DNA of 64,000 bases from Isoetes taiwanensis (Eukaryota; Streptophyta; Lycopodiopsida; Isoetales; Isoetaceae). Position numbers and translations under genes: made by a program. Below the pieces are notes generated by a model that saw only the letters and a list, made by a program, of their open reading frames with translations, searched no databases and was not told where the DNA came from. Numbering within the stretch: position 1 is the stretch's first letter; every line of letters starts with the position of its first letter. The DNA lies in NCBI GenBank assembly GCA_021234155.1, contig JAJEKV010000524.1:1-64000 (forward strand), in the 5' to 3' direction. Of the stretch, positions 1 to 64,000 are shown one piece after another.

Positions 1-1115
1 GCTACCTACCTTTGAAGAAGCCGTCTCGGCCGGTGCACGAAGCTCATTAAATGAGGCTTGAATCGAGGAAAGCCTTTCTCAAGTGCTCGGCTAGGCGGGA
101 GTTGAAGCTGACCTTACAATAGAGCAATATTTATGCAAGGAAACAACAATAATAGAAGAAATAACACTTTCTGAAATCACGTAGCTTCGTAAACTTCGAG
201 AAAAAGCTGTATCACGGGTCCATCAATATTTGAGTTTATTGAATATGTGCGAGGGCGCAGAGGTCTACGGTGCATGGCGGTTCACATTACTGTCTATTGA
301 AGCCCTGGGTGTGGAGAGAGTCTTTTGCCATTTGAGAGTTGATTAAGGTATTACCTTTGCTTGTAGAATTTCAGGAATTTCCAAGTCCTTGCAGCTCTCC
401 AATTGGATATTAAGCATGTTCTCCATCTAAGAACTTTTCCATGAACCGGGTTCACTTTGAATGATTTTGCAAAGATTTGAACCTCCGCCTTAATTTGGGC
501 GACATGCAACATCCTAAATCCTAAAACTTCATGGAAAATCTGAGTGAAACACCTTTGCTCTATTTCAAGAAACCATGGAAACATTGATAGTAATCTTCTT
601 ACAGTTAATAAAGAAACAAAGAACTATTACTTCACCTCGAACATAGGATCGGATGCATGCCCTGTTGCTTCACGCAAATCTGATGTTTAAGCTCTGAATG
701 CCAACTTTGAAGCTGCTGAACGGGCTCGGAAAGATTTTGTACATGATGGAATCTTTGCACAGCTTTAGAACAACACGTTTTGCCTCCTGGTTTAGCTTTT
801 GAAGCACCTTAGACCCTATCCAAATCATATAAGAGACTGATGTCAGTGCACAAAAATAGAACAGAGGATACATTCTGCAGGTACCTTTTGAAGCGGCCGT
901 CCCAACCAGTGCCGAGGAAAGCCTTTCCTAAGTGAGGAAACAACAATAATAGAAACTCAGAAACTCAGATTTGCCTTGTAGCCTGCCTTCTATTTCGTTT
1001 TACATTTTTGTGTACTTTGCCTTCTATTTCGTTCTATATGAGCATTGGTGCAGGTGAAGGAAAATAGAACAAATGAAAATAGAACAGAGGATTGAATCGA
1101 GGAAAGCCTTTCCCA
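1..1115. repeat. Mosaic of short duplicated segments
   Basis: Several short blocks recur here in the same order. A block starting TTTGAAG..GCCGTC is at about 12 and 886. AGGAAACAACAATAATAGA is at about 138 and 936. GAATCGAGGAAAGCCTTTC occurs near 60 and 1094. AAAATAGAACAGAGGAT occurs near 849 and 1074. CCTTCTATTTCGTT occurs near 988 and 1021. This looks like a low-copy repeat duplicated with rearrangement. I see no convincing gene: the open frames at 351-584 and 670-873 (minus) resemble no family I know. Confidence 0.5.
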
Positions 1116-1251
1116 AGTGCGTTCGCCCGATATATCGAGAACCGGGTTGAATATATCGGAACCCTAAATGTCGAAAATAGGATTAGGGTTTTGTTGACAA
1201 CATACTTACCCAATAATTTTATAATATAAAGAAGATGTTCTCTATTTACCT

Positions 1252-1314
1252 GTTATTGTGCTATATATTCTAAACGAGGTGCGTTATTGTGCTACATATT
1301 CTAAAGCGAGGTGC
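1252..1314. repeat. Two-copy tandem repeat, 31-32 bp unit
   Basis: GTTATTGTGCTA(T/C)ATATTCTAAA..CGAGGTGC is present twice back to back (1252-1282 and 1283-1314) with one or two differences. It is a recent local tandem duplication in non-coding DNA. Confidence 0.85.
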
Positions 1315-3570
1315 CTCAATCGTTGGATCTGTCTATCATTATGGCCCGGATCATATGTTAGGGGCTCCGGGTGCCTCTTGTATGGCCCGGGGCACCTATT
1401 ATTTTAAAATATGGAATCTGATTCTTCTAAGATTTTGGAATATGAAATATCGGGACTCATCTATATAATGAAGTTAGCCTAACATTTTAGAATTTGAGAT
1501 CACGGAACTTCGAACCTCTACCAAGATAATTCAATATCCTAATAATAATGCTTTAACCAATGCAATCGACAAATTAAGATGCTTATTTTATACAAGATGA
1601 TTTTCGCGGCGCGTCGTCGCTTTTCGCCGAAGGATTAGCATAATCTTTGGGCCTTATTTCTCAGATGCCCGATTCTAGTCCTGGCTTGCTTTGTCAGATT
1701 GTTAGTTAAAAATTGTTCCAATTAACCTTGAGTCCTCGAGAAGTTTAGTTGTCTCGAGCAACTCTCCCGTTTAGCAATTCATCAATTTTGAGGGGAAAAG
1801 CTCAACTGAATCCTAGGAAAGCGGATTAGGAAGCTTGCTATTTGCAAATTCTAATGATCTTGCCTCTATTAGAAGCTTCGATTTGCAACCCTCAATTGGC
1901 TTCGTTCATGAATTGTATTTTGAAAAAGTTTGGCAAAGCAAAGCGTTTGAAGTAATCTCTAAGGGGTATGCATTGAAAATATTGTTTAAAAGATTAATTT
2001 GGTTATTAGTGGTTTAAATACCATGTAGTAGTGTAAAGGTGAGCACCGAGCCGGTACCATGTGGCTTGTGGATTCTCAAAGGAGAATGGACTAAGCATGA
2101 AGAAACTGAGTTTCGTCATCTATTAATGCAATGCGGTTCTTGACAAGCTTTTTGAGATGCTTGTGATATTTTGCCACGAGTAGCATGGCTTCATCGCCTA
2201 TACCTGGAATTCCTTTGTTATATTTGAGAACCGGGTTGTTTACATTGTTACCTTTGCTGCTGCGATGAAGCAGTTCTTAAAGATGAATGGTTCGGGCCAG
2301 GGCATGTTAGAACCGCTACACTTTTTTTTCATTGGACTATGTATACAGTAAGTCCTGCAACCATCTACTGTAAGTTACCGGGCTACCAATTATTCTTTCC
2401 AAGGTTATCCACCATGTCACATCCTACCCAGCGAGAAGATTGACATAGATCTAGAAAATTTTTGTCTTCAAGTGGATAGCAGATTGTATAACTACTTGTT
2501 TTTCTATTAAGCTTTGTCTCAAGAAACTAGCCAGCTAAACTGCTGAGCGGTTCCCAATCGACACTATTTTTTTGCAATGTTTCCATATGGGCTTCTTCCT
2601 TTTGGTCAGAATGATGAGGCCCAGCCAAGCCCTCATTAAAAGCCGCCCTAATTTGGCGAATATGGCCTCGACTTTAAGATGAATGTCTCTTTTTTTCGAG
2701 AAGCGAAACCCATTGTGACAAAGATTGGGATATCCTTCAAATTGCAAGCAAATTTGTTCCCCACTGCAGTGCCCAAAGGGGGGTCGATTATCAAATCCAG
2801 GCTGGATTAGCATAAAAAGCCCCATGGAATTTGCAAAAACTCGGGGACCCAATTTGCTCTAATATCGATTGGACTTGAGACGGGCATAGAAGGCAAGAGG
2901 AGCATTCATAGCATGCCTTGGGCGGCAAAATGAGCAAAAATGAGGGCTTAAAGCCCTAAAACATGCCCCTGTTGATGAAGAAGCGAGCAACTTGGTATCA
3001 TCGTTCGGGAGTCGACTAAAACATGAAGGGCAGAGGATGAAGCGCCTGACTCTTAGAGACCAAGACAAATGCTATTTTGCCACAAAATATATCTTTGAGG
3101 TGTGTCCCAACACTGGATTTTCTGCCATTACCGCTTATGGCAGCACTATTATTGAGGCTTGCTAAATTTTGGGCTGGCCCTGCTCTTCACTCTTAATCAT
3201 TCTAAGACATTCCCCTATACGACTTGGTTCTCTAAATTAAACCTTTTCATATGAGGAGGGGCCTCCGGAAAAGGAATTCGTATGCGGTTTCCAAAGCGGA
3301 GAGCGAAAGGTTACTTTGGGCGTACACATCTTCTTTAATGGCTCTGTTTTCTTTTTCCGGGAACCCTGTTTTCTTTTGTCGGGAAGTATGAGCGTGGCGA
3401 GGGGAATATCTGCCCGAGGACCGGATCGAAAGCCTAGGGCCTCATGGCAAATAACAAATGCCGGTGATTTCATAGCGAGAACTCTTTGCAAGCCAAGCTC
3501 CACGGACCCTAAAGCCCGTTTACGCTTCAAAGAAAGAAATCGACCCTCCATTCCAATCTAACTGGCGGCG
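1315..3570. other. Stretch without a recognised gene
   Basis: Only short open frames are present, on both strands, none with a recognisable domain. The sequence is AT-rich with a few GC-richer patches (2530-3070 and 3240-3560). I see no repeat structure beyond short homopolymers. Confidence 0.5.
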
Positions 3571-3656
3571 TGGAATTAATTCCCTCATATACGTCACATT
3601 TTTTCTTGCCAAATGGAGTTAATTCCCTCATACACGTCACATTTTTCCTTGCCAAA
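3571..3656. repeat. Two-copy tandem repeat, 43 bp unit
   Basis: A unit beginning TGGA(A/G)TTAATTCCCTCATA and ending TTGCCAAA occurs at 3571-3613 and again at 3614-3656 with a few substitutions. A 17-nt T-run (3702-3718) follows, possibly the poly-A end of a lost minus-strand retroelement. Confidence 0.85.
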
Positions 3657-4289
3657 ACACCCTACATAATTATATCACGATGAAGAGATATTGAATCTAT
3701 GTTTTTTTTTTTTTTTTTAATAATAAGCTATTCAATTGTTTTGGGGAGTATCGTCTATGGTCTCAAGGATAGTGATTTATGCATCCATATTAGATCCCTC
3801 CGAAGCCCCTTATTATTGTGCTATATATTGATCTTCTTTAACTTCTCTATTTGGTTTAGGCTATACAAACAACTAGGTGCATCTCCATTTTGTAGTTATA
3901 ACTAATATAGAAGCAAAAGATTTACATATAAAGCCCGTTTTGTAGTAATTCTTCTTGCATTGCCTATAAAGCTTCTAACCTCCTCTCACTGCTATCGGAT
4001 ACTAGGGTTTTTTTATTAAATGGAAATAGAGAATGTGGGACATTTACGGACATTTAGAATACTTTTGTATACACATATGTGGCAACTTTCCCATTCAAAT
4101 ATTCTCTATTTTTTGTAGTTTATGCCACGTTGCAACTCCATTTTGTTGTTTTCTGCCACGTTGCAACTCTTAATCATTTGTTGTTGAGGCACTTAATTCT
4201 CGCCAAGATTTTATTTTGAAACTGTCAAGGTAAAACCAAACTAATCAAACTAAACTTTTTCTCTCTTTCTGTACCACCGGAATTTCAAT

Positions 4290-7200
4290 TTGATCGAGCA
4301 AAGCATTCTTAGCATCAAGAGAGTGTTATCAATTGTAAAAGAAGCATCCAGCCTCGAAATTGACGAATGGAGCATTCTAATCCTAACTCGAGTACTGATT
4401 GCAATTCTAATATGGACGAATTTGATTGCCTCCTTTCAGGGGAGTCCAACAGAGGGAAACACAAGCATCCTGACTGAAATTGTGGCAGCAAGTTTCGATA
4501 TAACCAAAGAAATCAAATGCAAAGTTGACATTGTTGCAAATTATATTGAGGAGCAGGCCAGTAAATTGAGGCCTAATCAAAGGAAGGTCATGGCTATGAG
4601 GATGCTACAACATGAGAGATTGCATTTCTTCTTTGAACCTATTATTGGAAATCCTCATGAAGCAATTATGAAGCATTCAATGGTGGAAAACATTTGAGAT
4701 GGACTTCAGAATGTAAAGCATGCAAACAGTCATGACAAACTGGCAGCTAAACATTCCATATTATCAATGATAGTTGGGGAGAATGGTAATCTTAAGCACA
4801 AAGAAATTGCCTCCAAGACACTTCAAGTACGAACCACTAATATGACTAAGCCTGCATTAAGAAGGAAAAGAATGGCCCTTAGTGGAGCAAATATATGGGC
4901 ATTGGCTAGAAAACAATCTAGATCAGACAAGTTTGATGAATCAACTAAAAAGTTAATTCATGATTTTTGGCTTCACAACACAAAGGTCTCTCCAAAGTAC
5001 AGAGATGTGAGATAGTAGAGGACTCTTCCAATCCAATTTCTTACACATACCTCAGGTTGGAATCATCAATTCTTTAGTAGATATCTGGGAAGTAAGAATG
5101 TACATTTCCATTCAAATTATCTATTGAAATGTTGTCCTCTATATATACTCGCCTAATGTTTAATTTAGGTAATGCATTATAGTACTTAATTATAGATAAT
5201 CTTATATGTACATGTTTTAGGTTTTTACTCTCTTCTAGAACAATTCCTATTTGATGTACATGCTTGAGTGCTTATTCCATACTCAAGCATAAAATGTATA
5301 TAAACTACACTCCTTAGTATAAGCATAGAATGTATTCTTACACAATATGAAAGTTTTGGTATGTACTTAAAGAACATCTAATTCTGAAGTTTACTCTGGA
5401 CTTAGGCAATTGTGTGTTGCAGACATGTTCTCACCTATACATTTTGAGTACTAACATGTACCCTTTGTACAGAACTATGTACTTTGAGAGTTATAGAGGA
5501 CTTTTTGACACATATATGTACCTAAAAGTTTGTTAATTTATCAAATTTACATGGGATAAATTGATGTGGTTCCTTTTTATTGGTAGAAATGTACCTTCAA
5601 TGTATCAAAGGCCAAGGGATATGGTTATTATTCCTGTTTTTTTTTCTCTTTCTTCTTCCAATAAATAATTGATATTGTTTGCATATGCAGGTACAATTGT
5701 ATGAATTGTTCAAGGAATAACATCCACAGTTCAATATTAGTCTTAGAAGGTTTGAATACCTTAAACCTACTTGTGTACGCAGGCTGAAGGAGAGAAACAC
5801 ATGTTGTGTGAAGTACGAGCAAGCTGAACTATACAGAAAACCATTCAATATTATGAGGACCAAGTGGCATACTAATTGTACATGTTCACGTAATGTACAA
5901 TTAGAATATGTCAGGTTCCATCTCAAACATTTTCAACAGCCAGCACACTTTGGAGAGCAATAGTTTGTGACAAGGTAGATGCGGTCGAGTGGCATTGATT
6001 AGATTGTGTGAAAGGGGAGTATAGCCATTATGGTACAAAGAAAATTCAGTTATGCCCTCAAGAAGAAGATCCTATTGGAGATGCAATTATAGACTTGCAA
6101 GTCTACTAATATGTCAATGAAACAACCAAGGCAGGAACTTCTAGAAGAATGAAATTGGTTATTGAAAAAGGAAGCATGAAAACTATGATTGAAAAACTGT
6201 TTGACAATCTTGCAAAATTCATGTACCATTATTTTACAGCTCATCGGCAGAGAAGGCAATTTAAGAAGTCTGTTGAAACTTTGAGGGATGATGTTGGTCT
6301 GTGATGGATTTTGCAGAAAATTACACATTGCAGCCCCTAAAGGGAGGTTCAATTTGAACATTAGAATAATGAGCAAATTAGCATTTTGGTGCATGTCACA
6401 ATGATGAAAGTGAATGGCAAGCTGAATAAAATAGTTCATTTTTACATTTTAGATGTGAAGAAAGATGATTCTCATTTTGTGCAAGCTTCCTTGAAGAAAC
6501 ATCAACAATGGCTGATTGAGAATGATGGTTCACATTTGAAAATCCATGTTGTATGGTCAAAGGGATCTGCACAATTCAAGTCATCTCGTGCATTTTACCT
6601 AAATATTGGCAAAAACTATCAAGCCTATGAAATCAGGGTACAATGGAACTTCTTTGCCTCTGGTCATGGGAGAGGCGAGCATGATGGTCAGGTGTAATTG
6701 AGAAGAGATTTTTTGTTGATCAACACAGGAAAGAGAACGGATTGCCTGTACTTAATGTTTCTACTACCTACTACGCTTTCCGACTGAGAAAGTGTAATAC
6801 AAGGAAGATTATTTGGGAAATCATAGAAGAATATACAGAGAGGGATCCATACTCTAACTGTGAGTCATTGTTTGGGACTCAGTCAGTCCATTCCGTGTCA
6901 GCAATAAATCTTGAAGATACAACCATTCTTATATGGAGGTCTCTTTCCTATTTTTGTGAAGCATGTTTGAAATTTGAGTGGCATAATCGTGAGAATATAC
7001 AACATTGTGGACCTTGGAAGCTGCAAATGTTGCAATCTAATTTGTTACACATTGACTATGATGAAGAGCTTGCAGTTTTTTTAGCTGCAAATGATGAAAG
7101 ATTAGATGATATATTACAAGCAGGAGATGTTTTTGCCTCATTTGCTACTCCTAGAAATGAGGAGGACGTGCCTTATTATGTGTTGTTATGCAACAAGGAG

Positions 7201-7470
7201 AACCATATTCTGGATCAGGATGTAGTAGATGATTATAGAACCATAATGCTTGCTGGAGAAAAGGTCATTTCAGCCTATTATTACTAGTTCATGAATTGGA
7301 CTCAACCTAAATACAAGCTAATTGAAACTAAGAGTGCACTAGTTCCAGCAAAATCTTCATTGAAGTGAGGTTTCCAATGACTCAAATAAGCTATAAAATC
7401 AGGGGCACTAAGTTTGCATATGCACTATCTCTAGAGGTACATGACATGTTGATGTCATGTCTCCCTGAAG
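4290..7470 (+). pseudogene. Degenerate DDE-like transposase (DFAENY / HGKG family)
   Basis: I recognise an uncharacterised transposase-like family spread through animal and plant genomes. The order of conserved blocks is kept: a region around 4830-5006 ending KVSPKYRD, then LYELFKE..HPQFNISLRRFEYLKP (from 5694), a Cys-rich stretch with TCVRR, CCVKY and CTCSRN, DFAENYTLQ (about 6306), ILVHVTMMKVNGK (6380 on), WSKGSAQFKSSRAFY (about 6550), QWNFFASGHGRGEHDG (about 6640), and a C-terminal segment to about 7470 rich in acidic and aromatic residues. The first conserved Asp (MDFAENY) is present. The second, normally in a WSDG..QFKS block, is replaced by Lys (WSKG). Stops at about 5718, 5961 and 5976 and several frame changes show the copy is dead. 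Naming the motif Asp residues as catalytic is inference from this fold. I could not find terminal inverted repeats. Confidence 0.72.
5007..5690 (+). other. Probable intron of the transposase gene
   Basis: The conserved block ending KVSPKYRD stops at 5006, where a donor GTGAGA begins. The next conserved block (VQLYELFKE) begins at 5691, right after TGCAG, preceded by a pyrimidine-rich run at 5636-5660. Joining the two keeps the frame and the family's block order, so the 684 nt between them read best as a GT-AG intron rather than a later insertion. Confidence 0.6.
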
Positions 7471-7499
7471 TTGTAGAGAATTTACATTCATAAAGAGTA

Positions 7500-8165
7500 C
7501 ATGATTCTTTAAGATGTACAACAAAGAAAAACAACATTGTATTAGCCTTATTATTTTTGGTGAATTCTGTTAGAAAAGATATAATCTGGCACTCTAATCT
7601 GATACCTGTTTGCTATGTCTATTGGAAGATCATAGAATGAGTATGTGCAAGAAACTTGCAGAAATAAGGCAAAGAACTCACTTTTTGAGTACCTTTCCAA
7701 AACAAAGAAAAACCAGTCTCAAAAAAACTTATATCATACATTAGCAATCTTGAATTTTAATACCATTTTTAAATGCAAATAAGCCTTAAAAAATGACTTC
7801 TTGTCTGGCAGACTGTAACTCTATGACAATAATTTCAAATTCAATACTTTTTATGTTTTTTCAAGGTGTTTACTCTATATTTCTTCTAGAATGACTTGCT
7901 CATCTTATGCGTAATGTGTACAAACTAGATTGCTTACAGTGTTTTTGGAATCAATGTGTTTTGGGCTTAGACATTGATTTTCTTTTTTCTTTGTATTGAA
8001 CACTCACAAATGGCAAAGCAATACTAACTCTAAGTTTTATATCATTGTCCCAGGTACTCCATATGCTCAAACTTCTAGTGCATTCCCTTGTATTACTTCT
8101 GTTGATGCACATATTGATATATATTGGTACATCTTGGTATATTTTGGTACATTTAAAAATCCAAT
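7500..8165. other. AT-rich spacer
   Basis: This is low-GC sequence after the transposase remnant. I see no coding family and no organised repeat in it. Confidence 0.5.
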
Positions 8166-8169
8166 AAAG

Positions 8170-8251
8170 CATTTAGAAATACAATTGAAACGCTGCGAAA
8201 CATTTGGAAACACAATTGAAATACTTAGAAACATTTAGAAATCAATTGAAG
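8170..8251. repeat. Minisatellite, 31 bp unit, about 2.6 copies
   Basis: Units beginning CATTT(A/G)GAAA followed by a CAATTGAAA block start at 8170, 8201 and 8232. The last unit is partial. Confidence 0.8.
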
Positions 8252-8780
8252 GTTTAAAAATTGAAAGACAAGAAAATAGCTTTTGCATTATCTTTAGCCG
8301 TTTACAAGGTACACATTTGAACTCATATCACCTTATTTCTGGTTGTCTGCAGTCATTCCACAATTCTTCCAAGTCATTTTTATACTTTGTGGAGATCTGC
8401 CAATCTACATTTTCTGACAAGGAGTCAGCTGGATTGTACACTTCATTCTAGAAGATATACATCTGCACATCTGAAGCGTGCAGAAGCCATGTCAGCTATG
8501 GTATAAATCTCGTCACTAGTGTGTCATCATTCACTTGATTAGTTGTCCAAGCTGGTGGACAAATGAAGCTACATTTTAAATTGAAAATCATCTTGTACCT
8601 ACTATCATTTATTAATAGGGTATCCATGACACTTCTATCTTGACATTGTTTTAACACAAAGCCAATTCGTTTTTTCTTTGAAGGGACGACAATCTATTAT
8701 CAAGAAAAATCAAGATACATACAAGGGACTGTGACATGGGACTCAAAACCTAGAGGACCGAAATAGTCCACTAAGCAAAA

Positions 8781-8963
8781 CCACCCATACACAATATATC
8801 TTAAACTCCTTGTGCCACCTTGAGGCGTTTAATGGCCTCATCATAATCAACATGGTCTACCACATCGAGATGATCATCAACAAACATCAAATTATCATGC
8901 CATCAATAGAACGTAGGGATAGCCTCGTGAGATGACATAATGTACTTCTTCCTTGCCGCCGCT
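8781..8963 (-). repeat. Dispersed repeat, copy 1
   Basis: This segment matches 63822-64000 at the right edge of the window in the same orientation. Shared blocks include CCACCCATA, TTAAACTCCTTGTGCCACC and CACAATCAACATG or its close variant. On the minus strand both copies keep the same reading frame and stop codon, so the repeat unit is protein-coding or was once (see the small ORF at 8801-9019). Confidence 0.75.
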
Positions 8964-9019
8964 TCCAATTGACTACGCCATGACTCTTGCGCCTACGTAA
9001 GATTAGAACCATCAGCCAT
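8801..9019 (-). pseudogene. 73-codon small ORF of unknown family, repeated at 63.8 kb
   Basis: Read on the minus strand from an ATG at 9019, a frame of 73 codons ends at a TAA at 8801. It starts MADGSNLT and ends DEAIKRLKVAQGV, with in-frame stops after MADGSNLT and after AIPTFY. The second copy (63843 upward) keeps the same frame and ends DEATKHLKVAQGV, with acidic DDHL shared. Conservation of the frame and the stop in two diverged copies suggests selection on a small protein, or on the C-terminus of a larger element protein, before decay. I do not recognise the family. The tail is acidic followed by basic residues. No signal peptide or membrane segment is visible. Confidence 0.5.
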
Positions 9020-9574
9020 AACAACCTCGTAAAATATGAGAGGAAGAATAATCAACATGGAGAGAAAAATGAACTAATGTGCATGTGAGATGATGGCGCT
9101 TAAAGGCGACACCGCCGGACTGGAATTAGAGCATCTTCCATGGATGAGGAGTGCAACACAACCTGGTGAAGGTTGATCATGAATAGATGAAGAAGTAACA
9201 AGCTGGATTTCGCATTATAATGGCTTGTCTTCATATGCAAAAGACATTTAAAAGGCAAATCAAAGCAATGGCTGCCATCATAAAACAAGACTAATTGATT
9301 GTGAAACCTTCTAGAATAATCGCAAGCTTCAATCCGGCATTCTTGGAAGCTAAATCGATGTCCACAATCCAACTTCAAGATTCTCAAAAATAAAATTTAA
9401 GAACTCTTCAAGATGTGGCCTTAAGAAAATGACCTTGTTTTCCACAAATTTGTCCCTCCAATTAAGTCTTCATTCTTTAGGTTGTACGATGCATTTGTTT
9501 GGCCGACACATTGTTCACATTGTTTTTGCATGTGCCATCCCATAACCCGTTGGGTTCCCGTGGGGCGAAAAAAT

Positions 9575-9575
<1 letters not shown>

Positions 9576-9600
<25 letters not shown>
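9576..9600. repeat. (CTTAT)5 microsatellite
   Basis: Five perfect CTTAT units, with one diverged unit after them. Confidence 0.95.
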
Positions 9601-9605
<5 letters not shown>

Positions 9606-9856
9606 ATGAATAGTTTTTTCCTAACACCTGCCATAAAATACAAACATGTTTAAAAAGCAGTTTTTATTAATGAACAATTCAGTACTGAGTACAAATAATA
9701 AACAAATGACATGGGTTTCTCGAGTTTAGACAATACAAGAATACATGGAGGGTTTGAGTTCAAATAATAAGCAATGACATTGGGTTTTTGTATTCAAATA
9801 ATAAACAATGACATCTCCTCCAAGAGTTGACTTCATGACAGGAGCATATTAAAAAA

Positions 9857-10600
9857 TCATTTTTTACCAGCTGCCTTCATATCCTGAGCTGAGGTTGCAG
9901 GTGGAAGTTGAGCAATAAGTGCCTCATACAATGAGGGCAGCCGAGCCTGTACGAACTCGTGGCTGAACCAGTTCTTGTTTATCTAGAATGACCAACAAAA
10001 AGTTCATTAATTCAGCAGAAGAGATACTAATCTAGAAGTGCTTGAAGTCTTTCCAAGGATATGCCCATCAACAAACGCCTGCATAAATGCCATTACATAG
10101 AGCCCACAAGATGTATCATCTTTTTGCTGTGGGACTTTTGGGTATTTGACAGGGCATGTGTTCGATTGACCTTGCTTTAACACATTTGGATAGTCCAAAG
10201 CAGCTCTAGCAACCACATATATATGCAACCTGCCAAAGCAATCTCTATCAGCATAACATACATGAAAAAAGAGAGAGACAATAGGTTATAGCATCTTAAT
10301 TACTAAATGAGCTCCTTACCTCTTCAAAATCTTCTCATCTACTTTAATGTCTTCCAATGAATTGAACACTTGAAACCCTGCTGCAGTCTTACTCTTCCCA
10401 TTCATATTGAGAATAGCAAGGGTATGATGGTCTGCATCCAGCATGGGAATCATAATCCATTTGCATTTGGCCCATGCTATTCCCTGAAGACCCTGCTTGA
10501 CAATGGTAGCACACCTATCACCACTTTCGCCCATACCAACACTTGAATCTTTCTTCCACACATGAGTCCTAAATTCAATGTAGCTCTCTAGAGGAACGAA
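9857..10600 (-). CDS. Ulp1/C48 cysteine protease-like gene, 3' part (three exons)
   Basis: Minus strand. Exon a (about 10600-10320) holds KWIMIPMLDADHHTLAIL and FQVFNSLEDIKVDEKIL. Exon b (10229-10028) holds KVPQQKDDTSCGLYVMAFM. Exon c (9982-9857) encodes 41 residues beginning INKNWFSHEF and ends at a TGA at 9857. Introns 10319-10230 (90 nt) and 10027-9983 (45 nt) have GT/AG ends and preserve frame across both junctions. The order of a His in a [DHx]HTLAI block, a short acidic turn, then QQ.DD.SCG is the Ulp1 SUMO-protease catalytic layout, with His and Cys present. The position usually holding the catalytic Asp (DS after the strand) reads Asn-Ser here (FNSL). The N-terminal region is not identifiable; a stop lies just upstream in frame, and an acceptor TCTAG may begin exon a. 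Such domains occur both in host genes and captured in plant DNA transposons; I cannot tell which this is. Confidence 0.72.
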
Positions 10601-10739
10601 TCAGACAAAATCTCTTTTATCTTTCTGCAAATACATTTGAAGGCTCTCTACCTTTACCAGGTTTTGCTCTTAATCTTTGTGATGTTGAGGACATGGGCAA
10701 TCCAAAGTGTAGCAAGCGTCACGTCGGCTTATATTGCAG

Positions 10740-11030
10740 GTAAGATAGATAACCAGTTTAGTAATTTCTCTAGTTATAATTTGTTTAACATTTTTGTTTA
10801 TGCATTGTCATAGGTACTTAGGATAATAATAATAATTACCTCTTACCATAACGCCTAAATAATAATTCCCTAAATAATAATTGCCTAAAACTTAGGAACA
10901 TTGTGCATAATTTATGTACCATTTTTTTATACACCCTGTCTTGCTTTTACCCTCCAGATAGTCCACAACAACCAACCTGCTGTTAAATGAAAAACCAAAC
11001 TTCATAACTTCATCCGTGTACTTGAATAAA
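10740..11030. other. AT-rich spacer with AATAAT motifs
   Basis: This stretch contains repeated CCTAAATAATAATT blocks (about 10845-10890). No gene is recognised. Confidence 0.5.
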
Positions 11031-11039
11031 TTACTAAAA

Positions 11040-12600
11040 ACACTTATTGACTTGTTGATGAGACCTATAAAAGGGAGAACAACCAATCCCATATATGTCT
11101 AAGATGGCTACACATAGAAAAGCAATGCTCAATGGCCTCAAAACACTGCTTACATATTGGACATAAATCTGATATTCTAGGGTTAAATCTGTGGACAAGC
11201 ACATTAACCCGAAGACATCTGTGAAGAATCTGCCACCAAAGTACTGCCACTTTAGGATGAAGTGCAATGCCAAAGTCCACATCCGCCATTGAGGAGGAGT
11301 GAATTGAAGGGGCCACTTATTAGAAGGAAGAATATCGATTATCGCAAAGCTTATACATAGAGTTACGCCAAAGAGCTCCTCGGGTCCCATGGCCCCACCA
11401 AAAACTTTAATCGAATTATACTCAAGTTATACCATGCTGCAATTGTTAAGACTCTAGCCATTTTCCAACGTCTATGGATCAATGGATGCACGGTAAAACA
11501 AAGTGGTCCATAGTCAGCCAGGGGTGCAGTAAGATGAGCACAAGCGGTTGGGTTGATGTGAAATACCATATTGACTATATTCCAGAAATCTAAAAAGCGT
11601 GAAAATATAATATACGTTGGAGTGTCTAGGCCCAATCCTGCCTGTGTTAAGGCCACAAACTTTTGTTTCCTCTGTCCATATCGTTAGTTACTGCTCAAGA
11701 ATTTCAGATAGCAGTTTTGCCAACAACGAGCTGACCATGATTCTAGGGTAGTTGGTGGGGCAATGAGAATCACTTGCATTATATGAGGATGAAGCCAAAA
11801 CCAACCCAAAATATCCCTCGGTTCCATTGCTACAAGTACTAATGGCTTGCAAAGCAAATGTAGAAGTGGCAATTTCTAATTTCTCTGATTCGTTGATATC
11901 GAAATTCATTGATCCAAGATAGCTGAGGTGCCATGGCAAGTGGACAGGCTAGAATTTAAAGAATTCTTGTACCTTAGAAAAGGCAAGCCTGCTAAAAGAA
12001 AAGTTGAAGGTCCATTTTTGGGTTGCCCCTAGGGGGCAAACCCTTGCTCATGTGGGTTTCTGGCATATTCTAAGCATATGCTAGAATATGCCCAGAATAT
12101 ACCCGAGACTGCTCTAAACTTATTGTTGCATGTAAATTGGCGATCATTAGTGTTGCAGGGGTGCGGTGTGGAAACTGCCTAACCGCCATCGCCATGCCCC
12201 TGAATACAGAGGACCAATCCTTCCCAAGGGGTCTTCACACTGAAGCTTGAGCTCCACCAAGCTTGGCACTTTATAGATCAGCTATGGGGTTCTAGTAAAA
12301 ACCTTCTTCACGACCAAGAAATAATTTCTCCTTCAAATCTTTCCCCACCCAATTCTCCACATGCCATCGCAAAATGTCCTTATTCTACCATTGCCCAGCA
12401 TTCCGTCCCTTGTGTCTTCCAAATTCCCCCACATTATCCAAGATTTAGCAAGCTCCAGTATGAAATCATGCCGGAATAGCAGCTCGATGGTCTTCTTAAA
12501 GAATATGGCTTGTCTGCGGTCGATATGCCTTGAAGAAAAATGAGGGCAGCCTTGAAGAAAAGCGACATTATGCCATTGATGCATTTCTTTGGGGAAGTGA
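11040..12600 (-). mobile_element. LINE remnant (RT C-terminus and zf-RVT)
   Basis: On the minus strand the segment at 11316-11065 encodes a reverse-transcriptase zinc-binding (zf-RVT) domain: WWQILHRCLRVN, then SDLCPICKQCFEAIEHCF, with the CPxC..C..H pattern, followed by IWDWLF. Upstream, 11939-11688 encodes a typical connection region after RT (PWHLSYLG, then LLAKLLSEIL). Further upstream, 12584-12100 keeps partial open frames such as MWHNVAFLQG-like sequence that may be the RT/endonuclease linker; that part is weak. Many frameshifts and stops are present. The catalytic YADD block is not visible, so the RT core is lost or unrecognisable. No poly-A tail is evident at the 3' side. Confidence 0.65.
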
Positions 12601-14640
12601 TCATTCCCTGGTGACTGACCTTTTATTCTAGACTAAGCTTTGTGTGTCATAGCTTTTAAAGTCTGTTTTAGGTTTGAAAAGATAATATTATATTCTTGGA
12701 TAAGGCAAAGAAGGCAAAGGATGCAATAAATCGAAAAAGAAAATATAAAATTTGGATCCGACAGGTCGCTATAGTGAACGGGTATCCCAAGAACAAATTT
12801 TCGCATGCTTTGAAGATATGTATATTTGCCATTGCATGTAGTTGTGGATATGGCATGAAGTTATGAGTATCTCTATTATATGCAGTTGATTGCATAATCT
12901 ATTGCCAGTGATGGTGCTATTAACAATATTCTCTTCCGTCTAGAAAAGTCACAATTTTGGATTTTGGCCGACATCTGTTTTTCTCCAAATGAAATTTATA
13001 AGGTTTAGGAAAATAGATTTTTCAAGATTTTGACTATCTATTGCCACCGTGAATCGTGGATGATAAGTTCCAATTTTAGTTTTCTTTTGAACTACAAAAA
13101 TTAAAGAAAGGGCATTCATATCTGCATCTTTTTGGAAACATTGATTTCAGTCTGGCATTTTTCCAGAAGAGCATGTCTTTTTGCGTTGCCAAAACTTTCA
13201 AGAGAAGTTTACATCCAGAAAAGAAACAAGCCTTTTTGCTCCCTGTATAAGTATTATCTTATGGCTTGTTTTTTCCTACCTTGAAATTATAGCCATTGAT
13301 TTTAATAATGTTCCCAAGTATATTCCTTCTAATGCATTCTCCCCTCATTAAAATGCGTGATGGGGTCAAACTGGATCTTCCACCTCAGCATATGAATTCT
13401 CCACCTTTGAAGAAAGTCAAGATACAAGTCAATTTTATTTTACAAATTTGAAATTTTACGCGAACAATCTACATATACCTTTGGTGCTACTGTATGCCTC
13501 CACTGTCATAGCACAAGCATAAAAAATAGCTACAAGAACGTAAACAAATATAAGGCAAAACAAAACCCTTTCACAACTCCTCGATGAAGGATATGGCGGA
13601 TCCCCTCTACGGGCGTTTTTCTTTTCAACCCCTTTTTTCTTTTAGTCTATCATCTTAAGACGACTTACGCTTAGTCTTATCTTGTTGCTCATAGCAGGAT
13701 CCTCCGGAATGGCCAATTTATCCTCCGCGAGATCATTACGGTGTGGCTCCATAAACCCCGTGCAATCCATAACCTACTCCAAGTCCTAATCCCAACTTCC
13801 TCACAAATTGGGGATGAACTATTTTTCCAGGCCGACCGCTTCCTTTCGGTCGAAACTCCCCGAGAGCTCCAATCTACCACAAAAATTTTGAGCCCAAGAC
13901 TCTCCTTTGCAATTTTCAAGGCCAATCGTGGCTGTGGAAAAACTTCGGTTCGATCCTCGGCTTCCTTTGGATGCAAGCTTTGCTTGCTTTCGAAGTGTTC
14001 GCGGCAACCACAATTCTTCAATCCGGCCTCTTAAAGACCCGTGGACCAAATCTGAGCTGATTCGAGCTCGGGAACCCTTAACGTCCTTGGCCTCTGCATT
14101 TAGCCGTAGGATTAAATCCCAGCCGTCTATTCTAAGAGGTTATATCCAAGAACAATTTGGGGCCAAAACTGTTATAAGCCGATAACAAAATGTTATGTCC
14201 ATAACATTCTCTTTCTATCCGCATCGACCACGCACGTTTCGGCGCGCCTCCGTAGGTGGTCGATCCTTAGCAAAAGCCCGCCATATTCAAGCCATAGCGG
14301 ATCTCGGCGGCGGCCAGCCGGCTTCTCTCTGTCTTTGAACGACTGGGCTTCATTTTTTTCAGATTTTCTTTGTTTGATCCGTTGTGGCATCTACGCTTTA
14401 AAACAGCTTCTAGCATACCCGCGGCTACGCAATAAAAACCACCGCAGGGTGGAGCTTCCGATACAAAAAGGAACTGGAAAAGGGTTAAAGAGGCGGCAAC
14501 AAAAGATGTTACAAGCAAATGATTATGGTACTGCTTTGAGCAAATCCGACTCATTTGATGCAAAATCCGACTCCACCGTTTAAATCTGCCTCCACCATTA
14601 CCGTCGGACTCCCCTGCTCTGTTTAAATCAGCCTCCACCG
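12600..14640. other. No recognised gene; GC-richer island from 13.57 kb
   Basis: Overlapping open frames occur on both strands between 13690 and 14640. Each looks like the shadow of another, and none has a domain I recognise. Higher GC, CpG-containing sequence and lack of stops on both strands fit a former promoter or 5' region. A short perfect palindrome (AATGTTAT..ATAACATT) lies at about 14190-14210. Confidence 0.4.
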
Positions 14641-14785
14641 CGCCGCGTATGCATCACATGTTACGTTATGAAAGCGAGGCTTACATTTGGTTTCTTTTTC
14701 TTGCCGTAATGCGGTAGGGCTGCCAAGCTGGCTATGGCGTCTCTCGTCAAATGCCTCGATCAAGGGCGTTAAAGGTCGATGGCGT

Positions 14786-14920
14786 CCTCCCCACCGGCGT
14801 TATGGCCCATGAAAATGGCCTCATTGGCCATGTGGCGAGGAAATTCCTATTGCGTCTTGCCGTGCGGGCCACATGGCCACTTTGCCCATTTCACCGGGCC
14901 ATAACGCCTGGTGGGAGGGG
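14786..14920. repeat. Long imperfect hairpin (about 53-nt arms, 29-nt loop)
   Basis: Arm 14786-14837 (containing GGCGTTATGGCCC and TGGCCATGTGG) is the reverse complement of arm 14867-14920, with roughly eight mismatches or small bulges over about 53 nt. The loop is about 29 nt. It could be a foldback or MITE-type element or a miRNA-like precursor; no further copy is seen in this window. Confidence 0.8.
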
Positions 14921-14924
14921 CGTT

Positions 14925-16796
14925 ATCTAGCCCATCTTGCCTCCACAATCATTAACATGCATCACTTTCGCCTTCTCCGCCCCGCATCGCTAATAATAGC
15001 CCTGTTAATCACTTATTAAGTCTGTCGCCATCATCGCTAAAATGGCCCCCTGTTCCTTGCTCTACACTTAACGCAAATGAAAATACTTAAATTAGCAGCA
15101 TGCCAGGTTACCTTTTTTTTTAGCATCTCGTGTGTCACGTTGTTCTAACATCTAAAAAGCAACTTATATAAAGGCATCTCTTTGGGTCAAGCTAGTCTAT
15201 CCACCGTCACAAGACATTATACGAAAAAATCTACAAATACACCTCCATAACAATTTACAATCTTATGTAACATCATACGATTTTCACTATTTTGAAACCT
15301 TATCGTTATATGTTATATCGAGTTGAAATCTTTTTGTAAAATTTTTCCCTTTATACCTTATAAGCCAAGGTATATATATACATGTACATAGAACATAGAA
15401 CGACTTAGCAGTATAGCAGTCTCTCTTTTTGACCATTTGATATTTTTGAGTCAAGATCAGTTGGTGAAGATATCGTCGTTCCCTTGTTTCATCTGTCTGA
15501 ATTCTAAACGTCTGAAGATGGTTAACATTTGGCGACCATTTAGGAAATAACTATATATCTCAGAAGCAAAGAATACATTAAAGAAAAAAAAAATAATAAT
15601 AATAATAGTTTAAAAATATTGTGTGCCCTAAACGATGCAAGAATCTAAAGAACATTCTTCAATATGGCCTAAAAAATCCAGATAATATTCCCAAACAACC
15701 ATCAAACAAGGGTTTACCCCTTTGGGCAACCAAAAACAACCACCAACAACCAACCACCTACCTCAATGAATACGAAACTACAAAACAAAGAATATGCAAA
15801 CACACTCTCGGGACCACCGAGGGCAAACCCTTTGTGCGTAGCACCTTCTTTTATTTCATCCTTAAGTGAGTCTAATATGCAAATCTAGTTTGTACAAATC
15901 TTTGTTTGGTGCTTCTTCCTCTTAGATATTATTCATTATTAGAAACAATGGCCAGTATTTAGTATTTGCAAGATCAATTATTTTTAAATTTCACCTTATT
16001 ACACCCCTCCCTCCCTTTTTTGCTTTTGATGTGGCATCATCTTCACCAGTGGGTCAATCAAATCTTCACGGTCCAAATTTAAGCATGTGTTGAAAACCTA
16101 TAAAGGTTATTTCATATCATTGCCACAATATGGTAGCTTGAAAAATCTAAGGGGCTTTAAGGTACCCAAGGCTACTTGCAATATATGATAAATGGAATTT
16201 AATTGAATTGAGCTTTTACTGTCAGCCTATAGAATGCTTGTATCTGATGACACTAATAAGACCTAGGAACACACTAGCACTTAAATGCCTTAGAACACAA
16301 AAGGTTCCGCTTAAGCCATGTGCTCTTAATTGGCTTTTCCACCAATCCTTACGAAGACTAGATGGCCTATGGAATCCAACTGTGAAGATTAGATAAATAG
16401 CCTATATTTTTTGTAGTTTTGAGTTAAACTACAACACAAAATTCAATCAAATGTCAAAGAATTCATTCTTGTTCAATGTAGCCATCTTCTTGGTTCTTCA
16501 AAGAAAAAATAGAGCATAAATGTCAACATTAAAGTTCTGCCCATTGCATAGTGTTGTCAAGAAAGCCAATGATGTATGTCTATGGCATAGGTAGACATGC
16601 AAGAGAACACTTATATAAATCTATTCAAAAGTCACAATTACAAAACAAGTAGCGTGGACAAAAATTCTCATCTTACCAAATCTTGCAAATAGCTAAACCT
16701 TGCCATCTTCAACAACATGTATGTTCTTCTCAATTGTTGGTGCTTCCTTGCTTCCTCACTACTATTGAAGTCCTAAAATTAACAATACAACAGATA
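14925..16796. other. Spacer without a recognised gene
   Basis: AT-rich DNA. At 16028-16080 (minus strand) there is a stretch with GATGATGCCACAT and a preceding block resembling the 5' subterminal part of the Helitron-like elements at 20.4 and 22.95 kb, so it may be a fragment of the same family. No coding family was found. Confidence 0.45.
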
Positions 16797-18025
16797 CTTT
16801 TTTTTTTTTTTTTTTTAATTGAAGGCTGAAGTATATTTAGATCCGTGTAATAAAAGTACATTGAGAGCTAATAAAAGCTTTTTGAAAATAACCTTTAGGA
16901 TAGGGTAGGTTAGGGACCACGAATAAAAAACCGAACTATCCAAATACAAAATAGAAGCGAGGGAAAAATCTTGGCGGAGTTCAAAAAGTATAGTAAGCGG
17001 TATCTTAGCAAGGTGATCGAGTATTCACAGAAAATTTTTCTTCTTAGGCTCCCTCTTAGAATGATCCTTTCTTCCCATCCCCTTATTGGCTACAATGAAT
17101 AAGCAATAAGGGCATTTGCAGAGATGAGCCTTTCCTGGATTAAATCTGTCCCTCTTGTCCTTTGCAGTGCACAAGATATATCTTTTCTCATCAAAGTAGG
17201 ATGTGCAGGCGCAATTGCAGTGACACTCTTCTCCATGTTCGTTGGGAACTTCGACTCCAAACTGAGTGAGCCATAATGCATTCGTTTGAACATGATTAAA
17301 GTGTTACCTGCAAGCAACAGAACACCGACATTAAAAAATAGAATTGAGCCTTAATTACGATTCCCATAAACTTCCAAAACCCAATTTATGTCATATTGGG
17401 CTTGTTTAATTATGGCATTGGGCGGATGATTTCCTCCTTGAAAATCAAGGTGTTTCTTCCCTTCCACATTCTCCATGGGAGAATGTACCTCCTCCATTCA
17501 ATTGGATTATGAGGGAAAAAGAGCTCAATAGCATGCATTTGGGGTAGGCCAGGAATATTTAGCTCGGTTTACGCTAACTCCAAAATCCATTTACGCCCAT
17601 AAGCAATTTTTAAGCAGGATGTTCTTCATCTTCACGATCCTGCAAACATCTAACACATATGTCGTAATTAGACATGTTGAGCCTCCATCTCTTTCTATTA
17701 GTAGCAAGGGGCCTATGCGAGTTGCCACATAAATGCCTTGATTTTTGGATGAATTGGACTTTTCCACATAAAGGTCAAGTTCCTGTAAACTCTGTCAGGG
17801 TCAATATTCCATTTCATATGAATGGATATTTCTTGGTGCTTGTTTAGATACCTGTAGGCCAAGTTCACTCTGTAACGGAAAAACCATTAATATGCCAAAG
17901 TATATTAGTATCTCCCATAGCCAACCTCGAGAGATATACTATTGAAGAGCCGTTTGGAGTCATCTCCTAAGTCGTAAAAGTGGATTCTTGGTAATCAAAA
18001 TCATGAGTAATGTCCCTAATGTAGA
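16797..18025 (-). mobile_element. LINE, 3' half (zf-RVT and poly-A tail)
   Basis: Minus strand. From 18025 downward the frame reads IYIRDITHDF, then a zf-RVT region (FMWKSPIHPKIKAFMWQLA at about 17770, NMSNYDICVRC at about 17680) and the typical tail IEWRRYILPWRMWKGRN (about 17480). It ends at a run of about 20 T on the plus strand (16797-16816), which is the poly-A tail of a minus-strand LINE. Several stops and frameshifts are present. This part lacks the RT core, which lies on the other side of the Helitron pair (23045-25656). At the junction, WTNRGI before the insertion reads directly into IYIRDI, a common LINE sequence type, so both halves are one element. Confidence 0.75.
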
Positions 18026-20480
18026 CTAGTAAGGGTGCCCGTTCTTTGGGCATAAGTTGAGAGCCCTGTAAATTTTTGAGCTGCACACTAACAATGTAAA
18101 TTTTGTAGTGCTACTACTATTGTAGTATCGTTCTAGCAAAATGTAACATCGTCTTACATTGTAATATTATGTCCAACTTTTTTCTACCCATGCCATTCCA
18201 TGCCATTGTGGACTCATGTTTGGTAATAGCGCATGTCTAAATGCTCAAAAGTCACACTTGACAATATCATGCATTTGAACTACATTCTAGGTAGTTTGTT
18301 GTCTATAAAGCAACATACCTACCATAAGTTGCACCAAGTAACACAGTTATAAAATCCACTACGAAATGTTTGCCTTATCCCAATATTTTGCAACTAGCAT
18401 TCTACTCTAAAACGTGTACTAGAAATGCAGGGCACATGTAGGTGGAATACAATAGTACAAATAAAATCATCATCATCATCATGAATAATAAATTAATTGG
18501 GCATTTATCCTTTGTTTCCGAAGGTATATCGTTATGCCGGGCATTAGTTGTACATGTAGGTGGAATACAATAATACAAATAAAATCATGTCTTGAGTTGA
18601 GAATTGAAGGGTAGTTTGCATACAAAGGATAAGAGAACAAATCTTGCTTAAGTCGGAACGTCAATGAAAAGTAGGAACACCAAGTTCAAAATTACACTTG
18701 CAATATTACCATTGGGCGAGGGTAGTTGATGTTTCCATAACCATAATTGTGGGAGAGAACATTGTATATCATACATATCTATATCAGATTGACTAAACCA
18801 TGTGTTAACTTATTATCCAACTTATCCAAGAAACCTAAGAATGTTAGTTACAACTCTACAGGTGCATTTAACAACAACATAGATGTAACACTAATAGTTT
18901 AGCTCTTATATATTTGCAATATAGACATTTTAAGTACCATTGTAAAGCGGTTGGCATCCACGTAAAACTATGATTATTAGTAGACCGAGTTGTGTTTGAT
19001 GCTGATATAAGATATAGTTTTTATTAGCCAGATTGCTTGCTTGTCCACTATTAGCTAGTACCACGAGTAAATTATGAGGATCTAAAAAATAGGACATGCA
19101 CTTCTTCAAAGCCAAGTGGCATAATACAAATTTAGATCCTAATGGTGTTGTTCTTTCTTCAGCCGCAACCTTTGCTCGACTCCATACTTGTTCGCAAACC
19201 AACAAAAGTACACAATAAATTGAGTACAGATATAGAATGATAAAGGCAAACATAAATAAGCTATCTTTAAAAGATAGCCTAACTTCGAAAATCGGACACA
19301 ACATATAGCATTACCGTTATCTTCTTGTGCCACCCCAATTGTAGCATCCCTTGAGTATCGTCACACAATCTATAACACAACTTTGTAAAATATTTCTAGA
19401 TTCTGAGCTCTAATCCTTTGTCACTCGCGGGTTACAAATGGAAATCGTATGTTGTATGTTCCTCAAAGACATTCTTTGCCCTTATGAGCGATTCGTTCCA
19501 TATAAATGTCTCGAGAATAGCATGCAGGAAAAAGCAAAGAGAAGAAAAAATCATTCCCTTAATCTCTAATCCATGCATGTCAAAACAAAGAAGAGAGAAA
19601 AAATATGGCTTACTTTGTATAGAGAAAGAGCGTTTTTAAGAATAAAATCTTGGATCCCTTAATATAGAAATCCTTGAAGTAATATCTGACCCAGGCCTCT
19701 TATAGTTCTCAACGGATGTAGATACAAAGCTTCTATGATGTAACCAAAGGCTTTAAATGTATCCATAAGCATATTTCTCTATCAATGAATACAATCCTTA
19801 AAAGACCCAGGCCTATCTAGTTCTAGTCACGACAAAAGCTTTCTCAAAGTATTTTTCCGACAGCGAGGGATGCTTAACAAAGGATTCACGGATTAAGGGA
19901 ATAGACACGAATGGGAGTTTGGCGCTGCTTTACCCTCAAATAAATCGGTTCTATTACGATTTCCTCCTTATCTATTTGCTACAATTGATCTCGATAGGAA
20001 GCGCTCCATATGCCGCCGTTAGCCATGGCGGTCGTTACATAAACAAAACTCCAGTAATCCTCCGGCATCAATATCTCGGACTAAAACCAAGAGGAGTCTT
20101 CTAATCCATTTTATTGTAGCAACGCCATAAAAGCTGAAAAAAGGAACAAATATGATGATGGAATGGATGGGAAGCGAACTTGATAGTTGCCATGGCCGCA
20201 ACGATATCCCTAAACCGGAGGAAGCGAGAAGCTCTAACCACGAGAAACCACAAGCGGAAGTGCTAAAAACCTAAGAAGATTGTGGAATGTATTTGCACCG
20301 ATTTTTCTAACCTAGCGGGGTTTCCACATGGCGTGCATGTGGATAGCGCGCCATGGCTATGAACCCTAAAAACTCAAAACTTTGTGGACGTGGCATCATC
20401 ATCGCCATTGGTTTGGTGAATGCGGTAGTTAAAATTAGGGCCTGGGTCCAACACTTACACAATAACATTATAATATAAGA
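18026..20480 (-). mobile_element. Helitron-like element A (non-autonomous, 2455 bp)
   Basis: Read on the minus strand, the element starts 5'-TCTTATATTATAATG at 20480 and ends with a short GCCC..GGGC hairpin, ten bases and CTAG-3' at 18026. The base after the end is T (18025). These are the Helitron hallmarks: 5' TC, 3' hairpin plus CTRR, insertion between A and T, no target-site duplication. It encodes no RepHel protein, so it is non-autonomous. Internally, an ATG in good context at 20193 begins MATIKFASHPF, and an open stretch near 19340-19250 (ATIGVAQEDNGNAICC) could be captured gene sequence. I do not recognise it. Near the 3' end a 39-bp block is duplicated (18434 and 18552). Confidence 0.72.
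18434..18590. repeat. Two copies of a 39-bp block, 118 bp apart
   Basis: ACATGTAGGTGGAATACAAT followed by (A/G)TACAAATAAAATCAT occurs at 18434-18472 and 18552-18590. A short CAT-type microsatellite follows the first copy. Both lie in the 3' part of Helitron-like element A. Confidence 0.9.
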
Positions 20481-20588
20481 CTAGTAATGGTGCCCGGTAC
20501 ATGGAGATTTGGAGATGATCAGAGATAAGAAAAGAGCCAGACACAAACCTAAATATATTATCAATTTTGTAGCTTCTTCCTTCTAAAT

Positions 20589-20733
20589 ACATAATGGCAA
20601 ACAATGCCCAGCATTGTTGGACTAAAGTTACAAATATATCAATTGATGAACCTATCGTGGTTATACATAATGGCAAACAAAGCCCAGCATTGTTGGGCTA
20701 AAGTTACAAATATATCAATTCATGAACCCATCG
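20589..20733. repeat. Two-copy tandem repeat, 76 bp period
   Basis: A block starting ACATAATGGCAAACAA, with GCCCAGCATTGTTGG(A/G)CTAAAG inside, occurs at 20589-20657 and 20665-20733. It lies near the 3' terminus of Helitron-like element B, where duplicated subterminal blocks are common in this class. Confidence 0.9.
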
Positions 20734-21225
20734 ATATGTTATCTATGTCATATAAAATACCTTAATAAATGTCAAATGAACTTAATTGAGTGGTTTATGA
20801 TTTGCCTTATATCAAAATGGCATTCAATATAGAATACACTTGTAAAGTGAAGAATAAAAAACGTGTATACAATAAATGTTGAAAGGGCATAGTTGCTTGG
20901 CATGTGCAACAGCTTCTTACACTTTCTATTCTGCTTCGCTTCACTTCCTATTCTAGAAATGTTAATCAAATTGTGGAAAAATGTACAAATTCATTGTACA
21001 GTGACAATAAAAAAGAACATGTTTCCTATGACATTATTCCATATCTTTGTAATTTAAGGTGCATAATCTGTAAACCCTTTCATCCAATATATCTTCATGC
21101 ATAGACTCTATTTATTTTGCATGCCTAGCATATAAATTTGTCCAGTATATACTATAATTTTTACTCTATTAAACTATGCAGCTCTTGACTTATTTGCGAG
21201 AAATATTTGCAGGAGATTTGCTCAA

Positions 21226-22790
21226 TCAAGCTTCTTTGCAATAGAAGGGAATGTTCCGCACACCATCTGCAAAATTAACATATAAGAATAAAGATTTAAC
21301 ATCAACAATGATAATGACCAACAAAGTAAATTTTATAAAACATGAACGAATATGAAGTAATATTTTGCGAAGTAATTACGTTATTAAGGATGCTCTTTCA
21401 GCTGTCTGAACGAAACCAAAGAAAAAAAAAACAACAAAGAATAAAACCCACCTTAATCTTGGCTCATCTCATCATGTAAGTAATTATCTCTTTTGAATAA
21501 TGTATTAGCAGATTAGGAATGAAATGTATGTCATGCAATGTAATGTGCAATGTTGCTGTCAAATGAGAAGTTACAAAGTGAACTGGTTACCTTTGTCTTA
21601 GTAAATGCGATGGACTGGACTTGAGGAACTCGGATACCTTTCCTTTTGTTGCATACACGAAAAGCACAGGACTATTCATAACTGCATGCATAAGTGCATG
21701 AGGAAAACAACACAAAAAATTTAAAATTTTCCACAAAAAGTACCTTGCTTCCACATAAGGCTTCAGATCATTGTATAATGTGAGGAAATTGTTCAGATTA
21801 TCTCACTCTGTTTGAGCATTCTGTTTACACATCAGGGCTTCTGGAATATTACCAACGGTAACCAAATTTTAGAATAAGGGCGTGATGGAAGATACATGGC
21901 TCCTCTGCTTGCAGCTTCGATCCACAGGATTTGAAGCGCCCTTCTTCCTAGCAGTAAGGCATTGACTATCAGACCGAAAATCTTAGCAGCACCAACACTG
22001 CACCAAAACCAGCATGCACGCACTACAAATACCTTAGCTTGCAACCCTTAAGCAAGTTGGTGTTGAAATGCACTTCCAACTCCAAAACCCAACAAACGAT
22101 TCTGCAAAAGCATCAATCAGTGAGAGATGGCCGGGCATGTTGTGTAATTTGATATTTACTGGAAATACCACAAAGAGAATAACTTCGATCTATTGATGAT
22201 TTTTCACTTTTAATAATGCCTAGAATGTTGCATACATGAAAAGCACACAACATTGAAATCTGTCAAGTTCTATGGCATCTCTGTTTGTGCTATTATATCC
22301 ATAACTACAGCAGCAGAACTAATTTACACTGTATCCTGACCATTTTGGGATATGAATAAGTGCCCTAAATATCTATACAGACCTACAAATTGGCAAGAAC
22401 AAAATGTATTTCGTGCATGGTCTTGGAAGCATGAAAGCACGATAAATCTGAGCAAAAACCTGATTATTTTCGTTCCAACATCTAAGGACTCTAATTAATC
22501 AAAGAAGGATCGATAGGGTGTACTAAATTCAGAGCAAATAAGAGGGGATAAAACCTTGGAGAGTTGGTTGAAGGCTCCATACTGGTTCACCGAGAAAAGC
22601 CATAAATCATATAGTTTTGGAACAAAACAACTACCAAGCAGCAAAATCCTAAGCTAAAAAGGAAAAATCGTGGACCACTCAAATCGATGCAGCCAAAATC
22701 GTCTGCCTAATTACTGGTTGCTGATCTCCAGCTACCTGCGACCACTGCGGATCGGTAGGCTCCATCATTACGCAGAATCGACCAAACATC
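21226..22790 (-). pseudogene. Captured gene fragment inside Helitron B (four candidate exons)
   Basis: Four minus-strand segments have splice signals. Exon 1 (22790-22736) starts ATG, reads MFGRFCVMMEPTDPQWSA and ends at a GTAGCT donor. A second exon (21840-21744), after an AG at 21841-21842, holds LNNFLTLYNDLKPYVEA and ends at GTACTT. The next (21681-21591) reads AFRVCNKRKGIRVPQVQS and ends at GTAACC. The last (21266-21226) reads MVCGTFPSIAKKLD then TGA. The last two junctions keep the frame exactly. In-frame stops after NAQTE and after SYE show decay. A gap of about 900 bp separates exon 1 from the second exon, so exons may be missing. I do not recognise the parent gene. Same-orientation exons inside the Helitron boundaries fit gene capture. 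Confidence 0.5.
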
Positions 22791-23044
22791 TTGGGACTTG
22801 GGAGGAAGCGGGATTTTTAGGAGGAGCCGCCCGAGGTATTTAGGTTAAAAAGGAATAAAAGTGTCGAAAATAGCATTATAGGGGCTTTTTTTTAAAAAGG
22901 GAGGCCAAGAAGTCGGATTATTTACTCTTCAATCCCACTAAAGAATCTAAATGTGGCATCATCTCTTCCATTGATTTCATCAAATCTGGGCAGCCCAAAT
23001 TAGGGCTGGGTCCAACACTTACACAATAACATTATAATATAAGA

Positions 23045-25656
23045 TAATTCCTCTATTAGTCCAACTTGCTTGGTTAACTTAGGAAATTGGTGGCTAGACA
23101 CATATTAGGGTTAGTCCAAAATAAGAGAGGGACTCGAGAAAATAGGCTGATCTGTGAAAGCCCTTCTTTCCATGTGTACATACCTTTGATCTTAAGCCAT
23201 GCTCTAATCCATTTCTTGATAAATCGAGGCATGGTGGTAGGAACGATAAACTCAAAATAGATACTATGAGGCTGACTGCATTTTGAGGTTTCTCCAGCAA
23301 AGGGTGACATTTTCAATATAATGGGAAATGAGAACACTCCGCAGGGTGATTCTTTGGTTGTTGCAAGCCACGAAAAAATATTTTGGTGACCAAAGCGGTT
23401 GCACCTTCTCAATATTGATGACTCCTAGACCTCCCTTCCTTTTATGTTTGCAACATTCTTCCATAGAAATAGGGATCCAGCACCTCCTACTAGATCCACC
23501 TGCAATGAACCTTCCAATGATACTTTGCATTTTAGCTAAAACCTTCTTAGGGGCCATAATAATGGAGGATTGGTAGACACGAGAAGAGGAAATGGCCGAG
23601 TTTGCGAATGGCTCTCCCATTTTAGATAAAAATTTAGAGTTGAGGGAGTCAACTACGTAGGAATTTGTCAATCGGAGGTCTTCCCAAAGGTCAGAAGCAT
23701 TAATTCTGATAGCATAAGGAATGCCTAGAATTTTCGTTTTAGTATTAGGGGAGAGATACATACATTCCAAGCTTGCAGCTGCATGCTCACCCTCTTCTTG
23801 ATGCCTTGAGATCAGCTTGGTCTTGTTGGGATTAATTTTGCACCCGAGCATTTACCAAAGTCCTCCAAGATAGCTTGAGTATTCTGTATGGATTGATCCT
23901 CCAAATGAAGGAATAAGAAGGTATCATCTGCAAAGTGGACATTAAGAATCTCGTTTGTCTCCTGGGAGGGAAGACTGAGACCCTTAATTAAGTGGAGGTC
24001 TTTTGCCCTCTTGAAATTGCTATTTAATCCTTCCATCACAATTAAGAATAAGAAAGGTGCAAGAGGGCAGCCTTGCTTGACCCCCTTTTAATATCAAAGA
24101 AAGGACTACATTCACCATTTATAAGAACAACAGATCTAGAATTCTTAAGAATAGCTTGGAAGACATAGATTACATTATCAGAGAATCCAAGTTTCTTACA
24201 GCACCAACAAAGAAAAGCCCAACTTACCGTGTCAAAGGCCTTTGTGATGTCCAATTTAAGGAGGCCAATTGACTGGTTAGAATCTTTGGCCCAGGAGATA
24301 CCTAGAGATGCAGCAACAACATTATCTAGAATATACCTTCCCCTAAGATAGGCACTTTGAGTATTGCTGATGACCTCCTCCAGGATGGGCTTGAGTCTAG
24401 CAGCAATGGTACCTGTAATTAACTTATAAACCACATTGGTCGGAGAGATGGGTCTATAGTCGAGAAGGTGATTGGGAGCTTAATCTTCGGGATGAGGGCA
24501 ATCAAACTTGTATTGATTCTGCAGTCCAATTGCTTGGTTGTTAAAAACTCATTGGCCAGGGAGACAATATCCATACCAAGAATTTCCCATGATTTCTTGA
24601 AGTACTCAGCTGGGAGACCATCAGGGCCTGGAGTCTTACCATTCTCCATCTCCTGGAGAACCTTGAGCATTTCATCATAGGTAAAAGGCCTAGATAATCT
24701 ATCATTCATCTGCTCAGTCACTTTCTGCTGGATATGCACAAAATTCTCAATATCTTCCCCACTAATATTTTCCTCGGTTCCCATGATCCTGGAGAAGTGA
24801 TCTTTGGCAGCACACTTTAGCTGGGTGTCATTATCAATATTGTTGCCTTCCCAGAGAATACTGTAGATATGATTTCTCTTCACTCTGCCTTTAGCCTTGA
24901 TGAAGAAATACTTTGAGTTACTCCTTTCATCTTCCTTGAGCTCCTTTACCTTTGCCTTGATCTTCCAGCCTCTGGCTATTCTAATTTCTTCTCTTTCTAT
25001 CTGGATTTTGATGTCATCTTTTTGTTGACCCTGAGCCAAGTTTAACTGGGATCTTAGGTCCTGAAGATGGGCAGTATTACTTCTATGGACTTCTTTTCCC
25101 CAAACTTTGAGCCAATTCTTGATCCTTTTGGAAACCTTTACCCACCAATCCATCCAACCCCTGTTACCAGTAGGCTTTTCCTCTTGAGAGATGTTCTGTT
25201 GAAGGTTAGGCAAAAAAACATCCTGCTCAAGAAGATTAGTATTCAGCTTAAAATAAGAATTTCTTTTCCTCTGAACACTGTTACCACATATGCTAATGAG
25301 TTAGAGGAAATGGTCAGATAGAGTGTAATTGGTGAGATTAGTGACTCTAGAGCTATTACTCCATAAGGTTTCACTAAGATAAAATCTGTCATGGAGACAA
25401 CAAACTGGCTGATCTCTGTGGTCATTCCAACTAAAAGAGTTGGGAGTGACCCTGGCCAAAGAGAGATGGTGAGAAGAGAGGAGAGAATTCCAGCTTGAGA
25501 ATTCATTGTCAGTCAGGGGCCTGAAATTAGTACTTCTCATATAACTATATTAAAATCCCCAGCTAAAATGTATTCATCATAGGAAATTCTTTCTAAACTC
25601 CTATTAATGACATCCCACAGGCTAACTCTATCAGGGAAAAGAGAAAAGATATATCT
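23045..25656 (-). mobile_element. LINE, 5' half (endonuclease, RT)
   Basis: Minus strand, same element as 16797-18025. From 25656 downward: the end of an AP-endonuclease domain (YILAGDFNIVI at about 25560, then FSWNDHRDQPVCCLHDR and a terminal SDHF), a linker, and RT. RT blocks seen are EMENGKTPGPDGLPAEYFK, SAYLRGRYILDNV, LLKLDITKAFDTVSWAFL and HFADDTFLFL (the FADD active site at about 23930), then thumb and connection sequence (LSKMGEP..., GGLGVINIEK). The element is truncated inside the endonuclease at the 5' side. At least four frame breaks occur in this half. Domain order and motifs are those of plant L1-clade LINEs. Confidence 0.85.
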
Positions 25657-25689
25657 CTAACATATAATTATAATAGGGTAGATTCGAAT

Positions 25690-25890
25690 GTTCTATAATT
25701 AGACATTAAATGGAGATATTTCAATGGTATTTCAATGGTACGTGCAAGAGGAAGCTACTAGAAGCTTCCAAGAGGATCGAGGGTTTTTGTAGAAGCCGAT
25801 CGAAGGAAGGTCCGGGTCTTTCCGAAGCTAATCAAGACGCTCGGGCCTTCTCGAATGATCTGGAGAGGCCTTTATGTGGTATAAAAGAGA
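25690..25890 (+). promoter_or_regulatory. HSE cluster with TATA box
   Basis: GAAGCTTC lies at 25761-25768, flanked by further GAA and TTC pentamers, and TTCTCGAATGATCT at about 25847. A TATAAAAG sits at 25880-25887. Alternating nGAAn/nTTCn units upstream of a TATA are the pattern of heat-shock-factor sites. A GCIP-gene fragment starts about 120 bp downstream on the same strand. Functional status is inference; the region could equally be the promoter end of a lost retroelement. Confidence 0.35.
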
Positions 25891-26010
25891 AGGAGCCCGG
25901 TCTAATCCAAAGCGGTTGTGCACCGATCGGTGGACTTCAATGGCATAAATCTTGAATGAAGGGCAGAATCTTCAAGCGGGAGCAGATAGAATGAAGGGCA
26001 GAGTTTCCGT

Positions 26011-26339
26011 ATGCATATATTTTTAGAAGCAGAAGAAAGTGGTCCAAGGACAGAAGAAACATCTCAGAATATTAAGGAGATTTCAGACAATTCCGACGAT
26101 GATAATGATATTTTGACTGATAAGGAGTTTACAGCAGCTGAGATAAAAGTTGTGAGCACAACTAAAGGATTGTTTTTGTCAACTTTTGGAATTGTAAAAC
26201 AACTACTCTATATGTGTGCAAGTGCATCAGAAACATCAGAGTAGGATGTGCAGCACTATCGAAGGAGATAGATGAGTTGGGTGCTTCCCTCTATTCACCC
26301 CAAGAAACTAGTGCAATGCGGAATGTCATAAAGTCATGA
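26011..26339 (+). pseudogene. Fragment of a GCIP (cyclin-D1-binding protein-like) gene
   Basis: The frame from 26011 gives an acidic stretch (EISDNSDDDNDILTDKEFTAAE) and a helical segment (LSTFGIVKQLLYMC). After a frame change at about 26240 it reads SKEIDELGASLYSPQETSAM and stops at 26339. The acidic block, helix, then IDELGASLYxPQE order matches the C-terminal half of plant cyclin-D1-binding protein 1 homologues (GCIP family), which bind cyclin D and are thought to affect cell-cycle control. About 25-30 residues normally lying between the helix and IDELGAS are missing, and the N-terminal half is absent. No intron is seen. This is a truncated, probably retro-derived or captured, pseudogene. 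Confidence 0.62.
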
Positions 26340-26731
26340 AGAAATAGTTGTTTCAGACAATTTATTGATCTCGGAATGAATAGCCGTTCAGTGGATATCT
26401 CAAGATGAACATTTTTTATACACAGAATAGCAAACTCTAGATATGAAGAAAATATCTTAGATACTTACCTTAAGGGTTTTAATAACTTTTCATAGACATA
26501 AAAACAGAAGCTATTATTTTGGATGCTTGTGAGGGCAAGCGATTAAAAAATGAGCTTGAAAACAACATTATTGGATTTAGTAAAGTCAAAAGGTCAAATT
26601 ATGTTATACACATTTAAGTGTGTTAAATTGCCTTACTATCCTTTCTTACGGTTATTCAACTTCATTAGTTAAACAATCATTCTTGATAGACTGTCATATG
26701 ATACCATCATAACTTTCGAAGAATAAGCCAT

Positions 26732-26791
26732 AGAATAAATAATATTGTGAATTGAGGTTCCACAGAATAAATAATATTGTGAATTGAGGTT
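26732..26791. repeat. Two-copy tandem repeat, 32 bp period
   Basis: AGAATAAATAATATTGTGAA followed by TTGAGGTT occurs at 26732 and 26764. Confidence 0.9.
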
Positions 26792-26799
26792 GTTATTTG

Positions 26800-28545
26800 T
26801 AAAGAGTCGTTTGAACAAGCGAAGAGGCATTTTCTAGACAATATTCAAAGGAGAAAATGTTGGAGTCGACATCATTATGCTTAATCTTCGATTGGTGAAT
26901 CAAGCAAGTCGATCGACACATCCTATAGGGAAGAAGTTGGAGGATTAAAATGGGATAAGCAAGCGCTCATGATGAAGCGCTAGTCAGAATGAGACAACAA
27001 CAACAACAACAATGCATGATAGGAGAGAACATATTAATGTTACTCAAAAGATGCAACAACTCATGATGTGTTCCTTTGCCAAAGTTTTGCGTAGTCCTAA
27101 CTTTCTTTTGAATTGTGGGCATCATTGCTTTTGGGGTGCCCACTAAATTCGTATAATGAATTACACTATTGGAAACTCAATAATATGCAACAAAATTATA
27201 CCGTTTAGACTTTTGTTTAATCATCTTCCGAGATGGTACTCAAACCTCTAAGTTATGTCTTAGACGCGTGTCTAATATAAAGATTAAAAATTCTGCGGAT
27301 CGTTAGGAACACCCCTAGGCAAAAATGTAGGTGTAAACCCCATTTTTCAGAACAGAGTGGGTCCAACTTCGCGGATTTAGCATCAAAGAAATGTTCACGA
27401 CGGCCTTGGCCGCCGTGATAAAATTCTTGTAAGATTAACTCACCTATTGGTGCTTCCTTTATCATAAATCGCCCCCGCCACTATGTAAATTGGAAAACCG
27501 AGATCTTTGGAACTTTTTTAATCATCTTTATTTATCACTATTGATGGCATATTCTTGATAAAAGATAACCGTGATTAGGAAGATATTATAATACTTATGG
27601 GTAAATTTTTGTAGGTAAAGGATTAAATAAGTGCTACTTTGCAGAGGCAAATTGATAATGCCTGAGCAACAACAATGGTTTATCAACTGGAATATCACTA
27701 GGAAACTTAGTAAACAAGACACAACACATAAATACATGTGGCTTATTTTGGTTCATCCTCACTATCCATTATTGATGGTCTATATCTGCTCACAAAAAAA
27801 GGTTTTACGACAACAATTTAACAAATTCATTTTTGGAATTGGAAGCTACAAAATGGGCTAGAAAGTTGAGAACTAAACATGCTTTTGTTTTATATTGAAC
27901 ATGTGAGATACAGACTACCTAGATACAATTTGGTCTTGCCAATGTTGGCTGAATGAATCGGATTACTGGTTATGCAGCTTCTAAATTCAGAAACAAAACA
28001 TCTATGCTAGTCTTATCCAAGCATAATCATGAAAGATAAACACATATCAATTGCCCTTTGCTTCCAATTCATCAAAGAACATTGGAGTCAAGACAAAGAA
28101 AGGAAGATAACATCACAAAACAATGGCTATGACAGGTATCATACCAGATCAAGATTGATTGGATTATGAGGATATTATGACAAGTCATAAACCTCATCTA
28201 TAAAGATGTCATCCTACGAACCTGGAGCTCAGCAACTGCAAATAAATGGGTAGAGCGGGCTCTATCAGATGCCACAACATTGACTATCAAATTCGATCCA
28301 ATATAAGAACATCGGGCTTATTTGGCCACCCATTGACAAATTGTGTGTATAGTATAAGGTCTATAGCCACTAAAAACTACATTACATTTGATGAGCCATT
28401 TCAACTTCAAAAGCTTGTCATTCAACAACCTTCTGAGTCGCAATGTTGTACTAGAAAATCTTGGTTTACATTAAGGTTGCTCTAATGCCATCGCCAAGAA
28501 AGGAATGCTGGGGAAGAGCTTGAGTTCTAGATCATTCGTTTTGAA
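26800..28545. other. Spacer without a recognised gene
   Basis: A (CAA)n microsatellite lies at about 26994-27011. Short open frames such as 27253-27465 (minus) and 28246-28485 (plus) resemble nothing I recognise. Confidence 0.45.
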
Positions 28546-28547
28546 GG

Positions 28548-28630
28548 TAGATGATGTAGCACAATTTTAGTCCTCCAAACTGGGGAGGGATCCAACTCCA
28601 ACACTTATGCTATATTTTTATAACATAAGA
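28548..28630 (-). mobile_element. Helitron-like 5' end (element C)
   Basis: Minus strand: TCTTATGTTATAAAAATATA starts at 28630 and is preceded by A (28631). It is followed by a block related to the subterminal GTGTTGG..C sequence of elements A and B and a GATGTAGCAC-like block. I could not find a matching hairpin plus CTAG end between here and 25.7 kb, so the element is truncated or its end has decayed. Confidence 0.5.
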
Positions 28631-28639
28631 TTCCTCATG

Positions 28640-31090
28640 CTAAGCATGGGCATAAAATCTCATTTTCCGTTTGCTTTCTCCCACCAAACATTTCCCTCAA
28701 GCCTGCCCCTACGGCTTGGTTCTAAGTCGTTTTTATAAGCAACTATAGATGCAGAAAAAACAAATAATGGATCATTAGAAAATGCTCCTTTCAATGACTT
28801 CAACACTAAATAACAACTCTGATATGGAAGAAGTTGAAGGTCCACCTTTTATTGCATGCTTAAGTGCGTCTAATATGAGCTCCTCTCTTAGGTCATGTAG
28901 CTTCTTCAGAGCAATCTTTTAACCTTGAAACAATGCAAGGAAACATAACCTCCCAACATGTGAAATAGTTGTATTCCAGAGAAACATGTGCAGTTATTAT
29001 TTGAAATGTATCCCTATCCCTATCCCTAACATATAATTACAAGAAATTTATCATTGTCAAGGTCCGTGAACATTCTCTCTTCTTAACACACTTACATAGA
29101 CGCCTTTGTATGACTTTCAACTTGTCTGTTAATTCAAAATCAAAATCAATTATATACTCGACGATGTTGCATTTTAGTTTTATGAACTAATTAGGAGGGG
29201 CATGGGCTTAATGTGTTGGACACAAACAATCGGGATAGTTACAAAAGCAAGCATCAAGAATATAGAGGCCATTAGAATAATAATAGATAAACACTAAAGA
29301 GTGAAGTAGACAAACATTTCAAGAATCAAGTAATCAATGGGACCAAAATAGCATCTGAACCCTATATTAAACTCTTTATCTTATATTTTAATATATTGGG
29401 CTGATACATTTATCTTATATTTTAATATATCAAGGATACATGAACTGTGGGTCCCCCTAAAAAAAAAAAAAAAATCAAGAACGACCTCAAAGGTACTTTT
29501 GTCCGTAAGTAGGGGAGATAGGAATTTTGGTTGAATTTGTTCCATGAATTTATCTTATGTACAAGACGAAATAAATTTCAATGTTGCATTAGACCACAAA
29601 GTGATGTGAATCTCCCATAACTCAAAGATTTGTTTGATGTCCCAAGAACAAATTCATTGACATTTGAGATAGGTGGTAGGGTTTTTTTTTATGAAATCTA
29701 AGCGTTGAAATTAGGAGTAACATGGCTCTTGAGCCTCCATAACAAAAGCTGACATATTTATCCGCACATAAATTAAAGATCTAAAGCCCAAAACTAAGGA
29801 TAGCACAAGATTTTTTTTCCATCGAGGAAAAGGTAGAAAAAACATACGTAGAAGCTTCTCAAGGAATCTGCATTGTAGGAAGACAAACATCTCTTGATGA
29901 AAGTAGGGGCAGCTGGCAACACAAAGAAACTAAAATTATCTGTGTTATTTTAAGGTCCCGCCAGCTCTGAACTGATCAAACCAAGCAGAAGTATTTAAGC
30001 TTGTTCTCGCTTGGTTTATGTCCCCTCCAACGTTTGCTTTTGATTCAAATTTGCCGGAGGTTTACTTTGCCTACAAAATTTAGGGTTTGCAAAGTCCAAA
30101 GACAATGAATCTATTCCTAAGCCTAATGTTCCCTGCAAGTTCCTATTTCGAAATACAAAGAAAATAGCTAGACGCAGATTATGCTTGCCAAACATGAGGT
30201 ACACTCAAATAGACAGATTTGGGACCCATCCCGTTTTGTTTCAGGTCTATGTTGGTCACTTACATGTCGAAACGGCAATTTGCAAGCACAAAGGCCATAC
30301 TCTTAGGATTTTGAATCGATGCAAATTACCTATCCGATAATGTATAATTGAGGTTCGATTTAAACAAACACCAATTGAATCATTGCCACCAAATCACCAA
30401 CTTCGTCACTAAGATTAGAAATCCACACTAACGTGCATCCCTTCCTCCAAAAATTCCATGCATCACTATAAACTAGTAGTAGGAACAGACAACCAAAATC
30501 CCCTCTAACAACAAATCAACGAAGGGAACTCTATGACTCAAATTAGGTGTTACAACAACCCAAGTAGAAAAAAGACTATCTAAGAGGATCGGGCGAAAAA
30601 AAGCGTGACCATTGCCCGAGTAGAAAGCAACTTCGGCTTATAGTTTAAACCTCCAATCGCACCTAAAAGCATCTCTAAAAGCGAGCAACATTTCTTCGTG
30701 AAAGGTTATAAGTATCTCCAATGAGGATATTCATGACAAAAAAGGGGAGAAAAAGCTTTTACACCACTGTGAGTCCAAAGGGACTCAAAACCAAGCTTCG
30801 ATTTAAAGTCTGAAACCCCAATATAGCTCTCACAGTAGCATCACTCTACACAAACTTCGTCTCTTGACGGTGACCACGGGAAATTCTGAGCTCGGCCCTT
30901 GATCCTTCGGGTTGAGGAATTCAAAAAATGGGCCTTGAGATCTAATAGATCGATCCATGGGTTCGGGCCAGCCATAGGAATTTTGACTGATCAAGAGGGA
31001 TCCGGGATCGATCCCTCCACAAAGCCTTTCCTCACAAACATCTCAAATACCTGATCTATCGACCCATCCGGGTTTGAACTTTTGCTTTTC
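28640..31090. other. Spacer without a recognised gene
   Basis: A two-copy repeat of TATCTTATATTTTAATATAT lies at 29377 and 29411, and an A-run of about 16 nt at about 29459-29475. The latter may be the poly-A end of an unrecognisable plus-strand retroelement. No protein family was found. Confidence 0.45.
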
Positions 31091-31096
31091 CTTCTT

Positions 31097-31170
31097 TTAT
31101 ATAATGCGGGACAATCCGGGAAGCTTCGAACCGGGCAGTGCCTAACACCTACGAAGCTTCAAGAAACTTC
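31097..31170 (-). promoter_or_regulatory. Perfect heat-shock element upstream of a TATA box
   Basis: GAAGCTTCAAGAAACTTC at 31153-31170 has four perfect alternating GAA/TTC units. A second GAAGCTTC lies at 31120-31127. On the minus strand a TATATAAA follows at 31104-31097, about 50 bp from the HSE. This geometry is typical of heat-shock promoters. Downstream on the minus strand only short frames are present (for example a 44-codon frame starting MAGPNPWIDLL at about 30970), so the transcribed unit is unknown; a retroelement LTR is possible. Confidence 0.4.
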
Positions 31171-31660
31171 GGAATATATCTATGTGTCAACTTCTCAAAG
31201 GTGTAGTCACCTCCATAATAATTTTAAAGGCTTACACGTGATACAACTCTAAGCAAAAATATCAATTTTCTATAAGTATCTCAAGCTGCCCCTTATCCTC
31301 CATATTACAATTATATATTAGAGATAACACGAGGGTAAGATAGATAGATAGTATTTTTACGGCCATGCCACTTAAAAAATAGGGGCCGACTTAAAATAGT
31401 TTAAGTGCTTTTGGAAAGTTTATATTTGCTTAGAGTTATACCGCGCAAAGCTCTAAACCAGCGTAACTGAGGGTTGGGAAGAAGGCTAAGCGGTTGGGTT
31501 CGCGTTGGAATTTTAATCGTGGTAATTTGAATTTCGTGCACAACCTTCTTAAGGTCTTTTTTGTTATGTCGTATGCACTAATATGCCCGTTGAAGGCTTG
31601 AATTGAGCAATAATACAGTAGATTTAAGAATTGCATTGTTGTTGGTCAACATTGTTCAAC

Positions 31661-32226
31661 GTTTTAGTCTTGATGTGTATCGGCATACATTGGTATTGCT
31701 GGCTAGGTGCAATGAACTTGTACCTTATTGTGTGTTTGGTATAGGAATTTTTTGACCTTTAACATATGAATAGAGTGTGCACCGTGAAGTTTGAATTATT
31801 TTGGAATCACCTAAAAGGCTTAATAAGGTTGTCTCAATGATCTTAATATTTCTAAAATGAGATTAGCAAAAGGCGAAAGACCAACAATAGTTCACAAGGC
31901 GAATCTTAATCAAAGGCTAACTAACATTCATGGCAAAAATTATGGTAAATTATGGTTATTTTTTAGGCACACTCAATAGTTGGAAATTGCAATGTTTGAA
32001 ATGGTTATTAAGTCAAGAAATATGGTTCAATTAGATGATGGGTAGAAAGAAGGGCATTGTTTTTAGTCTTCATGTGTATAGGGTATACATTGGTATTATT
32101 GGCTAGGTGCAATGGACTTGTAGCTTATTGTGTTTGGTATAGGAATTTTTTGACCTTTAACATAAAAATAGCCTGAATTCATTTGGAGTCATCTAAAAGG
32201 CGAATAAGGTTGTCTCAATGATCTTG
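31661..32226. repeat. Direct duplication of a roughly 0.17-0.18 kb block, about 0.4 kb apart
   Basis: The block from TTTTAGTCTT..ATGTGTAT to AAGGTTGTCTCAATGATCTT occurs at 31661-31845 and again at 32060-32226. Shared segments include TTGGCTAGGTGCAATG and TTTGACCTTTAACATA. Divergence is modest with small indels. The two copies are separated by about 215 bp of unique sequence. Confidence 0.85.
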
Positions 32227-32694
32227 AGAGTCTATATATAATTAGACATCTATATCAATTTTGATCTTACATTGTATACATAAACCATGAGCAGAACCTT
32301 TACATTAGTAAATATAGGTTCTCTACAAAATGCCCCTAGCCTAAGCCACCCAAAACAAACTTTATGTAGAATGCACCTTGAACCTGTATAGAGTCAACAA
32401 GATGATGTTTGATCCGCAATTTCATTTTCAACTTAACCTTTTTCATAATGACTTCTAGATTTTCATAAGGAACAGATTGAAAGAGCCAAGGTCTATAATA
32501 CCATTTTGGCAGTATTCTCCTTGTTGCCCAATGACCATAGAGGTGGTCTTATAGCAATGAATTGCAGGTGTATGACCTTTACATGTGAATGCATCAATTC
32601 AGCCTGATATTCCATATCTTCAGATTTGTATCAGAAGCAAATGGAAGTCCACGGAGATGGCTCATCGCTCACAATGTTACATTACTACCAAAGC

Positions 32695-33200
32695 TTATCC
32701 GATTTGAAAACCGAATGCATGAACATTGACCAAAGATATGAAAATGCTTCGAAGTTCGGATATAATATGGGAGGATACCAAACCCAAATCTATTGTTTCT
32801 ACACGTGATTCAAGCCTCAAAGTATCGTTGCAGAGCTTATGCAAAGTCTCATTAACTATTACATTCAAACAATGATGATTCCAAGGGTTTGTCATAACAC
32901 TCTTTAGAAAGAAAGAAATAGCCTTTTCTGTTAAAAGAGTGCATCTTATCTTCACCCATGTTCGACTAGTCCTTAGTGGTTCTGAAAATGAAGCCAATAT
33001 ACACTCGCTATGTGCCAGATATAGGGGATTTTTTGACACAACAAGATGAATCAAACTATTCATTGCTTCTCCTCAAGCATAAGGCTATATTCTTGCTTTG
33101 AGGCACCTTGAACCATGGCAGCAATCCCCATACATCAAGCAGAAAGCTTCTGCCAAGATGTGTCATGGAATCATAGAAGCTTCAAAGACTGGGATGGTTG
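32695..33200 (-). pseudogene. Unidentified coding-like segment
   Basis: An open frame of 122 codons (33063-32695) reads like real protein: NSLIHLVVSKNPLYLAHSEC, then FFLKSVMTNPWNHHCLNVI, with balanced composition and predicted helices. The sequence just upstream keeps a compatible but interrupted frame (DTSWQKLSA, CMGIAAMVQGASKQEYSLML). This resembles an alpha-helical repeat protein, but I cannot name the family. Stops upstream imply a broken or partial exon. Confidence 0.35.
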
Positions 33201-33269
33201 TCGGTTATGCCACTTGGCAAGTCCATAAAAGCATCCGGAGATAAACTCGCAATCCGACTCTTCAGGTTG

Positions 33270-36200
33270 TTGTATGCACAAATGTGTTATATCTGAACTT
33301 TGCGATGGCTGGCTAGAAATTAAGCATTACACATACCGTAGGCGCTGGAATATGTGATCCAAATCCCCTTTCATCGACCGTAATAGCTTAGTGTTCATGG
33401 AAAAGTGATTAGAAACAAACTAAAAAGCGTGGTTCGAGAAGTCATTGAAATGTGCAAGCACCGCATTGCTATCTTGTAGTCTTCCCAATCTATAATAACA
33501 AATGTCAATAAGATCAATCACGAGAAAAGTCGCTAGTTAATCCTTTGAAGAATTAGTATCATGCTTACATGAGAAGTTGAAGTTGCTTAAAGTGTTTGAA
33601 AATAAGTTGATTTGTTGAATTTTTGTGAAGTGATAAGGAGATGAGGATCATGCTAGTTTTCCATTCGCATGGAAGCAAGTATTTGAGAAAGAAGCAAGAA
33701 TGATTCTTTAGGCTTGTCACCACCACAAGAGTCTTCCATTGGTATCATTAGCAAGACTCGAAGAAAATGATTGCTAGACCCAAATAAAGAATTTGTGCCA
33801 ACGGATCATAATTGATTTCCAGAAAAGATTATATAATTGTGTGAGTGTTGATATCCGGAATAATTGTGTGACTGTTGATACAGCTTATGGTACTTTCCAG
33901 AGTTGTCGTAAGATAACACGTTAGCACCATTTCTTTTATCAAGATATTGTTGCCCAATGCTTGGATCTGTTTATTTGTTACACAAACAACCACCACTTGC
34001 TAAGCCACCACGAAGGACTGACTAAAGGTATATATCAAACTCTTTTCCTTCAACGTAAATAGATTTATTTGGGTTAACCTAAAAACGACATCATCCAAAT
34101 CTCATAATTGTGGAAAGATCAAGATCCCGAGACTAGATTGGAAAGCACTTAATCAAGAGATTTACTAGCCCCTTTACCTTTATGCATCACTAATATTATG
34201 TGGCACAAACATGCCTAGGTCCTGATTTACCATGCAATGAATCAACGATACGTTTGCGAGGCACCAAGAGGTCTTTCTTCATGCCTCAAAAGTTATTACT
34301 TCTACAAAGCATCCTTCTATTGCTCTTCTATTGAACTCAGCGTCTAATATCAAGTGTAGCAAAACCTCTCTCAAGACCTTGTTCTATTATGATATCTAAA
34401 TCCAAAATAATTTCACCAACCTATCGAGACGAAAAGCTTAATCAAACAGTTGCAGTTTCAACTACTTCATACCAGGTAATCACATATTACCATGTAGTGC
34501 ATTCAACTACCTATGCCAAGATGAACTATGAAGAATTTCCTATTGTAGACATTGGATAGATGAAAAAATGACTATCACTTTTGAGCAATGAAAATTGCTA
34601 CGGAAGGCATTGAACCTTCGAAGAGGTGTCTGAATAATGCCATGGTTGATTTCATCCTGTTAAACATCTAGAATACTCTCCAAAACTTATGGCAGCCTTT
34701 TAAGAACGCAATAAAAACTGAAAGTGATATTTACCGAGTCCATCTATTCAAAGTGTATTCTCGAATGACGTTAAGTATTTTGGCATGGTGTAATAGTAAG
34801 TGATTGGTGTCGCCGCTCTTTCTAGCAGTTTCAATATTATATTCTCAACCTTCGGATGCAAGTCACTAGCAACAAAACAGAACTATTATATAAGCATGAA
34901 CATGTTGGCATCCTTTTATTAAAACACGTTGCCATTGACAATTGGAATACCTCATTGCAATGCCTTGAAGAAGAACAACACTTACAAAATACCAAGTGGC
35001 TTAATAGCCGCAACATTGATCTAAATCCCTATTAAGATAAGTGTCCATGGTTCCCGCAAAGTAATATGCTAGTATGAAAGAAAACAATAACAACAAAGAT
35101 AAAAATAATAATAAAGTAATGTAGAGTACAATAGGTTTATTAACAACCAAAGGCCATAACCCGACAAGCCCATTGTTATGTTGCAAATTAAATAGTAGAC
35201 CTTTGCTTTATTAGAGGTACACAAAAAAGAGATTTTAAAGAAGATTAAATGCCTCGATTCCATGGCAACGATGCAAAAGTAAAGAGTGGGGTCTATATTT
35301 TACATGAGGATTGGGTTGTAACACCATCGACCATAACCGAATACAGAAACAAGAATTATTAGCACATCTATATTTTCACATGTGAGATTCCTTGCACAAG
35401 TCACCAAGGAAACATGATATTATAAAAGCAAAGGTGATGAATTATCATGGTTAAGACCGCCTTATGGCAAAGATAATAGAGGTGAATGGCAACACCATGC
35501 GGTTCAATGAGAGTTTCCTTGCCCAAAGAAACTCCAACCTAACATGACATTACAAAAGCAAAAGTGAAGAACCCCGCAGCTCAAGAGATTAGTGGGACCA
35601 AGACCATCGATGTTCGCCGGTATCTAAAGGCTTTAAAGGGCCGGGCAATTCGTTCTTCAACCGCACAAAGGGGCGCATGAGGGCTTTTAACAAGTTAAAA
35701 GCTTGTTAAGCCATGTGGACAAAAAGTTGCTTGAGCTGGATAAAGATTGATAGAAAGAAGCTCATCGGTGATGCCGATCTAGGTAGGGCTAAGCCTTCCG
35801 GGGCGCAAGGCCGTGATATGATTAGAAGCGGGAGAGACACATGTCGCACCATTCTCATCCATTCCACCGACCGCGAGGGCTGCGTTCAGAGGCATGGTGT
35901 ACCACTAACATGGATGGCTCCTCGCTCAGATGTCCCGACCCGGATGGGTGAGGACATGCCGAAAGGACGTTTGTCTATAAGGTGGGGGAGTAGATCATAT
36001 CCGTGAGAAAACGCTATACATATATAGAAAGAAGCTCATGAAAAACATACGCTAAGCTACTGCCGGCAACGAGTGGAGAACTAAAAGGAAAAGAACTGAG
36101 GGATTGATATTTAGAAAAGCTAAAAACTTCCCTTTTGAAGAAATATTGCACATCCTGCTATAGATAGATATTTGAACAAGTTGTGGTCTTCCCCGCAAAC

Positions 36201-37240
36201 CGGCCGCATATAAGATGATGCAAGTACATAGACATGTGAAGACGGACTAACACAGTCATACCTCTCGACTTCTATGTCCAGAAAGCAAGGCAAGTCAATG
36301 ATGTTTCACTGATGCATCCTTTCAGGCCTTGTCCAGAAAGATCCCTGCAAAATAAGTAGATTGAAATTTATGTAAAGCAGCTGAAATACTTAGAAAATAC
36401 CTGAAGCTTAAGTTTACTATAATATAAATTTCAAGTAAAAATGAGAAAATGGAAAGTTAAGAGAACAAATAACGATCCGAAATTACAGAATCGGAAGCAA
36501 GGCAAGTCAATGATGTTTCTCTTAGGCTCAGAGTTTGTTTGTGCTTCCATACTACTTCCAATCAACTGCCCCATATGATGCATTCCATCCTTCGGCACCT
36601 GAAAGGAAATTATGCAAGTCAGAAAACTTAAATGGAAAGAATAATACCATAAACATACCTAACTGACAATGGTTGCTTGGGCGTAAACATCCGGAAACGA
36701 AAAAAATCAACCGGAAAAAATTGGTTTAAGAATCTATCCACAACCTTTTGCACAGGAAGTTTTATATCTTCTAAAACTCGGGTCTGGAGCATTACCAAGT
36801 CACTGTTACCAGTTGGCTTGCTTCAAATTTATTCCGATGGATATTTTTCACATGCCGAAATTCCCATCTCTCGACAAGCTTGTGTATATTTGAGGGCAGA
36901 TGTAGCTGCATTTTTTGTACTCGCTTTTTCTTTTACGCTCCAAATCACCCGGTTGTTGTTGTATCTTTGCAACCGGCTTCTTTTTGCAATGGACTTTTTA
37001 GCCCAAAAACATCAAGATTGAATTCGACATGGGACGATGGCGGTCGACAATCCGTGACGCCATTTTTCTTGATTTGTTTGTCCTATTCGATTCAAACTAT
37101 TTTCTTGATCTTTCTGTGCTAATTTCTGCTACTCTTTGAAGAAATTGGAAGATTCAGTGTGCCAGCCTTGTAGGGGCTAGCAATTCACATGTTTCCCCTC
37201 ATCTTTTCCTATCGATGGACATCAATATCTTCACAATTAT
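33270..37240. other. Long stretch without a recognised gene
   Basis: Only scattered short frames are present. A 25-nt block (AAGCAAGGCAAGTCAATGAT and on) occurs at 36287 and 36492. The minus frame near 36345-36290 (DLSGQGLKGCISETSLTCLAF) is reminiscent of a leucine-rich repeat exon, and the one near 36600-36530 (VPKDGMHHMGQLIGSSMEA) may be another exon; both are too short to assign. A GC-richer block at 35640-36010 has an open frame with no known domain. Confidence 0.4.
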
Positions 37241-37248
37241 CACACACA

Positions 37249-40200
37249 ATGGCAGATTATCCTGTGGTTTTTTAAAGGGAACCTCGGTGGATCTTTGGAA
37301 TTCACTGATCACAAATCAGTACTTCCCCCAAGAGCTCTTCACCTCTGAATACTCCTTTGTTCCGAGTTCAGTAGAATTCGAAGTCGAAATTGTTGATTCC
37401 TGGTTACAAGAATTCATTGGTAGAAAAGAAGTGTCTGACAGGTGTATTTTTTCATGTGCATTGTGATTGGAGCGACTCTAAAATTGTGGTAAAGGTATTT
37501 TCGAGCAATGATTCATCCTCTTGTCTTGGTTTCCGTCGTTTGGCCTTGAATTTGGCTCTCTAGCTTCCTATTTTTGAATTTTCTCATCCTCTCGCTTTTT
37601 CTCGCCCCCTTGTTTTCCCCTCCCGCTCTTTCAAGACGTTTTCAATTTGCTTTTGTAGTTTCCACCTGATTCTTTCTGGGATGGAGCTTATAAGCAAAAA
37701 TTACCCTAAATTTCTTTCCATTCTTCACGCCTTTGTCGATCTTGAGCCCTCTGCTACCGATCTCCTTAAACGGCTAAGGTCCTTTCAAGAAAATCCAAAA
37801 ACATTTATTTTTTTTTGGTGACTTTGCTAACTCTTTCTCCGACAAATCGGACAATTCGATGGATCCCCTCTCTTTCAAGGTTCCATCTTTGGGATAATCT
37901 GCTCTAAGGACCCCGACTTCAGAGGCCACCGCCATGCATGGACCAGAATCTTCAAATTCCCATTCCCTATGGAGAAAAGGCCGGAACAAATGTAAATGCT
38001 GGGATGTTTCTCTCAAGAATGCTCTTGGAACAATTCGATCATTCAACCCCCTCCTTTCACAAGGAAAGCTGAAACCTTTAAAGGGTATTTCCTTGGATCT
38101 TTCTTTTCATTCATGCTAAATTGAATTCTTTTCATGATTAAGGGTGTCATTGTTAAAGTCAATAAACATGGCATCAAACTTGATAAATTATGGGCTTTTC
38201 TCGCTTGAATCGTGATAAAGAAATTCTCATTAATGTTGTCTATTGGCTTCATTCTCCTTTTATCATGATTGAGTGTGGTAATAGACGACCGCAAATCTTT
38301 CGCTCAACCATGGTCCCCGGCTCTTGAATCCTTCCAGGTTACATTCCTCAAATGGGATCCTAAATTTGAAGTCACCAATTTGGATAAACTGTGTGTGGCT
38401 TCGACAACTCTTCTGACCTTAATCCTATATATTGGAATGAAGACTGTCTTAAATTACTTTTTGGATCAATTGGCTCGTACATATGCACGGAATATTCTCC
38501 TTACAAACCCCAAGATCTATTGTTCAAATTGATATCTCCAAGGAAGTTCCAATCCAAATCCCTTTCCTTGATGTCTTTGGCCAAAAACCTCCCTTCCTTA
38601 AGGTGGTGCAGTACGCCCCCCTCCTTTGTCATCAAAATTGCGGGGTAAGGCACTTTTGGTATGAATCTTGCAAGGAATTATCACCTTCTCATCGATATGA
38701 ATGGCAGCTCTATGACCAAGTCGACCGACAACAGGGAAGTCAATAATAAAGTCAATCGAAGTCAACTCGTTGGTCAAAAACAAAGATGGGGTAGGTGTAC
38801 AAATGTGATAGATCAAAATTCCGGGGAGCATGCTTTTCATTATGATGCCTCAAACAAAATCGGTGATATTGGATTTCCGGATATTATCTCGAAAGATAAT
38901 AAATTTCAGTGGACTAAAGTCAATGGCGTTATAAAAGAATCCAAAGAAAAAGAAGAAGATGAGAGATTCTCAAGATAACATTGCAACTACTACAATTATT
39001 GCTATGAAACATGATCAAGACTTCTCCCTTAATGTAAAAGGGTTCTTCACAACAAAATTAAGGTGTTGCATAAGGTGCAACAATGGATAAAAAAAGAGAT
39101 AAGGTCGCTAGTCTTCATGAGACCTTAAATAAGATTATTTTGGAAGCCAAAACCTCGCGTAAATAATGAGATCTCTCTCTCATTAAACTCAAAAGGGTAA
39201 GAGTGGTTCATTAAACAAGAAAAGCAAACATGGCAAGGTCTTCCGGCCAAAAAGTTCAAACAAAGAGCCAATTGCTCGTTGATGAAATTGATCCTAGAGA
39301 CACTTTGGTGGAAATTTTGTTCGCCTCCAGCCCCAACCTCTGTTTTGTAATCACTTCAAGGTATCGATAAGGTGGACATTCCTCCTCATGTCAACTCAAA
39401 TTTGACCGCCCAATCAAACAAATGGTAATACCAACCAATTTCAGGTATTAGCTAACCTTAACTCGAAGTTAGATTTGGATGTAATTTTGAGCAATTCCAT
39501 GACCACTCAAACAAAAATTGTCTTTCACCCATTATTGATATTTCTCCCTCTCGATCCTTTCTTCCCCACACTCCTCTATTGTCGATGACATTGTTGAGCA
39601 ATTAGCTTCTTTGCAAGAAGGTCTCAACTCTCAACCTCAGCAGACTTGCCTTTGGAATTTAATGGATGAAGAAATTGTACAAGATACTCGGAGATAGGGA
39701 GATGATGTCTCAAGACAAAGGCGGGACATTTATGAAAAGACTTCCAAGCTTGGAGATATTGGCAATTTACAGGAATCTCAAGAAATGGTCACCACTTTAT
39801 CAGTCGATTTCTTCACCTCATGACTGTTTTTGGTTAAACACATCAATAATTTGGACCATTCTCCTCCCACAAATAAAATGTTTGAATTTATCCCCTGGGA
39901 GCTTCGAGGATAGTGATGTTGATATGGATCTTTGATATAGATAAAGAGAATTGGGAGGAGATAAGTTTCTTGTAGAATGCCCTCCTCCTCGGGTTACTTC
40001 CAAGTCTATCTCATCTCGGAGTAAGAATTTAGCTAAGTCCAAAAACTATGACACCGGCCGAGCTCATTAACTGCGATAATACTCCACCGCTAATACTAGA
40101 AGTAAGGTTAAAAAGGGAAAAGGAAAAAAGAAACTTCATAGACATTGAACCCTTGCTTTCCTTTTTCTCCGACGATCCTCCTGTTTTTTTTTTCTATGAA

Positions 40201-43200
40201 GATTCTTTCTTGGAATGTAAGGGGAATCAAAGGGGCCCTATCAAAAGAAGGAGAGCTATCTCCCAAATTAGGAGCTATAATCTTGACATCATTATGCTCC
40301 AGGAAGTTAAGCTTCCTAAATTTGAAATCTCTAATCTTGGTGATTGATTTTCCTGGTGCCTTTCCCTGGATTGAAGCCTCGGGTAGAAGTGGGGGGTATT
40401 ATCATGATCCGAGAAACCCCGAAACAGACTTTCTTTCTATAATTCCCCCAAGATGTTTCGGACTCGATTTTTGGAGTAATTAATGTATATGCCTCCACTA
40501 ACCCCAAAGATAGAGAATTACTTTTGACCTGAAATAAACCTTTGGTTGCAGAATAATCCTATTTCGCATTGGATTATTGGGGGGTGATTTTAACAATACT
40601 CCTGATTGGAACATGAAGCTTGGCAATAAAATTAATATGTCCATTCCCGAGAGAAATAATTGGGAGTCTTTTATATCCGACAATGCTCGATTTATGTTCC
40701 CTCTTCCAACGCTTCATATATGGTCTAATAAAAAAAGGGGGACAAAAGAGTTTTTGTGCCCTTGATAGATATTATGTCTCAGAGTCCAAATTCTCTCTTT
40801 GGGAACAACTTTTTTGTTACTAGTGATGAAGGCAATATTATCTCGGGATCACCAGCCCCAATTCCTTTGCACAAAGTGCTTAACTCAAATTCCTAGAGAT
40901 GGTAATGTCCCCTACAAATTTAAGCGTGCTCTCTACTTGAGAATGATTCCTTTGTGAAAGACTTGGGGAATTCTATTTGCAAATTTTGAAGAGAGCAAAC
41001 CAAAGACTCCATGAAAAGATTTTATGGCAAAGATCAAAAATTTGGATCAAAGATTGGTCAAAAAGCAAGCACTTGTCCAAAATCAATGAGAAGGAGCAAG
41101 TTGCTTTCCAAAATGAGAGATATTAGATCTCTTCTTCGGGATGATCCTTATAATTTAAACCTACAAACTTGGGGAAGAGCTCCCGAAAACTATTTGAAGA
41201 GTATTGAGGAAGTGGAAGCCAAGAGTTCAACTATAAAGTGTAAAATTAAATTGACAAGGATATGGATATTATGGCGGTTCTAGATTTTTTCTTCAAAATG
41301 GCTAAAGTCGGGGCTCCTAAGGAACTCCATCACTCAGGTTAGAACTGACATGGGGTTGTTAGTAGAAGATCCCAAGCTCATCAAAACCTTTTTTCGGGAC
41401 AACTATGCTTCCCTCTTCTCCAAATTGCACGCAAAATCTCATTGACTTCGGTTAAAGAGAAGAGTTTTCTAGATTTGTTGGATAAGGTAATCCCTTCTCC
41501 CATTGAGGACATGGATGTTTCCTTTGTGGCCATTCCTCGATGAAGTTGAGATTTTTAAGGTTCTAAGTTCTTTTGGTAAGAATAAATCTCCGGACTCGAT
41601 GGCCTTCCTTGTGAGTTTTTATTCACTTTTGGGAAATTCTCAAGCATGACATTGTTTCTTTGGTTAGAGGTTTTGGGAGGTCAATTACCCGCATCCTTCC
41701 ATATCGGTGGCTTTATTTCTCTTATTCCCAAAGTTGACAATCCTTCTACATTCTCGATTGGAGGCCTATCTCCACGACCAACACCTCTTACAAAATCATT
41801 GCCAAAATCATTGCTAATAGAATCAAGGCTTATCTCTGAGAAACATCTCCCTTCATCAATCTGCTTTTCTCTCTAACGGGTTTATCTTGGACAATTATAT
41901 CACAAACTATGGAAGGTCTTCATTGGAATAGTATCTCCAACCAAAATTGTGTTCTTTTAAAGTTGGACTTCAAAGCTTTTTTGATCTTTGTTAGATGGGA
42001 TTTCCTTGACCTTGCTTTGTCTAAGTTAGGTTTTTTTCATCCCAAGCTGAGACTTTTAATTCATGGATTGAATGCCTACTCCAACTCTGCTATCACTTTG
42101 AATGGATCCCCTTCTCATTTCTTCCCTCTTGCTCGAGGTGTGAGGCAAGGTTGCCCTCTTGCTCCTTATCTATTTCTGATTGTGGCTGAGATGCTCACAA
42201 GGGCTATAATTCATTTCAAGGACCTTGGTGAGCTTAAGGGTCTTAAAATGCCTGACAGTGACGACTCTCTTACTCTCTCCCAATATGCTGATGACACCTT
42301 TGCTTTCTTAGATGCTGATATCTCTAATATTGAGTTTTTTCTTGATATAATTAAGCAATTCTCTGCTGCATCTGGTGTTCATTTAAATCTGGCCAAATGT
42401 GTGATCATTGGTGATAATATCCAGCCAAATTTTGCTGATATTAAGGTTTTAAATTCCAACCAGGCTTCTACTCTTCTAGGTATGCCTTTATCGCTAAATC
42501 CTAATCTGAAAGGTCTTTGGCAACCAATCATTGATAGAATCAGAAAGAAGTTGAATAATTTCAAAGGTGGCTTATCCCTAGCTGGAGAACTTTAATTGCT
42601 AATTCTGTTCTTGCTAGCTCTCATATCTACTTTTTCTTACGCTCTTGTGGCTCCCAAGGGCATTTTACTATGAGATTGAGAAAACAATCGAGGGAGATTT
42701 ATATGGAGGGGATCTCATAAGGTTGGTTGGAAGTTTGTTGCCAATCCTAAAGATCAGGGGGCTTAGGATGCAAAAATCTTCATCTATAAAGCACATGCTC
42801 TTCTTAGTAAATACATCTGGAAATCCTTATTTGAACAATTCAAGTTCCTCCTCTCAATTCATTAGATATTGGCTGCTTTCCTCTCATGAAGGTCACCCCT
42901 CTATTGGCCATATTCTTCCTGATTCATGCTTTAATGTCCTCCATGCTGGTGTTAATACTTCCCCTCTTATGAGGAACATTATTCATGCATGGAATAAAGT
43001 GCGATACGCCTTTGATTATGCTCCCCCCTCAAGATTTGAACACGCACATGTCAATTTTCTGGAATCCTATCCTCAAGAATCATCCAAATAAAGTTCTAGC
43101 TTTGAGACATCCGGGGTGTACAAAAGTGGTCCGATTATGGCTTCAAATTTGTACAAGACCTATACATCAACAACAAGTTAGTTTCTTGGACCTATCGAAG

Positions 43201-44758
43201 AACATTATCCATGGTACCGGTGATAAAAGGTTTATTTTCACATAAAATCTATTCGCCTCATATACGGGTAAATAATATCGTGCCAAAGGCAACTAATTGG
43301 ACTTTGGAGGAAAATCTCATTACAAAGTTAGCAAGATATACTCTTTGATAAGTAGAAATGATGTACCTTTCAAGGCAAGTTCTAAGTGGCTTATCTCGAG
43401 GAGGAAGAAAGCAACATTACGTTCAAGGAGGTGCGGAACTCATATTGCTTCCCTAAGACCGGTTTCTTTATTTGGTGATAGCTAATAAAAGTGTCCCCAA
43501 TTTACAATTGCTTGCCATTAGGAATCTTTGATATTTACGCTTTTTGCCATCTTGGATGTAATAGGAGGAAAATCTTGAGCACATTTTCTTTTGTCCCAAG
43601 CTAAACTCCTTTTGGTCTTGGTTCTTTGATAAAGCTGGGACATCTTTTCCCCAATAGGATTCAGGGCAATCTTTTGTCTTATATTGAAAATAAGTGTGCC
43701 TTTGCTAACTCTTTAATGTTTATTGCTCTGTGGAATGTCCGGAAAGCTAGAAATAGAGTGGTTTATGGTATGAAAAAAATTCTCAACTTTTTGGATCAAG
43801 GTGCACTTTCAATTTGATGTTGAGTCCTTTGCATCACCCCATATAAGGAAATATGAGATAAATACAACAGGAAATGGAATTCAATTGGTCTTTTCGGGGG
43901 TCTTTTGATTTATTTGCATCAATCTTGGTGTCATTAATTCTAATTCTATCTTTCATGATGATGCTAGCTTACTTGAAGATATGTAAAACTAGTGCAGGGG
44001 AGATTGAAATGACCTAAAAAAAAAGAAATTGGTCAAGATTTACGTGTGTTCTTTAGCAATATCTCTTTGGTGGAAAATTTGAGGCAAGCAAGCGACATCA
44101 AGTTAGTAAGATTATTGCGGGGAAGTGGTGCGGGTTTACAACATGTTCGACTTTCTTTCCATGTATCATCACTTCATGAGAATCGATTCTCGGGATTCGA
44201 GGGGGCGTGATGTACACACATAGAATGTTGGCGGATCTATATGGCTCCTTGCTCTGTTTGAGTGAGGTTGACCCTTCTTGCATTGAGGGAGATTCTTGAA
44301 CGGACTACCCGACTCATATACCTTTGATTACTGCTTTGCTCCTTTCTATGCTTACTTCAATTCTAGACTTGACTCTTTATGCCTTTAGCCTACCTTCTCT
44401 CTATCATCTATCTTGGACATTCACCGCCCCTACTACACATCATCAATTGCTCAATCTTATTTCTTAATCGGCTGGAGTTTTTGGTTGCTTGTTTCAGGTC
44501 CGTGTTGGATGGGGTCGAGACTCCTCCCTTTCTATTGAAGTCATCTTTAACTTATAAGTTATTTTTTTAAAGATCACAAAATTTTGAAACTTGAGTGGCA
44601 TCACATATGTTGAGCAACACTTATCGTATTTATGCTACATAATTTTGGTGATAGACCTTGCTAAAATGTATTAGGCTATAAGCGGAATCATGTCTTATTT
44701 TTCTTGATTAATGGAAAAATCAACTCTTACTCTCAAAAAAAAAAAAAAAAAAAAAAAT
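37249..44758 (+). mobile_element. LINE, nearly full length, decayed
   Basis: Plus strand. ORF1 (about 37249-39970) has a DUF4283-like region: SFQVTFLKWDPKFEVTNLDKLCV, then IYWNEDCLKLLFGSIG in a neighbouring frame. ORF2 starts at ATG 40196 (MKILSWNVRGIKG, AP endonuclease) with GGDFNN at 40580, a linker, RT blocks (LARGVRQGCPLAPYLF at 42130, SQYADDTFAFLD at 42277) and a zf-RVT-like tail to about 43800 (ALWNVRKARNRVVYG). It ends in a poly-A run of about 23 nt (44736-44758). The first RT Asp block reads DFKAFLIFVRWDF, so the FD of the usual KAFD is lost, while YADD is intact. Many frameshifts are present. The 5' boundary is uncertain and no target-site duplication was found by eye. Confidence 0.85.
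40196..43820 (+). pseudogene. LINE ORF2 (endonuclease and reverse transcriptase), broken
   Basis: The protein would act in target-primed reverse transcription: nicking by the N-terminal endonuclease and copying by RT. The endonuclease begins MKILSWNVRGIKG and keeps GGDFN. RT keeps RQGCPLAPYLF, YADD and a thumb region (LLGMPLSLNPN). The C-terminal part carries conserved Trp-Asn-Arg-Lys-Ala-Arg-Asn sequence. The reading frame changes at least six times, with the longest open piece at 41909-42595. It cannot encode a working enzyme. Confidence 0.8.
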
Positions 44759-45208
44759 CACGGCATCCACGGTCCCGGTTTGGAAGGGAAGCATGAAGCC
44801 GCAAAACAAGTTCTGAATGATGTATTAAAAACAACATATTCTTACATCTCATAGTTGACATTTTTGAGTCATAACTTGAGTGCCTCGACAAGGTATAGAA
44901 AATCTTTCTCATATGCCGTACAATAGCATACCATTAAGCCTGCATAAAGAACCAAAGATAGTTAGAAAGCATTATTGTATGACTAAAAGTCGGGGTTTAT
45001 AGTAGGAGCTATTTCGCATTAGCCTACATTTTCCAATCTTCTTAGGCTAGCGACTTAAAAGTTAAAAAGAAAAAAATAAGAGAATTCTTTATTAATGTCG
45101 CTTTAAATTCATACACATCGATTATTAATGAATCCTCTCTTCACTTTAAGAATAGCACTAATGAAACTTCAAGTATAATTAAATAGAAACAAGAGGACTA
45201 ATATATAC

Positions 45209-45679
45209 CACGAGGCGGATAGCTTTCCAAAAGGTTTTTAGATTCAGGTTACTTTTCACTAGTATTTGCAAAACTTTTTTAGCCTCTAGATATCCAATGA
45301 GCTGCAAACAAAAGGAAAAGACTCGACATCAAAATGTCATTGAGACTTGGTGTCGTGGTTTGAAAAATAGAAGCAAGAAAACTTAAGGTAGTTCGAAAAA
45401 TAAAAACAAGCAAACTTACTTTGAAGGGAAAGTGAACTCAACCAAGTGTCCACGTTCTTTGGCAAATCTAGTAAAGATGTTGTGATCTGACTTAGATACG
45501 AGTGCAAGCTTCTTTTCGCCAATCAAAGGGATTTTTCTCCGATCAACCAACCAATCTAGAAAATTCACGAGTATTACTATCGTGCCTAGAAGAAAGTCGA
45601 GCAAGCGAGCGGCAGAGGAGGGAATCGGGATGGTGGGAGAAGAGGGAGAAGTAATTTTCAAGGACTTTCTAATTTTCAT
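45209..45679 (-). other. Candidate exon pair, unidentified
   Basis: A frame from ATG 45679 (MKIRKSLKITSP) runs to a strong donor (AAA|GTAAGT, 45419-45418). A second segment (45301-45209) follows a TTTGCAG and reads LIGYLEAKKVLQILVKSNLN up to a GTATAT donor. The signals are good, but the frame is not kept across the junction, so it is either a pseudogene or a chance pairing. No family was recognised. Confidence 0.28.
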
Positions 45680-46082
45680 GGCCGTCCGATCACGAAATTA
45701 AGAAATCTAATGGTTGAGATTAAAATAGCTGATGTGGCATGACACGTGGCATAGCTAGGAATCTGGGGAAATCGGTGAGGGGGTTAGGCAACCACGCTAA
45801 AAATTTCAAGAGCAAGGCTACCTTTGAGAAATTATTTTGTATGCATAGTAACCACGGCTATCTTGGGAATATGGCGGAAGGAATGGATCACTTGGGCGGA
45901 GTTACTATCATAGAAACAGGAGGAGATGGATTGATTCATAACCCGTCAGATTCATTGCCTCGTATCAAACAAAGAGTGGATTGAAATAAGTAGAAGAACT
46001 ATTTCGCTTAATCGGAAGAAATCCGCTTAAATCGGAAGAATCATCCAGCTTAATACAAGTAATACAATACAAAAACATGTTT

Positions 46083-46237
46083 TATGGCTCTGTCAAAACC
46101 CGTTTGAGCTTCCCTCCACCAAAAATATCAGATATCCTGGGAAGAAAAGCTTGCTTTGGATCAGCATGATCTGCATCAATAATTCCAGTCGGATCTGAAG
46201 GAATAAAGGCATTTACAAGTGGGAAAGTCGAAGCTGC
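46083..46237 (-). other. Candidate terminal exon, unidentified
   Basis: After an AG acceptor (46238-46239 on the minus strand) an uninterrupted frame reads NAFIPSDPTGIIDADHADPK, continues FLPRISDIFGGGKLKRVLTEP and stops at 46083. The composition is protein-like and the end is a natural stop. I do not recognise the protein and see no other exon next to it. Confidence 0.38.
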
Positions 46238-46283
46238 CACTTAACATAAAACCATGTTCATGAAATACACATGTGAATCGCCT

Positions 46284-46478
46284 TTGTAGGTATATGAAAT
46301 ACATAATTTAAACATGTGACATGCGACATCTTGAAACATCTTGAAATATGTAGGTAAAAATACATAATTTATTTAGATAAACATGTGAAATTTGTAAGTA
46401 TATGAACTACATAATTTAAACATGTGAAATCTGCATATATGAAATACATAATTTATTAGATAAACATGTCAAATCTGT
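46284..46478. repeat. Degenerate minisatellite, about 40-60 bp unit, four to five copies
   Basis: Units begin TGTA(A/G)G at about 46285, 46349 and 46393, with a diverged one at 46433. Each contains ATACATAATTTA and AACATGTGAAAT-like blocks, with or without a TTTAGATA insert. Confidence 0.8.
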
Positions 46479-47254
46479 AAGTTAGTTTATTTGCAGGAAG
46501 GCCTAAGTTAATTATCATGGTCTAATTGACACCTTCGTACGGGCCTAGAAAAAACGAAAGTAATTCAACAAATGGTCGGTTCAATTCCCGCCATCCACGA
46601 CTTTCACTTAAAAGACTTTAACTTATTATCGTGTAGAATGTGCCTTATTAAAAATAAGCTGCATCGGCTTCGATTTATAATTTCAGTTCCTTTGGGTCGA
46701 TCAAAGCCTTGAAGATGGCAAGTGGTCCAGTTTCTGCACCAGCAATTCTTCAAAATGTAGCCATATTTGAAGACCTAGATCATGCTCTGAGTTCAAAATT
46801 TGAGGTGTACCGCCTGTAAATTGTAGATTATTTGCCCAAGCTTGAAATAGTGTGCCCACATCGATGCCTTGGTTGCAAAAAGCGTGGAATTTTGGTTACC
46901 AATACTCGATCTGCCAGACCGCCGTCTGACCTTAGCTCATGTTGGCGATTCTGGCGAGAAGAATTTGTCGCGGTGATCGATTTGTTCGCCAAGGCCGCTG
47001 GCCACTTCAAGGAGATTATCCACTCTCACACAGAGTAAGCTTTGCAAATTTTTTCTCCTTCAGGATCAGGATTCATTCTTGCACGTCTTTGCAACCTAGT
47101 ATTCTGGCAATGCCCTTTTTTTTTTGAAATTTACCACAATACCATTAAAGTTTGCCAAAATTACCAAAATGCCACTAACCCCAATGGGATTTTGGGAACA
47201 TTAGCAATAACGTTTTTTCATGATCTGAATGCAAATGTGCCGTTCACGCAAATT

Positions 47255-47425
47255 GTAGATTAAGCTCAGATCTTTCCAACAAGCATAAGATCGTCTTGAT
47301 TGCAGATGAAAATTTCAAGTTATAAGCTCTTGAGTTCTTGAATTTGAGAAATAAAAAATCTCATAACTTGAGATTGTGGTCTTAGAATTGAATGATCTTA
47401 TTGGAAAGATCTCGACTTAATCTAC
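47255..47425. mobile_element. MITE nested in the left MULE TIR (171 bp)
   Basis: GTAGATTAAG at 47255 and CTTAATCTAC at 47425 are exact 10-bp inverted ends. The arms continue imperfectly (CAGATCTTTCCAA paired with TTGGAAAGATCT, CAAGTTATAAG paired with CTCATAACTTG), so nearly the whole element folds back. The right MULE TIR lacks it and reads straight through the corresponding site, so it is an insertion with its own empty-site control. A clear target-site duplication is not resolved. Confidence 0.75.
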
Positions 47426-47869
47426 ACATTAGAGGATTTTTTGAGGTCAATTAAGGGCCTCCTAAGAAATGCCAACATGGCATGCCGAACACGTAGCCTC
47501 GGGCAAAAAGCCATCCCAAACCTATAATAATCTTTTTGTCTTGTTAAGTAGCTGCGTGTGGCAGGAAAATTGGGGAAATTGGGAGGTCATATTTCCCTTC
47601 TTTTGAGTCTTTATGCAACCGCCGAGGATCGGCAAAGCATATCGAGCTTCCGGTAATGGATCAATCATGTTCATTCATATGTTCCGCTGCTTCCCAAATC
47701 CGAGCATATCGAAGCTTAGGTAATGGATCGATCATGTTCATTCTAGCTCTCACTTTATTTTTTTCTTCCAAAAAGCGTAGAAGTTAGCCGTTTACGCCAT
47801 CTTTTGGTTAATGCATTAAATCATCCATACCGCTGCTTAAAATTGCAAGATGCGCCAAGGCTACTCACA

Positions 47870-48134
47870 TCCAAATATGATTATATTATTGTGGGAGGTG
47901 GAATCGCTATAGGATGTCCTCTTGCAGCAACACTTTCAAAAATTACGAGTTTTGTTGCTTGAAAGAGGAGATTCTCCTTACGGAGATCCCAATTTGGAGC
48001 GTGAGGAATTTTTTGATATTAGGACATTTAAGTCCGAAGAAAATCAAAGGTTGAAGCTAACGGAGAGCGAACTTGAAGCAAGAGGGGCATTTTCTTTGCG
48101 CAAAGATTGGGCACATCAAGTCCAAAGTGGATAA
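47870..48134 (+). pseudogene. GMC oxidoreductase fragment inside the MULE
   Basis: The frame at 47870 gives SKYDYIIVGGG then GCPLAATLSK, the N-terminal FAD-binding dinucleotide motif of plant GMC oxidoreductases (HOTHEAD/mandelonitrile-lyase group). It is interrupted by one extra codon in the glycine loop. After a frame change at about 47930 it continues QKLRVLLLERGDSPYGDPNL, the second strand and ribose-binding acidic residue, and peters out after about 48020, with a stop at 48132. Only the N-terminal roughly 60-80 residues are recognisable. Position inside the TIRs suggests capture by the element. Confidence 0.72.
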
Positions 48135-48139
48135 ATACA

Positions 48140-49940
48140 TTAAGGCATGAGGAGCGAAGGAAGATTACCCTATGATTGGTGAGTTGTTACAGGTTTTGCC
48201 CCACTTGCATTGCTTAGATCTACTACTCACGGAGGGCGATTAGATGCGAAGCTTTTGGTTTTGAGATGGGCATTACATTGCTTAATGATTCCAGAATTTG
48301 TAGTATGATTTTAAGAATGCAAATATCTCTCTATATATGTGCGAAAATAGGGGTTTCAAAATTTGGTTTCGAAAAAAAATATCTGGCGATATAAAATCCG
48401 AGGCATCATGTGGAAATCCTGGCCAGCTGCACTGGGGCAGTCGAAAATATGCAAGCTAACGAATTGTGACAAGCCATTGTCACAAAGAAAATTGCTCCCT
48501 TTATTGAGCTTTGCGATGACAAAATGACATCGACTTTTTCTTCAATTTTGCTCCGTCCCCGTTCTATCCTCGGCTTTTTTAATCGCCATGCTCTATGCTC
48601 CAATTTTTTTAATCCACCTCTCGATATTTGATGGAAATCGGCATCCAGCATTCAGTTTTAATGGTTGAAGTTAGGTGACGTGGCGAAAGAGAAAAAAAGT
48701 GAAAAAGAAAAAAAACAGAGCATGTCGGTGGAGGTAAGGAATAAAAAATACGTGGATCGGGCCCGAGGTGTGAGAGCAAACGGAGTGGGTTGTTGGTTGT
48801 TTTGGCAAATTGAATAGAATCGTGGAAGGAGCCGATTCATATTACCGAGGATTAGCGAGAGAGAGATACACAGTTGAATAGATGATTCTTGTTTGTAACT
48901 GAAATCAAATCGGTTGTAAATGTGTCGGATTCTTCATGGGTCTTGAGGGGATGCGAAAAATTGCTTCTTTGAAGGTTCTTTTATGAACATTTTGTTGCCC
49001 GGCTTTTCTAGTCCGGACTTTTTGCGCTCTGGTTTTTTACGGATTGCCTCTGATCATGCGATGAATCGCCGAAATATATGGCCCTCGATTGCTTTTGTTA
49101 TCTGATAAGAAGCTTCTTTGGTTTTGCTATAAAGCCGGTGATTGTTGATTGTTTGAGATTCCCATCGGAAGGTAGCCGTTCTTTGTGGAAAGACAATGAG
49201 ACTTGGATCTATTTGGTGAATATTGCATTGGTATCGATTGGAGCCAATTGGTAGGATCACGGGGCGAGTAGTGGATTTCCTCACGGGTTCAAATCCGGGC
49301 ACAAATTATAACAATATTTTGGCGGCAACCGCATCAAGCTCTCTGCAGGTCGGTTGGGGCAGCCATGCTTTGGGCGGTTTGTTGATCTGCGGATTCTGGC
49401 AGAGTCTTCCGCCTCCTCTATAATGTATTGCTAGCGTTCTGTTTTGTATCAACTGCCTCCTTTTTATTCAGGGGCCCTTATTGAAGCTCAAAGTGATGAA
49501 GAACTACCGGAAGCAGATTTTGGGGCGATTAGACTTGAAAAGGAAAAGAATGAACAAAAGCTATAGTGGTCACGGTAGCGCGTTTCCTTTGCCAAAAGGA
49601 GACGCTTTATTCGCAGAGTGGGTACTATTTTGTTTAAGCACTTCACAATTTCACAATGGACTTAAATGTATTTTATTTAACATCTTTGACACTATTTGTG
49701 GTATGTTTTTTTACCCATTGTAGCAACAAAACGATACATAAAATATTATGGAGTGGCGGAATAGGCGTACTTAATAAGAGAAGCTCATCAAATTTACTTC
49801 AACCCGAATGAGCAAGCGATTGATTTGAGCATATCGATTTGAGCCGAACCTACCTAAGGGTGACACACGGAAGGCACTTAGGAGGCTCGGTATAAAAATC
49901 TGCACAAGCTTCGCCTCCCCATTGGTCATTGAGCTTTTGA
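48140..49940. other. MULE interior, unassigned
   Basis: This is further non-repetitive interior sequence, locally GC-rich (49223-49423), with short frames but no recognised domain. It may include additional captured host sequence. Confidence 0.35.
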
Positions 49941-51324
49941 CGATGGCATCAGTAAGGGCCCTTATTTGACCTCAAAAAACTCTAATGATTCATCCGAAAG
50001 GCAATTTTGGATTCAGATCATTGAAAAAACGTTATTGCCAATTTTCCCAAGTACCACTGGGTTTAGTGGCATTTTTGTAATTTTGGCAAACTTTAATGGT
50101 ATTTTGGTATATTTCCCTTTTTTTTTTTTTCCGCCGGGATATTCATAAGTGTTGCCTAATAAGATATGCTTTTTAGATGCAATCTAAAATTTTGCATTAG
50201 CCGACAATCCCGCCTTTTACTCTAGTTATCTGGATTTTGCAATTTTTTATTTATTTCGACTAAACATTTGCCTGCATCTAATCATTCAAAGCTTTCCAAC
50301 TTTAAATGAGGAATCATGGCCTCCCAACCTCTCGATACGCCATGTGAAATGTCTTTTTACCCTTTTTTTCTAAAGGCTAAAGATTGAAAGGCCTCTTGTT
50401 TTGTCACTCATGAGATACTTTACAAGGGAATTCCCTTCACAAGCATCACCATAACCAGTTTCAATGTTCATTTTGTACTGTATTCACTATTTTAGGATTG
50501 TTATGGCATCAATGTATGTTGAAGAAGAGTAAAATGATCCGTCTTCTAGCCTATATCAGAACTAGTCATATTTGTCAATTTACATTTCCCTCGTGCCATG
50601 TAGATGAGTGGAAAGCGGGTCGAAATTATTGGGCTAGGACGGATTGGAGTAGCAGTGGCAAAGAGGGCAGAAATCTTTGGTTGTCATATTGCATACTATT
50701 CAAAAATGAGAAGCCACATTTTCCATATTCCTACTACAATAGTGCGTTCTGACTAGCCAAAAAGCGTGACATACTTGTGATAACATGCACACTAACTAAG
50801 GAAACTGTACACATGGTGAACAAAAGGAAGTGCTAGATGCATTAGGGCCCCTAGGGACATTGGTGAATGTTGCTAGAGGACCTATAGTTGATGAACAGGG
50901 AACTTGTAAAAGCTCTAGTCGAAGGAAGGCTTGGAGGTCTTGGATTGGATGTTTTGAAAATGAGCCCCATGTTCCTCATCGGGTTATTATGCTTGGAAAA
51001 TCTTGTCCTCTTGCCTCATATTGGAAGTTCTACATGGGAAAACCGAAAGGAAATGGCAAATCTAGTACTTGAAAATTTGGAAGCGCATTTTTGTGGGCGA
51101 CCTCTTCTAAGCCTTGCATTTTGATACATGGCATCTTCTGTTATTGTCACAATAAGTGAACGAGAGGGGTATCTATCTCTTTGCTTCTTGGAGGGGAGCT
51201 CAACCAATAGTGGACCAACTAAGAATAAAGGCAAGTTAAGGTTGCAAACCTGAGATAATTATTTCTCTAAATTACGTGGCGAAAATGATTTTGGTCTAAG
51301 ATATCACTTAAACTTTTATGGAGA

Positions 51325-51352
51325 CTAGTTATTGTGCCCGACATTGCCGAGC
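51325..51352 (-). mobile_element. Helitron-like 3' end (element D)
   Basis: Minus strand: a GCTCG..CGGGC hairpin, CACAATAA and CTAG ending at 51325, followed by T (51324). It matches the 3' ends of elements A and B (CGGGCAC..T(T/A)ACTAG). The element's 5' end was not found in the 51.4-60 kb region. The tandem repeats and GC-rich ORF just upstream may be its contents. Confidence 0.5.
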
Positions 51353-51621
51353 TTTAGCAAATGCAGATTGTAGAAGGAAGTATGCAGTTTTGCATTTGTA
51401 GGCTCTAGGGCAGTGTCCTTAGTAGTGAATTGAAATTTGTAGTGTTTAAGCCAGTTGGTGTTCATATTTGTAGAGTTCAAGTTAATGTTTTGATGAATAT
51501 GAGTGAAATGGATCGACTTAAGGGTTTTAGTATAATAAAAGAAGTAGAACATTGTATTGGAGATTATGTTGCTAGTTTGGTAATTAATTATGTCATTTTA
51601 TTTTAATGAACTTGTTCTCAA

Positions 51622-51857
51622 ATTGGATTCTAGGTGTCCAAACCGCCCAGAGAGCAACACCTCTCTTGCCCTTTCTCTCACTAGGGTTTGGCCAAAGCTC
51701 CCAGATTGTTTTGCTCACACATCTTGTTTGAGTTCCCAGATTGGATTCTATGCATCCAAAATGCCCTGAGAGCAACACTTCCTCTCTTGCCCTTTCTCTC
51801 ACTACGGTTTGGCCCACGGCTCCAAGATTCTCTCACTAGGGTTTGGCACCCATAGAG
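51622..51857 (+). repeat. Two-copy tandem repeat, about 118 bp unit, 5'-UTR-like
   Basis: ATTGGATTCTA..GAGAGCAACAC..CTCTCTTGCCCTTTCTCTCA, ending with CTA(G/C)GGTTTGGC, occurs at 51622 and 51740. A third partial TCTCACTAGGGTTTGGC follows at 51831. It directly precedes the ATG of the GC-rich ORF. Plant 5' UTRs and LINE 5' monomers look like this. Confidence 0.75.
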
Positions 51858-51859
51858 CC

Positions 51860-52219
51860 ATGGCTACGCATGTAGCTCCCTACCCGACCCCTGCTTTGGA
51901 AGGAGACATCCAACATGCCTCGGCCCAACATGAGACCAGCCCCCTCCCGGCAAGCTCGGTTCCATGTCAGGACACCCAGAGCCCCCTGCGAGAGGCAGGC
52001 CCACCACAGCAGGACCCGAGATCGGCCAGGCCACGCAGCGGCCCAGAGGCGGTGGCGGGTAAAAGCGAGGGAGGAGAAGTCTCTTCCATGAGACAAGATC
52101 GCGTGCCCCAAAAGCTCAATCAACAAAGTCAGCCCGATGGGGCGATTGACTCACGCCCCCCCTCCCGGGGTAGCCCAAAGCGTGCGTGGAGGCTGGAAAA
52201 AACTTCGAGGCAGAATTGA
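51860..52219 (+). CDS. GC-rich ORF of unknown function
   Basis: From ATG 51860 (MATHVAPYPTPALEGDIQ) an uninterrupted frame of 119 codons runs to a TGA at 52217-52219. It is rich in Pro, Ser, Gln, Arg and Gly and has no predicted fold, signal peptide or membrane segment. Its GC content is far above the neighbours. It follows tandem 5'-UTR-like repeats, so it could be the start of a LINE ORF1 or another element protein truncated downstream. An upstream in-frame ATG at 51809 is less likely, as it lies within the repeat. No family was recognised. Confidence 0.35.
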   Translation: MATHVAPYPTPALEGDIQHASAQHETSPLPASSVPCQDTQSPLREAGPPQQDPRSARPRSGPEAVAGKSEGGEVSSMRQDRVPQKLNQQSQPDGAIDSRPPSRGSPKRAWRLEKTSRQN

Positions 52220-52847
52220 GGGAGGCCAATGCAGCGACTTGCAGCCCTGATAGAAAGAAGTACACTCCTTAGCACTCGAGGTGCTTAGAAGACAACGGCA
52301 ACGGAAGCCGGTGATTTGCAACTCGAGGCCCACATACGGCCGAGATGGGACCGGTGACCCCTTCAAGAGACAACGGGATAGGTAGGGGGTATTGCTGAGG
52401 TCAAAGTGGATTTCGGCCCGACCACCACCGTCGAAGCCATGACACAAAGCGAGGCAAAGCTTTGAGCAAGAGAAACAGACAATGATCACTCAGCCGAGGA
52501 AAGAGGCGAGAAGATTATGCCATCTTTGCTCTCGTGTGGAGAGCCAATCGTAACTACAAAGCCTCGTTTGGCCATGATCAGATGGGCTCCTATGCATAGG
52601 CTGACCGATAGGGAATTGTTGAGGTCATTTCTTAGACTCATCTCTATACATAGCTTCTAGGTCTCTACCCCCCTTTCCTCAAGCACAAGAGGTGCAAACA
52701 GAGAGAACATCCATGATCGTCATCATACGAGAACAGAAAAACAGAATTGTTCTAATGTAACTTTAGTCATACATAAGAACAAATGACTAGGATTCAATTA
52801 TCAAACCAATTTTGGGGTTAGCGTCCTTAAGTTTGAAAACACAGCTA

Positions 52848-52925
52848 AAATTAGTTGACTATCTATCTTAATTAGATGACTATCTACCTTAACACGGCTA
52901 AAATTAGATGATTATCTACTTTAAT
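52848..52925. repeat. Degenerate tandem repeat, about 22-30 bp unit
   Basis: Three diverged units of AAATTAG(A/T)TGA(C/T)TATCTA(T/C)CTTAA. Confidence 0.75.
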
Positions 52926-52980
52926 AATGTCAATTAAGCCTATAAATCCAATTTATCACTATTGCCCACGTGAACCTTGA

Positions 52981-53730
52981 CTAACACCTAGTCCCTGAGA
53001 TGCAAAGAACCTTGAAGAGTATCTGTTGCAATGGCGCTTTGGTATAGTGTGCTTCACCATTGCGGATGCAAGTATCCGATGCGTGGTAATAACGAGCTCC
53101 ACTTCCAAAGTACCTTGATAAGTGGAGCAAGACTACCTTTGTTGTTGTGAAGACGATGTGAGGAACACCTTGGTCTTGGTCAAATTGACATGCATTGACT
53201 ACATCCAGATAATGTTGCATACCTTCTGGAGTATAAACCAAAAGATCCACATCATCTTCATATATCAACTACTAGATGATATGGTGAACCGAAGGATCCT
53301 TCTACCTCCATGTTGAGCAAGCCACTCCAAAAGCCGATTAATGTTTAGTCCAAATAGCATGGGACAAAGTGGGCACCCTTGTCAGAATCCCACACTGCTG
53401 TTGATAAGCTGGCCTGATGGCGGCATTCGAGCCGAGCATGCGTATAATTTGCATACTACATTTTGCAACTCTTGGAGATCTCTTAAAAGCACTATTATTT
53501 TCCACAACTTTTCCCAAGTATCGTGTTGAAAAGCCTTTTGCAAAATCTATAAAGCAAAGAATCTGGATCTTGGCATTTATTTTGATGTCTTCTATCAAGG
53601 CCCACAAAGTGAAAATATGATCGATGGTAGAGTGTCTAGATCTGAACCGATGTGTAAGGGCATGTACTTTTGTAAATTTTTGCCTATGTTATCCATTCTT
53701 TGCGCTCAAGATCCCCTGTTGGTGTTGACA
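52981..53730 (-). mobile_element. LINE reverse transcriptase fragment
   Basis: Minus strand. The piece at 53607-53338 has IQILCFIDFAKGFSTRYLGKV, the region of the first RT Asp (FIDFAKAFD type). The next frame (53268 down) has IYEDDVDLLVYTPEGMQHYL, in place of the YADD block, then a TKVVLLHLSRYFGSGARYYH segment typical after RT. ADD is replaced by EDD and the KAFD block by KGFST. Frames change at least twice and no zf-RVT is seen. It appears to belong to a different LINE lineage from the two larger ones. Confidence 0.65.
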
Positions 53731-53783
53731 AGTCCATTCGGCAATTTGGGATGAAAATCTTCTTGTTTAGATAAACATTTGAA

Positions 53784-54245
53784 TTGGTGAAGGTTACACC
53801 CAAGTTTTCCATGGTGGGCAAGATCATGGAGTGCTCAGATGTTCAACCTACTTGGAATTGGGTGATAGAAGTATTTGAGTTTTCTTCTTCAATGAAGGAT
53901 ATCAATTTAGAGTTCTATCCAACAAAGTGGATGCCATTGAAAAAAGTAGTGATTCATATATGTAAAGCCTGGCTATTATGGATTTTATGGAAAAGAAAAA
54001 GAATGAAGGTTTTCTCCCAGAAAAATATGCATCCCTCGTGCCTCTTGGTTTCTCTAAGATTTAAGTTGAGAAAGCAAGTTTTGGCAATCGATGATGAGAA
54101 CCGAGCAATTGTCGAATACCTCTTTTGTGCATTTCTCAAGTTGTAAGATAATAGTTTCCTATGTGATTACCCTTACATATTTAGAATTAAACATTGTGAT
54201 GTCGTATAATATAGGTTTCTTGTATTGAATTAAAAAAAATAAAAA
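53784..54245 (+). mobile_element. LINE 3' end fragment (plus strand)
   Basis: The open frame at 53784-54146 ends with KAWLLWILWKRKRMKVFSQK and IDDENRAIVEYL, the usual tail after a LINE zf-RVT domain (W..W..RN.KVF). It is followed at about 54231 by an A-rich tail. It lies head-on to the minus-strand RT fragment at 52981-53730. Confidence 0.5.
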
Positions 54246-54249
54246 CTAG

Positions 54250-57055
54250 TCAAAAGCATGTTTGGTTACTTTGCTTAGGAATTTAGTTGGTACAATAATT
54301 TGAGTGTTTCAGCAATGCAAGCGGAAAAGTATAATTATTTTGGTCTAGAAATACGACTAACCATATAGTAGCTTATCTAGACAACTATCTACCTATCTAT
54401 CTATTATTTGTGACTCAAGCGCGCATAAAACTATTCTTACTAATAAAAGACATGCATAGATGCTACATGGGTCCAAATAATCATCATCGCTACGCTTGCG
54501 ACAACATATAACAATTAGAAAATTGTCAAACCATTAATTATAATTGATCGCTTGTAACAAGCACCGTCGATGTCTTCAAATTGATGCCGTGCGATAACCA
54601 ACAACCCAACCCGAATTTCCTTGAATTTTTCCACAAGACTAGATGATATCGGACGCTTGTAGGTGATCCACGTGAACAAAAGTCCTAGCTGGCGACAGCG
54701 TGGTCGCCGGGCAACTCTAAAAAATGTGTAATGAGACTTCAACATAGGCCAAGTACAAAATTGATTGGTTCACATTCCTCCGAGTGAAGACTATCACGGA
54801 GTCACAAACTTCCAATTGGAGAAGAGCCGAAAGTCATGTGGGCAATCCATCTAAGAGTGTTTTCTGGCGCATCAAGCGGATATAGCCAAAGAGAATAGAG
54901 AGGCCCAACTCACGAGAATTAAATAAGTGTTGGACAATTCACTACATGTGTTGTCTCCTCCTCAGTGTTAATATCCGGTAAAATGATAGCCTCATGTAAC
55001 TTTAAAGTGGTAAGTCATAAACAATAATAAAACTTTGAAAGTATACATTTCACCGCACACTACCAGTGGTAACAACAAAGTTAGCGGCAAGAATGCGACA
55101 CTTCTTTGGTATGGCTTGGCAAACCAATAGAGGGAAGGTTGTTTTCCAAATGCTTGATCATTCTTTGAATTATACTTCATGCCTTAATTGTCCATAGCTC
55201 TAAAAAACAGGTTGGGTACTCTTGTACGAATTATTCAAGATGCATGTTATACTGCACTGTTTTTGAAAGATACAAAGATGTCCTCTATTACTAATGTGAA
55301 TGCTAAGTTTCACACAAAGGTGTAAGAAACAATTTGTTGAATCATGCAAGAATCATCTGCCCATACTTCTTACCCCCTATTTATAAGGCCCTGACTATTT
55401 TCCACATACAACTAAAGACCGTCATTAAGCACTTATTGTGGCATGTGAAGCACATGCTCGGGAGAGTTGAAAAGTTAGGTAATGAGACACTCAGTATTGA
55501 CAATGTCATCATGAGGCCTTGGAACATTGTTCCATATATCAAGGCCACAAACAATAGAAAAACTATTTTACCATCCAAATTGGAAGATTATAGAAAATTA
55601 TCTTTGTTTTGAGAGAGCGGGAGCAAATGATTGAAAACGGTTCTCAACAAAATTAGAAGAAATGTTCCACATGCGAACTAGAAGTTCATTCGCATGGATT
55701 AGGTAGGTGCCCTTTGCAAGAACCATATCATCCAAGCATGTCCCGATGCATGAAAGGTATTTGTGGGACAACATAATTCCTATCGAGTTCTTACTTGCAA
55801 TCCTCGCAAGAGGAGCAAATTGGTCATCTTTGCATAAATCAAAGAATGTACATCTTGTCTTTCATACATTTCCACATACCAACTAAACCTTGAAGCCCAT
55901 CTTCAATCAGGGCTAGTACGACAGTTGTTAGAGTCGTCATTATGGGCAAATAAAGGGATCCATACTCAACCTCTTACGCGGTGCTCAAGCCTTTCCGGAA
56001 GGCATAAACTTACGCTAATTCAGTAAGTTGAACAAAGAATTAAGAAAGAAGTCGTACAAAGATCACATACAAGTGGGACCAAATAAATTAGAAAGAGGGC
56101 AGTTTGCAGCCTTAACAAAGGCTCCAAAGAAAGTTTCACATAATCCCACATTGGCAAGCCCATGTAGAAGAGTACGATCAATTGAACCTTGGTATAGAAT
56201 TCCAATGTAACATATAAGATGGAGATATTCCACAATTCTTATGACAATATGCCTAATATCCCATTCAAGGAAGCACATAAACCTGGATTACCTGTGTAAA
56301 GAATGTTTACGCACTTTGATGTAGGGCGCCTTGCATGGATGGTCCCCTTCTAGTGTTCCTTGTAAACTCTTGCTCGACAAAGACACTAACTAGCTTGTGA
56401 ATGCCCCTCGGACATATTTTTGTCATTTTGTCAAAATTCCTTTACTCCTGAAATCCAAGTGCTCCTAAATTTCATGTCCATCATCGCGCATGGTGTGAAG
56501 GAAAAACATGAGCCCCAAAATATCTCATCTTAGACCTCAAGTGCCTTAATTTGTACCATGCTTGCCATCAACTTGCAATGACTCAAGCCAAACGTTTCAT
56601 AACTATTTACAACCCATACTCATTGTATTAAACTTTCCGACTTGAACTTCTTTTTATTACGCCCTTGCTAGCAATGAGGACCATCAACAATATATGTCGG
56701 AAACATTGCTATCTCAATCATAAATTGTGTAAAGATCATTTGAATTATCGATTTATGGTGAATTGTCCTCAAGTGACGGCCGTTCTCGAGGGCGAAAACA
56801 TGCAACCCACTATTTAAAATTGCAGAAAAGGGCCATAATATTGTTCCCATCCTAGTTTCCGTGCTAGGAATGTCTAGTACATGGCATTCTCTATGGTGAG
56901 TACAAACTGCTTTGCTCATTCGCCAGTTTCGCTTAAATCCACGTCTTGGAAGAGGTGCGAGAGAGATGGTGCCGATTCTTTGAAACATCATTGGGCAGCA
57001 CTACACACCTTTGTTGGAGCACAAGGCACAAGCAATGTCTTGATCTAGAGTAGAT
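54250..57055. other. Stretch without a recognised gene
   Basis: Short frames are present on both strands. A 92-codon plus frame (55334-55612) and minus frames near 56020-56278 look partly protein-like, but I cannot assign them. The minus frames at 56668-56991 may be decayed C-terminal sequence of the PPR gene. Confidence 0.4.
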
Positions 57056-57059
57056 TTAA

Positions 57060-59271
57060 ATATTTGTTGCCTAGGTATAATATGCTCACATATATGCTTA
57101 ACCGCAATGATTCCTCCTGCCGCATCACCATAAATTGCACAAGAATTGAGAAAAGCGGAACCACAATGTGATGGATGATTGAGCAGGCATGCTATTTACT
57201 ATATCGTCAACTTCATCAAGCCATCCAACCCGACAAAAAGTCAACTATGCAAGTGTAATGTTCCACAATGGGAACAATCATGATCGACACACAACATGGC
57301 AAACAAATGACGGCTTTCGTCAAGCCAACTCGCATGACCGCTGAAAGAGAAAACTTGTATGAAGGTCTTCTCATCTGGCAAGATTTCCATTTGCTGAAAA
57401 GCTCGATGGCTTCCTTATCATAACCATTGACTGTATGCTTTAAATATGGCATTCCACAAAGAAACATCCCGCTTGTCGAACCTGTCGAATATTGCTTGAA
57501 CATGAGATAAACTACCACAATTGGCGTACATGTTGTTAAGTGCACTTGCAAGGGAAACATCTGATTCAAATCCATGGGCTACCATGAGGGCATGGATATG
57601 CTTTCCCACTGAAATGGGTCCTACATTATGCAGAACATCAAGAATGCTAATAAAAGTAATCTTATTTGGTGCCATACCTTCTCTTTGCATTTGTTGGAAA
57701 AACTTTGATGCTTTTGGCCAGTTGTTATTATAAGCACATGCGGCAACCATGGTATTCCAAGAAACCATATCTCTATGGGGCATATCATCAAACAAGGCCT
57801 CAGCATTCTCTAGGTTCATACACTAGGTATACATTGCAATAGTCGCATTCAACAAAATCATGTCAGAGTCGGGTAACTTGGAAAATGTTGTTTCTGCATC
57901 CTCCATACAACCATACTCCCCATACATGTTTACTATGGCAGTGGCTACTGTAATATCTAACTCCAAGCCAAGACGTAGAATGTTTCCATGCAACCTCTTC
58001 CCCTCTGCTAAACTTGAGAATGCTTCAAAAAGACTGAGAAAGGTAATATTATTTGGGACCAGCTCCCCACTTGCAGGTCCTCAAAAAGCAAGATAGCTTC
58101 CTTTTCATAACCACCTTGACAATGTGCTGTAATTATGGCTGTCCAGATGGATATATCTTGTTGAGGCATTTGTTGAAATGTCCTAAATGCATCTCCCAAA
58201 CTTCTACAGTTACTATACATAATTATAAGGGCTGTCCCAATAACAGAGTTGGATACTAGGTTATTACATATACTACAAGAGTGTATGCGCTTGCCATCTG
58301 GCAAAGATGATAAATTAGAACAGGCATCAAGTACATTTACAAATGTATATTTGTATGGAGTGACATGCGATAGCTGCATTTCATCAAAAGGCTGGAGAGC
58401 TTCTTTATTGTAATTGTAATGAGCATATGTTGCAATAATTGATGTCCAGGAAAGTACATCCTGTTTTACTATTCTAACAAAGATAAACCATGCATCATAC
58501 AAACATGCACAATTGCTGTATGCGTTTATGAGAACTGTTGCTATCACTACATGTGATGCATGTCCATGGATATTACCACATGCATGCACCCATTTAGTCT
58601 TTGATCTGCACGCCAGCAATTCGCAAGCTTCAAGTACACTTATGAATGTTACTCGGCTTGGGATGACTCTTTCCATAAGCATTTGCATAAATAATTGGAA
58701 AGCCTGGTTCCCATCACCAATCTGCACATATGCGTCAATTAGAGAACTCCATGTTATAGTATTTCTATGAGGCATGCTATCAAATATCTCTTGAGCCTCC
58801 GCAATGCTTTTGCACTTTCCATACATCTTCACAAGTGTAGTTCCAACAACAAGATTATTGTCCAGCCCCTTCTCCACGATGAGGCAGTGTAAATATCTTC
58901 CCATTTCAATATCCTCTGGACTAGAACATGCATCCAAAATTGCACAGAAAGTATACTTATCTGGAATTGCTCCCTCGTCTTTCATCTGGAAAAATGTATG
59001 AAGAGCCCTCTCTCCTTGCCTGTTCAAGTGTATGCCTAATAATGGTACTCCATATAAATGAATTCCGCGTCTTCATCCTTTCAAATATAAATATGGCATC
59101 CTCCATGTTTCCACGATTAAGATACATCTCTATAAGACAATTGCCAACTAGTTTATCTTCTTCATGCCTATAATTAGCAATCCAAGCATGAATGAATTTT
59201 CCCTTTGCAAAGATCCTTCCGATATCCAAGTATTTCTGAAAGAAAGACCAATGGCGAGAATCGAGACTCAA
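57060..59271 (-). pseudogene. PLS-type pentatricopeptide repeat (PPR) pseudogene
   Basis: Intronless on the minus strand. From about 59271: GKFIHAWIANYRHEEDKLVG, LIEMYLNRGNMEDAIFIFERM, then after a 1-nt shift near 59025 a 330-codon open stretch with successive repeats (PDKYTFCAILDACSS, VKMYGKCKSIAEAQEIFDSM, TWSSLIDAYVQIGDGNQAF, IIMYSNCRSLGDAFRTFQQM). After a second shift near 58070 it continues LVPNNITFLSLFEAFSSLAE. There is a TAG at 57823-57825, then MPHRDMVSWNTMVAACAYNN and HVQAIFDRFDKRDVSLWNAI. Further stops at about 57418 and shifts precede LPDEKTFIQVF and VEHYTCIVDFLSG. This is the P-L1-S-L2 pattern of organelle RNA-editing PPR proteins. An E-like remnant may follow (to about 56.7 kb); no DYW end is visible. 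At least four frame breaks and three stops make it non-functional. Confidence 0.88.
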
Positions 59272-59279
59272 TAAGCGCT

Positions 59280-61180
59280 TTATTTTGTCGTGCTAGATCC
59301 AATTCTTGACCTGGTTAATACGGATGCAATATTGCTTAATGAGCAGAGCCTGGATGTATCTTTGCTTTTCTTAATGGGCCGGTTTCAAGGGCGGGATTAG
59401 AGGTGGCATCAACTAGAAAAGCCATAATTCATCATTGCAGAGTGTTGAAAAAAAATTAGCATACTTACCATGCTTGGGGTTTCTTCTCAAGCTGAAAATT
59501 TGGTCATCCCACGAGTAATTAGATTGCAAGCGTATCACTGCGAATTTTACCTACTAGGCGTTCTTCATTCTTTGGCGCCGGAAAAGCCGGGCGTTCTTCG
59601 GCAAGATATCCGGCAAGCATAAGCGTGACTTGGAATTTCCATGAATTTATGACCGCCGTAGATGAAATCCAACAGCGGAAACATCAGCCACCTGCACAAA
59701 AATCCCACTGAGCGGCAACGTGGACACTCTGAAATTGCTTCAAAGTGTCCACTTGCGTTTGTAAACGTGCAAAAAATAAAAAGAAAAAAATTAGCGGAAA
59801 TGCAGGATTGGGGTGAAGGTTAGGGTGTTATAGGGTAAGGTGTGAATTTCAGTGCCATGTGGTGGGAATGTGTATGTAATTCTAGTTTGAGGAATAGATA
59901 GAAGCCCCCAACCACCGATGCTGTTGCAGGGGATGGCTATGGCGATGGGGCAATCCCAGTCCAGGTGTCTTTTTCTTAAAGACCCTATTTTTTCCTTCCG
60001 GAAAAACGTGGAAGAGGTATCAACTATGAATATTCCAAAAGCATCTTGCCTATAATATAATTTATACATGCTAAGATAGTTTTTCCAACAGTGCCATAAC
60101 ATAAAAAGGTTAGGGTTTGTTAAGCACAAATGTCCGCGTGTAATAAAGAATGGGGACATAGACAGAAGAACCCGTGACTGGTCTGCAGATGAAAGGTCCT
60201 ACTTTGGCAGCAACAGGATGGCCGGACTCTGTTCCTCTGTGACTCATAAGGGTGAGTCTTTGGATTGCAAGCAGATTTTCAGATTTGTGGGGTCATATCC
60301 AGCTGCCAAGATACCTTCTATTTGCTGTTCTATTGGGATTGACAGAGATGTCGTTTGTCCGTTGTATTCTTTGTTCAGCCATCTCACCAATCAGCCAATT
60401 CGTCAAGCATTAATGTGGTTCATTTCTCGTACAAAATAATCTTACCTTGGCCTTAGCTTTTTTGAGATTCCTTGCCTTTTCATTTTATACTAAAAAGCTT
60501 ATTTGCAGCATTGTGGCCTGGGAAAAAGCTGCTTCAAGGCAGAAATATATATAAAAAAAGGGGAGATTTCAGAGATAGGACAGAGTCCACCACCCTCTTT
60601 AGAACTTCATGGCTTCAACTCGCACGAGGGATTTTGCAAACAGACAGAGGTACATATGCCAAATTTTTGACATAGTAATCCAACAAGACAAAACAGGCAG
60701 GCGCATAAAATTTCTTATAATGACAGATTATACTGAAAACTTCTGATTAACCTAAGGGTGGAGCATTGTCAAAGACTAGATCCAAGAAGGAGCATTGCCA
60801 AATGGGTATCATTCCTAACTGCTTTGCATTGTTACCTGTCTTAAATCAAATATTCCAGTAAATTAAAGGTTTTCCAAATCTCCACTAACCACTGCAGACA
60901 CAAATTCTCCTGTCAATATTAGGACAAACATGCACTTAAAAAAGGCATCCTATCTTCTTAGTCATTCTATAACACATTGTTTATTACCTGCACTCTGGAT
61001 GAAATGTGACTTAACCAGTTGTCTGCATGATGTGCTCATCTTTCAACCTCCAGGCATTTGATCCCATACTGTGTTGTCTTGGTTTAAACGAAAATTTGAA
61101 TGGCTGCAATTGTAGCTCATGAATGATAAGGAGGACGTGACCAATCTTTCACTCCACCTTGCAGATTCTGCTAAATTTTG
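59280..61180. other. Spacer upstream of the neprosin gene
   Basis: Open frames at 59791-60159 (minus) and 60218-60439 (plus) show no recognised domain. The last few hundred bases before 61184 would hold the promoter of the neprosin-like gene, but no clear TATA was picked out. Confidence 0.4.
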
Positions 61181-61183
61181 CTA

Positions 61184-63250
61184 ATGGCTTCTGAGTTCAG
61201 AATCCAAGAGTTATCCAAGAACTTGTGGACCCTGGCCCTGTTTCTCTTGATCTACAATAGCAATGCTGTTTTATCAGGAACTATGTCTGAGGACGATTTT
61301 GGTGAAGATTGGATACAAAATCTGCAAAAGAAGCTCAATAAACCAGCAATGAAAAACCATACAGGTTGTTTTCTTTACCATAAGTTAATAATTCTTGCAG
61401 AGATTGACTACAAGAAGCCTAAGTATTATATTTATTGCAGAGTTCTGATGGAGATATAATTGATTGTGTCATGATAAACGAGCAGCCAGCTTTTTGATCA
61501 TCCTGATCTAAGGGACTCGAAAGTGCAGGTCTATGTCTGTTTTAGCAAATGGTAAACACTACACTTTTGCAAGTGTCTCAAATTTTAGTTTAGTGTGGTG
61601 ACAGGAGCCACCTCCAAGAAGGCCAGCAAAAAGGGATGAGTTACAACCAGATTCAAAGAGGGATACTGCACAGATCAATTATCAGCTATGGCAAATAAAT
61701 GGAAAATGTCCATCTGGTACAGTGCCGATAAGGAGAACGACAGTCAAAAGACATAAAAAAGATGGGGATCTCCAACAGCATATACACGCAAAAGCCATAA
61801 ATCTCGTCATAGGCATCCTAGGTCCACAGCACCTCCAGGAGCCATAGAAAATGAGAGCCATGAAGTAAGCCACAGCAGAGTCCTGCCTCCTTTTTGCTGG
61901 ACTATGGTTTAATATGTCTCTGACATTTATTACAGCATGCTATAGCCTTTGTTGAAGGGGCCCCTTCTTTGGCGCTCAAGCTAATATTAATGTGTGGAAC
62001 CCTGACGTCCAAGAGGATAATGAGTTCAGCCTTTTCTCAGATCTGGCTGCTTGGAGGTTCATTTGATAGCAATATAGGGAATAGCATTGAAGCTGGGTGG
62101 CAGGTAAGCTATTATTATTACTTTGCGTCTGTTCTGTTTTTTTTTTATTTTTTATCATCAGAGGTATGTCTTTTAGCAGACAAGGCAGAGCTGCATTGAA
62201 TTTGAAAAAATATGTAGACACACTCTTGCCTACATGTTTTATACCTGCAATGCAGCTCTGCCATGTCCATTAAGGGTTTTTCATTTGTTGCTCATAGCCT
62301 TTTCCTGAAAACTATGTAAAGTTTACTTGTTACCAAAATTCTCGTGTTCCTTCAGTATTCTAACCACCTAGAGTTTGTTTTCTGAGGATGTCTTTTTTAA
62401 GCTATGCAGAATTCTGACTGTTTAGATGCACGTCTTTCCTGGTTTGTATGGTGATCAGAATCCAAGGCTGTTCATTTATTGGACGGTAGGGCAGTCATGT
62501 GGTTCTGTTTCATCAGAATTTAATGCTCACTTCTTACAATCTGTTCTGTCTTTATGATCATACAGAGTGATTCATACCGAGCAACAGGATGCTACAAACT
62601 ATGTTCATGATTCGTGCAAACAAGCAGTGAGATAGCTATAGGAGGAGCAATTGCTCCACTATCTGCACCAGATGGTCCTCAATATGACATCAACATTCTT
62701 GTGTGGAAGGTAAAACAAAATAAAAACTATAGTGTTGAACAGTCTGAAAGTATCCTCTGTTCTTAGACTCTAAGGTGCTCTGTTTTCCTCTGATGTATCC
62801 ACATTGATCTAAAGAACTAGATAACATTAAGCATTAAACAAAAGTGCATCTTTGAACCCAAATTTAATTTTACAGGATCCAGAGCTTGGCAACTGGTGGA
62901 TGGAATATGGGAATACACTTGTGGGTTACTGGCCTGCATTTTTATTTACAGGGCTTCAAGAAGCTGCAACAACTGTGGAATGGGGAGGTGAAATTGTGAA
63001 TATGAGAGATGAAGGGGGCCATACAAGCACCAAAATGGGAATCGGTCTTTACGCAGAGGCTGGCTATGCCCGAGCTAGCTACTTCAGAGATCTGAAGGTT
63101 GTAGTTTCAGATAATATGTTAGAATACCCACAAAATTTGCATACGTTTGCAGCCAGACCCAATTGTTATGATATAGAAGCTGGCAGTAGCAGTTCTTGGG
63201 GCAGATATTTCTTTTACGGTGGCCCTGGAAAGAATCCTAGCTGCCCTTGA
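61184..63250 (+). pseudogene. Neprosin-domain (DUF239) glutamic peptidase-like gene, seven exons, disrupted
   Basis: Exons: 61184-61364, 61441-61528, 61605-61864, 61936-62103, 62426-62485, 62566-62709, 62876-63250, all with GT/AG borders. Exon 1 encodes a signal peptide (LWTLALFLLIYNSNAVLSG). Exons 2-3 carry the activation-peptide region (DGDIIDCVMINEQPAF, then YQLWQINGKCPSGTVPIRRT). Exons 4-7 carry the neprosin domain: VWNPDVQEDNEFSL, GGSFDSNIGNSIEAGWQ, LYGDQNPRLFIYWT, SYRATGCYKLC, VEWGGEIVN, ASYFRDLKVV and FYGGPGKNP. The Glu residues in SIEAGWQ and WGGE, known in neprosin as the catalytic pair, are both kept. Defects: a TGA at 62608-62610 (normally Gly), 1-nt shifts in T- or A-runs near 61491, 61752 and 62030, one near 61960, and a phase mismatch between exons 1 and 2. 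The product would be a secreted proline-cleaving protease. Homopolymer-associated shifts could partly be sequencing errors, but the stop argues for a pseudogene. Confidence 0.9.
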
Positions 63251-63259
63251 TTTTTACGA

Positions 63260-63820
63260 TGGTTGATATCGTGTTCAGGATATATATAGAATGTATATTT
63301 ACGGTTCCGAATTGGAGTTTCCTCGTTGGAATGTATATGATTTAATAATCACGTTGCTTGGTTTTTCTGGAACCAAATTCTAAAATACAACACACCAAAC
63401 ACGCAATTTGTACGATTTTTGACGTTCATAACCTAGAAAATTAGATTTACGTAAACATCCATAGTTCTACATGCGGATTTGATCGGCACAGGGCTGCTAG
63501 CCCAGACGGACTCATTTAGAGTCGAAAGTATGCTCTAGTGTTGGGAGATCCCATCGAATAAATTTTGATGGTTACTTTGATCTAGAGCCGAAGTTAGATT
63601 CTATTGTCTTAATAGAAAACCATAAGAAAAGTTGTTGGAAGTTGTCTCGCAATACACTAACTTAACTGCTAACTTAACTAAAGAACTTCCAAGTTCAACA
63701 GATTGGTTTATAATGTTCTCCGGACTTTGCTCATACAAATTCTGGGGAACTCTAGCATCTTGTGGAAATTGATAATTTTCTATGGGGAAAAAAATTTCCT
63801 AGGAAGTTTGTCCTAGAAAT
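63260..63820. other. 3' flank of the neprosin gene
   Basis: AT-rich DNA with no gene. A T/A-rich stretch containing TTTAATAATC near 63340 could serve as a polyadenylation region. Confidence 0.4.
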
Positions 63821-63821
63821 T

Positions 63822-64000
63822 CCACCCATATGTACTGCATAATTAAACTCCTTGTGCCACCTTGAGGTGTTTAGTGGCCTCATCACAATCAACATGTTTT
63901 ACCAGATTTAGGTGATCATCAATATACATTGAATTATCAGACCACTGAATAGTATGAGGCGGGAGGACCTCATGATATAACATAGAAGACTTCTTCATGG
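63822..64000 (-). repeat. Dispersed repeat, copy 2 (cut by the window end)
   Basis: Matches 8781-8963 in the same orientation. On the minus strand the frame reads SDNSMYIDDHLNLVKHVDCD then EATKHLKVAQGV and a TAA at 63843-63845, uninterrupted to the end of the window. This copy is the less damaged of the two. Confidence 0.72.

Follow-up and report, generated by a model that had tools for sequence, protein, structure and literature searches.

The window analysed here is a stretch of 64,000 nucleotides of Isoetes taiwanensis DNA (contig JAJEKV010000524.1, positions 1 to 64,000). On the minus strand, between 16.8 and 25.7 kb, direct reading reveals a single LINE that is split at one A/T dinucleotide by two elements placed end to end, termed B and A (a slash denotes a boundary or a point of insertion throughout). 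Followed 5′ to 3′ on that strand, the order is LINE ...GGAATTA / TCTTATATTATAATG... B ...CACCATTACTAG / TCTTATATTATAATG... A ...CACCCTTACTAG / TCTACATTAGGG... LINE, and the bases bordering the insert are A at 23045 and T at 18025. B comprises 2,564 bases (20481–23044, minus strand) and A comprises 2,455 bases (18026–20480, minus strand). Each begins with TC and ends with CTAG, and they meet in the CTAG/TCTT junction at 20477–20484. The initial annotation had described two abutting Helitrons that split one LINE across an intact CTAG/TC junction, with outer flanks A (23045) and T (18025), and direct reading bears this out to the base.

The upstream part of the LINE occupies 23045–25656 on the minus strand and ends with ...GGAATTA at 23045; its outer limit of 25656 is taken from the initial annotation and is provisional. 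It contains a reverse transcriptase domain (RVT_1) that scores above the Pfam cut-off at 24042–24479 and at 23812–24087, and the region 24500–23045, or part of it, has top identities of 85.5–90.8% to 15 other copies in the genome. Pfam gave no match to an endonuclease domain in two frames of 25243–25549, which cover part of the 5′ side of the LINE. The downstream part (16798–18025, minus strand) begins with TCTACATTAGGG and continues to a poly-A tract at 16816–16798. Within it the match to zf-RVT at 17713–17886 is weak (18.4 bits, below the cut-off of 27.5), and 17610–17774 matches the ZZ zinc-finger model instead, at its cut-off (21.4 bits). Of the features originally named for this LINE (endonuclease-reverse transcriptase, zf-RVT and poly-A), the reverse transcriptase and the poly-A stand, while zf-RVT is found only below its cut-off. 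Reverse transcriptase with a poly-A tail is the combination of an L1-type LINE. No target-site duplication was seen for the LINE as a common exact word of at least 8 bases beside both ends, the 5′ end being poorly defined.

A and B resemble each other only in their first ∼93 bases (82% identity) and their last 16. The 42-base repeat at 20439–20480 and 23003–23044 is 98% identical. The initial annotation took the common 5′ end with different interiors to favour two related elements; the likeness is limited to these terminal sequences. Neither element contains an open frame of more than 126 aa (this being the longest in A), and Pfam gave no match in the two frames of A that were tested. B is a mosaic; among the best 40 of 130 candidates, positions 846–1266 of the query match C124, C812 and C974, and positions 1265–1801 match C541, C933, C667 and others. 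A sharp breakpoint between two source families lies inside B at 21635/21636 of the window.

The 3′ end of A can be folded into a hairpin with a 5-bp stem (TGCCC-AAAGAAC-GGGCA, 18036–18052, minus strand; −4.5 kcal/mol). This is weak, and 2/200 shuffles fold as well over the last 30 bases and 24/200 over the last 50. The 3′ end of L201, a relative of A, folds at −9.5 kcal/mol. No fold was obtained in the last 30 or 50 bases of B. It reads TGTACCGGGCACC at the position where two of its relatives (L045 and L046) carry a full hairpin (TGCCCAGCAACGCTGGGCA); L042 and L043 have altered forms of this hairpin, and L045, the one of the four B-relatives that was folded, gives −9.5 kcal/mol. The hairpin with which Helitrons end according to the initial annotation is thus present in A, weakly, and absent from B. 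By its ends, its target and its relatives, B may be described as a decayed Helitron.

Other traces of Helitrons are present on the minus strand of the window. At about 1231–1235 there is a Helitron-type 5′ terminus (TCTTCTTTATATTATAAAATTATTGGG), 91% identical over 47 bases to the terminus of L078, and at 51325–51356 a Helitron-type 3′ terminus (GGGCACAATAACTAG/T), 87.5% identical over 32 bases to L060. A weak and decayed Helitron-like 5′ terminus lies near 28630 (69% over 107 bases). Beyond the LINE poly-A, at a distance of about 0.7 kb, a fragment at 16022–16079 is like the 5′ subterminal part of these Helitrons (76% over 58 bases), without a recognisable TC end.

Empty LINE sites and element boundaries

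The LINE is found uninterrupted elsewhere in the 1.66-Gb genome. With the joined flanks as query, 38 of the 40 scored LINE places (the best 40 of 208 candidates) are continuous across the 23045/18025 join, with 78–86% identity, and the remaining two are the LINE halves of the window itself. A pattern for the empty site was found at 19 places in the genome with no more than two mismatches. Base-by-base alignment of two empty copies shows neither gain nor loss of sequence at the point of insertion. The reading frame crosses the join in four of the six empty copies tried (L047, L190, L194 and L195; for example WTDRGIIYIRDI), and that of L194 meets a stop codon further on. No such frame was obtained for L048 and L198, the other two of the six. 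Both the proposal that removal of 18026–23044 would join the LINE in frame and the existence of uninterrupted LINE copies are upheld by these results. A and B are inserted at A/T without target-site duplication, with 5′ TC and 3′ CTRR termini at or a few bases from which their copies stop, as seen below (general features of Helitrons are given in PMC13286980 and PMC4683698).

Each boundary search scored the best 40 candidates. For the 5′ end of B, with a query of 100 LINE bases followed by 150 of B, 38 of the 42 rows start no more than six bases from the TC; the remaining four comprise the window, the LINE copy on C1018 and two minor rows. For the 5′ end of A, 39 of 47 rows start at positions 142–153 of the query, where the boundary lies at 150/151, and there are seven minor rows and the window. 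The search with the 3′ end of A gave 41 rows. Twelve of these cover the end of A and stop at query 151–159 (boundary 150/151), nine are LINE copies that start at query 148–159, i.e. at or near 18025, and 19 stop earlier within A (query 94–129). The window is the sole row covering both sides of this boundary among the best 40 candidates. The limits first drawn for the elements (23044, 20481 and 18026) are therefore sound, since in the best 40 candidates of each search copies stop at or a few bases from 23044, 20480 and 18026. One match (C1018:41667488) crosses 23044 into the LINE, because that LINE copy carries a different Helitron of its own at the same point. Four of the five relatives of B that were read (L042, L043, L045 and L046) reach CTAG/T, by way of a stretch that is absent from B; L042 and L043 are probably duplicates of each other, as they share their right flank. 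A solo relative of A (L201:107-5853), full-length but rearranged, is bounded by A/TC and CTAG/T.

A LINE copy on C1018 (L040) carries a third Helitron, X, of ∼3.3 kb at exactly the same A/T as the B-A pair. A pattern in which CTAG is joined to the LINE flank, with up to two mismatches, gave seven matches, comprising the B-A and X places exactly and five without CTAG; more diverged LINE copies would escape this pattern. A 15-row tree of the window with 14 of the 15 other LINE copies (L199 was too short) pairs L040 with L198 at a support of 100/100. The site in L198 is empty, so that X and the B-A pair represent independent arrivals. A common ancestry of the two was rejected on this ground and because X resembles A and B in its end sequences only. 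A second hit at this LINE site is unexpected (about 0.01–0.07, by arithmetic on assumed copy numbers and for one extra case). A LINE hotspot acting through a target motif is unsupported. Scored with a matrix derived from 73 right flanks, the LINE site is only at the 79th percentile of A/T sites, ranking 92/540 in L047 and 160/672 in L048.

CTAG/TC junctions and targets across the genome

The exact junction CTAG/TCTTATATTATAATG occurs 151 times in the genome (85 + 66) and its reversed control not once; base composition would predict ∼12 (P about 2e-111). There are 3,314 exact copies of the TCTTATATTATAATG terminus (1646 + 1668; control 22), and those preceded by CTAG amount to 151/3,314, or 4.6%. 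Forty junctions were read, from 100 places listed of the 151 counted. No pair among the 40 is alike on both sides (at least 140 bases with at least 80% identity), so the junctions read do not descend from a single composite. In 27/40 junctions a perfect stem of at least 6 bp lies just before the CTAG of the upstream member, and in 13/40 there is none; such stems are found in 18/400 random stretches of the window. Several of the 13 stemless ends look like variants with an imperfect stem, and no conclusion was reached on hairpin loss as a general trait of upstream members.

Some loci contain more than one junction. L205 has two that are 2.4 kb apart, and arrays of three Helitrons, of which this is an example, seem to exist. 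L206 (C1032:13930500-13934400) is a homotypic head-to-tail array with a period of 3,592 bases, the middle element of which matches the upstream tail at 100% and the downstream head at 95% identity. This array is perhaps a product of rolling-circle replication or of tandem duplication, and tandem amplification of a single element therefore occurs in this genome. L204:1-9446 (C1018) contains a RepHel gene (1,765 codons in the stretch, with Helitron_like_N and PIF1), after which comes a similar hairpin-CTAG end. Downstream there is a second element whose last 39 bases are the same, and then a third 5′ end; it looks as if the CTAG of L204 is followed by two further head-to-tail elements. L204 is a candidate source of the transposition machinery. 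In the genome as a whole, Helitron_like_N scores above its cut-off in 150/150 matches scored (the best 150 of 1,813 candidates). In L057, L071 and L086 the 5′ terminus of the downstream member runs for 18 bases before an element in the opposite orientation (CTAGAAA or CTAGTAA) starts, which suggests a second hit on these termini.

Among the flanks read elsewhere in the genome, A precedes TC in 33/33 left flanks, none of them preceded by CTAG, so that the rule is shown for solo copies only, and T follows CTAG in 79/80 right flanks. Helitron 5′ words are matched by 7/80 right flanks, compared with 22/11,995 of the A/T sites in the window, the right-flank sample being non-random (low-numbered contigs, with one known junction left out). 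In L172 the right flank forms a junction with a terminus of the TCCTATATT type. Some of the other matches (e.g. L149) are insertions at A/T sites within a Helitron 5′ terminus; resident 5′ termini therefore do get hit by later elements. Such insertions look over-represented in the sample read.

Scored as a target, the Helitron 5′ terminus lies at the 99.7th percentile of the matrix, from which flank position 16 was omitted for this purpose because the listing pattern had barred G there. The positional information in the matrix is real (0/1000 shuffles reach it). Base composition alone places the terminus at the 99.0 percentile, among A+T-matched sites it lies at 95.5, and 17/200 position-shuffled matrices score it as high. 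For real sites the matrix is hardly better than composition, with median percentiles of 90.8 and 90.2 respectively. Most of the likeness between the preferred target and the Helitron 5′ terminus is thus explained by AT-richness.

Origin of the B-A pair and relation to known systems

We infer that two different non-autonomous Helitrons inserted successively at the same A/T of the LINE copy, in two events rather than one, with A first and B second; we place the probability of this reading at about three in four. A would have entered the LINE to generate A/TC...CTAG/T, in which the host A and the leading T of A would constitute a new A/T at the 5′ boundary of A. Entry of B into this new site would then give A/[B]/[A]/T, in which the two elements touch directly without intervening host sequence, and B would later have lost its 3′ hairpin. 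By the A/T flank rule insertion at A/TC is canonical, whereas insertion after the CTAG of B would use G/T. This rule and the unlike interiors favour one of the two options in the initial annotation, a second insertion exactly at the A/T junction of the first. The empty LINE sites, the element ends observed in other copies, the hits of later elements on resident 5′ termini, and the excess and diversity of CTAG/TC junctions also speak for it.

Arrival of A as the second element, at G/T after the CTAG of B, would result in the same final structure, and the passages of PMC2267711 that deal with the maize pair leave the order of its two members open. It requires a G/T target where all the left flanks read elsewhere have A, which makes it very unlikely, although the CTAG-preceded ends are the very cases in dispute and lie outside the sample of 33 flanks. 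The divergence of A from the relatives read is similar to that of B, and therefore age does not settle the order of insertion. Since B has no hairpin, the main rival to A-then-B insertion is transfer of both elements in a single step. B would have been adjacent to A at a donor locus and, lacking a hairpin, would have been read through its own CTAG to the terminator of A, whereupon B-A would have inserted once as a composite; the outcome would look identical. The end of B has no fold where L045 and L046 keep the full hairpin, and deletion of the hairpin from Helraiser makes read-through to terminators further downstream more frequent (PMC4778049). On the other hand no second copy of the hairpin-less 3′ end of B was present in the candidates scored (40/40), the B-A junction did not recur in the best 40 of 1,063 candidates, and a donor locus was not found in these searches, although a blank in a search of this kind is no proof of absence. 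We consider a single-step origin unlikely.

The other option in the initial annotation was a head-to-tail rolling-circle product, which would make the pair a concatemer of one element. The homotypic array L206 exists in this genome and a CTAG/TC junction is found in Helitron circles (PMC4778049), but A and B are alike only at their ends (the first ∼93 bases and the last 16) and therefore do not form a concatemer. This origin was rejected, unless the interiors were replaced later, and is now highly improbable. An artefact of assembly that joined unrelated Helitrons is scarcely credible; a repeat-rich setting could mislead an assembler, but an empty LINE site is recovered exactly from the two outer junctions, and the junction type is present 151 times in the assembly.

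Successive insertion may be part of a more general behaviour. Helitrons of this group could favour the 5′ termini of resident Helitrons, the AT-richness of which would fit the target they prefer. Hits at A/TC would recreate the target so that arrays would grow in the 5′ direction, and decay of an inner hairpin, as in B, could then turn the array into a larger composite element. We put this forward tentatively and consider it less likely than not. If true, it would provide a stepwise route to new long Helitrons, and growth on the 5′ side with decay of the inner terminator would offer an uncomplicated way for tandem pairs to become composite elements and to capture sequence. The order of arrival, left open in what the 2008 maize paper says of its pair, could be settled by comparison of haplotypes over the 151 or more junctions, 40 of which have been read with all pairings different.

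Head-to-tail junctions and tandem arrays of Helitrons have been described in plants and bats (PMC5876387). In the r1 region of maize, Helitrons No.1 and No.2 are adjacent and head-to-tail with a CTAG/TC junction and different contents, and both orders of insertion have been proposed (PMC2267711). As in the B-A pair, the CTAG of one touches the TC of the next and the interiors differ. The B-A pair differs in having as its host a LINE with many empty copies, in its sequences and in the absence of a hairpin from B; PCR data from inbred lines were available for the maize pair, while the B-A pair is known here from one assembly. Perfect head-to-tail junctions occur in Myotis lucifugus (Pritham and Feschotte, as cited in PMC2267711). 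There too CTAG meets TC without an intervening host base; those junctions were suggested to represent tandem repeats, whereas A and B are different elements. Helraiser shares with A and B the TC and CTAG ends, the A/T target within AT-rich surroundings that are strongest on the 3′ side, and the use of the hairpin as a terminator (PMC4778049). It is a reconstructed autonomous bat element, and its circles join the two ends of one element, unlike the B-A junction (PMC4778049). The B-A pair is a further example of an arrangement known from maize and bats, to which it adds the number of such junctions in one genome, the repeated use of a single LINE dinucleotide and the missing inner terminator of B.
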